A DNA stretch of 43,088 nucleotides, from positions 1 through 43,088 of the forward strand of contig JADFPO010000019.1 in NCBI GenBank assembly GCA_022562295.1. Direction: 5' to 3'. Positions within the stretch are counted from its first letter, which is position 1; every line of letters begins with the position of its first letter. The position numbers were made by a program, and so were the translations under genes. This DNA is from Gemmatimonadota bacterium. GTDB taxonomy: Bacteria > Gemmatimonadota > Gemmatimonadetes > Gemmatimonadales > GWC2-71-9. The notes beneath the pieces were generated by a model, which worked only from the letters and a program-made list of their open reading frames with translations, was not told the DNA's origin and did no database searches. Positions 1-43,088 of the stretch are shown one piece after another.

Positions 1-772
1 CCAACGATCCCTCTCCGGAGTTCATCTTCTCCATGATCGCGCTCAGCGCCGCGGATGCCCCCGCAAGCCCCTCGGCCATTTCCTGCAGGCTCGTGGTGAC
101 CTCATCGAGCCCACTCACCGAACGCTCCAGCGCCGGGTTCGCCAAGAGTGAATCCACGCGATCGGCGATATTCCGCAATGTGCCCATCGCGGCGCTGGCA
201 TCGTCCACCAGCGAACCCGTACCCACGTCGCCGACGACGTTCAGCGCCCCTTGCATGGATTGCAAGGTGGCCCTCACCTCGTCGAGCACCGTGGGCGCCA
301 AGAAGGCCTGCAGCTCGATGAGTACCAACGAGACCTGATCGGCCATCTCCCTCGCGTTTTCGAGCGCGTCGGTCTGGTGCACTCCCGCAATGATCTGTCC
401 TTCTGCGAGGAATTGGTCTGAGTTGCCCGGTATATAGTCGACGAACTTGGACCCGAGAAAGTCGATCGATTTGACCGCAGCTCGGGCATCGATGCGAGGC
501 CTCCACGCGCCGGTCGTCAACTCGAGCGTGACCATCACGCGGCCCACATTCTCCAGATGCACGTCCGACACGCGCCCCACCCGCATTCCGGACACCTCCA
601 CCGGATCGCCGGCGCTCAAGCCCGCCACATTAGCGAACACTACCTGCACGATCATCTGCCGGCCGCCGAGGAGCGCCCCCCCGGATAGCCATGTCAGGCC
701 GACGACGAACACCACGACCGCCATGATGACGAGAAAACCAACCTTAACTTCCTGCTTGTAATGCAGATCCAT
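1..772 (-). CDS. mlaD: MlaD/MCE-domain protein, 3' end outside window
   Basis: This is the substrate-binding MCE protein of an Mla/Ttg2-type ABC lipid transporter, anchored in the inner membrane and facing the periplasm. My translation of the minus strand gives an N-terminal cytoplasmic stub (MDLHYKQEVKVGF), one transmembrane helix, then an MCE domain with the typical 'GLSAGDPVEVSGMRVGRV' stretch. A long helical region follows and runs off the left edge with no stop, so the ORF track omits it. The ATG overlaps the mlaF stop (TGATG), implying translational coupling. About 257 residues are visible. The family assignment is secure; the lipid carried is not known. Confidence 0.88.
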   Translation of the reverse strand, partial: MDLHYKQEVKVGFLVIMAVVVFVVGLTWLSGGALLGGRQMIVQVVFANVAGLSAGDPVEVSGMRVGRVSDVHLENVGRVMVTLELTTGAWRPRIDARAAVKSIDFLGSKFVDYIPGNSDQFLAEGQIIAGVHQTDALENAREMADQVSLVLIELQAFLAPTVLDEVRATLQSMQGALNVVGDVGTGSLVDDASAAMGTLRNIADRVDSLLANPALERSVSGLDEVTTSLQEMAEGLAGASAALSAIMEKMNSGEGSL

Positions 773-1533
773 CAGCGGTCCCCGTTCGGGCCTATCATGC
801 CTTGCCGGTCGCGTTCCAGAAACTCCCGTACCACTGGGTCGTCGCTCGAGGCAAGTTCGTCTGGCGTCCCCATCGCGCGGATCCGCCCATCCTGTAGCAA
901 TGCGACCCGATCCGCCACACGAAACGCACCGCGCACGTCGTGCGTCACCATCACGCTCGTCACGCCAAGCTCCTGTTGGAGCTTGGCGACCAGAGAGTCG
1001 ATGATGTCCGCGTTGACCGGATCCAGTCCCGACGTCGGTTCGTCATACAGCAAATAGGTGGGCTGCCCCGCTATCGCTCTGGCGATTCCCACACGTTTCT
1101 TCATCCCACCCGAGATCTCCGCCGGGTACTTGTTCGCCACATCCGGCGAAAGGTTCACCAGCTCGAGGCACTCGATGACCCGCACGCCGCAATACCCAAC
1201 GTCCTGAGCGCACGAGTCGTCCGTGATGCCCAGTTTCACATTCTCGTAAACGGTTTGCGAGTCGAACAACGCGCCGTACTGAAACACATAGCCCACCCGT
1301 TGTCGGAACCGCGTGAGCTCCTTACGGCTGAGGTGGGGAACACTCTGGCCGTCCACCACGACATCGCCTTGATCGGGGTGAATCAACCCATTGATATGCT
1401 TCAGCAACACGCTCTTCCCGACACCCGACGGGCCGAGCAACGCTACGGTTTCTCCCGCACGTACCTCGAAGTCCACCCCGGCGAGCACAACCAGCTCGTC
1501 GTAGGCCTTGTGCACGTTCGTGAGCGAGATCAC
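772..1533 (-). CDS. mlaF: MlaF-like ABC transporter ATPase
   Basis: Cytoplasmic ATPase that drives the MlaE permease in phospholipid transport between inner and outer membranes. The 253-residue protein has Walker A GPSGVGKS near residue 35, the signature ISGGMKKR, Walker B LLYDEPTSGLD and the H-loop VMVTHD. The methionine- and lysine-rich signature is typical of the MlaF/Ttg2A group. Its stop overlaps the mlaD start. The cognate permease mlaE lies upstream on the same strand but is separated from it by mutY on the other strand, so mlaF may have its own promoter in the 1534-1661 gap or depend on read-through from mlaE. Confidence 0.93.
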   Translation of the reverse strand: MISLTNVHKAYDELVVLAGVDFEVRAGETVALLGPSGVGKSVLLKHINGLIHPDQGDVVVDGQSVPHLSRKELTRFRQRVGYVFQYGALFDSQTVYENVKLGITDDSCAQDVGYCGVRVIECLELVNLSPDVANKYPAEISGGMKKRVGIARAIAGQPTYLLYDEPTSGLDPVNADIIDSLVAKLQQELGVTSVMVTHDVRGAFRVADRVALLQDGRIRAMGTPDELASSDDPVVREFLERDRQGMIGPNGDR

Positions 1534-1661
1534 GGACGTACCCCGACCCAGCGGTCACGACCGACCATCCGCCTTCGAGCGTCATCGCGCGCTATCGCCA
1601 GGCCGCGTTGGCCGTCCGCCGCTCTGCCCGTTGGCCCGTCTACAGCGTACGTTGTCCCTCC

Positions 1662-2330
1662 ATGACCACACCGAAGCCTCCTTGCCACGCCCTCGCCTTC
1701 AAGCGACGTCTTCTGGCGTGGTTTCGGCGCGAGGGCCGCGACCTGCCTTGGCGCCGAACCAGAGATCCGTATCACGTGCTCGTCTCGGAATTCATGCTGC
1801 AACAAACGCAGGTCGCTCGTGTGACGCAGTACTACGGCAGGTTTCTCAACCGCTATCCCACCATCAAGGCATTGGCCAAGGCTCGCCCCAAAGCGGTTCG
1901 CGAGGCGTGGGACGGTCTTGGATACTACCGCCGGGCCGCCAATCTGCACTCGTTGGCCAAAACCGTGGAGCGGGACTACGGCGGCAAGATCCCCACGAGG
2001 CCTGCAGAGCTGCGCCGCTTGCCGGGCGTCGGCGCGTATACCGCCGGCGCCGTCCTCGCATTCGCCTACGAGCAACCCGCCGCCGTCGTCGATACCAATG
2101 TGGAACGTGTAATCCGGCGAGCTTTTCACACCAGGTGTGCGACCGACGCCGCAGCGAGCCGCAAGATCACGGAGACGGCATCCGCCCTGCAACCCAAGTG
2201 TGGACGAACCGCGTGGGAATTCAACCAGGCGTTGATGGATCTTGGAGCCATGATCTGCCTGGCTCGCTCGCCCCGTTGCCTGCAATGCCCCGTCCGTCCC
2301 GTGTGCAAGACGGGTCGCCGGACCAAGTAG
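1662..2330 (+). CDS. mutY: A/G-specific adenine glycosylase, short form
   Basis: Base-excision repair glycosylase that removes adenine mispaired with 8-oxoguanine. It shows the catalytic Glu in SEFMLQQTQV, the helix-hairpin-helix LPGVGAYTAGAV, the catalytic Asp in VVDTNVERV, and a [4Fe-4S] cluster motif C-x6-C-x2-C-x5-C at the C-terminus. At about 222 residues it stops just after the cluster, so it lacks the C-terminal Nudix-like 8-oxoG recognition domain of classical MutY (about 350 residues). The ORF track opens 54 nt earlier; the ATG at 1662 fits the family start, although no strong Shine-Dalgarno is visible. It sits on the opposite strand between mlaE and mlaF. A related short glycosylase with different specificity cannot be ruled out. 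Confidence 0.85.
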   Translation: MTTPKPPCHALAFKRRLLAWFRREGRDLPWRRTRDPYHVLVSEFMLQQTQVARVTQYYGRFLNRYPTIKALAKARPKAVREAWDGLGYYRRAANLHSLAKTVERDYGGKIPTRPAELRRLPGVGAYTAGAVLAFAYEQPAAVVDTNVERVIRRAFHTRCATDAAASRKITETASALQPKCGRTAWEFNQALMDLGAMICLARSPRCLQCPVRPVCKTGRRTK

Positions 2331-2362
2331 GCGCGCCGCCGACCGGTTCATCTTTAATCTCC

Positions 2363-3157
2363 TCATGGCTCCAGCATCACGCTGGCAAGGATCGTGTTCA
2401 GTAAAAGCACCAACACCGACGCGCTTACCACCGCCCCGGTGGTGGCACGTCCTACACCTTCCGCTCCATGCGTCGCATTAAACCCCATGTAGCAAGGGAC
2501 GATACCTATCGCGAGGCCGAAGAAAAAGGACTTTGTGAGGGAATACCACACATAGAACGGCTTGAAAAAGTATCGCGCACCGTACACAAAATCCGCGGTG
2601 GACATGTCCATCGACCCCTGGGCGGCAATCCAGCCGGCAAAGATCGAGACGCCCACGGCGAAGACGTTCAACACCGGAACCATCAACGCGACCGCCACGA
2701 TACGCGGCAACAGCACGTGCGTCACGGTCGAGCGGCCCAAACTCTCGAGGGCATCGATCTGCTCGGTCACTCGCATCGTGCCCAGCTCTGCCGCGTTACG
2801 GGCCCCGATACGACCGGCCAGGATGAGCGCCGTCATCACCGGCCCGAGTTCGGAAATGAGAGTGGTGACCACTACGCCAGCAGCAAAATACAACGGTATG
2901 CCCGGTGTGATCTGATAACCGGCTTGAAGCGACGTGACAGCGCCCGCGAACGACGCAGTAATGAACACGATGAACAAAGATCCGTAGCCGATGGTGACCG
3001 CTTGCTCGATGGCCGGACGCAGCCAAATCCGCCATTCCACCAATCCACGTATGAGTTCGAAAACGAACAGGGACAGGCGCCCGACATGGTGTGCGCCGTT
3101 GAGCACCGCACCGCCGACCAGCCGCCTCGGGTCCATCGCGACTTGGATCTTGGCCAC
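2363..3157 (-). CDS. mlaE: MlaE-family ABC lipid transporter permease
   Basis: Inner-membrane permease of the Mla lipid transporter. The 264 residues carry about five hydrophobic segments and the MlaE core, including ELGPVMTALILAGRIGA and ELGTMRVTEQIDALE, the coupling-helix region that contacts MlaF. The length matches the family (about 260). The mutY gene on the plus strand ends 32 nt from this stop, so the two genes converge, and read-through from mlaE toward mlaF would be antisense to mutY. Upstream on the same strand, 43 nt away, is a 4-TM protein, so a DUF2203-4TM-mlaE transcript is likely. Confidence 0.92.
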   Translation of the reverse strand: MAKIQVAMDPRRLVGGAVLNGAHHVGRLSLFVFELIRGLVEWRIWLRPAIEQAVTIGYGSLFIVFITASFAGAVTSLQAGYQITPGIPLYFAAGVVVTTLISELGPVMTALILAGRIGARNAAELGTMRVTEQIDALESLGRSTVTHVLLPRIVAVALMVPVLNVFAVGVSIFAGWIAAQGSMDMSTADFVYGARYFFKPFYVWYSLTKSFFFGLAIGIVPCYMGFNATHGAEGVGRATTGAVVSASVLVLLLNTILASVMLEP

Positions 3158-3200
3158 CCTCAGTTTCCCTTTGTGGCTCCGCGCGCCCGATCGCGCATCA

Positions 3201-3662
3201 TCACATCACCACTACGAAGAAGAGCGACAAGACCACCAACACGGCGACCACGTGCACTACCATGGAAAGCCGCCGCCGCATACCCCCAAACGCCGGCGGC
3301 AGCTCGCCGTCGGCCGCGGCGTCCGCCATGCGGGCCATGTGGGTCGAGGTAGGAAGCGCCACGAAGAGAACCAGCACCCCGGCAACGAGCCCTGCGACCT
3401 GCATGACCCAAATGGAGGGCTGGGCCATCACCTGGCTCCCCGCTCGCTGAGCGAGTGACATCGTCAACACCAAACCGGTAACAACCGTGAGGAGAGCACC
3501 CGGACCCACCACTAACGAATACAAGCGGCCAGCCCACCTGAAGGCAGCGTTTCGTTCGGCTCCCGTGGCGGACCTAGCACTCACGCTCAGCACCATCGCT
3601 GCCACCATACCGCCAATCCACAGGGCCATCCCCAAGAAATGTACGAAACGAATCAATAGCAT
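3201..3662 (-). CDS. Small 4-TM membrane protein (CopD/DUF2269-like)
   Basis: Integral membrane protein of 153 residues with four predicted helices. They are an N-terminal helix containing RFVHFLGMALWIGGMV, a second around LVVGPGALLTVVTGLVL, a third around VMQVAGLVAGVLVLFVAL, and a C-terminal hydrophobic tail. The early His in RFVHFLG and the four-helix layout resemble CopD/DUF2269/DUF4149-type proteins, some of which bind haem or copper, but no family is certain. It starts 3 nt after the DUF2203 stop and precedes mlaE, so it is probably co-transcribed with both. The function is unknown. Confidence 0.75.
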   Translation of the reverse strand: MLLIRFVHFLGMALWIGGMVAAMVLSVSARSATGAERNAAFRWAGRLYSLVVGPGALLTVVTGLVLTMSLAQRAGSQVMAQPSIWVMQVAGLVAGVLVLFVALPTSTHMARMADAAADGELPPAFGGMRRRLSMVVHVVAVLVVLSLFFVVVM

Positions 3663-3665
3663 GAG

Positions 3666-4100
3666 CTAGGCACCCTCGGAAACCGGTTCACACTCGATTG
3701 GCACACGGCCGGCGAATCCTCCATCGACCTCGTGCCAATGCTCTACCGCCGCTTCACCATATTTCCAGCAAAGCATGATGTCGCGCCCTTCTCGTGTGGA
3801 GTAGAAATCGACCAACCCCACCTCGAACCCTTTGAAGACACAGCCAATCTGCGCGAGTTCCTTCAAATACCCGGTGATACGGTGAGCCGCTCCGTCGACC
3901 TCTTCGCGCAGCGAAATTTGCGCAGCCGACTCGCCGTTCTCTCCCGTCTCCCCAGCCGACAACAACTCGTACTGCCGCATGCGGTCGGCCCAGATCTCAT
4001 GGTCGGCAAGGATGTCCGCAACCACGCGCTTCACCAACGGCAACGTGTTGTTCGCCTCCTCGACCGTGAAGAACTTCACCGCTGGTTCCTCTTTAGTCAC
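3666..4100 (-). CDS. DUF2203 family protein
   Basis: Cytoplasmic 144-residue protein of the uncharacterised DUF2203 family. It shows the family hallmarks: FTVEEANNTLPLVKRVV at the N-terminus, a predicted helical middle, then GCVFKGFEVGLVDF, IMLCWKYGE and WHEVDGGFAGR at the C-terminus. The conserved Cys, Trp, His and Glu residues suggest a binding site, but no activity is known. The track start is a GTG; a second GTG at codon 8 (before KFFTVEEA) is an equally possible start. It heads a minus-strand run with the 4-TM protein and mlaE. No promoter could be assigned with confidence in the 170 nt upstream. Confidence 0.85.
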   Translation of the reverse strand: MTKEEPAVKFFTVEEANNTLPLVKRVVADILADHEIWADRMRQYELLSAGETGENGESAAQISLREEVDGAAHRITGYLKELAQIGCVFKGFEVGLVDFYSTREGRDIMLCWKYGEAAVEHWHEVDGGFAGRVPIECEPVSEGA

Positions 4101-4273
4101 TGGCGCATACCCTCCGCAAAGGCGCCCGGTCCGATCCAGCGTTTAGGTTGCCGCATCATACGCTTCGGCTGGGCCGCATGCAGTAAACTACCATCCACCG
4201 AATCACAGCGCTCGGGCGCGCAGCCGCGCTGGTCACAACGGTAACGCGGTCACGGGCCTGCGGGTTTCACCGC

Positions 4274-5089
4274 TCATCGGGGCCTCCATTCACACAGCGC
4301 GCGGTATGCCGCGCGGTAGCCGCTCTCGACGTAACCCACCACACCTTCCACCGCAAACGTGGTGCGACCCCCCAAAACAGGCTGAGCCAACACCAGCGTG
4401 TCTCGCCGCTCGCGCGTCCAGCGAGTGATGACCTCCTCGGCCTGTGCGGCCATCATGATACGCATGGCTCGCCGGTGGGCGCCGATCAATCCGGGACTGG
4501 TGCCGTTTGCGCCGGACAGTGTCGGGCCGACGTTGACTCCAAAGACGAGATCCGGATCGAATTGGGCAGCGACATCGAGCGGAAAGACGGCGCGCACCCC
4601 CCCATCCAGGTACTGCCTGTCACCTATCCGCACGGGCGGGAAATACAAGGGAAGCGCACACGACGCGCACAGCGCGTCCACGAGCGGAACCCGTGACCGT
4701 CCTCCCGCGCCGAACAGTACGAGATCGCCGCTTTGCGCGTCAACCGCCGTCACGGTCAGCGGCGTCTGGAGATCGTCGAAGCCGCGGGCCGGCACCAGCA
4801 TCTCGACGGCTTCCCGCCACACGCCACTTTGAAACAGGTGGCTCGCAAACGGGCCCAACAAGGCGCGGGGAGACAGCGCGGCGAAATCTCGCCGGGTAAG
4901 CGTAGTAATACGCCTTAGGACCTCTTCGTACGGCAGGCCACTGGCAAAACTCGCCGCCACCACCGCTCCGATTGATGTCCCAACAAAGTGTGCCGGCTGC
5001 AGCTCCCAGTCTGCCAGCGCCCTGATCGCCCCCACATGAGCCGCCCCCTTGGCCGAGCCGCCGCTCAGAACGCAGACCACTCGGGTCAC
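4274..5089 (-). CDS. Patatin-like phospholipase (RssA/YchK type)
   Basis: Predicted lipid acyl hydrolase with a Ser-Asp dyad. The 271-residue protein has an oxyanion-hole motif SGGSAKG at residues 9-15, the nucleophile motif GTSIG with Ser39, and the catalytic Asp in YLDGG. The length matches small bacterial patatins (about 270-300). No signal peptide is visible, so it probably acts in the cytoplasm or at the inner membrane. The GTG start overlaps the thioesterase stop by 4 nt (GTGA), so the two lipid-related enzymes are translationally coupled. The natural substrate is not known. Confidence 0.9.
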   Translation of the reverse strand: MTRVVCVLSGGSAKGAAHVGAIRALADWELQPAHFVGTSIGAVVAASFASGLPYEEVLRRITTLTRRDFAALSPRALLGPFASHLFQSGVWREAVEMLVPARGFDDLQTPLTVTAVDAQSGDLVLFGAGGRSRVPLVDALCASCALPLYFPPVRIGDRQYLDGGVRAVFPLDVAAQFDPDLVFGVNVGPTLSGANGTSPGLIGAHRRAMRIMMAAQAEEVITRWTRERRDTLVLAQPVLGGRTTFAVEGVVGYVESGYRAAYRALCEWRPR

Positions 5090-5577
5090 CCACTACCTCC
5101 GGCGCGTTGCGCCAGCCGCCGATCGCGGCGGGCCTCCGCGCGCACGTACCGCTTCTTCTCGGTCTCGGTCTCGGGAATCAGTCCCGGGACGGGGACCGGG
5201 CGGCCCCGCTTGTCGATCGCGACATATGTAACGTGACAGCTGTTGGTGTGGCGCCGTTGGCCGGTGATCAGGTTCTCCGCCTCGACGTACACCCCGACCT
5301 CCATCGACGTGCGCCCGACGAAATTTACGCTTGCTCTCGCCGTGACGAGTTCACCCAGATGGATGGGTTCGTGGAACACTACACCACCCATCGCCACGGT
5401 TACCGTCGGCTGGCGAGCGTGCCGAGTCGCGGCCACCGCCCCCACCAGATCGACCAGCGACAGGATCACGCCACCGAACACGTTGCCATGGTTGTTGGCC
5501 ATGTGCGGCATCATGAGTTCGCTCATCACTGCCTGCGACCCGGATACGGGACGCGGAGAAAGATCACGTTCAGCCAT
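5086..5577 (-). CDS. Acyl-CoA thioesterase, hotdog fold (YciA/BFIT-like)
   Basis: Hydrolyses acyl-CoA thioesters. The single hotdog domain shows MMPHMANNHGNVFGG, with the active-site Asn/His-Gly region and the helix start, and then VVFHEPIHLGELVTARASVNFVGR, both typical of the YciA/acyl-CoA hydrolase group. The C-terminal tail is basic. At 163 residues it is a normal single-domain length. It lies 30 nt downstream of nadE and overlaps the patatin gene, so a nadE-thioesterase-patatin operon is likely. Chain-length preference cannot be read from the sequence. Confidence 0.9.
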   Translation of the reverse strand: MAERDLSPRPVSGSQAVMSELMMPHMANNHGNVFGGVILSLVDLVGAVAATRHARQPTVTVAMGGVVFHEPIHLGELVTARASVNFVGRTSMEVGVYVEAENLITGQRRHTNSCHVTYVAIDKRGRPVPVPGLIPETETEKKRYVRAEARRDRRLAQRAGGSG

Positions 5578-5607
5578 GATTGGTCGCGGTAAGTGGTGGG
5601 GACGCCG

Positions 5608-7419
5608 TCAGTAGTCGACCGGCCGCAGATAGTACTCGCCGATCGCGGTCTGGCTGACCATCGCAACGGTGGGCAGACGACGCTTCCAATGTGTGGACTC
5701 CAATCTCTTCTGCACAACGGCAATCTCGTCGCTGTCAAATCCCCCTGCCGCGACCGCCTCTGCCGTGTCACCCCGCAGCAAGTGCCACAAAATAAGGTCC
5801 GCACGCGCATAGGAGATGCCCAGATCCTGTTCGTCTGTTTGCCCGACAATGAGATCCGCTGTGGCGGGTTTCGAGACGATTTCCTCAGGCACACCCACGT
5901 GGCGGGCCAGAGCCCACACCTGGGTCTTGAAGAGGTCGCCCAGCGGATTTACGGGAGGGGAATCGTCGGCGTGCCATGTGAAGTATCCCAACAAACGCTC
6001 GGTCTTGTTTCCGGTTCCTATCGGCAGCGCCGTGTGGGCCGCGGAAAGGTCGAACAGCGTTATCATCCGAACTCGGGCCATGACGTTACCCAACCGGGTC
6101 TCGTCTGGGGGCGAAGTGGTCGCCCCGGCATAGCCATCGACCGCTGCCGTGATGTCAATTGTTTCGAATGGGATGCCCAGCAGCTCCGCGACCAAAGCGG
6201 CATGTTCGAGGCTCTCCTTGCTAGACGATGCGTACGGCATCGCAACGCCAATCACGTTCTCTTTGCCGAGGGCTCGGGCGGCGAGGAACGCCGTGAGAGA
6301 CGAATCTACGCCGCCGGAGAGACCCACGATGCCCGTCTGGAAGTTCCGACGAATCGTGAACTCCTCGCGCAGAAATGCCACGAGCCAGCGCTCCAGCAGT
6401 TCGGGGTCGATCGCGAGTGGATCGGACTCGGCACCTTGCTCGGTTACACTGAGGTTTGCCAACGCGGTATCGCCGGCAGGGACGGTCGCACTCCCGTCAT
6501 CAAAATCGTGTTCTTCCTGCCCGTTTGGGTGCAACGAGTTCAGCAGGTTGGGCATCTCCGCGCGAAGGGCCGACAACAACGGCTGCTCCGCCCTGACTCG
6601 GGTCACCTCGCTATCGCTGAGTTCCGCAACCACGAGCGACTCCTCGAACAACGGACCTCTGGTCACGACTTCGCCATCGGGCCCTACGATCACCGATGCA
6701 CCCGGGAAACCCTTGCCACCCTCGAAGCCAACCAGCTGCGCCATGAGGACGTACACGCCGTGCTCCGCCGCGATGGTCCGCGCGAGACGCTCCCACCGCT
6801 CGAGGCTGGCCGGGATGGACGGCTCTCCGTCCTCTTGCACCACGACGCGAGCCGCGGTCGCACCCCGCGCGGGTGATGCGCTCGGGACGAAGAGGAAACG
6901 GGCTCCGTCAAGCGCCGCGAGAGTGGGCATGAGCGAATGCCATGCGTCCTCACAGATCACGATTCCCGCGCGGCCCCACCTCGTATCGAACGCCTTCACT
7001 CCGCTCCCGGGCTGGATGAAACGGCGCTCATCGAATACTCCGTAGGTCGGGAGGAACACCTTACGGTGAATGTGGCGAATCTGCGCGTCGTCGCCTCCCA
7101 GCGACGCGTACATGGCCGAATTGTGATAGTGGTTCTTGTATTTCTCGTAGAACCCCACCACCACGTCAAGCGGTGGGGCCTGCGATTCGCGGTGTTGGAG
7201 CTGCAGATCCTCGAACAGTGTTCCGGCCGGCACGGCTACGTCGCGCACACCACCCTCGAGGAAATACCCCGACGTTGCCGCTTCCGGAAACACAAGGATG
7301 TCAGGTGGCGCGGCGCGGTTCGCTGCCTGAGTGAAGACGGCTCCCATCCGTTTCACGTTGGCAGCGTACTGAGCCTTGGCCGGGCGGAACTGGACGATAG
7401 CCACCTGGGGATTCGGCAT
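5608..7419 (-). CDS. nadE: Glutamine-dependent NAD+ synthetase
   Basis: Makes NAD+ from deamido-NAD+, ATP and glutamine. The N-terminal nitrilase-type glutaminase domain has the catalytic triad context: Glu46 in VFPEAATSGY, Lys in HRKVFLPTYG and Cys in VICEDAW. The C-terminal synthetase domain has the ATP-binding P-loop SGGVDSS near residue 370 and the family stretches LGNVMARVRM and GTGNKTERLLGYFT. At 603 residues it matches two-domain NadE proteins. It may be co-transcribed with the thioesterase and patatin below it. The 88 nt between it and the upstream tupA-like gene is GC-rich and could contain a promoter or a partial terminator. Confidence 0.95.
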   Translation of the reverse strand: MPNPQVAIVQFRPAKAQYAANVKRMGAVFTQAANRAAPPDILVFPEAATSGYFLEGGVRDVAVPAGTLFEDLQLQHRESQAPPLDVVVGFYEKYKNHYHNSAMYASLGGDDAQIRHIHRKVFLPTYGVFDERRFIQPGSGVKAFDTRWGRAGIVICEDAWHSLMPTLAALDGARFLFVPSASPARGATAARVVVQEDGEPSIPASLERWERLARTIAAEHGVYVLMAQLVGFEGGKGFPGASVIVGPDGEVVTRGPLFEESLVVAELSDSEVTRVRAEQPLLSALRAEMPNLLNSLHPNGQEEHDFDDGSATVPAGDTALANLSVTEQGAESDPLAIDPELLERWLVAFLREEFTIRRNFQTGIVGLSGGVDSSLTAFLAARALGKENVIGVAMPYASSSKESLEHAALVAELLGIPFETIDITAAVDGYAGATTSPPDETRLGNVMARVRMITLFDLSAAHTALPIGTGNKTERLLGYFTWHADDSPPVNPLGDLFKTQVWALARHVGVPEEIVSKPATADLIVGQTDEQDLGISYARADLILWHLLRGDTAEAVAAGGFDSDEIAVVQKRLESTHWKRRLPTVAMVSQTAIGEYYLRPVDY

Positions 7420-7507
7420 GCCGGAAAATAGCCGGGCGGAAGCGGTTTGGGGCCCTCAGCGGGCAGGGGGCCGACTACGGCCTTCCCGCCGTCCTAACGG
7501 CCTGCGC

Positions 7508-8341
7508 CTAACGGGCCGCCGGCACCGCGTCCGGCAGGAACAGCGATCGGCCGTGCTCTTCCCGCCCGAACCGGTAGATGACGGACTGAATGTCCGGGGA
7601 GCGCAGGAACGCACTCAAAGCTCTGCCGCCTTCGGCGTTTACCCACGGGAATCGCTCGGGATTGGCGACAACCACATGGTAGGGGTTCAGGAGGGCTGGA
7701 TCGTCCTCGACGAAAATGCGCAGATCCAGGGGCGCTTTATGAGCCAGCAGCGTTCCAATGTCGCTAATCGTGTAAGCCCGCAGTTCGTTCGCGATCTGGA
7801 GGGTAGCGCTCATTCCCTGCCCGGACTCTCTGTACCATTCTCGGTCGGTCTGCAGACCCGCGCTCCGCCACAACGCCGCTTCTTTGACATGGGTCCCAGA
7901 CTGGTCGCCGCGTGACACGAACAAGGCCCCCGCCCTGCCGATGACCTCCAGCGCGGCCGCCGCGGTCACCGCCTCGCGAGCGCCGGCTGGATCGGCTGTC
8001 GGGCCCACGAGCACGAAGTGATTGTGCATCAACGGCTCGCGCTCGATCCCGTAACCGTCCTCGACGAACCGGCGCTCGCCCTCCGGATCGTGTAGGATCA
8101 AGACATCCGCATCACCGCCGCGTCCGAGGGCCATCGCCTGACCGCTTCCGACCGCAATCACGCGAACCGTGACACCAGTCGTTCGCTCGAAACGCGGTAG
8201 CAGGTGAGCCAGCAAACCTGCATCTCTCACCGATGTCGTGGTGGCGAGGATCACGTCCGAGCGTTGTTGGGCTGCTGCCGGCACGGCTAGCACGGCAACC
8301 AGCATCATGAGGGCAGGGCTGGGTCTTCCAAGCGCGAGCAT
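7508..8341 (-). CDS. TupA-like tungstate ABC transporter substrate-binding protein, orphan
   Basis: Periplasmic oxyanion-binding protein. The mature part begins with ILATTTSVRDAGLL and carries IAVGSGQA, DADVLILHDP and VLVGPTADPAG, all characteristic of TupA (tungstate) rather than ModA. A Sec signal peptide is clear, with cleavage probably after VPAAA. The ORF opens at 8401, but the ATG at 8341 directly precedes the signal peptide and has TAGGA about 7 nt upstream, so I prefer it. No TupB permease or TupC ATPase is adjacent; its neighbours are a response regulator (24-84 nt upstream depending on start) and nadE. It might serve a transporter elsewhere or act as a ligand sensor. Confidence 0.85.
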   Translation of the reverse strand: MLALGRPSPALMMLVAVLAVPAAAQQRSDVILATTTSVRDAGLLAHLLPRFERTTGVTVRVIAVGSGQAMALGRGGDADVLILHDPEGERRFVEDGYGIEREPLMHNHFVLVGPTADPAGAREAVTAAAALEVIGRAGALFVSRGDQSGTHVKEAALWRSAGLQTDREWYRESGQGMSATLQIANELRAYTISDIGTLLAHKAPLDLRIFVEDDPALLNPYHVVVANPERFPWVNAEGGRALSAFLRSPDIQSVIYRFGREEHGRSLFLPDAVPAAR

Positions 8342-8425
8342 GTCGTTCATCCTAGCGTCCGTGACCAACGTCCGAAACGGGCTCGACGACGTCCTGCACA
8401 CCCAGCATCCAACCGACTCGATTGG

Positions 8426-9043
8426 CTAGAACCTTCCCTGCCCCCGGTCCGGGGGTCTAGGCACCGGACGGAACGGTGCGTCATCGACCTCCAACACCGT
8501 ATCCTGCGGATTCAGTGGCACCGGAATCGGCGCGCCCTCGGGACCCGGTCGTCCGCCTCCAATGAAAGACCCCAGAGCAACCGACGCCGCGACCATCAGC
8601 GTGAACAGGATTGCTGTCATTACGTTGCGTTTGAAGCTCGGTGTGATGCGGGATCGGAGCTCAATGTTCTCGCGGTTGAGCGATGCCTTCTCCGCGGCCT
8701 TCTCCACAGCCGCCTCGAGGTGGGATAGCTCGATCGGCTTGGTGAGAAAGTTCTCCGCACCGTGGCGCATCGCCTCCACGGCGTTCTCGATTTCGCTGTC
8801 GCCGGTGAGCATGATCACCATCGGCCGCTTCGGACGAAGTTCTTCCAACACGTTGAGGCCGCTGATGTCCGGCATGTGGAGATCCAACACCGTCACGTCC
8901 GGCGACACCCTGTGGAAGGTTTTGATTCCTTCACGGCCGGTGAGGGCCGAGAACGTTTGATACCCCCGACTCTCGAAGTACTTGTTCAGTACCCGAATGA
9001 TGCCTTCGTCATCATCAATGAAGAGGATTCGACGTGCCGTCAT
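8426..9043 (-). CDS. Response regulator receiver with C-terminal membrane helix
   Basis: A 205-residue protein with a canonical receiver domain at residues 1-120: acidic pocket D10-D12, phospho-acceptor Asp54 in VLDLHMP, switch Thr80 and Lys102. This is the type found in NtrC-like regulators. There is no AAA+, DNA-binding or enzymatic output domain. A short charged helix (about 110-130) leads instead to a hydrophobic segment at 142-161 that looks like a transmembrane helix, followed by a Gly/Pro-rich tail of about 44 residues. If the helix inserts, the receiver would be tethered to the membrane. Its ATG overlaps the DUF72 stop (ATGA). No histidine kinase is adjacent. Confidence 0.85.
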   Translation of the reverse strand: MTARRILFIDDDEGIIRVLNKYFESRGYQTFSALTGREGIKTFHRVSPDVTVLDLHMPDISGLNVLEELRPKRPMVIMLTGDSEIENAVEAMRHGAENFLTKPIELSHLEAAVEKAAEKASLNRENIELRSRITPSFKRNVMTAILFTLMVAASVALGSFIGGGRPGPEGAPIPVPLNPQDTVLEVDDAPFRPVPRPPDRGQGRF

Positions 9044-9870
9044 GTTGCGTTTCTAAATGAGAAGAATTGCGTTTGGGTCCTGATCGCCATCGGTTCTACG
9101 AACGCCTGTCCGAGAAGGCGCTGCATAGCTCGTACACTGTGCGGACTGTGGCCCTGGTACTGATTGTTGAAATACCCATACACAGTTTCGGCGCTCTCGG
9201 CAAGCAGCTTTAGCGTGTCCGCCCAGATCGCCAGCTCCGACTCGCAATCCCGCTGCGGATGGGAAAAATTCGTAAACCGCACATCCGAACCCATCCAACG
9301 CACATATGAGAAATCGGCGGTTGGCTCGGCGGCGGCCTCCAGCATTCGTGAGCGTCGTACCCAACGGCCATCTACCAAGGTTAGTGCAACATTGTGGTCG
9401 CGCAACGTTGTGAGCGTTTGCTGGTCCAGCCAGCCCGGGTGTCTGAACTCCACGGCCCACCGGTGGTTGCGGGGCAACCTCGCCACGAAGTTCCGCAGCG
9501 CCAGTCTGGTTTCCGGTGTGGGTACGAAATCTGGCGGTAGCTGCACGAGCATCGGTCCCAACGAGTTTCCGAGCTGGCGCACCCGGTCGACGAACTTGTC
9601 CAAAGTAGCTTGGCAGCCCACCAATCGACGACCGTGCGTTATCTCTTGTGGCACCTTGAGGGAAAAAACAAAATCGCTCGGTACTTTCGCTAACCACCCG
9701 CCGATAATCGGTTCGGCCGGAATCGCATAGAACGTTGCGTCGACCTCGAGCGTAGAGAACATCCTGCCGTACCACTGGAGCATATCCGCCTTGGGCGTGT
9801 CAGGCGGATAGAAGGGCCCCACCCACGCTCGGTAGCTCCAGTTCTGAGTACCAAGGTGAAAGGCCGACAC
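9040..9870 (-). CDS. DUF72 (YecE-like) family protein
   Basis: TIM-barrel protein of the DUF72 family, whose biochemical role is not established. The 276 residues show the family signature at the N-terminus (FHLGTQNWSYRAWVGPFYP, then TLEVDATFYAIP), the conserved FSLKVPQEITH, MLVQLPPDF, WAVEFRHPGWL and the C-terminal YGYFNNQYQGHSP. The start is a GTG that overlaps the stop of the upstream SnoaL-like gene by one base, and its own stop overlaps the response-regulator start. The three genes therefore appear translationally coupled. Confidence 0.92.
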   Translation of the reverse strand: MSAFHLGTQNWSYRAWVGPFYPPDTPKADMLQWYGRMFSTLEVDATFYAIPAEPIIGGWLAKVPSDFVFSLKVPQEITHGRRLVGCQATLDKFVDRVRQLGNSLGPMLVQLPPDFVPTPETRLALRNFVARLPRNHRWAVEFRHPGWLDQQTLTTLRDHNVALTLVDGRWVRRSRMLEAAAEPTADFSYVRWMGSDVRFTNFSHPQRDCESELAIWADTLKLLAESAETVYGYFNNQYQGHSPHSVRAMQRLLGQAFVEPMAIRTQTQFFSFRNAT

Positions 9871-10286
9871 TACGTTTCTGGCGATGCGGTCTTGCGATCC
9901 CAGTACATCCGCATTTCAGAGATTCTCCCCTCCTCCGTCTCGCAGTAGAGGGCCCCGCGGACGTCCATCCACTCGCCACTTCGTCTCCGCCGAAACCGGC
10001 AGCGGAATTCTACGCTGAACCATGGTCCGGCCACGAAGATCTCCCCCGCTTTGAACGCGATCTCCGCCTGCTCCCGGGGGATGTCCTTCCAATATTCCGC
10101 GATCGCATCGCGGCCACGAAGCGGGTTGGCGAACGGGTCTGGCCGAAAAACCGCGTCGTCGGTAAATACCCCAGCCATGCGGTCGCTCTTGCCTTTTTCC
10201 CAGCCCTTTCCGAACTCGTCGATGAGCGCGGCATATTGCCTCTTGGGTTCGAGCGGTCGAGCTTCAGGCTGTGATGTCGCAATCAA
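9870..10286 (-). CDS. SnoaL-like / NTF2-fold protein
   Basis: A 138-residue protein of the NTF2-like superfamily. The sequence follows the nuclear-localised SnoaL-like pattern: a first helix (YAALIDEFGKGWEKG), a strand pair with FTDDAVFRPDPF, the RGRDAIAEYW motif, and a C-terminal sheet ending in RISEMRMYWD. Members include ketosteroid-isomerase-like enzymes and ligand binders, so the activity cannot be named. The start is TTG with GGAG about 7 nt upstream, which supports this unusual start codon. It is the first gene of the coupled SnoaL-DUF72-regulator run and is divergent from the nucleoside hydrolase. Confidence 0.78.
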   Translation of the reverse strand: MIATSQPEARPLEPKRQYAALIDEFGKGWEKGKSDRMAGVFTDDAVFRPDPFANPLRGRDAIAEYWKDIPREQAEIAFKAGEIFVAGPWFSVEFRCRFRRRRSGEWMDVRGALYCETEEGRISEMRMYWDRKTASPET

Positions 10287-10371
10287 GTGCTCTCCTCGGA
10301 GTCACATCTCCAATCAAGCTTAGGACCGTGGCCTCCCCGACGCCAGGCTTCCGGCACCCCGCAGAACGGCC

Positions 10372-11334
10372 GTGAGATGGCCGCGGCGCGTGGTGATCGA
10401 CACGGATCCAGGCATCGACGACGTTGTCGCGCTCGCGCTCGCTGCGCGGTGTCCCGAAATCGAGATCCTGGCCGTCACCACAACTTATGGAAACGCGCCG
10501 CTGACCGTCACAACTCGGAACGCCCGAACGATTCTGCGGCTCAGTGCCCGTAGGGACATCCCCATCTTCCCAGGAGCCGACCGGCCTCGCTCCCGTGCCC
10601 TTGCCACCGCGCCGGAGACGCATGGCGTCTCCGGTGTGGGCTACGCCCCGGTCGATCCTCCCGCACCGATCGTCGTCCCTGCCAGGCCCGCCGTGCTGTG
10701 CGACGTGCTCAATATGGTTTCTCGCCCGGTCACGCTCGTCACGCTCGGTCCCCTCACGAACCTCGCGGCTGCACTCGAGAAGGACGAGGCATTGGTGAGA
10801 CGGCGCGTCGCCCAGCACATCGGCATGTTCGGTAGCCTCCGCGAGCGAGGAAACACCAACCGATGGGCCGATTTCAACGCATGGTCCGACCCCGAGGCAG
10901 CAGACATGGTGGTGCGCTGCCAGCTCCCTACACACATGGTTGGACTCGACGTCACCAGACAGATGACCGTATCGTCGAGTGAAGTGGACGACATCGGTCA
11001 ATCGTCGAGCAAGTTGGCGCGTTGGCTGGCAAGCGCGATGCGGTTCTATGTGGAATTCCACCGCAGTCAAGAGCGGCTCGACGGGTGCGTGATCAACGAC
11101 GTGCTGACGATCGGGGAGTTGATTGCTCCCGGCATGCTGCGCTTCGAGAAGGTCCCGATTCGCGTCGACCTTGACGAAGGCGAGCATCGCGGTCATACAA
11201 GGGGGGGCCCGGGAGAGTCCTCCCGTCCGCTCCAGGTGGCGACCGACGTGGATGTGTACGCGATGCGCCACCTACTGACGCGCGTGTTTGGCCGAAGCTG
11301 GTTCGAGCGATTTCACCAGGAGGATCTAGCATGA
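10372..11334 (+). CDS. Inosine-uridine preferring nucleoside hydrolase family protein
   Basis: Predicted ribonucleoside N-glycosidase. The calcium-binding signature DTDPGIDD lies close to the N-terminus (residues about 10-17), followed by VTTTYGN and LGPLTNLAAAL, all conserved in IU-nucleoside hydrolases. The length of 320 residues is normal. The start is GTG (VRWPRRVVIDTDPG). It overlaps the downstream dehydrogenase by 4 nt (ATGA), so both are made from one transcript. The base preference cannot be deduced. The 85-nt divergent gap to the SnoaL-like gene should hold both promoters. Confidence 0.92.
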   Translation: MRWPRRVVIDTDPGIDDVVALALAARCPEIEILAVTTTYGNAPLTVTTRNARTILRLSARRDIPIFPGADRPRSRALATAPETHGVSGVGYAPVDPPAPIVVPARPAVLCDVLNMVSRPVTLVTLGPLTNLAAALEKDEALVRRRVAQHIGMFGSLRERGNTNRWADFNAWSDPEAADMVVRCQLPTHMVGLDVTRQMTVSSSEVDDIGQSSSKLARWLASAMRFYVEFHRSQERLDGCVINDVLTIGELIAPGMLRFEKVPIRVDLDEGEHRGHTRGGPGESSRPLQVATDVDVYAMRHLLTRVFGRSWFERFHQEDLA

Positions 11335-12278
11335 GCGATGCACAGGTCCGAGTCGCGGTAGTCGGGACCGGCGACATCGGCCGCGGCTGGGCGGCGTTAA
11401 TCGTGGCAGCGGGGTGGCCGGTTGCACTCTACGACAGCAGCGAGTCTGCCCTCGACGGAGCCCCCGCCGAGATCGCCGCCCGAGCCCGGGCGTTGGTCGA
11501 TTTACACCGAGCGGATGCCGCGACCGTAGAAAACGGCATCCGGCAATTGACGCTCGGCCGGAGTCTCCTGCAGGCATGTCGCGACGCACAGTGGATCATC
11601 GAGGCCACACCCGAGGACCTCGGCGCGAAGCAAAAATTGATCCAGTCGTTCGAGAGCGTCGCACCGGACGCCCGGGTCGTGTCCAGTTCGTCCACGGCGG
11701 TCACCACCAAGGACCTCGTGGCCCGCGCGGTGCGGCAAGACCGCTGCATGATCGTTCATCCGCTCAATCCTCCGGAGCTGATTCCGCTCGTCGAGGTGGT
11801 GCCCGGACCCGCCACCGACGGCACACTGACCGAGCTCATGAAGGGATGGCTCCGCGCACTCGGTCGCATTCCGGTGGTGGTCAAGAAACCCGTGCTCGGC
11901 AACGTGGTCGGCAGGATCTCAGCAGCCATGTGGCGTGAGGCCATCGATCTGGTCCTCAACGGAGTGATCGATGTAGACGACCTCGACCGTGCGGTCTCTC
12001 TCGGCCCGGCCCTCGGATGGGCGGCCGCCGGACCGCATCTCACCTACCATCTAGCGGCGGGCGACGGCGGCGTCAGAGTTTTCTTCCAGCAGCTGCTGCA
12101 TACGTTCGAAAATATTTGGGCCGATCTCGCCGATTGGAAGCAACTCGATCCCGATCAGCAGCACGCATTGATTCACGACGTCGAGCGCGCTTACGAAGGG
12201 AAGCTTTCGATGATTCGGGGAGCGCGGGATCGCCGACTCGCGGCGATTCTGAAAGGACTCGAAGATGCACGTGGCTGA
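11331..12278 (+). CDS. 3-hydroxyacyl-CoA dehydrogenase family (lambda-crystallin / L-gulonate dehydrogenase-like)
   Basis: NAD-dependent dehydrogenase. The N-terminal Rossmann motif is VAVVGTGDIGRGWA (residues 7-20). The region from IIEATPEDLGAKQKL through SSSSTAV and IVHPLNPPELIPLVEVVPG is the 3HCDH signature with the catalytic His in VHPLNP. The C-terminal domain includes VVKKPVLGNVVGRI and a DDLDRAVSLGPALGWA stretch like that of lambda-crystallin and L-gulonate 3-dehydrogenase. At 315 residues it is a stand-alone enzyme without a hydratase domain. It is coupled to the nucleoside hydrolase (ATGA), which may hint at a sugar or nucleoside catabolic role rather than fatty-acid oxidation. Confidence 0.88.
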   Translation: MSDAQVRVAVVGTGDIGRGWAALIVAAGWPVALYDSSESALDGAPAEIAARARALVDLHRADAATVENGIRQLTLGRSLLQACRDAQWIIEATPEDLGAKQKLIQSFESVAPDARVVSSSSTAVTTKDLVARAVRQDRCMIVHPLNPPELIPLVEVVPGPATDGTLTELMKGWLRALGRIPVVVKKPVLGNVVGRISAAMWREAIDLVLNGVIDVDDLDRAVSLGPALGWAAAGPHLTYHLAAGDGGVRVFFQQLLHTFENIWADLADWKQLDPDQQHALIHDVERAYEGKLSMIRGARDRRLAAILKGLEDARG

Positions 12279-12324
12279 CGGCGAGGCGCCCTGACCACGA
12301 TGACGCTTCCCACCCAAGCAACGC

Positions 12325-13023
12325 TCAGGGGAGGGTGGGTTCCTCTAGTTGTTCGCACTGCAGCGAACTCGCCAGCGCGAACCCGATCACCTCTTTCCGG
12401 TCGCCATCCAACTCGATAGTGACCGGCCCGTTGAATGGCTGCCGATCCAGTACCCGGAACTCGGCGCCAGGCCGCAGACCCAACGAAGCGATGAAGCGCA
12501 GCCTCTCCGGATCCGCGTCACCGATCATTCGAAACCGTCCTGCGTGGCCCACTTCGATCTCGGTCATCGGTAGGTACCGCGTCGGGTCGATCGTGCCGGC
12601 GGCCGATGGGATGGGCGCGCCGTGGGGATCGTGAGTGGGGTTGCCCAACTTCACAGCCATCCGCTCGACCAGGTCGTCCGACACCGCGTGCTCCAATCGC
12701 TCCGCTTCTCGGTCCACGTCGTCCCAGTCGTATCCGAGGTGTCCAATGAGATAGGATTCCAGGATCCGGTGGCGCCGGAGCATTCGCAGGGCCTGTCGCC
12801 GCCCTGCCTCGGTGAGTTCGACACCTCGGTACGGGACGTGCGTCACCAACTCGGCGTCGGCCAAGCGCTTCACCATGCCGCTCACCGACGGCGGCGCGAT
12901 CGCAAGGGCGTCCGCGATGGCGCTCGTCTGCGCCGATCCAGACTCCAACTCCAGCTTGTAGATGACCTTCAGATAATCCTCGATCGAACGCGACAGGCTC
13001 GGACGGTCCACCGAGTTGGGCAT
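12325..13023 (-). CDS. DtxR/MntR-family metal-dependent repressor
   Basis: Metal-sensing transcription repressor. An N-terminal winged helix spans SIEDYLKVIYKLE through SVSGMVKRLADAELV (residues 10-60). A dimerisation and metal-binding domain follows, with RRHRILESYLI, DWDDVDREAERLEHAVSD and the HDPHGAPIPS motif that supplies His/Asp ligands. A C-terminal FeoA/SH3-like domain completes the 232-residue protein. This layout fits DtxR, IdeR and long MntR proteins; iron versus manganese cannot be decided. Its own promoter carries a 20-bp inverted repeat overlapping the -10, so autorepression is likely. No metal transporter lies beside it in this window. Confidence 0.92.
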   Translation of the reverse strand: MPNSVDRPSLSRSIEDYLKVIYKLELESGSAQTSAIADALAIAPPSVSGMVKRLADAELVTHVPYRGVELTEAGRRQALRMLRRHRILESYLIGHLGYDWDDVDREAERLEHAVSDDLVERMAVKLGNPTHDPHGAPIPSAAGTIDPTRYLPMTEIEVGHAGRFRMIGDADPERLRFIASLGLRPGAEFRVLDRQPFNGPVTIELDGDRKEVIGFALASSLQCEQLEEPTLP

Positions 13024-13056
13024 AGATGAAACTCGCTCTTAACGAGGAAAAAACTA

Positions 13057-13076
13057 AATTTATGCCAGCCTAAATT
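13057..13076 (-). promoter_or_regulatory. Putative DtxR-type operator of the repressor gene
   Basis: AATTTATGCCAGCCTAAATT has 9-nt arms that match at 8 of 9 positions around a 2-nt centre. Read on the minus strand it contains TTTAGGC..GCATAAA, similar to the TTAGG..CCTAA half-sites of DtxR/IdeR boxes. It lies 34-53 nt upstream of the repressor start and overlaps the predicted -10. Confidence 0.6.
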
Positions 13077-13100
13077 AGCCCTTGTCGCAATGAAAAACAA
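13072..13100 (-). promoter_or_regulatory. Sigma-70-like promoter of the DtxR-family gene
   Basis: On the minus strand, TTGTTT (13100-13095) and TAATTT (13077-13072) are separated by exactly 17 nt. The -10 is shared with the inverted repeat described above. A transcript starting near 13065 would have a leader of about 42 nt with AAGAGCGAG as a possible ribosome-binding region. Confidence 0.5.
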
Positions 13101-13103
13101 GCA

Positions 13104-13673
13104 TTACGGCTTCATTCCAAGCAGAGTTGCTACGATGCGGTACGTGATTCCCCAAACCACCCGCTCGCCCAACACGAACGCGTCCACCTTGCGTTTCTCC
13201 TGCCGGATCACGACCTCCGCCGGTCGGCGGCGCTGTTGCAACTCGAGAAGCGAGACCCACAGGTGAGCCGCCACCTCGCGGGTCGGGATGACGGCCGGCC
13301 TGAATTCCAAGCCGAACACGAACGGCCGCACGACGATCTCAGGGAGCACCTTGATGTTCGGGAAAAGGTCGTCCAGTTCGCCGAGCAGGGAGTTGGGTGG
13401 AAGCTCTATGCCGGTTTCCTCCCGGGTTTCTCTCCTGGCGGTGTCGAGTAGGCCCTCGTCGGTTTCTTCCCGCCGACCTCCGGGCAGCGCCATTTGCCCC
13501 GACCAGGGGTCTCCGGAACGCTCCGCCCGCTCTATGAGCAGCAGTTCCAGTTCTTCTCCGGCGCCGGGCGCCAGTATCAACGCGACAGCCGCCTCCCGCG
13601 CATCCGGCCGATGAACGCGCTGCGGGGGCTGGGCACGCAGTCGCACCTTGATGACATCGAAGGGAGCGGTCAT
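13104..13673 (-). CDS. Nudix hydrolase, CoA pyrophosphatase (NudL)-like
   Basis: Pyrophosphohydrolase of the Nudix superfamily. The 189 residues contain LLLIERAERSG, then the CoA-ase-type lead-in WSGQMALPGGR, and a Nudix box ending RRETREETGIEL (residues about 65-90), followed by LGELDDLFP. The GQMALPGG lead-in is typical of NudL/CoA diphosphatases, which cleave CoA to phosphopantetheine and 3',5'-ADP. The box spacing departs slightly from the classical G-x5-E pattern, as is common in that subgroup. The gene ends just before the promoter of the DtxR-type repressor on the same strand, so some read-through is possible. Confidence 0.85.
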   Translation of the reverse strand: MTAPFDVIKVRLRAQPPQRVHRPDAREAAVALILAPGAGEELELLLIERAERSGDPWSGQMALPGGRREETDEGLLDTARRETREETGIELPPNSLLGELDDLFPNIKVLPEIVVRPFVFGLEFRPAVIPTREVAAHLWVSLLELQQRRRPAEVVIRQEKRKVDAFVLGERVVWGITYRIVATLLGMKP

Positions 13674-13733
13674 GCGTCACCGATTTGGAACGCGGCTTGT
13701 CGAGATATTGCAGCAGACGTAGGCACCGGACTT

Positions 13734-13937
13734 ATGTATATTTGGTTGCGGTCGTTAAGGGTGCCTGATTCGAGAGCGGAGGGACCTATCTGGAATAAGT
13801 TAGCTGTTGGAGTGCTGGCTGTCGCCGTGATCGCCGCTGCTCGTGCCTGGCTCGGCCGGGAACGACTGCCGGAACTTCCGCTAGCCGAGAAGGACAAGCC
13901 AAACGAAATCGAGGAGTTGTACGCGGCCGGCCTCTAG
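13734..13937 (+). CDS. Small single-TM protein, hypothetical
   Basis: A 67-codon reading frame fills most of the space between the Nudix gene and the alpha/beta hydrolase. It codes for a short basic N-terminus, one hydrophobic helix (KLAVGVLAVAVIAAARAWL) and a charged tail with KDKPNEIEELYAAGL, which looks like a genuine small membrane protein. The ORF track joins it to an upstream in-frame stretch that is antisense to the Nudix gene; I discard that part. The start is uncertain: ATG 13734 lacks a good Shine-Dalgarno, and a GGAGGG sits further downstream in the frame. No family is recognised. Confidence 0.5.
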   Translation: MYIWLRSLRVPDSRAEGPIWNKLAVGVLAVAVIAAARAWLGRERLPELPLAEKDKPNEIEELYAAGL

Positions 13938-13971
13938 CCACAAGTGAGAGCGGCCCGGCTCGGTTCGCTCC

Positions 13972-14823
13972 TCATATCAAGTACCTGGAAAACCAAGCCA
14001 CCGTTTCTCCCATCGCTAACTTCAGTTCCGGAGTCAACCCGGCCCACGGGTGCTTGCTCCCCATCGTGTGGGTGCCTCCACTCACGACCCTCATCACCAC
14101 GTCCGGGCCGCCGGCCGCGTCACGCAGAGCCTCCGCCTCGGCGATCGGCACCGTCTCATCGGCCTCCCCATGAAGAATGAGCCACGGAACGCTGACGCTA
14201 CCGGCGGCAGCCATCAGATCGAGCCGCTCGGAGCCGTGGGCGTCGATGTCGTCGAGCAAGTCGGTGTACAGTGGCAGCACATCACCGGTACGGGCGTTCA
14301 CGATGTCGATCTTCCCGTCGCGTCTCCACTCGGCGATGGTTGCCTCGGGCCACCGATGCGTGCGGCCAATCGCCGCCCATGTAACCAGGGCCTCTACGCG
14401 AGACGCGCCGCCGGTGTGAATGACGGCCATGCCGCCTCCACGACTGTGCCCGAACAATCCGAGTTTCGTTGGCACTGCCAACCCCTCAACGAGCGTCCCC
14501 CCGAGCAACGCGTCGCACACGGTCTGAATGTCCGTCAGATCGTTGGAGAACGTTGCGTGACCGAACCGCTCGGGCTCCGAGAAACTCTGTCCGTCAGGTC
14601 CGACTCCGCTCCCGCTGAAGTTGAACGACACGGCGGTGAACCCCGCCTTCGCCAATCTGTCCGCAAGGTGCGGAAAGAAACCCCAATCCTTGAATCCCTT
14701 GAAGCCGTGGCAGATGACCACGGCCGGCCTCCCACGGCCTCCTTCCGCGGCCCTAGCGTCCCCACGGAGCGGGCCACCGTCGGCGCCGCGGAGTTCAAAG
14801 GTGGTGGTGATTACGGTTGCCAT
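13972..14823 (-). CDS. Alpha/beta hydrolase (dienelactone hydrolase-like), cytoplasmic
   Basis: Serine hydrolase of 283 residues with the alpha/beta-hydrolase fold. The oxyanion region is VICHGFKGFKDW, the nucleophile elbow is GHSRGG, the acid is in LHGEADETVP, and the catalytic His is in GTHTMG. The first strand region and the FKGFKDWGFFPHLADRLA stretch recall the YfhR/OsmC-associated hydrolases. No signal peptide is present. GGAGGAGG lies about 13 nt before the ATG, supporting this start. It is transcribed away from the RsbRD_N-like gene. The substrate is unknown. Confidence 0.85.
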   Translation of the reverse strand: MATVITTTFELRGADGGPLRGDARAAEGGRGRPAVVICHGFKGFKDWGFFPHLADRLAKAGFTAVSFNFSGSGVGPDGQSFSEPERFGHATFSNDLTDIQTVCDALLGGTLVEGLAVPTKLGLFGHSRGGGMAVIHTGGASRVEALVTWAAIGRTHRWPEATIAEWRRDGKIDIVNARTGDVLPLYTDLLDDIDAHGSERLDLMAAAGSVSVPWLILHGEADETVPIAEAEALRDAAGGPDVVMRVVSGGTHTMGSKHPWAGLTPELKLAMGETVAWFSRYLI

Positions 14824-14891
14824 GTGGTTTCTTTAACCTCCTCCGATGGGGCTCCGCGACCTTCGCCGGCAGGACCTCCAGTGAAACTTCT

Positions 14892-15449
14892 ATGAAAACC
14901 TCCGCACCCGCGCTCGCTGCAGTCGGTCGAATCTTGGCGGCGGGCCGCGACAAGATTCAGGCGGAGTGGGTGGACTGGATCGTCAGTCGGCTCAGCTCGG
15001 TCCAACATCCTAGGCGTGAGACCATCGAGCGCCAGGTCGCGCTCTTACTGGATCTTCTCCTCCAGATGACCGGCCCATTGCGCCGCGAGTCCACCGAGTT
15101 GTGGCTCAACGCGTCGGAATGGTATGGACAGACGGCGGCCCAGCGCGGCTTGGCGGCGGGCGAAATCGTCGAGGAATTCCAATACCTTCGCGAGCTGCTG
15201 ATCCGGCACCTCTCGGAGCTGGTGGCCGCCCTACCCGCCCGGCAATCGATGGCCGGCGTGCTGCGCCTCAACCGATTCTTGGACATGGGCGTATCGCACG
15301 CTGTTGTCGGATATACGGATGCGCTGGTGGAGTCGTTGCTCGAACGGCAGGGCATTCCGGTCGGAGCAACGGAAACCGACGACACCGTTATCGAAGAGCG
15401 ACTAGACCAATTCGAGCACGATCTCGCAGAGCTCAAATCCCGAGCATGA
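14892..15449 (+). CDS. RsbRD_N-like helical sensory domain protein
   Basis: A 185-residue, largely helical protein made of what looks like a single RsbRD N-terminal-type domain. The pattern includes IQAEWVDWIVSRL near residue 20, an amphipathic middle, EFQYLRELLIRHL and a C-terminal acidic helix (ERLDQFEHDLAELKSRA). In known proteins this globin-like domain precedes STAS, kinase or other output modules; here none follows. The ATG at 14892 is preferred over the ORF-track opening because the upstream codons overlap the divergent hydrolase promoter region. The stop lies 1 nt before the symporter ATG, so the two are coupled, which suggests a role linked to the transporter. Confidence 0.65.
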   Translation: MKTSAPALAAVGRILAAGRDKIQAEWVDWIVSRLSSVQHPRRETIERQVALLLDLLLQMTGPLRRESTELWLNASEWYGQTAAQRGLAAGEIVEEFQYLRELLIRHLSELVAALPARQSMAGVLRLNRFLDMGVSHAVVGYTDALVESLLERQGIPVGATETDDTVIEERLDQFEHDLAELKSRA

Positions 15450-15450
15450 C

Positions 15451-16665
15451 ATGAACGTCCAGATTGCGATTGCCCTCGGACTGGTTGCCGGCCTCGTGTT
15501 TGGGCTGCTTGCCGCACTAACCGGCTCGCAGACGTTGCTGGCCCTGGCCGAGGGAATCGCACCCCTCGGCACTGCATTCGTGAACTTGTTCCGCATGGTT
15601 GTGATTCCCCTGGTCGCCGCGACCGTCTTCACAGGTGTCGCCACGCTGGGCAATCCCAAGAAGCTCGGAAAAATGGGGGGCTCGACCCTTTTGGTGTTTT
15701 GGTCCACGACGCTCGTGGCCATCGTCATCGGCATCGTCACGATGAAGCTGGCTCTGGCGATCGCCCCGGTCACCGCACAGTTCCCAGCCGGGGAAGACGT
15801 CGCACGAGAACTCCCAGGCGCCGTCGATTTCCTGCTCGGCCTCATCCCCGCCAATCCGTTCGAGGCCGCGGCGAGCGGGGCACTCCTGCCGCTTGTGGTA
15901 TTCGTCGTACTGTTCGGAGCAGCGGCGGGAGCGCTGCCTGACGAGCAAAGGGCACCGCTCCTGGCGTTGGCCGAGGCCATTACAGCCGCGCTCATCAGGC
16001 TCGTGCACTGGATTTTGTGGACCGCCCCGGTGGGGGTGTTCGCGCTCGCGGCACCGATGGTCGCAAGCTCGGGTTGGGCCATGCTGCAGAGCCTCTCCGT
16101 GTTCATCTTGGCGGTGGCGGTCGGGCTCACGGTCTTCGTTGCTGCGGTGTACATGCCGTTGGTCGTCGTGTTGGGTGGAATCAACAGCGGGCGATTCATC
16201 CGTGCGTTGTTCGGACCGGTTGCGATAGGAGCCGGTGCGACGAGCTCGGCCGCGGCTCTGCCTGCGATGTTGGACAACGCACAGCAAGAGCTGGGCGTTT
16301 CCCAAGCCGTCGCCGGTCTCGTCCTGTCGCTCGGAGCCGCGATCAACCGGGCCGGCAGCGCTTTGTTTCAGAGCACCGCCATCATCTTTCTCGCGGCCAT
16401 GTATGACGTGCAGATTCCCCTCGCCAGTATCGCCGGCGTCGTGATCGCGACGTTTCTCGTCTCACTCACGGTAGCAGGAGTTCCCAGTGCGAGCCTCGTA
16501 ACGCTCGCGCCCGCGATGGACGCCGCAGGCGTACCGCTCGCAGGTATCGGAGTGTTGTTCGGCGTCGATCGTATTCCCGACATGCTCCGCACCGCCGTCA
16601 ACATCACCGGGCACATGATGACGACGGTAGTGATCGAGCCGCTCGCCCGGGGATCGAGGCAGTAG
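15451..16665 (+). CDS. Dicarboxylate/amino acid:cation symporter (DAACS family)
   Basis: Inner-membrane secondary transporter for glutamate, aspartate or C4-dicarboxylates with Na+ or H+. The 404 residues have about eight hydrophobic spans plus the two re-entrant loops of the family. Seen are NLFRMVVIPLVAATVFTGV near the N-terminus, the serine-rich hairpin TSSAAALPAML, LGAAINRAGSALFQ and the GVPSASLVTLAPAMDAAGVPL segment, with DR in the last helix region (FGVDRIPDMLRTAVNITGH). This closely matches GltP/DctA. It starts one base after the RsbRD_N-like stop. Directly behind its stop, in the same frame, lies an S9-peptidase remnant. Confidence 0.93.
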   Translation: MNVQIAIALGLVAGLVFGLLAALTGSQTLLALAEGIAPLGTAFVNLFRMVVIPLVAATVFTGVATLGNPKKLGKMGGSTLLVFWSTTLVAIVIGIVTMKLALAIAPVTAQFPAGEDVARELPGAVDFLLGLIPANPFEAAASGALLPLVVFVVLFGAAAGALPDEQRAPLLALAEAITAALIRLVHWILWTAPVGVFALAAPMVASSGWAMLQSLSVFILAVAVGLTVFVAAVYMPLVVVLGGINSGRFIRALFGPVAIGAGATSSAAALPAMLDNAQQELGVSQAVAGLVLSLGAAINRAGSALFQSTAIIFLAAMYDVQIPLASIAGVVIATFLVSLTVAGVPSASLVTLAPAMDAAGVPLAGIGVLFGVDRIPDMLRTAVNITGHMMTTVVIEPLARGSRQ

Positions 16666-16869
16666 TCCCTCGTCGAAGGAAAACTTGCGCCACCACCCGT
16701 TTTCTCGCCGGCGGAGACTCCAGCCGACGCCATGCGGCAGAGCGGCATCGACTATGAACACTTGTTGTTTCAAGCTGAAGGACACGGATTTGCCAAGCCG
16801 GAGAATAACCTCAAGTTTCACGCCGCCGCCGAAGCGTTCTTGGCAAAATATTTGGATGGAAGACACTAG
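16666..16869 (+). pseudogene. C-terminal remnant of an S9-family peptidase
   Basis: The open frame after the symporter stop has no start for the first 66 nt. From 16732 it encodes about 45 residues that match the end of S9 prolyl-oligopeptidase-type enzymes: SGIDYEHLLFQAEGHGF, with the catalytic His in EGHGF, then AKPENNLKFHAAAEAFLAKYL and a stop. The rest of the enzyme (more than 550 residues) is absent. The upstream part of the frame does not resemble a peptidase. It is best read as the scar of a deletion that removed an S9 gene once located here. Confidence 0.7.
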
Positions 16870-16897
16870 ACATAGCAGCGCACAAAGACGCTGAGGC

Positions 16898-17422
16898 ATG
16901 TCGCGACTCATTCAGTACACCTACTCGCGTCCCGGGAAAGGCTCGGAACGGTACGAGCATTGGCTCGTGGCCGACAAGCCCGACGTGAAGATCTTGTTGA
17001 TGGCTGATTACCGTGGAAAACCTCTGATGATCGATGGGAAAGTCGCTGTTGAACCGGGCTCTGCCCTATTATGGTTCGTGTTCCCGGGCGCATGGCATGA
17101 CATCGGCCGCTTTCACCTCGCCGATGACACGCTCACCGGTTGGTACACGAACTTCTGCACGCCGGTGGAGATGCGTGGCGACTCGTGGGCGAGCACCGAT
17201 TTGTTTTTGGACCACTGGATGACTCCCGACGGTTCTCAATCGTGGTTGGATGAAGATGAACTCGCAGACGCAATCGGTGCGGGTCTGGTGAGCCAAGAGA
17301 CCCAGACCAAAGTGGAAGAGGAGCGAAGATCCATCCAAGCCTGCCTCGATACGGCGGGGTGGCCCCCACAAGTCGCCCTCGACATGGATCTCCACCATGC
17401 GCGGGGGTTAATGGGTAAATGA
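16898..17422 (+). CDS. DUF402 family protein (nucleoside-phosphate phosphatase-like)
   Basis: A 174-residue protein of the DUF402/FomD-like family, some members of which hydrolyse nucleoside di- or triphosphates or CMP-linked intermediates. The family pattern is clear: LLWFVFPGAWHDIGRFHLAD, GWYTNFCTPVEM, STDLFLDHWMTPDG and WLDEDELADAIGAGLV, which together supply the conserved acidic metal-binding residues. It begins 28 nt after the S9 remnant. Its stop overlaps the first possible ATG of the next hydrolase ORF (ATGA), suggesting co-transcription. Confidence 0.85.
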   Translation: MSRLIQYTYSRPGKGSERYEHWLVADKPDVKILLMADYRGKPLMIDGKVAVEPGSALLWFVFPGAWHDIGRFHLADDTLTGWYTNFCTPVEMRGDSWASTDLFLDHWMTPDGSQSWLDEDELADAIGAGLVSQETQTKVEEERRSIQACLDTAGWPPQVALDMDLHHARGLMGK

Positions 17423-17490
17423 GTCACGCATCGAGCAGACGGATCCCCGTCGGCAACCCAACCCGCGGTAAGGAGCGTAAGGAAAGCGGA

Positions 17491-18357
17491 ATGCGGAAGC
17501 ACGAACATCTCATCTACGCCGGCATCCTTTTCTTGGCCGTCGCAGCCGCGAGCCTTCCCCGGGTGGCCGTCGCGCAGGCGGGAGGAGAGCGAACGCTTTG
17601 GGTGAATGGACCCGTGGGCCGACTGCGCGTCAGCGACGGCGGCGATGGCGGCGTTCCAGTCGTATTCGTGCACTCATTGGCGGGAAACCGATCCCAGTGG
17701 AGCGATCAGTTGTCGCACGTGCGGCGTACGCGGCGAGCGGTGGCGTTCGATCTCCGAGGGCATGGCGAGTCGGACAGTCCGGCCGGCGCAGACTACTCTC
17801 TGGAGGGCGCGGCCGGAGACATTCAGGCCGTGGTCGATGGGTTGGGGTTGGAAGAGTTCGTATTGGTCGGCCACAGCTTCGGAGGCGGCGCCGTCGCCGT
17901 GTACGCCGGAATGCACCCGCAAAAGGTACGTGCCTTGCTCTTCGTCGATCCGATCGGCGACCAGCGCTCGGTCCGTATGCAGATCGACATGCTCGTTCAG
18001 TTTCTGGAGTCGCCATCCTTCCATGTGACCGCCGGTGCCTACTACGAGGGCATCCTCACGAATGCTGCCCCATCGGTCCGCGAGTCCGTGTTGAGCGCGC
18101 TCGGCCAAACTTCTCAGGAGGCGATCGTCGGCGCGTTCAAAAGCATCGCGGCGTTCGACCCCGTTGCGAAGCTCGAGCCTTTCTCGGGTCCCATGCTCAC
18201 GGTGATTTCTGATCTCAACAACTTCCCAACCAGCCTGCACAACGTCATCCCCAATCTGCCCAGTCAGCTGATCTCGGGAACGAGCCATTGGCTGCATATG
18301 GACAAACCCGATGAGTTCAACAGCGAACTCGACCGATTCCTGGCGAGTGTAAGGTAG
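17491..18357 (+). CDS. Exported alpha/beta hydrolase
   Basis: Secreted or periplasmic serine hydrolase. After a Sec signal peptide (hydrophobic core GILFLAVAAASL, probable cleavage after VAVA) comes an alpha/beta-hydrolase fold. It has VVFVHSLAGN at the oxyanion strand, AFDLRGHGESD, the nucleophile elbow GHSFGG and a C-terminal GTSHWLHMDKPDEF carrying the catalytic His. The ORF track opens at 17419, where an ATGA overlap with DUF402 exists, but ATG 17491 is preceded by AAGGAAAGCGGA and puts the signal peptide at the true N-terminus, so I prefer it. The substrate is unknown. Confidence 0.85.
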   Translation: MRKHEHLIYAGILFLAVAAASLPRVAVAQAGGERTLWVNGPVGRLRVSDGGDGGVPVVFVHSLAGNRSQWSDQLSHVRRTRRAVAFDLRGHGESDSPAGADYSLEGAAGDIQAVVDGLGLEEFVLVGHSFGGGAVAVYAGMHPQKVRALLFVDPIGDQRSVRMQIDMLVQFLESPSFHVTAGAYYEGILTNAAPSVRESVLSALGQTSQEAIVGAFKSIAAFDPVAKLEPFSGPMLTVISDLNNFPTSLHNVIPNLPSQLISGTSHWLHMDKPDEFNSELDRFLASVR

Positions 18358-18388
18358 GTGTTCTAGGCGGTCGCCGATTGACGAGTTT

Positions 18389-18408
18389 TGACACAGCCTT
18401 AGGTGTCA
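18389..18408. repeat. Small inverted repeat between convergent genes
   Basis: TGACAC and GTGTCA are separated by 8 nt in the gap between the exported hydrolase and the M29-like gene, which converge. A bidirectional terminator is possible, but no clear U-run follows on either strand, so the role is uncertain. Confidence 0.3.
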
Positions 18409-18456
18409 GTGATTCCCTGAGCCAGTCGCCTCGAAGACGCTCCGTTCGACCGGGCC

Positions 18457-19605
18457 TCACCTACTCAAGAGCTGCCCGTCCTCCACCCACGTGTTACCGC
18501 CGACCGTCACGGTTGCGTCGGTGAAGAAATTCCATCGCACGTAGCCCCCGCTCACCGTTCCCCCCAATTCAGAGTTGTCTCCCAACGACAACCGCACGAC
18601 ACCCGCTCCATACCCGTAGTACGGAATCCACGCATCGGCGTCCGGAATGGCGAGCAACGGATTGAATCCCAATGCGAACTCTCTGAACGAGCGGCCGGCC
18701 GTTCCCGCACCATCCAACTCCGCCTCTACGGCCGCGAGCCCACGATTCGCCTCGACGCGGACGACCTTGCCCCGTTTGAAGTACATCTTCAGTCCCTCGA
18801 CCGTCTCTCCGTTCCAAACCGATGGGGGGAACGCAATCGTCCCTTCCACCGTGTCCTCCAGGGGCGCCACCCTGATCGCTCCGGCGGGAAGTTCTATTTC
18901 GCGGTCGATGAGGTTGCGGGCCTGCGTCGCCCGTTGAGCCGACGCGTCGCCGTCCTGCTTCGTCACCGGACGATCGCCGATCCGAAACCGGATGTCGGTC
19001 CCGCGTGGGGTGGTTACGTGAATCTCTTCGCCGCGTGCGGAGCTTTCGAAGAATTCCTGCGACGCCGACAGCGCCGCGTAGTCCGTCTCCAACAGGGCGG
19101 TCTGGTACGCCGCGCTTACCACGTCAGTCACGGCAATGGCGTTGCCATTGAGATCGTAGGCGCCACTCCAATGGAAGTGGATCGTTCTGCCGTGACCTTC
19201 GCCCAATAGGTCCTGCATGGCGGCGTAAGCGGGGTCAGACAGCGCGGCTCCCGGAAGCATCACGGCGATATCGACATCGCGAAACAGCTCCTTTAAGGCG
19301 GCGCGGTCGCCGGTCTCGGCCAGCGTGAGAAAAGGACTCACAGAACCGGCAAAGCGTTCGGAGGAAACACTCAAGGCACCCAAGTCAACGGCACCCGCTG
19401 CCTGGACCGCGGCTCGCAGGGACGGCACGAGGTCATCGAACTGGCCGGCTCGTCCGAGCAATAGAACCCTCTCTCCGCTTTGTAAGCTCATCCGCTGCGT
19501 AATCGTCTCAGCCACGGCTTCCCAATCGATCACGCCCTTTGGGGGCTCAGCACACGAAACGAACGTCATTACCGCTAGCAACGGCGTCAGTGCCAAATAT
19601 CTCAC
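18457..19605 (-). CDS. M29 aminopeptidase-like lipoprotein with degenerate metal site
   Basis: A 382-residue lipoprotein (signal peptide ending in FVSC) whose body follows the aminopeptidase T/M29 layout: a Rossmann-like N-terminal domain, then IELPAGAIRVAPLEDTVEGT, REFALGFNP, GVVRLSLGDNSELGG and GYVRWNFFTD. In active M29 enzymes these segments carry two Glu, two His and one Asp ligand (E..AP, GEFGIG.N, H.A.G, HWD). Here the first Glu is Ala (about residue 240), both His positions are Arg (about 337 and 357) and the Asp is Asn; only the second Glu remains. It therefore looks like a secreted non-catalytic homologue. The alignment is by eye, so the substitutions need checking. Confidence 0.7.
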   Translation of the reverse strand: MRYLALTPLLAVMTFVSCAEPPKGVIDWEAVAETITQRMSLQSGERVLLLGRAGQFDDLVPSLRAAVQAAGAVDLGALSVSSERFAGSVSPFLTLAETGDRAALKELFRDVDIAVMLPGAALSDPAYAAMQDLLGEGHGRTIHFHWSGAYDLNGNAIAVTDVVSAAYQTALLETDYAALSASQEFFESSARGEEIHVTTPRGTDIRFRIGDRPVTKQDGDASAQRATQARNLIDREIELPAGAIRVAPLEDTVEGTIAFPPSVWNGETVEGLKMYFKRGKVVRVEANRGLAAVEAELDGAGTAGRSFREFALGFNPLLAIPDADAWIPYYGYGAGVVRLSLGDNSELGGTVSGGYVRWNFFTDATVTVGGNTWVEDGQLLSR

Positions 19606-19661
19606 AATGATCCTCCAGATTCAGACTCCCCTACGGCTTCCTAACATGGACGGACACCCCC

Positions 19662-19687
19662 CTCACCGCAAGAAATTGCGCGGTGAG
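19662..19687. promoter_or_regulatory. Hairpin/inverted repeat upstream of the methyltransferase-helicase pair
   Basis: CTCACCGCAA and TTGCGCGGTGAG face each other around a GAAA loop, with perfect pairing except for a 2-nt bulge. It lies in the divergent gap between the M29-like gene and the methyltransferase. It could be an operator or an RNA hairpin in the methyltransferase leader; nothing in the sequence decides which. Confidence 0.4.
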
Positions 19688-19827
19688 AACGGCAACGGTG
19701 ACCCTACTCGCTCGTGCGCCCTGCGTCGGTGCTTGTTCTGCGCAATTTTGCTACGCAACGCAACAATTTGGCGCAGTACCCCGCCTACAAACCGCATACC
19801 ATGGCCGAGACTCAGCGGGGTCCGACC

Positions 19828-22800
19828 ATGCTCAAGAGTGTACTCAACAACATCCGCTGCGCACGCGATGTGTCACAACTATTCGTGGAGCTGGGATACA
19901 CCGCAGCGGAGAGCCCCTACGACGACGAGGCTACCGTCGTGGCGCGATGGAAGGGATTCCAGGTAATAGCCGTCGATGCAAGCGCACCGCGCGAACGCGC
20001 CCGTGCGCTCGCCCGGTCACTAGCCGGTTGCTCCGCCCGGGCACTCGCGGTCGCGGTGGGAGCGCCAAACGAAATCGCGCTGACCGCACCGCGCCTCGGT
20101 GCCCCGGGCGTCAACCGGCTGTTGGTCGTACCGCTCGACAATCCATCGTCCGCCACGCTTCAGCACCTGGAGCGGTTCCGTCCGAGACCGTCTTCCAACG
20201 GTCTGGCCCATGCCCTTCGTGTCGAAGAGCTGCTGGCAACCGAAATTGCTGGTGAGCGTTTCTACGCAGCGTTTCGCGTCGTGCTCGAGCGCATGGCAGC
20301 GAGCCTCGGCAACGACGGCACGGCGAGCGATCGCCGAATGGCCGCCCTCCTGCCCCTTACGCGATTGCTGTTTCTCTACTTTGTGCAAGCCAAGGGATGG
20401 CTGGATCACAATCCCGACTATCTGCCCATGCTGCTCGACGACGCACTAGCGACCCGACGTCATTTCCATCGATCCTTTCTGAATCCTCTGTTCTTCGAGA
20501 TGTTGAACCGCCCGCCGGCGCTGCGCCGGCAGGTGGATCACCTGGGACGAATTCCATATCTGAATGGGGGGCTGTTCCAACAGTACCCTGTGGAGCAGCG
20601 TCTGCGGGCCGTCTTTTCCAATGCCGTCTGGCGAGACGTGTTCACCCGCCTCTTCGAGCGATTCCGGTTTTGCGTGCGCGAGGCCGACGAGGTGGACGCG
20701 ATCGCGCCCGACATGTTGGGCCATGTGTTCGAGCGGGTCATGGAGCCGGGTACTCGTCTCGACACGGGCACCTTCTACACCCCCGAGACAGTGGTGCGCC
20801 AGATGGTTGACGCGGCGATCGAGACGTCCCTAGGCGACGGCGATCTGCTGACCCACGAGCAGGTCGCTCGGATTGTCCGGTGCGAGCAGATCGACGCTGC
20901 CCTGCGATCGCCTGTGCGGCGCAGGCTGCACCGTCTGAGGATTCTCGACCCAGCGGTAGGGTCCGGCGCATTCCTGCTCGGCGCGCTGGAGTGTCTCTGC
21001 ACGATGCATCTCGCGCTAGAGGGCAACAGTAATCCCAGACGCCGGCTGCAACTCCGACAGCGCATTCTGCGGGACAATCTCTTTGGAGTGGATCTCAATC
21101 CCGTCGCTGTGCGCCTGGCCGAGTTGAGGCTCTGGCTGGCCGTGATCGCCGACGATCCTACCACCGAAATCGATCGGATCGAACCGCTGCCGAACTTGGA
21201 CGGGGTCATCAGGCAAGGCGACTCGATATTGGACCCCATCGCATCAACCGCGGCACTGGGGGGAGACATCAGACCCGTTCCCGCCCCAAGCGCGCAGGGA
21301 CGGGCAGTTGCCAAAGCGCGCGCAGCTCTCTTCGCTGCCCGGGGCGCCGACCAACCACCGGCAATCGCCAGACTCCGCTCAGCGGAGCAGTCGCTGGCCG
21401 AGTTGCTATTGAACCGGTTGATGAAACAGGTCGAGGATGCACTACGGGATCTCGCAGGCTCCGCGCGCAGCCGTGATTTGTTTGGAAACCGAAGCGGCTT
21501 TTCCACCGCGCAGCGGCGCTTCTACGTGCGGCTCCGAGCGCACCGACGCGCACTGCGGAGTGCGCTGACCGCCACTAGAGATGGCGCCGTTCCCTTCTTT
21601 TCGTTCGAAGTGCACGCTCCGGAGACGATGCGCGCAGGTGGATTCTCGATCGTGATCGGCAATCCACCGTGGGTACGTGCCGAGCGGATACCGGTTGGAA
21701 TGCGCAACACGCTGAACACGCGATTCTCCCTTTGGCGCTGCGCCAAGGCTCGAGGGTTCTCTCATCTCCCCGATCTATCCATCGCGTTCCTGCAGCGGGC
21801 GCTCGAGCTCGCCGCTCCGGGGGGTACTGTCGCGCTGCTCATGCCTAGCAAAGTCGCCACTGCCGGATACGGGGAGGCGGTGCGCTCGCACCTCGTCCGT
21901 GAAACCACACTCAGTTACATCCACCGTGTGCCAGAGGCCGAAGCCGCGCGCTTCGGGGCAACAACCTATCCGCTCGCGGTCGTGTTGAGGAATCGCCCGC
22001 CGAGAGCTCGGCACTCCGTCCGACTCGGGTTCGGAGCCGCTACCACGCTGCGGCAATCCTCGTTGGCCCGGGCCGGCCCATGGATCCTCGTTCCCGACCC
22101 CCTGCGCTCCGCGATCGAAGAGTTTCGTGGCTGCGGCGTCCCGCTCGGCCAAATCGCGCCTCCTGCGTTGGGTTTGAAGACCGGCGCGGATCGAATCTTG
22201 GTGGGACAGGTGGTGCAGCGCCTCGGTCGTCTCAGCCGCGTACGGTTTTGCGACGAGGTCGTCGAGATTGAAGCGAGCCTGCTCCGGCCAATCGTTCGGG
22301 GTCGCGACGTCAGGCCGTTTACCGCCACGTCGGTCAAAATCGTTTTCTGGGGCTACGACGGTACGGGCCAGGTGCGGAAGTCCCTCCCGCCGCGCGCGGC
22401 GGCGTATGCCGCAACCCACAAGCGCCCCCTTACGAAGCGCGCGGACTATCATGCCGGGCCCCTCTGGACGCTGTTCCGCTTGCCGGCCGTCCTTGCGAAG
22501 CACCGGGTCGTATGGTCCGACATTTCGCGGCGGCCGACCGCCGTCGCGCTCGACCACACCGTACCGAACCCCTCACTGCCGCTCAACAGTTGCTACGTGA
22601 GCTCTGCGCCAAACCCGAACGCTGCACTAGTGATCTCCGCCGTAATGAATTCCAGCTTTGCTGGCGCGCTCATCGCGGCCACGGCCGACGAGGCTCGCGG
22701 CGGTTATCGCAGGGTCAACGCCAGGGTAGCAGCGGAGCTTCCAGTCCCAGGCGACACCCCCGGCTCGGACGCACTCGCACTCCTCAGTCGCCGGTACCAC

Positions 22801-22911
22801 AACAGCGGAGAGTTCAATCAAGACGACCTCGATGAGGCGGTCGCGGAAGCGCTCGGCTTGGGCCCAACGGCCGCCGACCGCCTGCGCCGTTATGCCCGGC
22901 TTCATTGCTGA
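19828..22911 (+). CDS. Eco57I-type N6-adenine DNA methyltransferase, putative defence protein
   Basis: Large DNA adenine methyltransferase (1027 residues from this start). It has an N-terminal alpha/beta region of about 160 residues without an obvious PD-(D/E)XK triad, then a helical part with GHVFERVMEPG and DTGTFYTPETVV. Motif I follows as LDPAVGSGAFLLGAL (about residue 372), LRDNLFGVDLNPVAVRLAELRLWL, and the catalytic motif IV NPPW (about residue 611). A C-terminal TaqI/Eco57I-like target-recognition region starts around GLKTGADRILVG and includes RPIVRGRDVRPF. The start is uncertain (GTG 19714, ATG 19801 or ATG 19828, all with weak Shine-Dalgarno). It overlaps the helicase gene by 20 nt, so they are coupled. 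Type IIG enzymes are similar but carry a nuclease, which I cannot see here. Confidence 0.85.
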   Translation: MLKSVLNNIRCARDVSQLFVELGYTAAESPYDDEATVVARWKGFQVIAVDASAPRERARALARSLAGCSARALAVAVGAPNEIALTAPRLGAPGVNRLLVVPLDNPSSATLQHLERFRPRPSSNGLAHALRVEELLATEIAGERFYAAFRVVLERMAASLGNDGTASDRRMAALLPLTRLLFLYFVQAKGWLDHNPDYLPMLLDDALATRRHFHRSFLNPLFFEMLNRPPALRRQVDHLGRIPYLNGGLFQQYPVEQRLRAVFSNAVWRDVFTRLFERFRFCVREADEVDAIAPDMLGHVFERVMEPGTRLDTGTFYTPETVVRQMVDAAIETSLGDGDLLTHEQVARIVRCEQIDAALRSPVRRRLHRLRILDPAVGSGAFLLGALECLCTMHLALEGNSNPRRRLQLRQRILRDNLFGVDLNPVAVRLAELRLWLAVIADDPTTEIDRIEPLPNLDGVIRQGDSILDPIASTAALGGDIRPVPAPSAQGRAVAKARAALFAARGADQPPAIARLRSAEQSLAELLLNRLMKQVEDALRDLAGSARSRDLFGNRSGFSTAQRRFYVRLRAHRRALRSALTATRDGAVPFFSFEVHAPETMRAGGFSIVIGNPPWVRAERIPVGMRNTLNTRFSLWRCAKARGFSHLPDLSIAFLQRALELAAPGGTVALLMPSKVATAGYGEAVRSHLVRETTLSYIHRVPEAEAARFGATTYPLAVVLRNRPPRARHSVRLGFGAATTLRQSSLARAGPWILVPDPLRSAIEEFRGCGVPLGQIAPPALGLKTGADRILVGQVVQRLGRLSRVRFCDEVVEIEASLLRPIVRGRDVRPFTATSVKIVFWGYDGTGQVRKSLPPRAAAYAATHKRPLTKRADYHAGPLWTLFRLPAVLAKHRVVWSDISRRPTAVALDHTVPNPSLPLNSCYVSSAPNPNAALVISAVMNSSFAGALIAATADEARGGYRRVNARVAAELPVPGDTPGSDALALLSRRYHNSGEFNQDDLDEAVAEALGLGPTAADRLRRYARLHC

Positions 22912-25171
22912 ACAGCTAAGGCAGGTTCGCGAACCGTTGCAATGGTGTCTCCGGCTCGGCGAGCGGGCCGCCCCGAGGCAACTGGAAGCCACCCTGCGGC
23001 GCGCGCTCCTCGGGCCGGCTTTGGAAGACTGGGAGCCACCTGATTGGCTCTTCCCTCACCAGATCGATGCAGCGAAGAGGATTGCCGGATCCATGCAGAT
23101 ATTCGGCGGTGCGCTGCTGTGCGACGCGGTTGGGTTGGGCAAGACGTACGTGGGCCTCGCCGCCGCAACCCGTTACACCGCTGTCGTGGTCTTGTCTCCA
23201 GGAGTGCTCGTTCCCCAGTGGAAACGCGTCGGCCAGAGCGTCGGTGTGCCGATCACGGTGCAATCCCACGAATCGCTGAGTCGGCGCAAGCCGATCCCTC
23301 CGTCCGATTTGATCATCGTCGATGAAGCACACCGGTTTCGGAACACCTCCACCGCGCGATACGACACACTCGCAAGAGGCTCGCGCCAGGCACACGTCCT
23401 TCTCCTCACGGCAACACCGGTTGTGAACAAGCCTCAAGACCTCCTCGGGCTCGTGCGCCTGTTCGCTCCCGATCACGCTTTCGGCCTCTTCGGAGTCCGC
23501 TCCCTCGAACAAGCACTGCATCAACCCAATCGAGCCTCCGTGATCACCGGGCTCGCTCCGGCCATCATCGCCCGATCTCCCGACACGGCCGGCGTGGGCA
23601 GCAGCAAAATACCCAACGCGATCGACCAGATCCCCTTGGCACCTCCCCCACTCCGGCAGGAACTACTCGACGAAGTTCTCACGTCGATCGATCACCTCGA
23701 GTTCCCATCGTTTCAAAGCGGTAATGTTTCGGAGCTTCTCCGGATGCACATCCATCACCGCCTGTCCTCGTCGGCTTCCGCCTGCATCGAGTGCCTGCGA
23801 CGGCACCGTACCTATCTCGAACGCGCGATCGCCGGGGCGAAACGCGGCGAGCCATTGTCCAGACGGGAGTCGCGTCGCCTATTCGGCCTGATCGACGAGG
23901 ATCAATTGGCACTCGACTTCATCGCAGATCCCGCCACGCCTCTGTCGGTCGCGACACTGGACGGCGAACAGCGCCGTGTGTGCGACATCATCGCGTTGCT
24001 CGAGGGCAGCAATTCAAATCCCAAGGCCGCTCGCCTACGCGAGTTGTTGATCGGGCGTCGCGCTGCCAGAGGGGCAGGGGCTGTGAAGACGATCGTCTTC
24101 TGCTCTGCGGTGGCGACCGCGCACTCGCTCGCGGCCACGCTGAAATGGCATCGGACTGCCGTGGTTACGGGCCGCGGCGCCAGAATCGCATCGGGTGCCG
24201 TTTCGACCGAGACGGCCCTGGCACTGTTCGCTCCCTTCGCCAGGAAAGCTCCACCGCCGTCCACGAGCATGCAGGTCGACGTACTGATTGCGACCGATCT
24301 CGTGAGCGAAGGGTTGAACTTGCAGGACGCCAACGCCGTCGTGCACTTCGATTTGCCTTGGAATCCCCTCCGGCTGCAGCAACGCATCGGGAGAATAGCA
24401 CGCCTTGGATCGCTGCATGAAGACGTGGACGTGTGGTGGTTCGTTCCTCCGCCAGAGTTGGAGCGTCGCCTGCGGCTGCGCGATCGAATCAAGGCAAAGG
24501 TGGCGTATCAGAGGGAGTTGGGCGTCGCAGTTACGAGCGCTGTGGGTACGGCAAAGATCCTCGGGAAATCCCTGGAAGCACGCGAGCGGCACGGAGCGAG
24601 CATCCAGTCTACCCGTCACACCCACTGTTTTGCCGTGGTGCACGCGCCCAACGCCGCTGTTTTCGCCCTGCGCTGGACGATCGGGCCTCACAGCATACCC
24701 GATCTACTGGCGATAACGGGGTCACCGCCGGAACCGGTTACCGATTTCGTCGAGGTGTGCGAGTTGCTGAATCGCCTTCTCGAGGCACGCCCCGCCCCCA
24801 CTCTACCGGCCGCGGAACTGCAACGAGCACTGGCCCAAATCGTGCGTGTTCGGCTGAGCCACGCGACACTCGGCCCGATGAACCCCGCGAACAGACGGCT
24901 CGTTCGAGCCGTACTTCACCGCGCGGCGAAAGCGGGAACTGCCCGCAGGGTGAGTGAGCTCGACACCTTGGACGCCATGCTCGATGAACTCACACACGGG
25001 GTGAGGCTGGGAGCCGAGCGCGAACTCGATACCGTGCTGCGGCATCGAAATGCGCGTGTCATGCTCCGCGACTGGCTCGGCCGGTGGGGTACGAGCAGAG
25101 CGGAGACGCCGATAGTGACGTTGGAGGCAGCGATTTTCGGCAACGGAACCGGATCCTGCCGAAAGGCTTAG
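22892..25171 (+). CDS. SNF2-type SF2 helicase partner of the methyltransferase
   Basis: DNA translocase or helicase of about 759 residues. Domain 1 has the Q-like WLFPHQIDAAKRI, Walker A CDAVGLGKT (about residue 80), DEAH box VDEAHRFRN (about 142) and LLTATPV. Domain 2 has KTIVFCSA, LIATDLVSEGLNLQDANAVVHFDLPWNPLRLQQRIGRIARLG (motifs V and VI). The C-terminal 250 residues are helical and of unknown function, with no visible nuclease or PLD motif. The ORF opens at 22832, but ATG 22892 puts the helicase domain at the usual distance. Adenine methylase plus SNF2 helicase recalls the drmMI-drmD pair of class 1 DISARM, yet drmA, drmB and drmC are missing. Its stop overlaps the phoU stop from the other strand. 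Confidence 0.88.
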   Translation: MPGFIAEQLRQVREPLQWCLRLGERAAPRQLEATLRRALLGPALEDWEPPDWLFPHQIDAAKRIAGSMQIFGGALLCDAVGLGKTYVGLAAATRYTAVVVLSPGVLVPQWKRVGQSVGVPITVQSHESLSRRKPIPPSDLIIVDEAHRFRNTSTARYDTLARGSRQAHVLLLTATPVVNKPQDLLGLVRLFAPDHAFGLFGVRSLEQALHQPNRASVITGLAPAIIARSPDTAGVGSSKIPNAIDQIPLAPPPLRQELLDEVLTSIDHLEFPSFQSGNVSELLRMHIHHRLSSSASACIECLRRHRTYLERAIAGAKRGEPLSRRESRRLFGLIDEDQLALDFIADPATPLSVATLDGEQRRVCDIIALLEGSNSNPKAARLRELLIGRRAARGAGAVKTIVFCSAVATAHSLAATLKWHRTAVVTGRGARIASGAVSTETALALFAPFARKAPPPSTSMQVDVLIATDLVSEGLNLQDANAVVHFDLPWNPLRLQQRIGRIARLGSLHEDVDVWWFVPPPELERRLRLRDRIKAKVAYQRELGVAVTSAVGTAKILGKSLEARERHGASIQSTRHTHCFAVVHAPNAAVFALRWTIGPHSIPDLLAITGSPPEPVTDFVEVCELLNRLLEARPAPTLPAAELQRALAQIVRVRLSHATLGPMNPANRRLVRAVLHRAAKAGTARRVSELDTLDAMLDELTHGVRLGAERELDTVLRHRNARVMLRDWLGRWGTSRAETPIVTLEAAIFGNGTGSCRKA

Positions 25172-25860
25172 CTTCGGTCCTTTACTCCCTCCAACAATTT
25201 CTCGTCGTAGTAATCCAGCTTGTGCAGCGGCATCACCACCGATGAGAGGATGTTGAGCAGGTGCGCGCCGATCCGTTTGTAGAAGCGCGTACCCAACACA
25301 AGCGCCGTCGTGGTCGCTGCATTGTGATCGCTGCGTGCCACTCTCGTCAACAGAACGTCACAGCGGTGTGTGATGTCTCTTCCCTGCCGAATAAGATCGA
25401 TCGCCGCTTCCTGGTCCGATCTCGCAAAAACCTCCCCAGCCGTGGCAAGGGCGGATTCCACACCGGCACGGATTTCCCGCAACTCGCCCACCAATTCGTC
25501 GTCGGGTAACGTCACTCCAGCAACATCGAGCGTCTCCGCAAGATTCTTGGCGTAGTCGCCAATCCGCTCCGCGTCCTTAACCAGACTCATCAGCACGAGA
25601 GCGTACGGCAGATCGGCCGAAGTGCCATGCACGGAGAGGTGGGCGATCACCTGCTTGCGGATCTTGCGCTCCAGCTTGTTGACCTTCACATCACGTTTAT
25701 AGACCTCGGTCCGCTCGTCGGGAGTGGGCCGATCGCCGAAGTAGATGTCTCCAGCCTTGACGGTCAGTTCATTGGCAAGCTTGAGCATCCGCGAGAAATT
25801 TGCGGCCATGCGACCCAGCGGCTCGTCCGAGCGAAAGATGCTCAATAGTTCACGAAACAT
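25168..25860 (-). CDS. PhoU-domain protein
   Basis: Cytoplasmic phosphate-signalling protein of 230 residues built of two three-helix PhoU repeats. The metal-binding signatures appear as VNKLERKIRKQVIAHL (residues about 60-75) and LVKDAERIGDYAKNLAE in the first half, and RFYKRIGAHLLNILSSVVMPLHKLDYYDE in the second. It lies 16 nt downstream of the Na/Pi cotransporter gene, so the pair is one operon and PhoU probably modulates that transporter rather than a Pst system, which is absent here. The TAA stop overlaps the TAG of the convergent helicase gene. Confidence 0.9.
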   Translation of the reverse strand: MFRELLSIFRSDEPLGRMAANFSRMLKLANELTVKAGDIYFGDRPTPDERTEVYKRDVKVNKLERKIRKQVIAHLSVHGTSADLPYALVLMSLVKDAERIGDYAKNLAETLDVAGVTLPDDELVGELREIRAGVESALATAGEVFARSDQEAAIDLIRQGRDITHRCDVLLTRVARSDHNAATTTALVLGTRFYKRIGAHLLNILSSVVMPLHKLDYYDEKLLEGVKDRS

Positions 25861-25876
25861 TAGTACCTCCAGACTA

Positions 25877-27046
25877 CTAGAAGAACCTATTCAAGATCGC
25901 AAATACAGCCGGCAAGCCGTAAAAGAGGAGTGCCACGTAGAGCAGCGCCCACTTGCGCGACGTCACGGCAACGTCCGCCAACTTTCGGGCCGCCATCAGC
26001 GGAATATTGCGAATCTGTACGACCGGGTAGATCATCACCGTACCGGTCAGATTGAAGAGTAAATGCACGAGCGCGATCGTAAGACCCGCGGCGGCATTTG
26101 GGCCCGTTACCGCGAGGGCCGCCAACAGCGCAGTGATTGTGGTGCCGATGTTTGCACCAAGCGTTATGGGGAACGCCTGCGTCAGCGTCAGAATTCCCGC
26201 GCCGGCCAACGGTACCAGCAGCGCAGTCGTGATGGAACTGGATTGCACCATCACGGTCACCACCACACCCACGATCATGGCCAACAGCGCGTTGCGGCCG
26301 AATGCTCGCGAGACGATCGATTCCACCCGCGTCAATATCACAGACCGCATGACCTTGATGATCAGCAGCAGCGCCGCGAAGATCAAAACCGCACTCACTA
26401 GGATGTAGAGGATAGCACCGACTTGAGACGGACCCACCACGGCCTCGATCGCGCCCTGAATCGGGGCGCTGCCTGCTTTGATCGCGCCTTTGATGGGGCT
26501 ATCGTAAACGGCACCACCAAATCCACCGATCAACGAGGTCAGCCCGCTCGCCGTCTTCTCGAGAAACCCGGTGAGCAACTCGAGAGGGAGCAACACGGCC
26601 ACGGCGATGAAGTTGAAAAAATCGTGGCAGGTCGCTACGGCAAACGCCCGGCGGAACTCCTCCTTCCGGCCCATGTGGGCGAGCGCCGCGATGGTGTTGG
26701 TCACCGTGGTGCCGATGTTGGCGCCCATGATCATCGGCACGGCGTTGGTGATCGGTAGCGGATTGTCGGGCGCGGCGACCAAGGCAACGATGGTGGCGGT
26801 CGTCACCGAGGAGCTCTGCACCAGCGTGGTGGCCAGGATGCCGACCATCAACGCCGTGAATGGGTTTTCTGTCGCGGCGAAGAACGAATCGACCAATGGG
26901 CCGCTCAGCGCTTCGAATCCCTTCCCCAATCCGTTGACGCCAACCAAGAAGACGTACAGGAGCGTCCCGACCTGAGCCGCACGTGACAAGGGGTGTGCAA
27001 GCCACGACGGCGAAGTCTGCGGGAGTGTACCCGGACTAGGGGTCAT
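25877..27046 (-). CDS. Na+/phosphate cotransporter family (NptA/PNaS)
   Basis: Inner-membrane sodium-dependent phosphate transporter of 389 residues with about nine hydrophobic spans. The inverted repeat characteristic of SLC34/NptA is clear: TTLVQSSSVTTATIVAL with MGANIGTTVTNT in the first half, and VMVQSSSITTALLVPL with LGANIGTTITALLAAL in the second. The QSSS motifs form the Na/Pi site. It lacks the long C-terminal PhoU domain of YjbB-type proteins; the separate phoU gene just downstream supplies it in trans. The divergent gap to the mutasome cassette holds its promoter. Confidence 0.92.
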   Translation of the reverse strand: MTPSPGTLPQTSPSWLAHPLSRAAQVGTLLYVFLVGVNGLGKGFEALSGPLVDSFFAATENPFTALMVGILATTLVQSSSVTTATIVALVAAPDNPLPITNAVPMIMGANIGTTVTNTIAALAHMGRKEEFRRAFAVATCHDFFNFIAVAVLLPLELLTGFLEKTASGLTSLIGGFGGAVYDSPIKGAIKAGSAPIQGAIEAVVGPSQVGAILYILVSAVLIFAALLLIIKVMRSVILTRVESIVSRAFGRNALLAMIVGVVVTVMVQSSSITTALLVPLAGAGILTLTQAFPITLGANIGTTITALLAALAVTGPNAAAGLTIALVHLLFNLTGTVMIYPVVQIRNIPLMAARKLADVAVTSRKWALLYVALLFYGLPAVFAILNRFF

Positions 27047-27173
27047 GGGTGGGATTCGGGGTTTGGGGGATCGCTGGGATGAAGCACAGAGAGTTCCGCA
27101 TGTGCACGAAACGCGTCCCGATAGAAATCACAGTCTAATGTAACTACTTGTCGCTAAGTAACATAGCGATCAC

Positions 27174-27217
27174 TTGCCTCACGGTACTTTCGGTGTATAT
27201 TCGGTATCATGACCGAA
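27174..27217 (+). promoter_or_regulatory. Promoter with SOS-like direct and inverted repeat, mutasome cassette
   Basis: TTGCCT (27174-27179) and TATATT (27196-27201) are 16 nt apart. TTCGGT occurs at 27189 and 27200, an 11-bp period (TTCGGT-N5-TTCGGT) over the -10. A third copy in reverse (ACCGAA, 27212-27217) makes the 18-bp palindrome TTCGGTATCATGACCGAA across the first start codon. The 11-bp-period direct repeat recalls the GTTC-N7-GTTC LexA box of alphaproteobacteria. Transcription would begin at or next to the ATG at 27209, giving a leaderless mRNA. Confidence 0.55.
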
Positions 27218-27400
27218 CAAACCCCGAAACTGATGCCCACTCGATTCGTTCCGAGATGGCCCCGCCGCAATCGCCCCCAAGAGGCACACGATCCATCCTC
27301 CCGGTCTGCTGTCTGCAGGTGCCCCGATTGCGGCGGGCCCGTCCATCCGGCGTCGGCCTGTTACTTCTGCCCGGTTTGTGGCTGGGGGCGGTGCAGCTGA
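27209..27400 (+). CDS. Small zinc-ribbon protein, first gene of mutasome cassette
   Basis: A 63-residue basic protein with seven Cys in its last 28 residues. CPDC is followed by ACYFCPVCGWGRCS, a zinc-ribbon pattern like the C-terminal ribbon found in some nucleotide reductases and nucleic-acid-binding proteins. The ATG lies immediately behind the predicted promoter, overlapping the inverted repeat, so translation is probably leaderless. The radical SAM gene starts 18 nt after its stop. Function is unknown; the position suggests a damage-inducible accessory factor. Codon use and the Cys spacing argue for a real gene despite the small size. Confidence 0.7.
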   Translation: MTEQTPKLMPTRFVPRWPRRNRPQEAHDPSSRSAVCRCPDCGGPVHPASACYFCPVCGWGRCS

Positions 27401-27418
27401 GCCGCGTGAGAATTCATA

Positions 27419-28681
27419 GTGGATCAAACAGAGCTGTTTCCTCTCCCAACCGCAGTGTCACCGTCGCCGAGTTTGCGGGTGCTCGACACCCGCATGCGTG
27501 GGGTGACCTTTGTGGAGCATCGGGTCAAAGCAATCGTGAACTCGCCCGAGAGTACGGGGATGGGATTCTGGTCAATCAACCCGTACATCGGGTGCGAGTT
27601 CGGTTGCACGTATTGTTATGCGCGATACGCCCACCGATATGCTATCGAGCGGATGCATGGCAATGGACAAATATCAGATGCCGACCTCTCGCGATTCCGC
27701 GAGTCAGAAAAGTGGGAGGTATTCGAACATCACATTTTCGTTAAGCAGCGAGATGCGGTTCTTGCAGCGCTCGAGCGAGATCTCTCCCGCATAAGACGAC
27801 GCCAAGCCGGTGGCCAGATTCATCCTATCGTCATCGGCACCGCCACCGATCCATATCAGCCGGCCGAACGACAATACCGCATTACACGTGCCGTACTCAC
27901 GCGACTGCGGGAAGAATCGAACCTCTCCATCGGCATCATCACAAAGAGTCCCCAAATCTGTCACGACATCGATGTACTCCGTGAACTGCAACGCAACAAC
28001 CGCGTGAGCGTGTACATCTCGTTGATCACAACAGACACACGGTTGATCAAGCTCTTTGAAGCACGTTCACCGATGCCTCACGTTCGGCTCAAGGCGTTGA
28101 AGCGATTGACGGATGCGAACCTCAACGCCGGTCTCATCGTCGCACCCGTGTTACCGGGAATCACCGACACCGTCCCACAAATTCGCGCGCTCGTTCAGGC
28201 ACTGAAAGACGCGGGAGGTCGGTTCGCCCACCCATCACCATTGCGGCTCTATCCCGCACTACACCGCGGATTCTTACCGATCATCGAGAAGAACTTCCCC
28301 GAGCTCTATCCGAAATACCGCCGCGCGTATCGTGGCGCCGGCATCGTACCCAAGAGGTACACTGACGCGATTCTCAATCGCTTCCGCAAAATCGCGAATG
28401 AGTTCGGAATTTCCGTGAACGATCCGATGATGGAGGCGATAGGGCGGGCAGGCGGGCAGGCGGGCGGGCGGGCAGACGGTAGGACGGTACGTCCATTACC
28501 GTCTGACCGTCGGGATGAGGGGCGGAGCGGCGGGGGCCCGCCGGGTTGGGTAGTGGGGTGGTGGGGGCCCGTCGGGATGGGCAGGGCGGCGGTGGGGACC
28601 TCCTCACCAGCGATCGCGCCGTGTGCGTCTGGATCCCACTGTTCGCACTTCGGGCAGAAGAGCGGCGGCGACCCGAGCTGA
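27419..28681 (+). CDS. Radical SAM protein (SplB/Rv2578c-like) with repeat-derived C-terminal tail
   Basis: Radical SAM enzyme of about 340 core residues. The [4Fe-4S] motif C-x3-C-x2-C appears as CEFGCTYCYARYAH (about residue 58), followed by VIGTATDPYQPAERQY, SIGIITKSP and APVLPGITD, all typical of the Rv2578c/spore-photoproduct-lyase-like group. The start is GTG. The core ends near NDPMMEA; the remaining 80 residues (GRAGGQAGGRADGR and onward) are a translation of a G-rich minisatellite, and the ORF then runs 61 nt into imuB. The original stop was probably lost to the repeat insertion. It takes the place that imuA has in classical imuA-imuB-dnaE2 cassettes. Its substrate is unknown. Confidence 0.85.
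   Translation: MDQTELFPLPTAVSPSPSLRVLDTRMRGVTFVEHRVKAIVNSPESTGMGFWSINPYIGCEFGCTYCYARYAHRYAIERMHGNGQISDADLSRFRESEKWEVFEHHIFVKQRDAVLAALERDLSRIRRRQAGGQIHPIVIGTATDPYQPAERQYRITRAVLTRLREESNLSIGIITKSPQICHDIDVLRELQRNNRVSVYISLITTDTRLIKLFEARSPMPHVRLKALKRLTDANLNAGLIVAPVLPGITDTVPQIRALVQALKDAGGRFAHPSPLRLYPALHRGFLPIIEKNFPELYPKYRRAYRGAGIVPKRYTDAILNRFRKIANEFGISVNDPMMEAIGRAGGQAGGRADGRTVRPLPSDRRDEGRSGGGPPGWVVGWWGPVGMGRAAVGTSSPAIAPCASGSHCSHFGQKSGGDPS
28445..28606 (+). repeat. Composite minisatellite, copy 1 (8-bp and 31-bp periods)
   Basis: At least four 8-bp units of the form CGGGCAGG start at 28445, 28453, 28461 and 28469, grading into CGGTAGGA. Then a 31-bp unit headed by GACCGTCGGG, GCCCGCCGGG and GCCCGTCGGG starts at 28505, 28536 and 28567, with a partial fourth head near 28597. 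The rest of each 31-bp unit is G-run-rich and could form G-quadruplexes on this strand. It covers the radical SAM tail and ends about 15 nt before the likely imuB start. The same layout recurs inside imuB. Confidence 0.85.
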
Positions 28682-30120
28682 GGGGAAAACCGACAGCGCT
28701 GTTGTCGGCTGAAGACACACGGCGGCTGTGGCAGGTTTCCTCCCGTGCACATCACGATGGCGTAAAACCCGGGATGACCGTGAGTCAGTCGATTGGCCTC
28801 TGCTCCGCACTCACGCTGGTGGAAGCCGACCCAGTCCATTACGACGAGCTGTTTTCCCGACTTTTACAGGCACTCAGCGATGTCAGCCCCGTCGTTGAGC
28901 CTGGGAAGTTGGGGTGCGTATACGTCGGCGTCGATGGATTGGATGGGTTGATCGGCGAGCCGAACAAAGTGCTTGCTGTGATTGATGCGGTGGTCAGGGA
29001 AGTGTGGTATGGCGAGTTGAAGCGACGGTGGGGAGTTGGACGGCCGAAGACGGTCAGGGACGGTCGAAGACGGTCGAGGACGGACAGGCGGGCAGACGGG
29101 CAGGCGGGCGGACGGGCAGGTGGACAGACGGGCAGAAGAGAGGACGGTCAAAGACGGTCGAAGACGATCGAGGACGATCGAGGACGATCGACGACGGATA
29201 GATCGCCTCGACCGTCGGGAAGGGCTGGTGAGGGGAGTGGGACCGTCGGGCTGGGTGGGGAGGTGGAAGGGAACCGTCGGGCGGGGGGTGGTGCTGGGCG
29301 GGACCGTCGGGTGGTGTGGAAGTTGGGATGGGCTAAAGGCAAGTTCCCCGCCTGGGTGGCCGCAACACGCGCCAAACCCGGCGAGCCCGTGGTAGTCAGT
29401 GAAAACGGGCTCGCTGAGTTTCTCTCGGCGCAGCGCATCGGCGCGCTGCCGCTCGAGCGTGATACCCACCGACGACTTTGGCAGCTCGGACTTCGGAAAC
29501 TGAGTGACCTCGTCGCGCTTCCCGAACAAGCCGTCGCATCGCAGTTCGGCCGGGAAGGACGCATGGCATGGCGTCTCGCCGCCGGGATGGTTTCCGAACC
29601 CGTCATCGGCAAAGAGTCACCACAACCGATTCGGGCCTCGATGCATTTTCCGACGCCCATTGCCGATCGAGGGATTCTCACCAACACAATCGGAAAACTC
29701 ACCGAACAAGCATTGCGGCATCCTCAACGCATAGGCTGGCGCGTCCGCTCGGTACGTGTCCGCGCCGCCTTGGAACACGACCGTTCCTGGATGATCGATG
29801 CGACACTCAAAGATCCATCGGCCGATAGAAAACACATCATGGCTCCGCTCATCGTGAAGCTCGACCAGACCCCACCCACCGGCACGGTCGAGCATCTCAT
29901 GGTGGAGTTCACCGCTTTCACACGTGGCACCAAGGAATTGCAGCTATTCGCACGCGATGCCGCTGCCGTTGCACGGTCCGGCCGGCAGCGCGCGTTGCGC
30001 TGGGCCGCACACGAAATCAGAACCCGTCTCCAGCGTCCCCTACTCCACCATATCATCGAGGTACACCCATGGTCGCGAATTCCCGAACGCCGGTACGCAC
30101 TCATCGACTACGACCCCTGA
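28621..30120 (+). CDS. imuB: ImuB-like Y-family polymerase homologue with internal repeat insertion
   Basis: Catalytically dead Y-family protein that, in known mutasomes, bridges DnaE2 and the sliding clamp during translesion synthesis. From the GTG at 28621 it has 499 residues: CVWIPLFALRAEERRRPELRGKP at the N-terminus, a palm segment YVGVDGLDGL in which the usual catalytic DE pair is absent, then KFPAWVAATRAKPGEPVVV, a helix-hairpin-helix region (LRKLSDLVALPEQAV) and a little-finger-like C-terminus. Residues about 143-230 are encoded by a minisatellite and are highly charged and probably disordered. They sit between a palm helix and the strand before KFPAWVAA, where close relatives have a short loop. 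The frame is preserved. The upstream extension to 28546 in the track is repeat translation. Confidence 0.85.
   Translation: MCVWIPLFALRAEERRRPELRGKPTALLSAEDTRRLWQVSSRAHHDGVKPGMTVSQSIGLCSALTLVEADPVHYDELFSRLLQALSDVSPVVEPGKLGCVYVGVDGLDGLIGEPNKVLAVIDAVVREVWYGELKRRWGVGRPKTVRDGRRRSRTDRRADGQAGGRAGGQTGRREDGQRRSKTIEDDRGRSTTDRSPRPSGRAGEGSGTVGLGGEVEGNRRAGGGAGRDRRVVWKLGWAKGKFPAWVAATRAKPGEPVVVSENGLAEFLSAQRIGALPLERDTHRRLWQLGLRKLSDLVALPEQAVASQFGREGRMAWRLAAGMVSEPVIGKESPQPIRASMHFPTPIADRGILTNTIGKLTEQALRHPQRIGWRVRSVRVRAALEHDRSWMIDATLKDPSADRKHIMAPLIVKLDQTPPTGTVEHLMVEFTAFTRGTKELQLFARDAAAVARSGRQRALRWAAHEIRTRLQRPLLHHIIEVHPWSRIPERRYALIDYDP
29049..29311 (+). repeat. Composite minisatellite, copy 2 (10-, 8-, 10- and 31-bp periods) inside imuB
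   Basis: Four 10-bp units (GACGGTCAGG, GACGGTCGAA, GACGGTCGAG, GACGGACAGG) occupy 29049-29088. Six 8-bp units of CGGGCAGA type occupy 29089-29136. Six more 10-bp units (GACGGTCGAA/GACGATCGAG) occupy 29143-29202. The 31-bp unit headed by GACCGTCGGG follows at 29210, 29241, 29272 and 29302. The head GACCGTC is the reverse complement of the 10-bp unit's GACGGTC, so the array can fold back on itself. No unit length is a multiple of three. Confidence 0.9.
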
Positions 30121-30350
30121 ATCTTCCGCGAGCCGTCAGTGTGGTCTTGAACGAGCGCGGACTTCCCATTGCGATTATTCGCGACGGGAAGCGCAAAGAG
30201 GTTGAGAAAATCGGTGAGATCTGGCGCGTCGATGACGAGTGGTGGAGGGATCCGATCGCTCGCCGGTACGTGGAAACTATCCTCGAAGGTGGTCGGCGTC
30301 TCGTTGTGTACGAGGATCAGATCACGGGCGAGTGGTTTGAACAACGGTGA
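30069..30350 (+). CDS. DUF6504 family small protein
   Basis: A 93-residue protein of the kind found between imuB and dnaE2 in many mutasome cassettes (DUF6504). The conserved core is PRAVSVVLNERGLPIAI, then IGEIWRVDDEWWRDPIARRYVETIL, and a final strand VVYEDQITGEWFEQ. The WRVDDEWW motif is the clearest mark. It overlaps the 3' end of imuB by 52 nt in another frame, so translation is likely coupled. Its role is unknown; the context implies a structural or regulatory part of the translesion complex. Confidence 0.8.
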   Translation: MVANSRTPVRTHRLRPLNLPRAVSVVLNERGLPIAIIRDGKRKEVEKIGEIWRVDDEWWRDPIARRYVETILEGGRRLVVYEDQITGEWFEQR

Positions 30351-30358
30351 GTATAAAG

Positions 30359-30441
30359 TAAGTCGTGAGTAGTGAGTGGGGTGAGAGTGGTATTGCAACT
30401 CTGCGACTCACTTACTCACGACTTACTACTCACTACTCACC
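30359..30441. repeat. Long hairpin with 7-bp tandem units between DUF6504 and dnaE2
   Basis: TAAGTCGTGAGTAGTGAGT (30359-30377) pairs with ACTCACTTACTCACGACTTA (30406-30425) apart from one bulged base, around a 28-nt loop. The right arm continues into ACTTACT-ACTCACT-ACTCACC, a 7-bp tandem, to about 30441. CACGACTTA is seen once more at 30454. In the mRNA this stem would sit 46 nt before the dnaE2 ATG and could act as an attenuator, a processing site or a partial terminator; it could equally be a dispersed repeat. Confidence 0.65.
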
Positions 30442-30470
30442 TTCACGCCAAGGTCACGACTTAATCGGCC

Positions 30471-33400
30471 ATGTACGTAGAGCTACACTGCCACTCCGCA
30501 TACTCCTTTCTCAACGGCGCTTCCCAACCCGACGAACTCGTCATGGAGGCACAGGCATTGGGGTATCCCGCACTCGCACTGACGGATACCAATGGGCTGT
30601 ATGGCTCGATGGCATTCGCACAAGCAGCCAAGCACCTCGGCATCCAGGCGATCACCGGCGCGTACGTCACGCTGCTGGACAATTCTCACGTCACGTTGCT
30701 AGCCGAAACCGCACAGGGATACTCCAACCTCTGCCGCCTCATCACAGAAGCCCATCTGGGTAGAGAAGATCGATTCGATCCGCGTCTCGACCTCGCCTCC
30801 CTCGAAGAGCGTCAGGAAGGTTTGATCGTGCTCTCGGGAAGCCGGGATGGGTTGCTTCCAACTACTCTCGCACAACGAGGATTCTCTACGACGCGGCGCG
30901 TTGCCGACCGCTGCCGCGCTGTATTCGGCAAAGATCGATTCTTCGTAGAGCTACAGCGCAATTCCGTTCAGGGAGACCGTGACCGCACGCGAGCACTAAC
31001 GGCTATCGCCGACTCGGTGGGACTGAACGTCGTCACAACGGGCGATGTGCACTATCACCGCCGAGGTCGCTATCAGCTTCATGACGTCCTCGTCACGATA
31101 AAGAACCGCACGACGCTGGACGGCTCGCATGCCGTACGTTTACCCAACAGTGAATTCCATCTTCGGTCTCCCGAAGAAACAGAACGAATATTTCACGACC
31201 GGCCGGACGCCGTTGCCAACACGCTCGTCATCGCGGAGCGTTGCGCCGGTTTCGACCTCACCAAAGATCTCGGCTACACCTTTCCGGATTTTCGCAGTCG
31301 CGAGGAACGGACCGCCTCCGCTCCGAACGCTCTCACCCACCTCTGCCAGGCCAAACTCGAAGAGTACTACCCACTCGATTCGCCACATCGTCGCGAGGCG
31401 GAGAGCCGACTTGAAAAGGAATTGCGGCTCGTCGCACATCACAAACTCTGCGGATTCTTTCTCGTTTACCGTGACTTGATGGATCTCGCGCATGAGGTGG
31501 CGGCCGATGTGCGACGTGGCTCGCGCCGGGCGCACGGCAACTTATTACCCGGGCGTGGTCGTGGGTCGTCTGTTTCCTCGATCATATGCTACTTCCTGGG
31601 GCTCTCCCACATCGACCCGGTCGCCAACGACCTGTTCCTGGGCCGCTTCTTGAACGAGACCATTGCCTCCGTACCGGACATCGATCTCGATTTTCCGCGT
31701 GAGATCCGCAAGGAACTGATACGCAGGGTATACAAACGATATGGAGCCGAGCACACTGGTCTCGTGTGCACGTTTCCGACATATCGCATGCGCTCTGCCG
31801 TGCGCGAGATCGGGAAGGCACTCGACTTGCCGTCCGGCGAACTCGAACAGGTCGCCAAGTTGGCGAGCCACCACTCCTCTCCGCGTGAGCTGGCCGCGGA
31901 ACTCGAGAAACTGCCCGGCTTCGCCGGCCGGTCCAAGGCACCGCTGTGGCGGAATCTCTGTCAGCTCGCAGTGGAAATTGCCGGGCTCCCACGACACATC
32001 TCCCAGCACGTAGGCGGCATGATCATTTCCAGCAGACCGCTTGTCGAGATCGTGCCGTTGGAGATCTCGGCCATGCCGGATCGGGTTCTCTGTCAGTGGG
32101 ACAAAGATTCGTGCGACGATGCGCGTTTCATCAAAATCGACTTCCTCGCACTAGGGATGCTTTCGCTCGTCGAAGAGTGTGTCGAACTGGTCTCGAAAAA
32201 AGAGGGTAAACCACCAGACCTTAGCCGCATCGACTTCGAAGACGAGAAGGTATACGACTCTATCTGCAAGGGCGATACGGTGGGAGTCTTTCAGATCGAG
32301 AGCCGCGCGCAAATTCAAATGTTACGCCGCTCTCGGCCTCGTAACTTGAATGACCTCGCCATCGAGGTCGCCATCATCCGACCGGGCCCCATCGTCGGCG
32401 GTGCAGTGAATCCTTACGTCAGACGCCGCGAAGAGGAGCGCCAGGCATTGGCGGCAGGCCGCACTTACAGGCCTCCGTTCGATCACCCTCTCCTCGCCGA
32501 GGCGTTAGGCGAGACACTCGGCGTCATCCTCTACCAGGATCAGGTCCTTCAGGTGTGTCAAGCGCTCGCCGGATTCACCGTCGGACAGGCCGAAGAACTC
32601 CGCCGAGCGATGAGCCGTCGCCGCTCACGCGAACTCATGGAGGACTTCTGGGAGGCGTTTCGCGACGGCGCGGCGGCACGCGGTGTCTCCGAGAGCACCG
32701 CACACCATGTCTTCGAACAGGTCGTGGCCTTCTCGGAATTTGGTTTCCCGAAATCTCACGCTCACGCTTTTGGGCTGCTGGCTTATCAATCTACCTGGCT
32801 CAGATTCTACCATCCGGTGGAGTTCTATACGGCTCTCTTCAACAACCAACCGATGGGTTTCTATTCGCTCGACGTCCTCACTCGAGATGCGAAACGACAC
32901 GACGTCGATGTGCTTCTGCCGGACGTCAATGTGAGCGATGTGTACTGCACGGTCGAGAGTCGGTCTCTGGCTGAGACACCGGCACTACGCGTGGGCCTTG
33001 CATTCACTCGCGGTTGGGGACTGGACGTCACCGAAGAAGTCGTCGTCGAACGCGAGCGCAACGGGCCGTTCGCCAGTCTTGGTGATCTCGTGCGTCGCGC
33101 GCCGCCGAAGCTTTCGCGAGAGGCGATAGAGAACCTCGTGTGGGTAGGTGCTTGCGACTCGTTCGGCCTCACGCGGCGCGAGCTGCTGTGGCAGGTGGGG
33201 CTCTGGTTGCCCCCGAAGACGGAGCGATCGCAAAAACATCGCGCACGGCGCCAGCTCGAGCTTCCTCTCGATCACCCGTACCAGAATCTGCGGTTCGGTG
33301 GAATGGCCGGCCGGGAGCGACTCCTGGCGGAGTATCAGATGCTGGGATTCGCGGCCAGCGGTCATCCGTTCTCGGTAATGCAGGAGGCATTGCCTCCGGA

Positions 33401-33785
33401 CCGAGTGACCAGTCTCCAGCTTGCGGAACTCGAGCACGACTTGGAAGTCCAGGTTGCTGGGCTGGTGGTGGCACGTCAACGTCCCGAGACCGCCAAGGGT
33501 ACGTTTTTCGTTCTGCTCGAAGACGAGAGTGGTATGATCAACGTGATAGTTCGGCCGAAGATCGCCGAGCGGGATCGGGTCGCCTTGCGGGGAGAGCCTG
33601 TGTTGTGGGTTCGGGGACGGTTGGCCAGGGACGACGGTACGTTCAACATCATTGCCGACGAGTTGCGTCCACTCAAGGTGTCCATGCCACGCATGCCGTC
33701 GTTGAGTGCGCAGCCCCAGTACTCACCCCACAAGTTCTTGCGAGCCCTGAGGCTTCACCCACCGGCCGCCAAGAGCTGGGGATGA
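30471..33785 (+). CDS. dnaE2: Error-prone DNA polymerase III alpha subunit DnaE2 (ImuC)
   Basis: Translesion polymerase of the C family, 1104 residues. The N-terminal PHP domain starts at once with YVELHCHSAYSFLNGAS. The palm has GRGRGSSVSSIICYFLGL and the catalytic acidic motif VPDIDLDFP (about residues 401-409), and QWDKDSCDDARFIKIDFLALGML supplies the third Asp. VGVFQIESRAQIQML, DQVLQVCQALAGF and FPKSHAHAFGLLAYQ are family hallmarks. A C-terminal OB domain covers EVQVAGLVVARQRPETAKGTFFVLLEDESG. The length and early PHP start distinguish it from DnaE1 (about 1160). It acts with ImuB and is damage-inducible in the organisms studied. No clear Shine-Dalgarno precedes the ATG, and the hairpin upstream may affect expression. 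Confidence 0.95.
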   Translation: MYVELHCHSAYSFLNGASQPDELVMEAQALGYPALALTDTNGLYGSMAFAQAAKHLGIQAITGAYVTLLDNSHVTLLAETAQGYSNLCRLITEAHLGREDRFDPRLDLASLEERQEGLIVLSGSRDGLLPTTLAQRGFSTTRRVADRCRAVFGKDRFFVELQRNSVQGDRDRTRALTAIADSVGLNVVTTGDVHYHRRGRYQLHDVLVTIKNRTTLDGSHAVRLPNSEFHLRSPEETERIFHDRPDAVANTLVIAERCAGFDLTKDLGYTFPDFRSREERTASAPNALTHLCQAKLEEYYPLDSPHRREAESRLEKELRLVAHHKLCGFFLVYRDLMDLAHEVAADVRRGSRRAHGNLLPGRGRGSSVSSIICYFLGLSHIDPVANDLFLGRFLNETIASVPDIDLDFPREIRKELIRRVYKRYGAEHTGLVCTFPTYRMRSAVREIGKALDLPSGELEQVAKLASHHSSPRELAAELEKLPGFAGRSKAPLWRNLCQLAVEIAGLPRHISQHVGGMIISSRPLVEIVPLEISAMPDRVLCQWDKDSCDDARFIKIDFLALGMLSLVEECVELVSKKEGKPPDLSRIDFEDEKVYDSICKGDTVGVFQIESRAQIQMLRRSRPRNLNDLAIEVAIIRPGPIVGGAVNPYVRRREEERQALAAGRTYRPPFDHPLLAEALGETLGVILYQDQVLQVCQALAGFTVGQAEELRRAMSRRRSRELMEDFWEAFRDGAAARGVSESTAHHVFEQVVAFSEFGFPKSHAHAFGLLAYQSTWLRFYHPVEFYTALFNNQPMGFYSLDVLTRDAKRHDVDVLLPDVNVSDVYCTVESRSLAETPALRVGLAFTRGWGLDVTEEVVVERERNGPFASLGDLVRRAPPKLSREAIENLVWVGACDSFGLTRRELLWQVGLWLPPKTERSQKHRARRQLELPLDHPYQNLRFGGMAGRERLLAEYQMLGFAASGHPFSVMQEALPPDRVTSLQLAELEHDLEVQVAGLVVARQRPETAKGTFFVLLEDESGMINVIVRPKIAERDRVALRGEPVLWVRGRLARDDGTFNIIADELRPLKVSMPRMPSLSAQPQYSPHKFLRALRLHPPAAKSWG

Positions 33786-33869
33786 GACACCAACCTCCTG
33801 GTCTGGTGGGCAGCCCGTTTCAGCCGTTACATTCCTTCCACTTCTCACAACGACTTGCTGCGTGATCTC

Positions 33870-35546
33870 ATGAAAGCTCCCATCTCTCGCCTCGGCCTGC
33901 TGCTTCTCGTCGCCATGACTTCTAACATCGATGCTCAAGAGCCGCGCTCCACTACGTTGGCGGGGCGCTCCACCGTATATGCCCCGCGTGGTGTTATCGC
34001 CACCAGTCAACCGCTCGCCACCGCGGCGGGCCTCGCGGTCCTCCAGGCCGGCGGCAACGCGATCGATGCCGCCGTCACGGCCGCGGCCGTCTTGAACGTC
34101 GTGGAGCCACACATGACCGGCATGGGTGGCGACCTGTTCGCACTGCTCTGGTCGAACCGGCTGCAGCGCATGGTGGGTCTCGACGCGAGTGGACGCGCCG
34201 GTGCCCTCATGACTCGGGAGGAGCTGATGGCACGAGGGCACGATCGCGTTCCCGGCAGAGGAGCCGAGGCCGTAACGGTCCCTGGCGCTCTCTCCGGTTG
34301 GGCGGCGCTGCTCGAGGAGCACGGCACGATCTCGCTCGCTGAGGCGTTGGCTCCCGCCATTCGCATCGCCGAGGAGGGATTCCCCGTCACGCCCATCATA
34401 GCCAGCCAGTGGGCCGGCGAGGTCGAGAAGCTCGCAGCGAACGACGGCGCCCGCGCCACATATCTCATTGACGGGACGCGTGCTCCACGAGCGGGGGAGT
34501 GGTTTCGCAATCCCGACCTCGCCGCAACGTTCCGGCTCATCGCTGAACACGGGCCCGAAGCTTTTTATGGCGGTGAACTGGGAAGGCGTGTGGTCGAGGG
34601 AGTGCGCGAACTGGGAGGGTTCCTCACGTTGGACGACCTCGCCAGCCACAAACCCGAGTGGGTGGAACCGATGTCGGTGGACTTTCGTGGGCTTCGGGTT
34701 TGGGAGCTGCCGCCCGCGGGGCAAGGTATAGCGGCGCTCGAGATGCTGCGCATCCTGGAACCGTACGACTTGGCGGCCATGGGCCACAACTCCGCCGAAT
34801 ACCTGCACCACCTTGTCGAGGCCAAGAAGCTTGCGTACGCCGATCTCGCGCGATTCATCGCCGATCGGGACCACATGACCGTGCCGCCAGATGAGTTGCT
34901 GTCAGACGAATTCATCGCGGAGCGGCGACACCTGTTAGATCCTTCTCGTGCGGCAGACCGCCCCAGTCCGGGCAGGGCGGTGACATCGAGCGAGACCATC
35001 TACCTCAGTGCCGCTGACGCCGAAGGAAACATGATCTCGTTCATCAACAGCATTTACTCCGGTTTTGGATCGGGGGTGGTCGTCCCGGGCACCGGGTTCG
35101 CGTTGCAAAACCGCGGCGGCGGGTTCACGATGGAGCTCGATCACCCGAACATGGTGGCCCCGGGCAAGCGTCCGTTCCATACGATCATTCCGGCGTTCGT
35201 CACACGGCCGACCGCCACGGGGCAGGAGCCGTGGTTGAGCTTCGGCGTCATGGGCGGGTCGATGCAGCCACAGGGCCACGTTCAGGTGCTGCTCAACCTG
35301 TTGCTGTTCGACATGGACCTACAAGACGCCATCGACGCGCCGCGGTTTCGGCATTTGAGCGGACTGCGTGTCGCCTTGGAAACACCAGTCACCGAGCAGG
35401 TGCGCCGGCAACTGACGAGCATGGGTCACGAGATTAGCGACGAGAGGTTCGTTTCGTTTGGCGGGTCTCAGGCGGTGATGCGGTTGGAGCGCGGGTGGGC
35501 GGCTGGGTCGGATCCGAGGAAGGATGGGATGGCGGCGGGTCACTAG
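33870..35546 (+). CDS. Gamma-glutamyltransferase family protein (YwrD-like)
   Basis: Secreted N-terminal-nucleophile hydrolase that self-cleaves into two chains. From ATG 33870 there is a Sec signal peptide (GLLLLVAMTSNIDA), then the large-chain marker VYAPRGVIATSQPLATAAGL and GNAIDAAVTAAAVLNVVEPHMTGMGG. The predicted catalytic Thr is in SETIYLSAADAEGN (about residue 375), followed by INSIYSGFGSGVVVPGTGFALQNRGGGF. The FINS/GFGSG and QNRGGGF forms match YwrD-type or acylase-like homologues rather than classical glutathione-degrading GGT, so the donor substrate is uncertain. About 558 residues, normal length. It may be partly read through from dnaE2, 85 nt upstream. Confidence 0.92.
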   Translation: MKAPISRLGLLLLVAMTSNIDAQEPRSTTLAGRSTVYAPRGVIATSQPLATAAGLAVLQAGGNAIDAAVTAAAVLNVVEPHMTGMGGDLFALLWSNRLQRMVGLDASGRAGALMTREELMARGHDRVPGRGAEAVTVPGALSGWAALLEEHGTISLAEALAPAIRIAEEGFPVTPIIASQWAGEVEKLAANDGARATYLIDGTRAPRAGEWFRNPDLAATFRLIAEHGPEAFYGGELGRRVVEGVRELGGFLTLDDLASHKPEWVEPMSVDFRGLRVWELPPAGQGIAALEMLRILEPYDLAAMGHNSAEYLHHLVEAKKLAYADLARFIADRDHMTVPPDELLSDEFIAERRHLLDPSRAADRPSPGRAVTSSETIYLSAADAEGNMISFINSIYSGFGSGVVVPGTGFALQNRGGGFTMELDHPNMVAPGKRPFHTIIPAFVTRPTATGQEPWLSFGVMGGSMQPQGHVQVLLNLLLFDMDLQDAIDAPRFRHLSGLRVALETPVTEQVRRQLTSMGHEISDERFVSFGGSQAVMRLERGWAAGSDPRKDGMAAGH

Positions 35547-35597
35547 GCCGTCTTCGAAGGCGCCGCGGCACTTTTTCGCTTCACGCCGCAAGCGTTG

Positions 35598-36563
35598 CTA
35601 GTTCGAGAGGGCCTCGTACATTCGCTGGATGTACGCCGGCGGTGCCGGTTCGGCCGACCAATCAATTACGCGGTCCGCACTGTAATCCCAACGAAACAGC
35701 CACGAAACACCGGCGGGTCCCGCGTACCTATCGGGCAACTCGTACACGCTATCCTCGAGCGCCCGTTCCAACGATACGAACTCGTACCCGCGCCGCTCCA
35801 TCAGTCTTACAACCTCCGGCATCTGTTCCGCGTTTAGCTCGTTTGCGTGCAGCAACAACACATGCCGTATCTGCCGCTCAAACAACTGCATCGACACCCG
35901 CTCGTGGAAGTCGAACATAGCTTCAGTAAAACGCAGATACTCCCACGCTACCCGCGCTTGAACCACCAGGTCGTCATCGGCGAGGGCTGCTGTGTACACG
36001 GCGTTGAACATCCAGTCCCAGTTTTCGATCGTCACCGGCGCTATCGTGTACCGCCGTTGGGCCAAGAACCGCTCGAAGGACTCCTTGATTTCCAGGGTCA
36101 ATCCAGTGCGGAGAAACGGATGCCGGAAGAATCGCATCCTTCCGCGCCCGCGCGCGGCCAACAAGCGGTTGGTGACGCGCTCTCCTAGGATGACATCTTT
36201 TTGGACGTCCACGAGCGGAGTGTGATGGAGAGACGGGTGTGAAAAAGTGTGATTACCCAACTCCAGACCTGCCTCGAGCCACATCGCCAACACGGCGATC
36301 CGCTCGAGTCGCTCGCCGATGACGTCCAGCTTCCGCTCGTTGACAAACCCCACCACCGGCATTGCGGCCTCGGTTATCGTGGCCAGGAGGCGTTCGGTAA
36401 TATCCCGCATTCGCGAGGCCGGAACGCCGGCGTCGTTGAGAGGCAGGTCGTCGAACGTGACCGCGATGAATTTTGGACCGCCCTGGACGGCAAGGGCAGG
36501 CACACCCCAAGCAAGAAAACATACGAGCCACAGAACCGGCCTCCGTCGCACGATCGCGCGCAC
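35598..36563 (-). CDS. Exported polysaccharide deacetylase family protein
   Basis: Carbohydrate esterase family 4/NodB-type protein. After a signal peptide (VLWLVCFLAWGVPALA) come motif 1 VTFDDLPL, with the metal and catalytic Asp pair, motif 2 HTFSHPSL, with both metal-binding His, RFFRHPFLRTG (motif 3) and VLLLHANELNA (motif 5). A C-terminal extension of about 80 residues includes WLFRWDYSADRVIDWSAEP. The ORF opens at 36629, but GTG 36563 directly precedes the signal peptide, has AAGGAG upstream and avoids the decayed DUF1330 gene. The substrate (peptidoglycan, chitin or another polymer) cannot be told. Confidence 0.87.
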   Translation of the reverse strand: MRAIVRRRPVLWLVCFLAWGVPALAVQGGPKFIAVTFDDLPLNDAGVPASRMRDITERLLATITEAAMPVVGFVNERKLDVIGERLERIAVLAMWLEAGLELGNHTFSHPSLHHTPLVDVQKDVILGERVTNRLLAARGRGRMRFFRHPFLRTGLTLEIKESFERFLAQRRYTIAPVTIENWDWMFNAVYTAALADDDLVVQARVAWEYLRFTEAMFDFHERVSMQLFERQIRHVLLLHANELNAEQMPEVVRLMERRGYEFVSLERALEDSVYELPDRYAGPAGVSWLFRWDYSADRVIDWSAEPAPPAYIQRMYEALSN

Positions 36564-36568
36564 GCCTC

Positions 36569-36678
36569 CTACGCTCCTTCGACCACAATCATATTGGCAG
36601 CGCCGGCGACTGCTTGATATACTCGGCATACTTCTCTTTGTCGTGAATCGTTACGTCGACAATCACATAAGCTGTCAT
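36569..36678 (-). pseudogene. Decayed DUF1330 gene with internal deletion
   Basis: With GGGAGG upstream, ATG 36678 starts MTAYVIVDVTIHDKEKYAEY, the usual N-terminus of DUF1330 (ferredoxin-like fold, about 95 residues), but a stop follows after 29 codons. In another frame the next bases read AGAANMIVVEGA and a stop at 36569, which is the usual DUF1330 C-terminus. About 60 central residues are missing and the two ends are out of frame, so this is a deletion remnant. It precedes the deacetylase on the same strand. Confidence 0.75.
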
Positions 36679-36764
36679 GAGCGCCTCCCGTTCTTGCACA
36701 CAGAGAACACAGGCGCCAGGTGTCAGGGTTAGGTGGCAAGGGCACGGCTAAGAGCCGGCGGCGT

Positions 36765-37469
36765 TTATCGGTCAGGACGCACGACCGTCGCCCTGATGAG
36801 CTGGTCGAGGTCGGGAAACTCGGCATCCAAGTGGCGGTTGCCGCCGGCTATGATCTTGCCCTGCTGACCTCCCCTCATGCCACCGCCTGCTGATTCGTCG
36901 TAGCCCGCGTAGAGGCTGTCGACGACCTCCTCCATGCCTTCGACAATTCTGCCAATCGGCGCGAACCCCTGCTCGTCCAGTCGAGAGTTGTCCGCCAAAC
37001 TGATGTAGAGTTGAGTAGTCCGGGTGTCCGGCCCAGTCATCGCGTACGCGATTGTTCCGCGGGTGTTGCTCTGGACGACCGGGTCGTCGGGCATCGCGCG
37101 ATCCACCCACAGCGCGATCACCTCCGGGTTTCCCGGGAGACCGAACTGCGCAATGAATCCGTCCCTGACACGGTAAAAGCGAGAGTCATCGAAGAACCCC
37201 GTTCGCACCAGGTTGTAGAACCGATCCGCGCCGAGCGGCGCCCAGTCGCGGTGCACCTCCACCACGAACGCCCCTTTGGTCGTTTCGATCCGTGCCTGGA
37301 ATACTTCCGGCGCGGATTCCGACCATATCGCGTGGTCAGGATCCATCAAGGCCGCGCGGAGGTCGTCCTCCTGCCATGCGTCACGGGCGTCTGCCGGTCC
37401 GCAGCTGGCGAGAGCCACCGTCAATCCAAAGAACCACATAGCCGGTTGGCGGCTGGAAAAAAGAGTCAT
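36765..37469 (-). CDS. Cyclophilin-type peptidyl-prolyl isomerase lipoprotein
   Basis: Periplasmic or membrane-anchored protein-folding catalyst. From ATG 37469 there is a lipoprotein signal (GLTVALASC), a linker, then a cyclophilin domain: ARIETTKGAFVVEVHRDWAPLGADRFYNLV, FYRVRDGFIAQFGLPG, NTRGTIAYAMTGPDTRTTQLYISLADNSRLD and FAPIGRIVEGMEEVVDSLY. The catalytic Arg region (FYRV..GFI.QFG) and the TTQLYI(N/S) loop are present. The ORF opens at 37532, but those first 21 codons are a translation of the adjacent repeat (GSVDSVDSV); AGGAAA before 37469 supports the later start. 234 residues. Confidence 0.9.
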   Translation of the reverse strand: MTLFSSRQPAMWFFGLTVALASCGPADARDAWQEDDLRAALMDPDHAIWSESAPEVFQARIETTKGAFVVEVHRDWAPLGADRFYNLVRTGFFDDSRFYRVRDGFIAQFGLPGNPEVIALWVDRAMPDDPVVQSNTRGTIAYAMTGPDTRTTQLYISLADNSRLDEQGFAPIGRIVEGMEEVVDSLYAGYDESAGGGMRGGQQGKIIAGGNRHLDAEFPDLDQLIRATVVRPDR

Positions 37470-37497
37470 CCGGTATTTCCTGGGAAAGTTAGGAATG

Positions 37498-37680
37498 GCC
37501 ACGGAATCCACTGAATCCACGGACCCCCTCACCCCACCTTTTCTGTTTGGTTTTCCTCACACCCCTCACGGAGATTCGCTCGGCGATGGCGCTTGGATGG
37601 ACTACCAAAAGAGGAGGTAGAGGGATGGGAACACACACGATGGGGTGTGAGGTGAGGGGAATTTCTGTGGGTTCCGTGGC
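37498..37680. repeat. 183-bp imperfect inverted-repeat element
   Basis: The left end GCCACGGAATCCACTGAA is answered by the right end ...CTGTGGGTTCCGTGGC. Further in, CCCCTCACC pairs with GGTGAGGGG, and CCTCACACCCC (37554-37564) is an exact reverse complement of GGGGTGTGAGG (37642-37652). The left arm also holds a direct repeat (GAATCCAC twice). No coding potential. The structure suits a miniature mobile or REP/BIME-like element lying between the cyclophilin and ketopantoate reductase genes. Confidence 0.65.
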
Positions 37681-37773
37681 TATCACGGTGGAGCGGAATG
37701 GCCCGCATCATCCGTCGATCGTTTGCCCCACAATTCCCGGAGAGGGTTATGCCCATCCGCATACCCGATATCC

Positions 37774-38715
37774 TCACGCCGCGTCGGCCAAGCGCCGGCG
37801 TGCTCCCGTTTCCATAGGCAGCAACGTCGCATAGATAAACTGATGGATGGGTGTCGCCACCTGGGCTGACCTCCCGAATCGCACCACCGCTCCGTTGTGG
37901 GCCTCCAGCTCGGAGGGGCGTCCATCCAGAACGTCGCGCTGCATCGACGACGTACCGTCCGCCGGCAAGCCCTCCATGAAAGTCATGGTGCGCTGTACCG
38001 CATCGGCCGCCAGTGCGATGCCTCTCGCGTGAGCCACCGAATGGATCTCTCGCATGGCCCCCTCTAACATTGCGCGCGTCTCGGGAATGGAACACAGATC
38101 TCCCACCGGTGACCGTGTCACCGCTCCAACGCCACTGAACGAGGCGATGAACAAGAACTTTCCCCAAACCGCGACGTGGATATCGGCCGGAGTGTCTACG
38201 GCGACTCCCGCGCCCTCGAACACACGGGCCAGCCGCGTCACCCGCTCGCTGGGCTGGTTGTTCAGCTCACCCAACGCGACGAAAGGCTCTATGCCCAAGT
38301 GGGTCACGTACCCCGGGGCGCTGATTTTGCTCATGATCCTGCACATGCCACCAAGCACGCGGGACTCGCCCACGGCGGCGGCTAGTTGGCCGGCGGCTTC
38401 CACCCCGTTCTGCAGCGGAACAACGACGGTGGCGTCGCCGACGAGTGGCCGGATGGCGTCGGCGACTTCGCGTACCTGCCATGCCTTCACACACACCAGC
38501 ACTACATCGACCGCACCCACGGCGCCCGGCTCATCCGTCGCTTCCACGGACGACAACACGAGATTTCCGTTCGGGCTGTCGACGCGCAGCCCGGTCGCTC
38601 GCAGTGCCTTCAGCTGTTTCCCACGGGCGAGGAATACAACGTCTTCCCCCGCCTCCACCAAGCGGCCACCGAAGTACCCACCGATCGCTCCGGCACCCAC
38701 TACCGCAATGCGCAA
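37774..38715 (-). CDS. panE: 2-dehydropantoate 2-reductase
   Basis: NADPH-dependent ketopantoate reductase of pantothenate (CoA) synthesis, 313 residues. The Rossmann motif IAVVGAGAIGGYFGGRL is at the N-terminus. VLVCVKAWQ and VVPLQNGVEAAG follow (the Lys in CVK and the Asn in QNG contact the cofactor), then VWGKFLFIASFSGVGAVTRSPVG with the catalytic Lys, and the C-terminal helix domain with SSMQRDVLDGRPSELEAHNGAVVR, which includes the Ser and Glu of the active site. All key residues appear intact. PanE-like paralogues with other substrates exist, so pantoate is likely but not proven. Confidence 0.88.
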   Translation of the reverse strand: MRIAVVGAGAIGGYFGGRLVEAGEDVVFLARGKQLKALRATGLRVDSPNGNLVLSSVEATDEPGAVGAVDVVLVCVKAWQVREVADAIRPLVGDATVVVPLQNGVEAAGQLAAAVGESRVLGGMCRIMSKISAPGYVTHLGIEPFVALGELNNQPSERVTRLARVFEGAGVAVDTPADIHVAVWGKFLFIASFSGVGAVTRSPVGDLCSIPETRAMLEGAMREIHSVAHARGIALAADAVQRTMTFMEGLPADGTSSMQRDVLDGRPSELEAHNGAVVRFGRSAQVATPIHQFIYATLLPMETGARRRLADAA

Positions 38716-38750
38716 CTCCGGCCTCCTAACGCGTTCGCGACTCCGTGCTG

Positions 38751-38966
38751 TCAGTCGCCACCCTCGAATTTGAACGACACCTTTACCCTGGCACGGTAGC
38801 TCTGAATCTTGCCGTCCTTGAGTTGCAGGTCGAGTTCCGAGACCTCGGCGATACGGAGATCACGCAGCGACTGTCCGGCTCTCTCGATTGCTGCTGCAGC
38901 GGCCTTCTCCCACGACTCGGTGCTCGTGCCGACCAGTTCGATCACTTTGTAGACGCTCTCTGCCAT
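38751..38966 (-). CDS. Dodecin family flavin-binding protein
   Basis: A 71-residue dodecin, which assembles into hollow dodecamers that store or buffer flavins (and CoA in some species). The sequence has the family marks: VYKVIELVGTSTESWEKAAAAAI with the Trp that stacks on flavin, and LDLQLKDGKIQSYRARVKVSFKFE. ATG 38966 with GAGAGGAAAAC just upstream is the right start; the track's extra 24 codons are upstream of it. It lies behind DinB and ahead of panE on the same strand. Confidence 0.92.
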   Translation of the reverse strand: MAESVYKVIELVGTSTESWEKAAAAAIERAGQSLRDLRIAEVSELDLQLKDGKIQSYRARVKVSFKFEGGD

Positions 38967-39080
38967 GTTTTCCTCTCTTTCGTCTCTATGAGTTCTCGTT
39001 AGTTCTCTCTCAAATCTCTCAGCGGCAGGCCCCGCCAAGGGCGGCGCGGTGCCAGCACCACGGGATCCACTCTCTCACAG

Positions 39081-39563
39081 TCAATCGGACGAATCCCGGG
39101 TAGCGGCGGGCGCGCCGCGAACGAATTCGATGTAATCGGTTGAGACCAGTTTCTCGCCGGCTTCACGCCGTAGCAACATGATTTGTCCGCGGTGATACGC
39201 ACCGTGCAGCGCGACGTGCGTGAGGATGTCATCGATCCTCGAGTGGCATTCGCGACCGGCGCTGTTCCGGTATTCGATCATGCGGGCCAGCGCCGATTCA
39301 TCCAACGTCTCAATGTAGTCTCGATACGCCCCGTGGTTGGCAGTCGCAACAGTCTCGTACTCCTCCAACGCCATCGTCGGCCAGACGGCGACGGTGGGAG
39401 TTCGGCCCTCCAGCCGCGCCAGCCACACGTGCTCCGCCCCAAGGATGTGACCGTACAGACCCAACGAGCCCTCATGCCGCTCCCCGCTCCGGCGCATTGC
39501 CAGCAACACTCGCTCGTCCGCCCATTTGAGGTGGTCGAACATTCGTACGATGTGACCGATCAT
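39081..39563 (-). CDS. DinB-family four-helix protein
   Basis: DinB/DfsB-type four-helix bundle, 160 residues. The metal-binding His pattern is visible: His in GHILGAEHVWLARL of helix 2 and two His in ILTHVALHGAYHRGQIMLL of the last helix. The first helix starts MIGHIVRMFDHLKWADERVL. Members include bacillithiol- and mycothiol-linked transferases and damage-inducible proteins of unknown function. The gene begins 20 nt after the DUF3052 fusion gene stop and is likely in the same transcript. The substrate thiol is unknown. Confidence 0.9.
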   Translation of the reverse strand: MIGHIVRMFDHLKWADERVLLAMRRSGERHEGSLGLYGHILGAEHVWLARLEGRTPTVAVWPTMALEEYETVATANHGAYRDYIETLDESALARMIEYRNSAGRECHSRIDDILTHVALHGAYHRGQIMLLRREAGEKLVSTDYIEFVRGAPAATRDSSD

Positions 39564-39583
39564 GACAAGTTGTCTCCCGCGGT

Positions 39584-40378
39584 CTAACCCGCCGATTTGG
39601 ATTTACGGCGAGTGAATCGCAATCCGGTCCATGTCGCGTCTATGGAACACACCTTGTAGTCAACCAGACCCGAGGCCATACCGACCTTTCGCACGACAAC
39701 CTGGGACAGGTCAGTGGCGACGCCGGAAGACTTTTTCGGCCAAGCTATCCACAGACCGCCCGACCCCGCCACGGATCCTAGATGCGCAACACGACGCTCG
39801 AGATCGCGGCGGGACTTGGTGAACCAAACGGTCAGATCGGACCGACCTCGTGCTCCTCTCCGAAGTACCACGCCGTCGGGCAGGTCGCTGAGAAGCTGTT
39901 CGAACCCTGTTGGCGCCCCGATCAACGCCACCACGGAGTCAGCGCTGATGCCGAGCTTCTTGGGCAGCGGTGTTCCAGAATAACCCTCCAGCAGGGACTT
40001 GGGCACAACCGGTCGGGCCGGCGGATGAGCAATCGCTCGCTTGAGAGCACTCCTAATGCGAGACCAAGAAGTATAGACCGCATCTGGCAGATGGCGTTTG
40101 ATGCGAGTCACCTTCTCGGGCACCCTCCCCCCTCCCGCGAAAACCAGGGGAACGTGCCGAGTGGACTTGTAGTGTCGCAGCGCCAACCCAATGTCTCGTC
40201 CCTGAGCGGGCAGACGTGACAGATCGATCACCACCGCTGCGGGCGGACGATCGCGCATGAGACGGAGCGCAGTGGGCGCCTCCGGATCGTAGACTACGTG
40301 GTATCCCGAAGCCCTCAACCGTGACACACACTGCTCGGCTTCATCAGCGTTCCAGTGAATCAGTCCAACTCGCTGCAT
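39584..40378 (-). CDS. Pseudo-receiver fused to DUF3052
   Basis: A two-domain protein of 264 residues. Residues 1-115 follow the receiver fold (VGLIHWNADEAEQCVSRLRASGY, then AAVVIDLSRLPAQGRDIGLAL with an Asp at the phospho-acceptor position, and VPLVFAGGG), but the acidic pair at the first strand is missing and the usual Lys region reads VYTSWSRI. It is therefore a degenerate receiver. Residues about 130-262 are a complete DUF3052 domain: YSGTPLPKKLGI, VALIGAPTGFEQLLSDLP, GGLWIAWPKKSSGVATDL and GLVDYKVCSIDATWTGLRF. DUF3052 usually occurs alone. The fusion suggests an adaptor or regulator, with no known activity. Confidence 0.83.
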   Translation of the reverse strand: MQRVGLIHWNADEAEQCVSRLRASGYHVVYDPEAPTALRLMRDRPPAAVVIDLSRLPAQGRDIGLALRHYKSTRHVPLVFAGGGRVPEKVTRIKRHLPDAVYTSWSRIRSALKRAIAHPPARPVVPKSLLEGYSGTPLPKKLGISADSVVALIGAPTGFEQLLSDLPDGVVLRRGARGRSDLTVWFTKSRRDLERRVAHLGSVAGSGGLWIAWPKKSSGVATDLSQVVVRKVGMASGLVDYKVCSIDATWTGLRFTRRKSKSAG

Positions 40379-40476
40379 TCGGTAGCCGCCTGATTATTCG
40401 AATCGCCGGTGGCCGGCAGGGCGTCGAAGACATCCACATAAGAGAACGCGGAGTGCCGGGTCTCCGATCGACCCAT

Positions 40477-41079
40477 TCACTCATGCGGCGTGGTCGTGCT
40501 CCGTCGCGGAAAGAAGCGGGGGACCCGCCGACTGTACTCCTCATACGCGCTGCCAAATCGATCGCGTAGCTCCCGTTCCTCCAACACGACAATGAAGTAG
40601 ATCGCCGGCACAGTAAGCGCAAACATGATGTACATCCCCAGGTAGTTCGCGATGAGGGCGTATCCCAGCACCCCAAGAAGCGCCTCGACGTATCGCGGAT
40701 GGCGGATCCGGCCGTAGATCCCTTCGGTAAGGAGTTTTCCTTTCTCACCGCCACGAGACAGTTCCGGAATACCTGCTAGTATGGCCATGGTGAGATACTT
40801 CTTTCGTTTGACCGCGATCGTGATCCCGAATGCGACACAGATTGCTCCCAATGCGATCAACGGGAGACTGGTTCCGAAATCGGTGCTCACCAACTGAGTG
40901 CGGACCCCAAAGAGCCCCACCATCATTCCGACGACCGGCAAGCCAAGAATCGCATACGTCCAGCCGGCGCCCAGTTTGCGCCAAAACCCGGCCATCGGGT
41001 GAATGACGAACCACAACAAGAGACCGGGCGGCAGGGAGATCAGCAATACGACCGCAACGAAGTACCGTACCGAGTTCAC
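40477..41079 (-). CDS. ICMT-like membrane methyltransferase
   Basis: Integral membrane methyltransferase of the isoprenylcysteine carboxyl methyltransferase/phospholipid methyltransferase superfamily. The 200 residues have five hydrophobic helices and the C-terminal SAM-binding signature: LLTEGIYGRIRHPRYVEALLGVLGYAL, then EERELRDRFGSAYEEYSRRVPRFFP. The RHPRY and EE..L...FG..Y..Y motifs are the defining ones. In bacteria such proteins modify isoprenoids, lipids or unknown acceptors; no partner is evident here. The gene starts 21 nt after the GNAT gene stop. Confidence 0.87.
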   Translation of the reverse strand: MNSVRYFVAVVLLISLPPGLLLWFVIHPMAGFWRKLGAGWTYAILGLPVVGMMVGLFGVRTQLVSTDFGTSLPLIALGAICVAFGITIAVKRKKYLTMAILAGIPELSRGGEKGKLLTEGIYGRIRHPRYVEALLGVLGYALIANYLGMYIMFALTVPAIYFIVVLEERELRDRFGSAYEEYSRRVPRFFPRRSTTTPHE

Positions 41080-41100
41080 GATCTTGGCTCCACCGACTGG

Positions 41101-41667
41101 TCAGCGTTCACCGGAATCCGAGAGTTGATCGTACTCCGAGCGCAGAATACCGCAGATGACCACGTCCACAAAGGCGCCCCACTTCTTGACATGCTGCCTA
41201 AGGAGGCCTTCGTATTTCATCCCCAGTTTTTCCATCACGCGCCCCGACTGTAGGTTTTCCGCAAAGTAACACGCAAAAATACGGTTCAGATCGAGTTGCT
41301 CAAAACCATACCGTAGCACCGCGTGTCCCGCTTCGGTAGCATAGCCGTGGCCCCAGTACGGCTTGCCGATCCAGTAACCGATTTCGCCGCACCGATGCTC
41401 CTGTCGCACATGAATCCCGAAGGCCCCCAGCAGGGCGTCGGATTCCCGAGCGGTGATCGCGAAGGACGTTCCCTCTCCGCTCTCGAAGGCGGATTGATGC
41501 CGGGCAATCCATTTCTCCGCCATCGCCGTTTCGTAGGGATGTGGAATGTTCTGTGTCGCTGCGGCTATGGCACGATCCCCTGCGAGCCGGCGCACTTCGG
41601 GGGCATCGGTCATCTCGAACGCCCGCAATCGAAGTCGATCGGTGTCGAGTGATGGGTAGACGGTCAC
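41101..41667 (-). CDS. GNAT N-acetyltransferase (RimJ/RimL type)
   Basis: Acetyl-CoA-dependent N-acetyltransferase of 188 residues. The N-terminus has the typical TDRLRLRAFEMTDAPEVRRLA. The acetyl-CoA-binding motif A appears as IGYWIGKPYWGHGYATEAGHAVLRYGFE, and motif B as RIFACYFAENLQSGRVMEKLGMKYEGLLR. This matches the RimJ/RimL/YjcK group, which acetylates ribosomal proteins or small molecules. The start is GTG. A 12-bp palindrome lies 8 nt upstream. The acceptor substrate is not predictable. Confidence 0.9.
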   Translation of the reverse strand: MTVYPSLDTDRLRLRAFEMTDAPEVRRLAGDRAIAAATQNIPHPYETAMAEKWIARHQSAFESGEGTSFAITARESDALLGAFGIHVRQEHRCGEIGYWIGKPYWGHGYATEAGHAVLRYGFEQLDLNRIFACYFAENLQSGRVMEKLGMKYEGLLRQHVKKWGAFVDVVICGILRSEYDQLSDSGER

Positions 41668-41674
41668 AACGCCT

Positions 41675-41686
41675 TATGCATGCATA
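41675..41686. promoter_or_regulatory. 12-bp palindrome upstream of GNAT gene
   Basis: TATGCATGCATA is a perfect palindrome lying 8-19 nt before the GTG start of the GNAT gene, where a ribosome-binding site would be expected; no Shine-Dalgarno is visible. It could be part of a -10 element or an operator. The evidence is positional only. Confidence 0.3.
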
Positions 41687-41713
41687 TGTCGGTCTGAAGT
41701 CATGAGCAGCGCC

Positions 41714-42151
41714 CTATCTGTCCGATTGTACCGCCCGGAGATCCATGCTCCACGCTCCCGCGCCGCGCCACAGGATGAACCAACTCATGGCCATCACCAC
41801 CAAGGGGACAATAGGCTCACTCGGCTGGAGCGGAAACAGCGATGGGTCGTCAACCACCACATGCACGTACGTCGCGACCACCATGATGGCCGTCACCACG
41901 ACGCTCGCCACACGGGCGAACGCACCGACGGCTAGCGCCGCACCAACGGCGATCTCCACGAACGGCACCGACCACCGGCTGAGCGTGTAAAACGGCAGGT
42001 TGGCCGCCACAAGCTGCCCGGACCACGCTTCGGCTAGCATCGGTACGAGCAACTTCATCGCCCCGCTCATCAGGAACACCATTGCCAATACCAACCGAAG
42101 TACGCCGGCTACTTTGTCGTCAGTGGTGTTGCGAATCGCGTCGACAGTCAA
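41714..42151 (-). CDS. DoxX family membrane protein
   Basis: Four-helix membrane protein of 145 residues. The DoxX pattern is visible: LRLVLAMVFLMSGAMKLL in helix 1, a short loop, WSVPFVEIAVGAALAVG in helix 2, VVVTAIMVVATYVHVVV in helix 3 and VMAMSWFILWRGAGAWSMD at the end. Members act as small quinone-linked or redox-related membrane proteins, with few defined functions. It overlaps the enoyl-CoA hydratase stop by 4 nt, so the two genes are co-translated, though no functional link is obvious. Confidence 0.85.
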   Translation of the reverse strand: MTVDAIRNTTDDKVAGVLRLVLAMVFLMSGAMKLLVPMLAEAWSGQLVAANLPFYTLSRWSVPFVEIAVGAALAVGAFARVASVVVTAIMVVATYVHVVVDDPSLFPLQPSEPIVPLVVMAMSWFILWRGAGAWSMDLRAVQSDR

Positions 42152-42927
42152 GGTGAATCGCCTCCGCGCTTAAAGGTTCTCCACACGTATTGGCGAATCA
42201 GCGTCATCGTTTCCGCGCTGGTCCACACGTCGCTGACCTCAGCATCGAGCTGTTCCGCCCCGCGGCGCATGCGTTCGAGCACCGGCCACCTCACCAGTTC
42301 TTTGGTGAGGCGAAAGGCACTGAGGTTGACACCCGCTAGGCGATTCGCCCATTCCACCGACCGATCGAGAAGGTCATCCGGTGGGACAGTCTCATCCACC
42401 AAGCCGCGCTCGAGCGCCTCCTCCGGCTCGTATGTCTGTCCCCCGTAAAGGACTTCCCCGAAGTGCCTGGTGGGAATGGCGAAGCGCATGGCCTCGAGTG
42501 GTGCCGCGGGAAACGGAACGCCCACGAGCAACTCAGGTACACCAACCCTACTACCGCCTTGCGCAATGAGGCGGCGGTCGGCCATACACGCCAGCACGCA
42601 CCCACCCGCAATCGCGTGACCGTTGATGGCCGCGACTAAGGGATTCTTGAAGCTGAAGATTGTGGTACAGAACTCGGCGAGCACGGGGAGGAAATGCCGC
42701 AAATAGTCAGTCCCCTCATCCATCACGCGGAGCAGGTCCACGCCTGCCGAGAAAATCGTTCCAATTCCGGTGAGGACCACTGCCTGCGCGGATTCCGAGA
42801 GGTCGTCAATCTGCGTCGCGAGCGCACGGCAGAATTCGACATCGAGGGCATTTGCCTTGCCGTGCCGCATGTGGAGGATCGCAACATCGTTGCGGGACTC
42901 GACCTCGATCACAAGCGCCTCCGTCAC
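42148..42927 (-). CDS. Enoyl-CoA hydratase/isomerase family protein
   Basis: Crotonase-fold enzyme of 259 residues. The oxyanion-hole loops are FSAGVDL and NGHAIAGGCVLACMADRR; the VGVPELLVGVPFP segment places a Glu at the usual catalytic position, and a second Glu occurs in PLEAMR. The family covers hydratases, isomerases, hydrolases and others, so the reaction cannot be fixed. The gene begins 90 nt from an upstream gene that enters from the right edge, and it is followed by DoxX with a 4-nt overlap. Confidence 0.9.
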   Translation of the reverse strand: MTEALVIEVESRNDVAILHMRHGKANALDVEFCRALATQIDDLSESAQAVVLTGIGTIFSAGVDLLRVMDEGTDYLRHFLPVLAEFCTTIFSFKNPLVAAINGHAIAGGCVLACMADRRLIAQGGSRVGVPELLVGVPFPAAPLEAMRFAIPTRHFGEVLYGGQTYEPEEALERGLVDETVPPDDLLDRSVEWANRLAGVNLSAFRLTKELVRWPVLERMRRGAEQLDAEVSDVWTSAETMTLIRQYVWRTFKRGGDSP

Positions 42928-43017
42928 CGCGTGCGTATGAACCCCGAGGTATGGACTTCATCCGGGCCGCCACCTACACCATCCAGTGGTAGTAGATGCC
43001 ACGTGGTACTGACGATA

Positions 43018-43088
43018 TCAAGAGGTCAGCGGATCGCCCGCCGTACGCATCATCATCGCCATGAAGTCGGTAGCAAAGCCTTGGCCGC
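43018..43088 (-). CDS. 3' end of an unidentified gene
   Basis: Reading the minus strand from the right edge, an open frame of about 23 codons ends GFATDFMAMMMRTAGDPLTS and a TGA at 43020-43018. The methionine-rich tail reads like a real protein end, and the position on the same strand as the enoyl-CoA hydratase would allow co-transcription. Too little is visible to name a family; the frame choice rests only on the open frame and plausibility. Confidence 0.35.
   Translation of the reverse strand, partial: GQGFATDFMAMMMRTAGDPLTS

Follow-up and report, generated by a model that had tools for sequence, protein, structure and literature searches.

Gene and predicted protein

The open reading frame at 8426..9043 on the minus strand encodes a protein of 205 amino acids with an ATG start, here called RR-TM; its coordinates, strand and length were confirmed in the 43,088-nucleotide stretch of DNA analysed (the window). 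The start codon overlaps the stop codon of the upstream DUF72 gene (9040..9870, minus strand; Pfam DUF72, 6.3e-60) by 4 bases as ATGA, and DUF72 is the commonest neighbour of RR-TM in relatives. Downstream lies a gene for a TupA-like substrate-binding protein (7508..8401, minus strand), which matched NCBIfam TupA at 188.9 bits, below the cut-off of 400, and PBP_like_2 at 8.7e-37.

Response_reg was the sole Pfam match in RR-TM (residues 6-114, E = 3.5e-25, 88.8 bits, with the cut-off at 30.2), and the NCBIfam matches were to the receiver parts of larger families. The receiver domain was placed at residues 5-116 (8696..9031, minus strand) from Pfam, structural matches and low dN/dS. The receiver residues D10/D11/D12, D54, T80, F99 and K102 are all in place, and with them the acidic pocket, the phospho-aspartate, the T/S and the lysine of PF00072. 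No second domain was recognised with Pfam, as in single-domain response regulators, and neither the Sigma54_activat AAA+ domain nor the Fis-type HTH of the AtoC/NtrC activators was found in these searches. The initial annotation, which described an apparently functional receiver with D10-D12, D54, T80 and K102 and no output domain, was thus correct on both points.

The receiver is followed by an extended alpha-5/linker helix at residues 117-139 (8627..8695, minus strand; column counts and AlphaFold), which carries E118, K119, L122 and L129 and has a basic end (K138 R139). A transmembrane helix is predicted at about residues 140-161 (8561..8626, minus strand) from hydropathy, hydrophobic moment and the structural model. 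The initial annotation had placed it at 142-161 and had allowed that it might be too short or too amphipathic to insert. Since the best 19-residue Kyte-Doolittle mean is 2.13 (residues 144-162) and the hydrophobic moment is just 0.07-0.16 for windows starting at 140-147, the segment appears to be neither. The tail, residues 162-205 (8429..8560, minus strand), contains 11 Pro and 7 Gly in 44 residues, in keeping with its earlier description as Pro/Gly-rich, and is predicted from composition, AlphaFold and charge bias to be extracytoplasmic and disordered. It includes a PIPVP motif at residues 172-176 (8516..8530, minus strand).

A structure was predicted with AlphaFold2 from an alignment that combined the window protein with related loci and with distant receivers. 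The mean pLDDT of the model was 84, with a confident receiver and an unstructured tail. Helix alpha-5 extends over residues 106-133 and is followed by a second, near-continuous helix at 135-161. The top structural matches to the receiver were NtrC1, RssB, NtrX and LuxO.

Distribution of the RR-TM family

To collect relatives, 60 related genomes were searched at the protein level, followed by a profile search of 288 genomes from the same Gemmatimonadota order. In the larger set, 16 genomes matched the family profile at 267.9 bits or above, through the helix and the tail, and the receivers of ordinary regulators of about 450 amino acids reached at most 192.9 bits in the order and 196.5 bits in the phylum sample. 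A second copy in G019, which has no tail, scored 217.8 bits. The copy in G086 is divergent, at 167 bits, and was included for its helix and PIPIP motif. The resulting set comprises 18 proteins from 17 genomes of one order, and the layout is common to all of them save the one tail-less copy. In the phylum sample of 395 genomes, no full-length match was found outside families f1 and f3; the sole extra match, in G436 (196.5 bits), covers just the receiver of a protein of about 450 amino acids. Judged from these matches, RR-TM is a real family restricted to one lineage and not a one-off. Homologues with the same receiver-helix-tail architecture, which the initial annotation had proposed to look for, therefore exist as 17 further proteins, one of them tail-less.

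Conservation and selection

By column counts, D54, T80, K102, E118, K119, L122, L129, G158 and G162 are invariant in all 18 proteins. Position 154 is S or A throughout, giving (S/A)xxxGxxxG in the membrane helix, and position 150 is L in 17 of the 18 and M in the window protein. These positions make up a glycine-zipper-like face, 150-x3-(S/A)154-x3-G158-x3-G162 (8558..8596, minus strand). Because L122 and L129 in the linker lead to this small-xxx-G-xxx-G face, the helices of two RR-TM copies may pair, although GxxxG-type patterns are also found in membrane helices that do not.

Synonymous sites were near saturation and the dN/dS values are accordingly rough: about 0.06-0.14 for the receiver, the lowest of the parts, about 0.16-0.78 for the helix, and, for the tail, 0.17-0.33 in the measurable (unsaturated) f1 pairs against at least 0.5 in f3, so that the tail appears to be under constraint in f1 but scarcely so in f3. 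On these estimates purifying selection is strong on the receiver, and weaker yet present on the helix and the f1 tail. The layout is more than chance, since 17 further proteins share it, purifying selection acts on it, and residues of the linker and helix are invariant. The membrane-tethered receiver put forward at the outset is thus supported, as a prediction, by hydropathy and conservation.

The acidic pocket is kept in 16 of the 18 proteins, with D12 replaced by E in three. D10/D11 are lost in the copies of G001 (G-A-D) and G086 (T-A-D), which keep the helix and PIP(V/I)P, so phosphorylation would not be needed in every lineage. This retention is what would be expected if RR-TM were a scaffold independent of phosphorylation, in which the receiver fold served mainly as a dimerisation module and the anchor and tail were the active parts. 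We regard that as quite unlikely for the family, in view of the acidic pocket in the other members, the presence of D54, T80 and K102 in every one, and the lowest dN/dS in the receiver itself.

In 16 members the mean charges were 5.0 basic and 0.7 acidic before the helix, and 1.8 basic and 2.3 acidic after it. By the positive-inside rule this bias predicts that the receiver is inside and the tail outside, as the initial annotation had suggested. PIP(V/I)P occurs in every tail-bearing f1 member, including those encoded at other loci (G019 C17 and G001); f3 has a different P/I/A/P pattern. The output of RR-TM could lie across the membrane, the reverse of a sensor kinase: the phosphorylated cytoplasmic receiver would rearrange the dimer, and the paired glycine-zipper helix would alter binding by the proline-rich peptide outside. 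The conserved path from L122/L129 to L150/S154/G158/G162, the dN/dS of the f1 tail in the unsaturated pairs and the persistence of its motif at other loci are in favour of such inside-out signalling. The tail, however, is short, predicted to be disordered and variable outside the motif, it is nearly unconstrained in f3 and missing from one G019 copy, and its motif outlives the loss of D10/D11 in G001 and G086; we consider signalling in this direction possible but rather doubtful.

Origin of the receiver

In the receiver tree, RR-TM grouped with an AtoC-like regulator clade of the same phylum (SH-aLRT 99); the tree is based on 125 columns, has many open forks, and leaves it undecided whether RR-TM is ancestral to or derived from that clade. 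The regulators of this clade carry Sigma54_activat and HTH_8, and the members examined occupy another locus, TamB-YegS-regulator. At 1e-35, 12 of 16 RR-TM genomes had no AtoC-like second match, a count that ignores kinship and leaves out the second G102 match. The second match was an AtoC-like protein of about 450 amino acids in G001, G038 and G046, and another RR-TM in G019. On this evidence the nearest relatives without a membrane helix are a separate AtoC-like clade. Homologues lacking the helix, which would have spoken against the anchor, were not found within the RR-TM family itself.

In one such locus, L131, an apparent operon (5633-12308) brings together genes for TamB, a lipid kinase resembling YegS and an AtoC-like regulator (5633-6976). 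Its regulator belongs to the clade nearest to the RR-TM receiver; the genome of the window yielded no comparable one.

The clustering with the AtoC-like clade would also suit a decayed NtrC-type regulator whose frame reads by chance into a hydrophobic stretch. This explanation is contradicted by an architecture kept across two families, by purifying selection and by the invariant helix residues, and we find it scarcely credible.

Genomic context

RR-TM lies in a conserved block of genes: nucleoside hydrolase, SnoaL, DUF72, RR-TM, TupA-like, NAD synthase, thioesterase, patatin and Mla. Upstream of RR-TM, the window carries a DUF72 gene and a SnoaL-like gene (9040-10286), a pair that is conserved in relatives; a literature search on DUF72/YecE gave no usable function for DUF72.

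The initial annotation suggested that tethering could localise signalling to the membrane, for example near the TupA-like protein encoded next to the receiver. This gene lies directly downstream of RR-TM in 9 of the 13 f1 genomes bearing RR-TM, but no TupA match at all was found in three of the 13 (G019, G115 and G116) or in G038, the f3 copies of RR-TM are not adjacent to TupA, and in G001, G009, G021 and G027 DUF72 and TupA stand side by side with no RR-TM in between. Since each gene occurs without the other, the adjacency points to a shared locus more than to an obligate partnership, and the constant association with TupA of a TupABC component was not observed. The suggested tie is therefore weak. 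An accessory role, with RR-TM sensing or modulating tungstate or molybdate uptake from the membrane, could draw on the frequent adjacency and on a TupB/TupC-like pair that has no binding protein beside it and lies on a different contig of the window's genome; given the separations just listed, we think it improbable. That pair, at 2626-4312 of L129 (G000:C76:22000-30000), consists of a permease (BPD_transp_1) and an ATPase (ABC_tran with TOBE), and the adjoining genes resemble molybdenum-cofactor genes by eye. The sole TupA-like match in the genome is the one in the window.

In G027, the gap between DUF72 and TupA contains an inverted repeat like those of mobile elements and, immediately ahead of TupA, the sequence GTGACGAAATACCGGCTGCTGTGA (VTKYRLL*), which resembles the start of RR-TM and may be a deletion scar, although seven residues are too few for certainty. 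The element, of 107 bases (L220, G027:C88, 998-1104), has 19-base terminal inverted repeats CTAGTGTGGTGTCGCCGAA; with at most 1 mismatch, 35 copies of the repeat were found in G027 and none in three relatives. On these features it looks like a MITE, and it lies beside the possible scar.

Two copies lie beside other genes. In G001, RR-TM is off the usual locus and adjoins a DNA polymerase III alpha/DnaE2-like gene (L122, G001:C72, 11182-15172), and the second copy in G019 directly adjoins the start of a gene for a zinc carboxypeptidase (Peptidase_M14; L125, 8722-11084). Elsewhere in the window, a run of genes at 27419-33785 ends with a homologue of a DnaE-type polymerase (the G001 homologue, at L122 11182-14472, was tested with Pfam) and is possibly an ImuB-DnaE2 mutasome.

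No linked kinase, for which the initial annotation proposed a search, was found near RR-TM with Pfam HATPase_c and HisKA. Neither matched on the window contig, nor on the contigs that carry RR-TM in G026 and G125, and in G008 and G115 the closest HisKA matches lay about 27 kb and about 17 kb away, respectively; this result depends on the Pfam searches, as a motif scan caught just 1 of 10 control loci. In the genome of the window, HATPase_c matched 20 times and HisKA 14 times, always on other contigs. Single-domain receivers are known as phosphate sinks and relays, and with kinases encoded elsewhere the anchor might merely hold the receiver near a membrane histidine kinase, where it would compete for or relay phosphate. 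The conserved tail motif and the glycine face of the helix would be left unexplained, and we judge this role unlikely.

Discussion

RR-TM is probably a family of membrane-anchored single-domain response regulators. On balance we lean towards a dimeric, tail-anchored protein that works through contacts with other proteins at the inner membrane, and we infer its membrane insertion, topology, dimerisation, phosphorylation and partner as follows. An AtoC/NtrC-related receiver without AAA+ and DNA-binding parts would stay in the cytoplasm, its alpha-5 running on into a short linker, probably coiled-coil, that leads into one membrane helix. The conserved face of this helix would favour pairing of two copies, and 0-61 residues, depending on the member, would lie outside. 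A kinase encoded elsewhere would phosphorylate D54 and thereby shift the alpha4-beta5-alpha5 dimer surface; the pair would act by touching a partner in the membrane or envelope, with the helix and its PIP(V/I)P tail providing part of the docking. The copies of G001 and G086 without D10/D11 and the tail-less one of the two G019 copies count against this explanation.

Response regulators are treated as the soluble output parts of two-component systems, and the examples of single-domain response regulators known to us are soluble. Like the CheY/Spo0F type, RR-TM has a complete phosphorylation site and lacks an output domain, but it differs in its conserved, predicted membrane helix and outside tail. 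Single-domain response regulators (SDRRs) consist of a receiver without an output domain and act through protein contacts (PMC12471899); for RR-TM such action is our proposal. The closest receiver sequences are those of the AtoC/NtrC sigma-54 activators (receiver-AAA+-HTH_8), which share the extended alpha-5 linker; RR-TM lacks the AAA+ and HTH_8 parts, whereas the sister clade has both (L131, 5633-6976). Like tail-anchored membrane proteins, RR-TM is predicted to have a cytoplasmic N-terminal domain, a single C-terminal helix and a short outside tail, although several tails exceed their usual limit of about 30 residues. Hybrid histidine kinases also have a membrane-associated receiver, but RR-TM has no kinase domains.

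A census of membrane-bound signalling proteins omitted response regulators as a class (Galperin 2005, PMC1183210). Our literature search, whose coverage excluded most subscription papers, turned up no relevant account of a response regulator that is membrane-bound, membrane-anchored or tail-anchored, which leaves novelty unproven. As far as the comparisons above reach, the design is real and unusual: a predicted membrane anchor stands in place of a DNA-binding or enzymatic part and is conserved in related Gemmatimonadota. With its invariant glycine face, and an outside motif in one family, this lineage would extend the response regulators by a membrane-bound class, and RR-TM offers a small protein for exploring if signalling by a receiver is possible inside the membrane or through it.

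What the first reader, a model, noticed from the sequence alone, without database searches (positions are those of the whole stretch)
28445..29311. Two copies of a three-period composite minisatellite invade a mutasome cassette
Two separate arrays, about 450 bp apart, share the same layout: an 8-bp unit (CGGGCAGR), a GACGGT-type section (a clear 10-bp array only in the second copy), and a 31-bp unit headed by GACCGTCGGG. The 31-bp spacing is exact in copy 1 (28505, 28536, 28567) and nearly so in copy 2 (29210, 29241, 29272, 29302). The head of the 31-bp unit is the reverse complement of the core of the 10-bp unit. One array extends the radical SAM protein; the other inserts about 88 residues into ImuB. 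A repeat family with three linked periods is not one I recognise. An assembly artefact is possible because the arrays are similar.
Basis: seen in the sequence. Interest (0 to 1): 0.85.

Follow-up and report, generated by a model that had tools for sequence, protein, structure and literature searches.

The report
Stop-codon-anchored hairpins built from tandem repeats
The two arrays belong to a genome-wide family of short repeat elements whose two halves are mutually complementary, which usually sit directly behind gene stop codons, and one of which lies inside a DNA-repair polymerase gene at a site where other species of this bacterial family carry different repeat hairpins.

Summary
Both arrays exist, and the composite layout recurs. 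In the sampled part of the source genome (a 3.8-Mb Gemmatimonadota draft) I found 33 composites with 31-bp spacing, and the order 8-bp, 10-bp, 31-bp held in 24 of 25 multi-part arrays. It is not a plain minisatellite. The heads of the 31-bp unit are reverse complements of the 8- and 10-bp units at the same locus (63% of heads; 49% if left arms are swapped between loci, 12/10,000; 2.8% for random DNA). The composite is therefore a two-armed, imperfect hairpin element. Its left end lies within 10 nt of a same-strand stop codon in 19 of 27 cases (3.6 expected, 0/10,000). Array 1 fills a radical SAM/imuB junction where the genes overlap or nearly overlap in two congeners. Array 2 lengthens a palm loop of ImuB. 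At that same loop, 13 species of other genera carry heptamer hairpins (one reduced) whose unit type changed repeatedly in both arms. RAYT transposases carry their own REPs and are unlikely movers. Nearest published analogues: Xanthomonas/Nostoc G-rich heptamer repeats and intragenic REPs. Verdict: a new variant of a known kind. RNA 3'-end function is inferred; the means of dispersal is unknown.

The parts
28442..28597 (+). Array 1: one complete composite element (class B), filling the junction between the radical SAM gene and imuB
   Evidence: Aligns at 83% with a stop-anchored copy on another contig (L086 4140-4296 against window 28442-28597); another pair ends at 28595; alignment A3
28443..28479 (+). 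Left arm of array 1: 8-bp units GGCGGGCA
   Evidence: TRF
28475..28503 (+). Inverted core GACGGTA (28475-28481, 28483-28489) / TACCGTC (28497-28503)
   Evidence: Direct reading; paired in the predicted fold
28505..28597 (+). Right arm of array 1: 31-bp units with heads GACCGTCGGG, GCCCGCCGGG, GCCCGTCGGG
29038..29314 (+). Array 2: composite element (class A) in frame inside imuB, about 92 codons
   Evidence: homologues on contigs C82, C173, C103, C65
29038..29083 (+). 10-bp units GACGGTCRAR, first stretch
   Evidence: TRF
29079..29136 (+). 8-bp units GACGGGCA / GGCGGGCA
   Evidence: TRF
29143..29196 (+). 10-bp units GACGRTCRAR, second stretch
   Evidence: TRF
29210..29314 (+). Right arm of array 2: 31-bp units headed GACCGTCGGG (reverse complement of the 10-bp core GACGGTC) followed by G-rich tracts
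   Evidence: three G-quadruplex-type matches in array 2 on the sense strand
27419..28681 (+). Radical SAM ORF; its frame reads through array 1. In congeners the gene ends and overlaps or nearly overlaps imuB with no array
   Evidence: PF04055
28621..30120 (+). imuB (Y-family, PF00817), interrupted in frame by array 2; the only likely start codons upstream of VCVWIPLF lie in array 1
30351..30445 (+). Third tandem-repeat hairpin of the same cassette, other units (GAGTAGTGAGT / ACTCACTACTCAC), upstream of dnaE2
   Evidence: Fold z -6.3; 21 matches in the source genome, 0 in congeners

Best explanation
The two arrays are copies of a dispersed, species-specific repeat element of about 150-280 bp. 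A left arm of 8-bp and/or 10-bp tandem units is followed by a right arm of 31-bp tandem units, each headed by the reverse complement of a left-arm unit, so the transcript can fold into an imperfect multi-register hairpin with a G-rich right side. Copies share homology over most of their length, so they spread as units; unit numbers then change, probably by slippage. [quoted passage not shown] The most likely role is an RNA-level 3' element: transcript-end formation or stabilisation, or insulation between neighbouring genes. In the window one copy occupies a junction where the two genes overlap or nearly overlap in relatives. The other sits inside imuB, where it encodes an apparently disordered loop of the palm domain that the protein tolerates. 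SHOWN by sequence: arms, complementarity, stop anchoring, homology of copies, absence of arrays at the orthologous junction, recurrent occupation of the imuB loop. INFERRED: RNA function, slippage, unit-wise copying. UNKNOWN: the enzyme or process that moves it.
For: 33 composites with head spacing 30-31 bp in 57 of 61 intervals. Order 8, 10, 31 in 24 of 25 multi-part arrays. Locus-specific complementarity of arms (63% vs 49% permuted, 12/10,000; random genome 2.8%). Left end within 10 nt of a same-strand stop codon 19/27 vs 3.6 expected, 0/10,000; 0 of 63 at the other three kinds of gene edge, including stop codons facing the right end. All three stop codons are used, so the anchor appears to be the gene end rather than a DNA word. 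In convergent gene pairs hairpins run from stop codon to stop codon with fold z -8.0 and -6.0. Homology among copies. The radical SAM/imuB junction has no array in two congeners. Insert maps to the helix-strand connection of Pol IV (residues 118-141 of 4dez). U-tract terminator-like sites in the window are not above chance (10 found, 13.8 expected), and termination without poly-U is described (PMC8355165).
Against: Class A/B composites fold only slightly better than dinucleotide shuffles (z 0.0 to -1.8), because the G-rich right arm folds anyway. There is no transcript data. Some arrays lie in divergent intergenic regions (12 of 45), where a 3' role is impossible for that gene pair. An intragenic copy cannot be a terminator without cutting imuB. 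Gene starts and stops come from my own simple gene finder, and 21 of the 61 stretches analysed were chosen because they contain arrays or are the window.
Confidence: 0.55

Rival explanations
1. Purely selfish or neutral dispersed palindromic repeats (REP/MITE-like in life style) with no host function, tolerated behind stop codons and in protein loops.
For: Species-specific unit sequences; occasional intragenic copies; unit types replaced at a fixed imuB site without regard to phylogeny.
Against: Neutral tolerance does not predict left ends exactly at stop codons while right ends in convergent pairs keep away (19/27 vs 0/24). No terminal inverted repeats, target duplications or associated transposase found.
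Confidence: 0.27
2. Chiefly a G-quadruplex element: the G-rich sense-strand tracts of the 31-bp units act in DNA or RNA, and the complementarity is secondary.
For: Sense-strand G4-type matches in 15 of the 16 class A/B composites folded, none antisense. G-rich heptamers in Xanthomonas/Nostoc lie on the sense strand near stop codons and form G4 in vitro (PMC4692102).
Against: Arms co-vary with each other. The convergent-pair hairpins, the 30351-30445 element and the heptamer hairpins of relatives share the two-arm plan without sense-strand G4 motifs.
Confidence: 0.12
3. Canonical REP elements mobilised by RAYT (Y1) transposases.
For: Three Y1_Tnp genes in the genome; 21 of 25 family genomes with heptamer hairpins have Y1_Tnp against 38 of 77 without (Fisher p 0.002; not corrected for phylogeny).
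Against: The Y1 genes inspected carry their own different short palindromes on their flanks, not tandem-repeat arrays. No consistent GTAG/CGTC end tag.
Confidence: 0.04
4. Assembly artefact of a metagenome-assembled genome.
For: Arrays are enriched near contig ends (7 of 33 within 600 bp, 2.8 expected); draft genome of 210 contigs.
Against: Enrichment at ends means true repeats break the assembly. The layout recurs in 33 distinct contexts; imuB is open and conserved on both sides; separately assembled species show hairpins at the same codons.
Confidence: 0.02

Closest known systems
G-rich heptamer repeats GGGNATC of Xanthomonas and Nostoc (Rehm et al. 2015, PMC4692102), related to cyanobacterial short tandem repeats
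   Same: Short degenerate tandem units, genome-wide, intergenic, preferentially sense strand within 50 bp of stop codons; in Xanthomonas 70-75 convergent pairs form inverted repeats.
   Different: Here 8/10-bp units in one arm face 31-bp units in the other, in fixed order; left ends lie within 10 nt of the stop codon; no GGGNATC unit; another phylum.
REP/BIME palindromes with GTAG or CGTC tags (Di Nocera et al. 2013, PMC3733652)
   Same: Downstream of coding regions, likely RNA-acting, also found inside genes, notably DNA-repair genes including dnaE2; different REPs at about the same site of recB in two Xanthomonas species.
   Different: REPs are 20-40 bp single stem-loops with a GTAG/CGTC tag; here arms are tandem arrays, 150-280 bp, untagged, not linked to RAYT.
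Rickettsia palindromic elements (RPE)
   Same: Palindromic repeats inserted in frame into protein genes (described in PMC3733652).
   Different: No tandem-unit arms and no stop-codon anchoring known to me (own knowledge).
Intrinsic terminators without U-tract / hairpin clusters (PMC8355165)
   Same: Hairpins within 80 nt after the stop codon.
   Different: Not previously described as dispersed repeat families with tandem-unit arms (own knowledge).

Membership tests
REP (GTAG or CGTC superfamily) | Terminal unpaired GTAG or CGTC tag | tested here: not met
   The element starts at TAA, TAG or TGA (3, 8 and 13 of 24); CGTC occurs only inside the heads that match the left arm
REP (GTAG or CGTC superfamily) | Single 20-40 bp stem-loop | tested here: not met
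   Elements of 150-280 bp with tandem-unit arms
REP (GTAG or CGTC superfamily) | Copies flank RAYT genes (GTAG type) | tested here: not met
   Flanks of the 3 Y1 genes of this genome and of those of relatives shown carry other short palindromes (output partly cut)
REP (GTAG or CGTC superfamily) | Located downstream of genes, between co-directional or convergent ORFs | tested here: met
   33 of 45 arrays in convergent or tandem intergenic regions; sense-strand stop anchoring
Xanthomonas/Nostoc G-rich heptamer repeats | Seven-base GGGNATC-type unit | tested here: not met
   Units are 8, 10 and 31 bp; relatives use GCGGANY heptamers
Xanthomonas/Nostoc G-rich heptamer repeats | Sense strand close to the stop codon | tested here: met
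   19/27 within 10 nt
Xanthomonas/Nostoc G-rich heptamer repeats | G-quadruplex formation | not testable with these tools
   Only sequence motifs on the sense strand
Rickettsia palindromic element | Palindromic insert in frame inside a conserved gene | tested here: met
   imuB array 2 and the heptamer hairpins of 12 relatives
Rickettsia palindromic element | Sequence homology to RPE families | not tested
   No RPE sequences were compared; Rfam, which may not hold them, gave nothing above threshold
Canonical intrinsic terminator | GC-rich hairpin followed by a U-tract | tested here: not met
   No T-run follows the arrays; terminator-like sites in the region not above chance and none at the arrays

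The most novel reading that the evidence does not exclude
These are a class of propagating elements whose target is the end of a gene rather than a DNA word and whose two arms are renewed together, for example by fold-back copying of one arm from the other. The imuB palm loop would then be a long-lived slot in an SOS mutagenesis gene where such hairpins are exchanged wholesale between unit types.
Probability: 0.15. Interest if true: 0.85.

Novelty: new variant of a known kind. Interest (0 to 1): 0.58.

Why it matters
It links two loosely described things, stop-proximal G-rich tandem repeats and intragenic palindromes, in one architecture, and shows them in a little-studied phylum. The imuB loop gives a natural series of related genes with and without hairpins, and with swapped hairpin types, in which origin, arm conversion and effect on an error-prone polymerase cassette can be tested. 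A text search of 5.39 million open papers for six of the repeat sequences found none.

Tried and rejected
RAYT/REP mobilisation (Y1 genes have their own REPs). Rfam families (nothing above gathering score; weak chance hits on the 30351-30445 hairpin). Canonical U-tract terminators (not above chance). Target specificity for one stop codon word (all three are used). Local expansion up to the coding boundary (right ends in convergent pairs do not abut stop codons). The idea that every imuB insert is drawn from its own genome's repeats fails for G001, whose GAAACGGC array is found once in that genome. Enrichment of stop-free 10-bp units in imuB is not significant (0 of 9 stop-forming units against about 17% elsewhere). 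AlphaFold with a two-row alignment gave low confidence (mean pLDDT 46), consistent with but not proof of a disordered insert. The reversed-sequence control for 8-bp units is weak because GACGGGCA is mirror-symmetric up to rotation.

Full report
Observation. TRF reports the 8-, 10- and 31-bp arrays, and the heads of the 31-bp unit fall at 28505/28536/28567 and 29210/29241/29272/29302. Two details need correction. In array 1 the second and third heads are GCCCGCCGGG and GCCCGTCGGG, not GACCGTCGGG. In array 2 the 8-bp stretch is flanked on both sides by 10-bp stretches. The exact double-head pattern occurs 8 times in the source genome, never in the reversed control, and in none of 100 relatives.

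A genome-wide family. The window lies in a 3.79-Mb, 210-contig genome. The nearest named imuB is from a Gemmatimonadetes MAG (77% identity in the best segment). A DNA search with array 2 finds 43 places. In about 783 kb of G000 sequence (the window, 20 contigs chosen because they carry hits, and 40 stretches chosen without regard to hits) 64 arrays were found. Among multi-part arrays the order 8, 10, 31 held in 24 of 25. I identified 33 distinct composites with heads spaced 30-31 bp in 57 of 61 intervals. Copies are homologous over most of their length: array 2 matches contig C82 at 90% over 161 bp and contigs C173 and C65 at 82-85%, and array 1 matches C135 copies at 83%. Array 1 shares its left start at the stop codon and its right end (28595-28597) with those copies.

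What the three periods are. The head of each 31-bp unit is the reverse complement of a left-arm unit: GACCGTC pairs with the 10-bp core GACGGTC, GCCCGCC with the 8-bp core GGCGGGC, GCCCGTC with GACGGGC, and TACCGTC with GACGGTA. Across 33 composites 63% of heads have their exact 7-nt complement in their own left arm; swapping left arms between loci gives 49% (12 of 10,000 permutations reach the observed value), random genomic DNA 2.8%, and the uncomplemented head 17%. The composite is thus a two-armed imperfect palindrome whose arms have different periods. In this and related genomes simpler versions exist in which both arms have the same units: stop-to-stop hairpins in convergent pairs (fold z -8.0 and -6.0), and the 30351-30445 hairpin upstream of dnaE2 in the same cassette (z -6.3). 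The class A/B composites themselves fold only weakly better than shuffles (z 0.0 to -1.8).

Stop-codon anchoring. Using gene calls from a simple codon-usage predictor, the left end lies within 10 nt of the stop codon of a same-strand upstream gene in 19 of 27 cases (3.6 expected by random placement within the same intergenic regions; 0 of 10,000 simulations). It lies that close to none of the other edges: 0/18 upstream starts, 0/21 downstream starts, 0/24 facing stops. TAA, TAG and TGA all serve, so the anchor appears to be the gene end and not a sequence. Canonical terminator-like sites are not above chance in the window. An RNA 3'-end role is the most economical reading, but it is an inference.

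Array 1 and the radical SAM gene. In two congeners (G001, G002) the radical SAM gene and imuB overlap or nearly overlap and no array is present. Here the array replaces the variable tail. The TAG at 28440-28442 is out of the radical SAM frame, so the ORF reads through to 28681. Whether this is real or a base error cannot be told without reads.

Array 2 and the imuB loop. The insert lies between helix and strand of the palm domain, at Pol IV residues 118-141. Both ImuB flanks are unchanged in length and under purifying selection against congeners (dN/dS about 0.1). Loop length from GVDGL to WVA is 145 aa here, 67-70 aa in congeners, 47 aa in the shortest orthologues. In a supported clade of 13 species in other genera (100/99) the same loop holds long hairpins of heptamer units GCGGANY facing their complements, with fold z about -6 to -11; one member (G119) is reduced. 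On the ImuB tree (loop left out) hairpin presence looks like one gain, but the unit type (GCGGAAC, GCGGATT, GCGGAGT/AAT) changes repeatedly in both arms; sister species G117/G113 and G018/G047 (each 100/98) differ. These heptamer hairpins are genome-wide in 25 of 102 family genomes with none in the reversed control, and in the sample read they sit mostly in short gaps between co-directional genes. G001 has another array (GAAACGGC units) at the site, found once in that genome.

How it moves. I found no transposase link. The three Y1_Tnp genes of this genome, and those of relatives shown, are flanked by their own conventional palindromes. Hairpin-bearing genomes have Y1_Tnp more often (21/25 vs 38/77), but this is not corrected for phylogeny. 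The 10-bp family is patchy: many copies here, a few in two species of a different genus (G111, G109), none in congeners G001 and G002.

Known relatives. G-rich heptamers in Xanthomonas and Nostoc share location, strand and inverted pairing (PMC4692102). REPs share the downstream position and occur inside DNA-repair genes, including dnaE2 and a shared recB site (PMC3733652). Neither definition fits fully, so this is a new variant of a known kind. None of six repeat sequences searched appears in the open literature held.

Limits. One draft genome; my own gene calls; a partly biased sample; regex definitions of arrays; no transcript or long-read data.

Noticed in passing
27189-27204 (and L088 about 2669-2690; loci): Conserved direct repeat TTCGG-N6-TTCGG upstream of the radical SAM/imuB/dnaE2 cassette here, and directly upstream of imuB in many family genomes: candidate LexA/SOS operator.
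   Followed up: partly
27211-27399: Small Cys-rich zinc-ribbon-like ORF (about 62 aa) between the candidate operator and the radical SAM gene, conserved in L088; no Pfam match.
   Followed up: no
L069 7156-7747 and L071 (reverse) 732-1311: A small FmdB-like gene with an array on each side is present twice (92.6% over 594 bp) in different upstream contexts, as if arrays mediated the duplication; strain variation not excluded.
   Followed up: partly
L144, L145, L146 (G000 C178, C41, C96): Three RAYT-like Y1 transposase genes, each with its own different REP-type palindromes.
   Followed up: partly
L075 650-800, L080 5660-5800: Third composite class: 8-bp arm facing a GTAGCTC-repeat arm that pairs only through G-U wobbles, suggesting pairing in RNA (fold z -2.7, -2.9).
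   Followed up: partly
L205 (G111) and L204 (G109): The same 10-bp GACGGTC unit forms ordinary two-armed hairpins in another genus; in L204 and on the facing gene in L205 it appears to run into the C-terminus of the neighbouring protein.
   Followed up: partly
L218 (G046): Stop-anchored 8-bp array and its complement on either side of what looks like another inserted palindrome: nested repeats.
   Followed up: no
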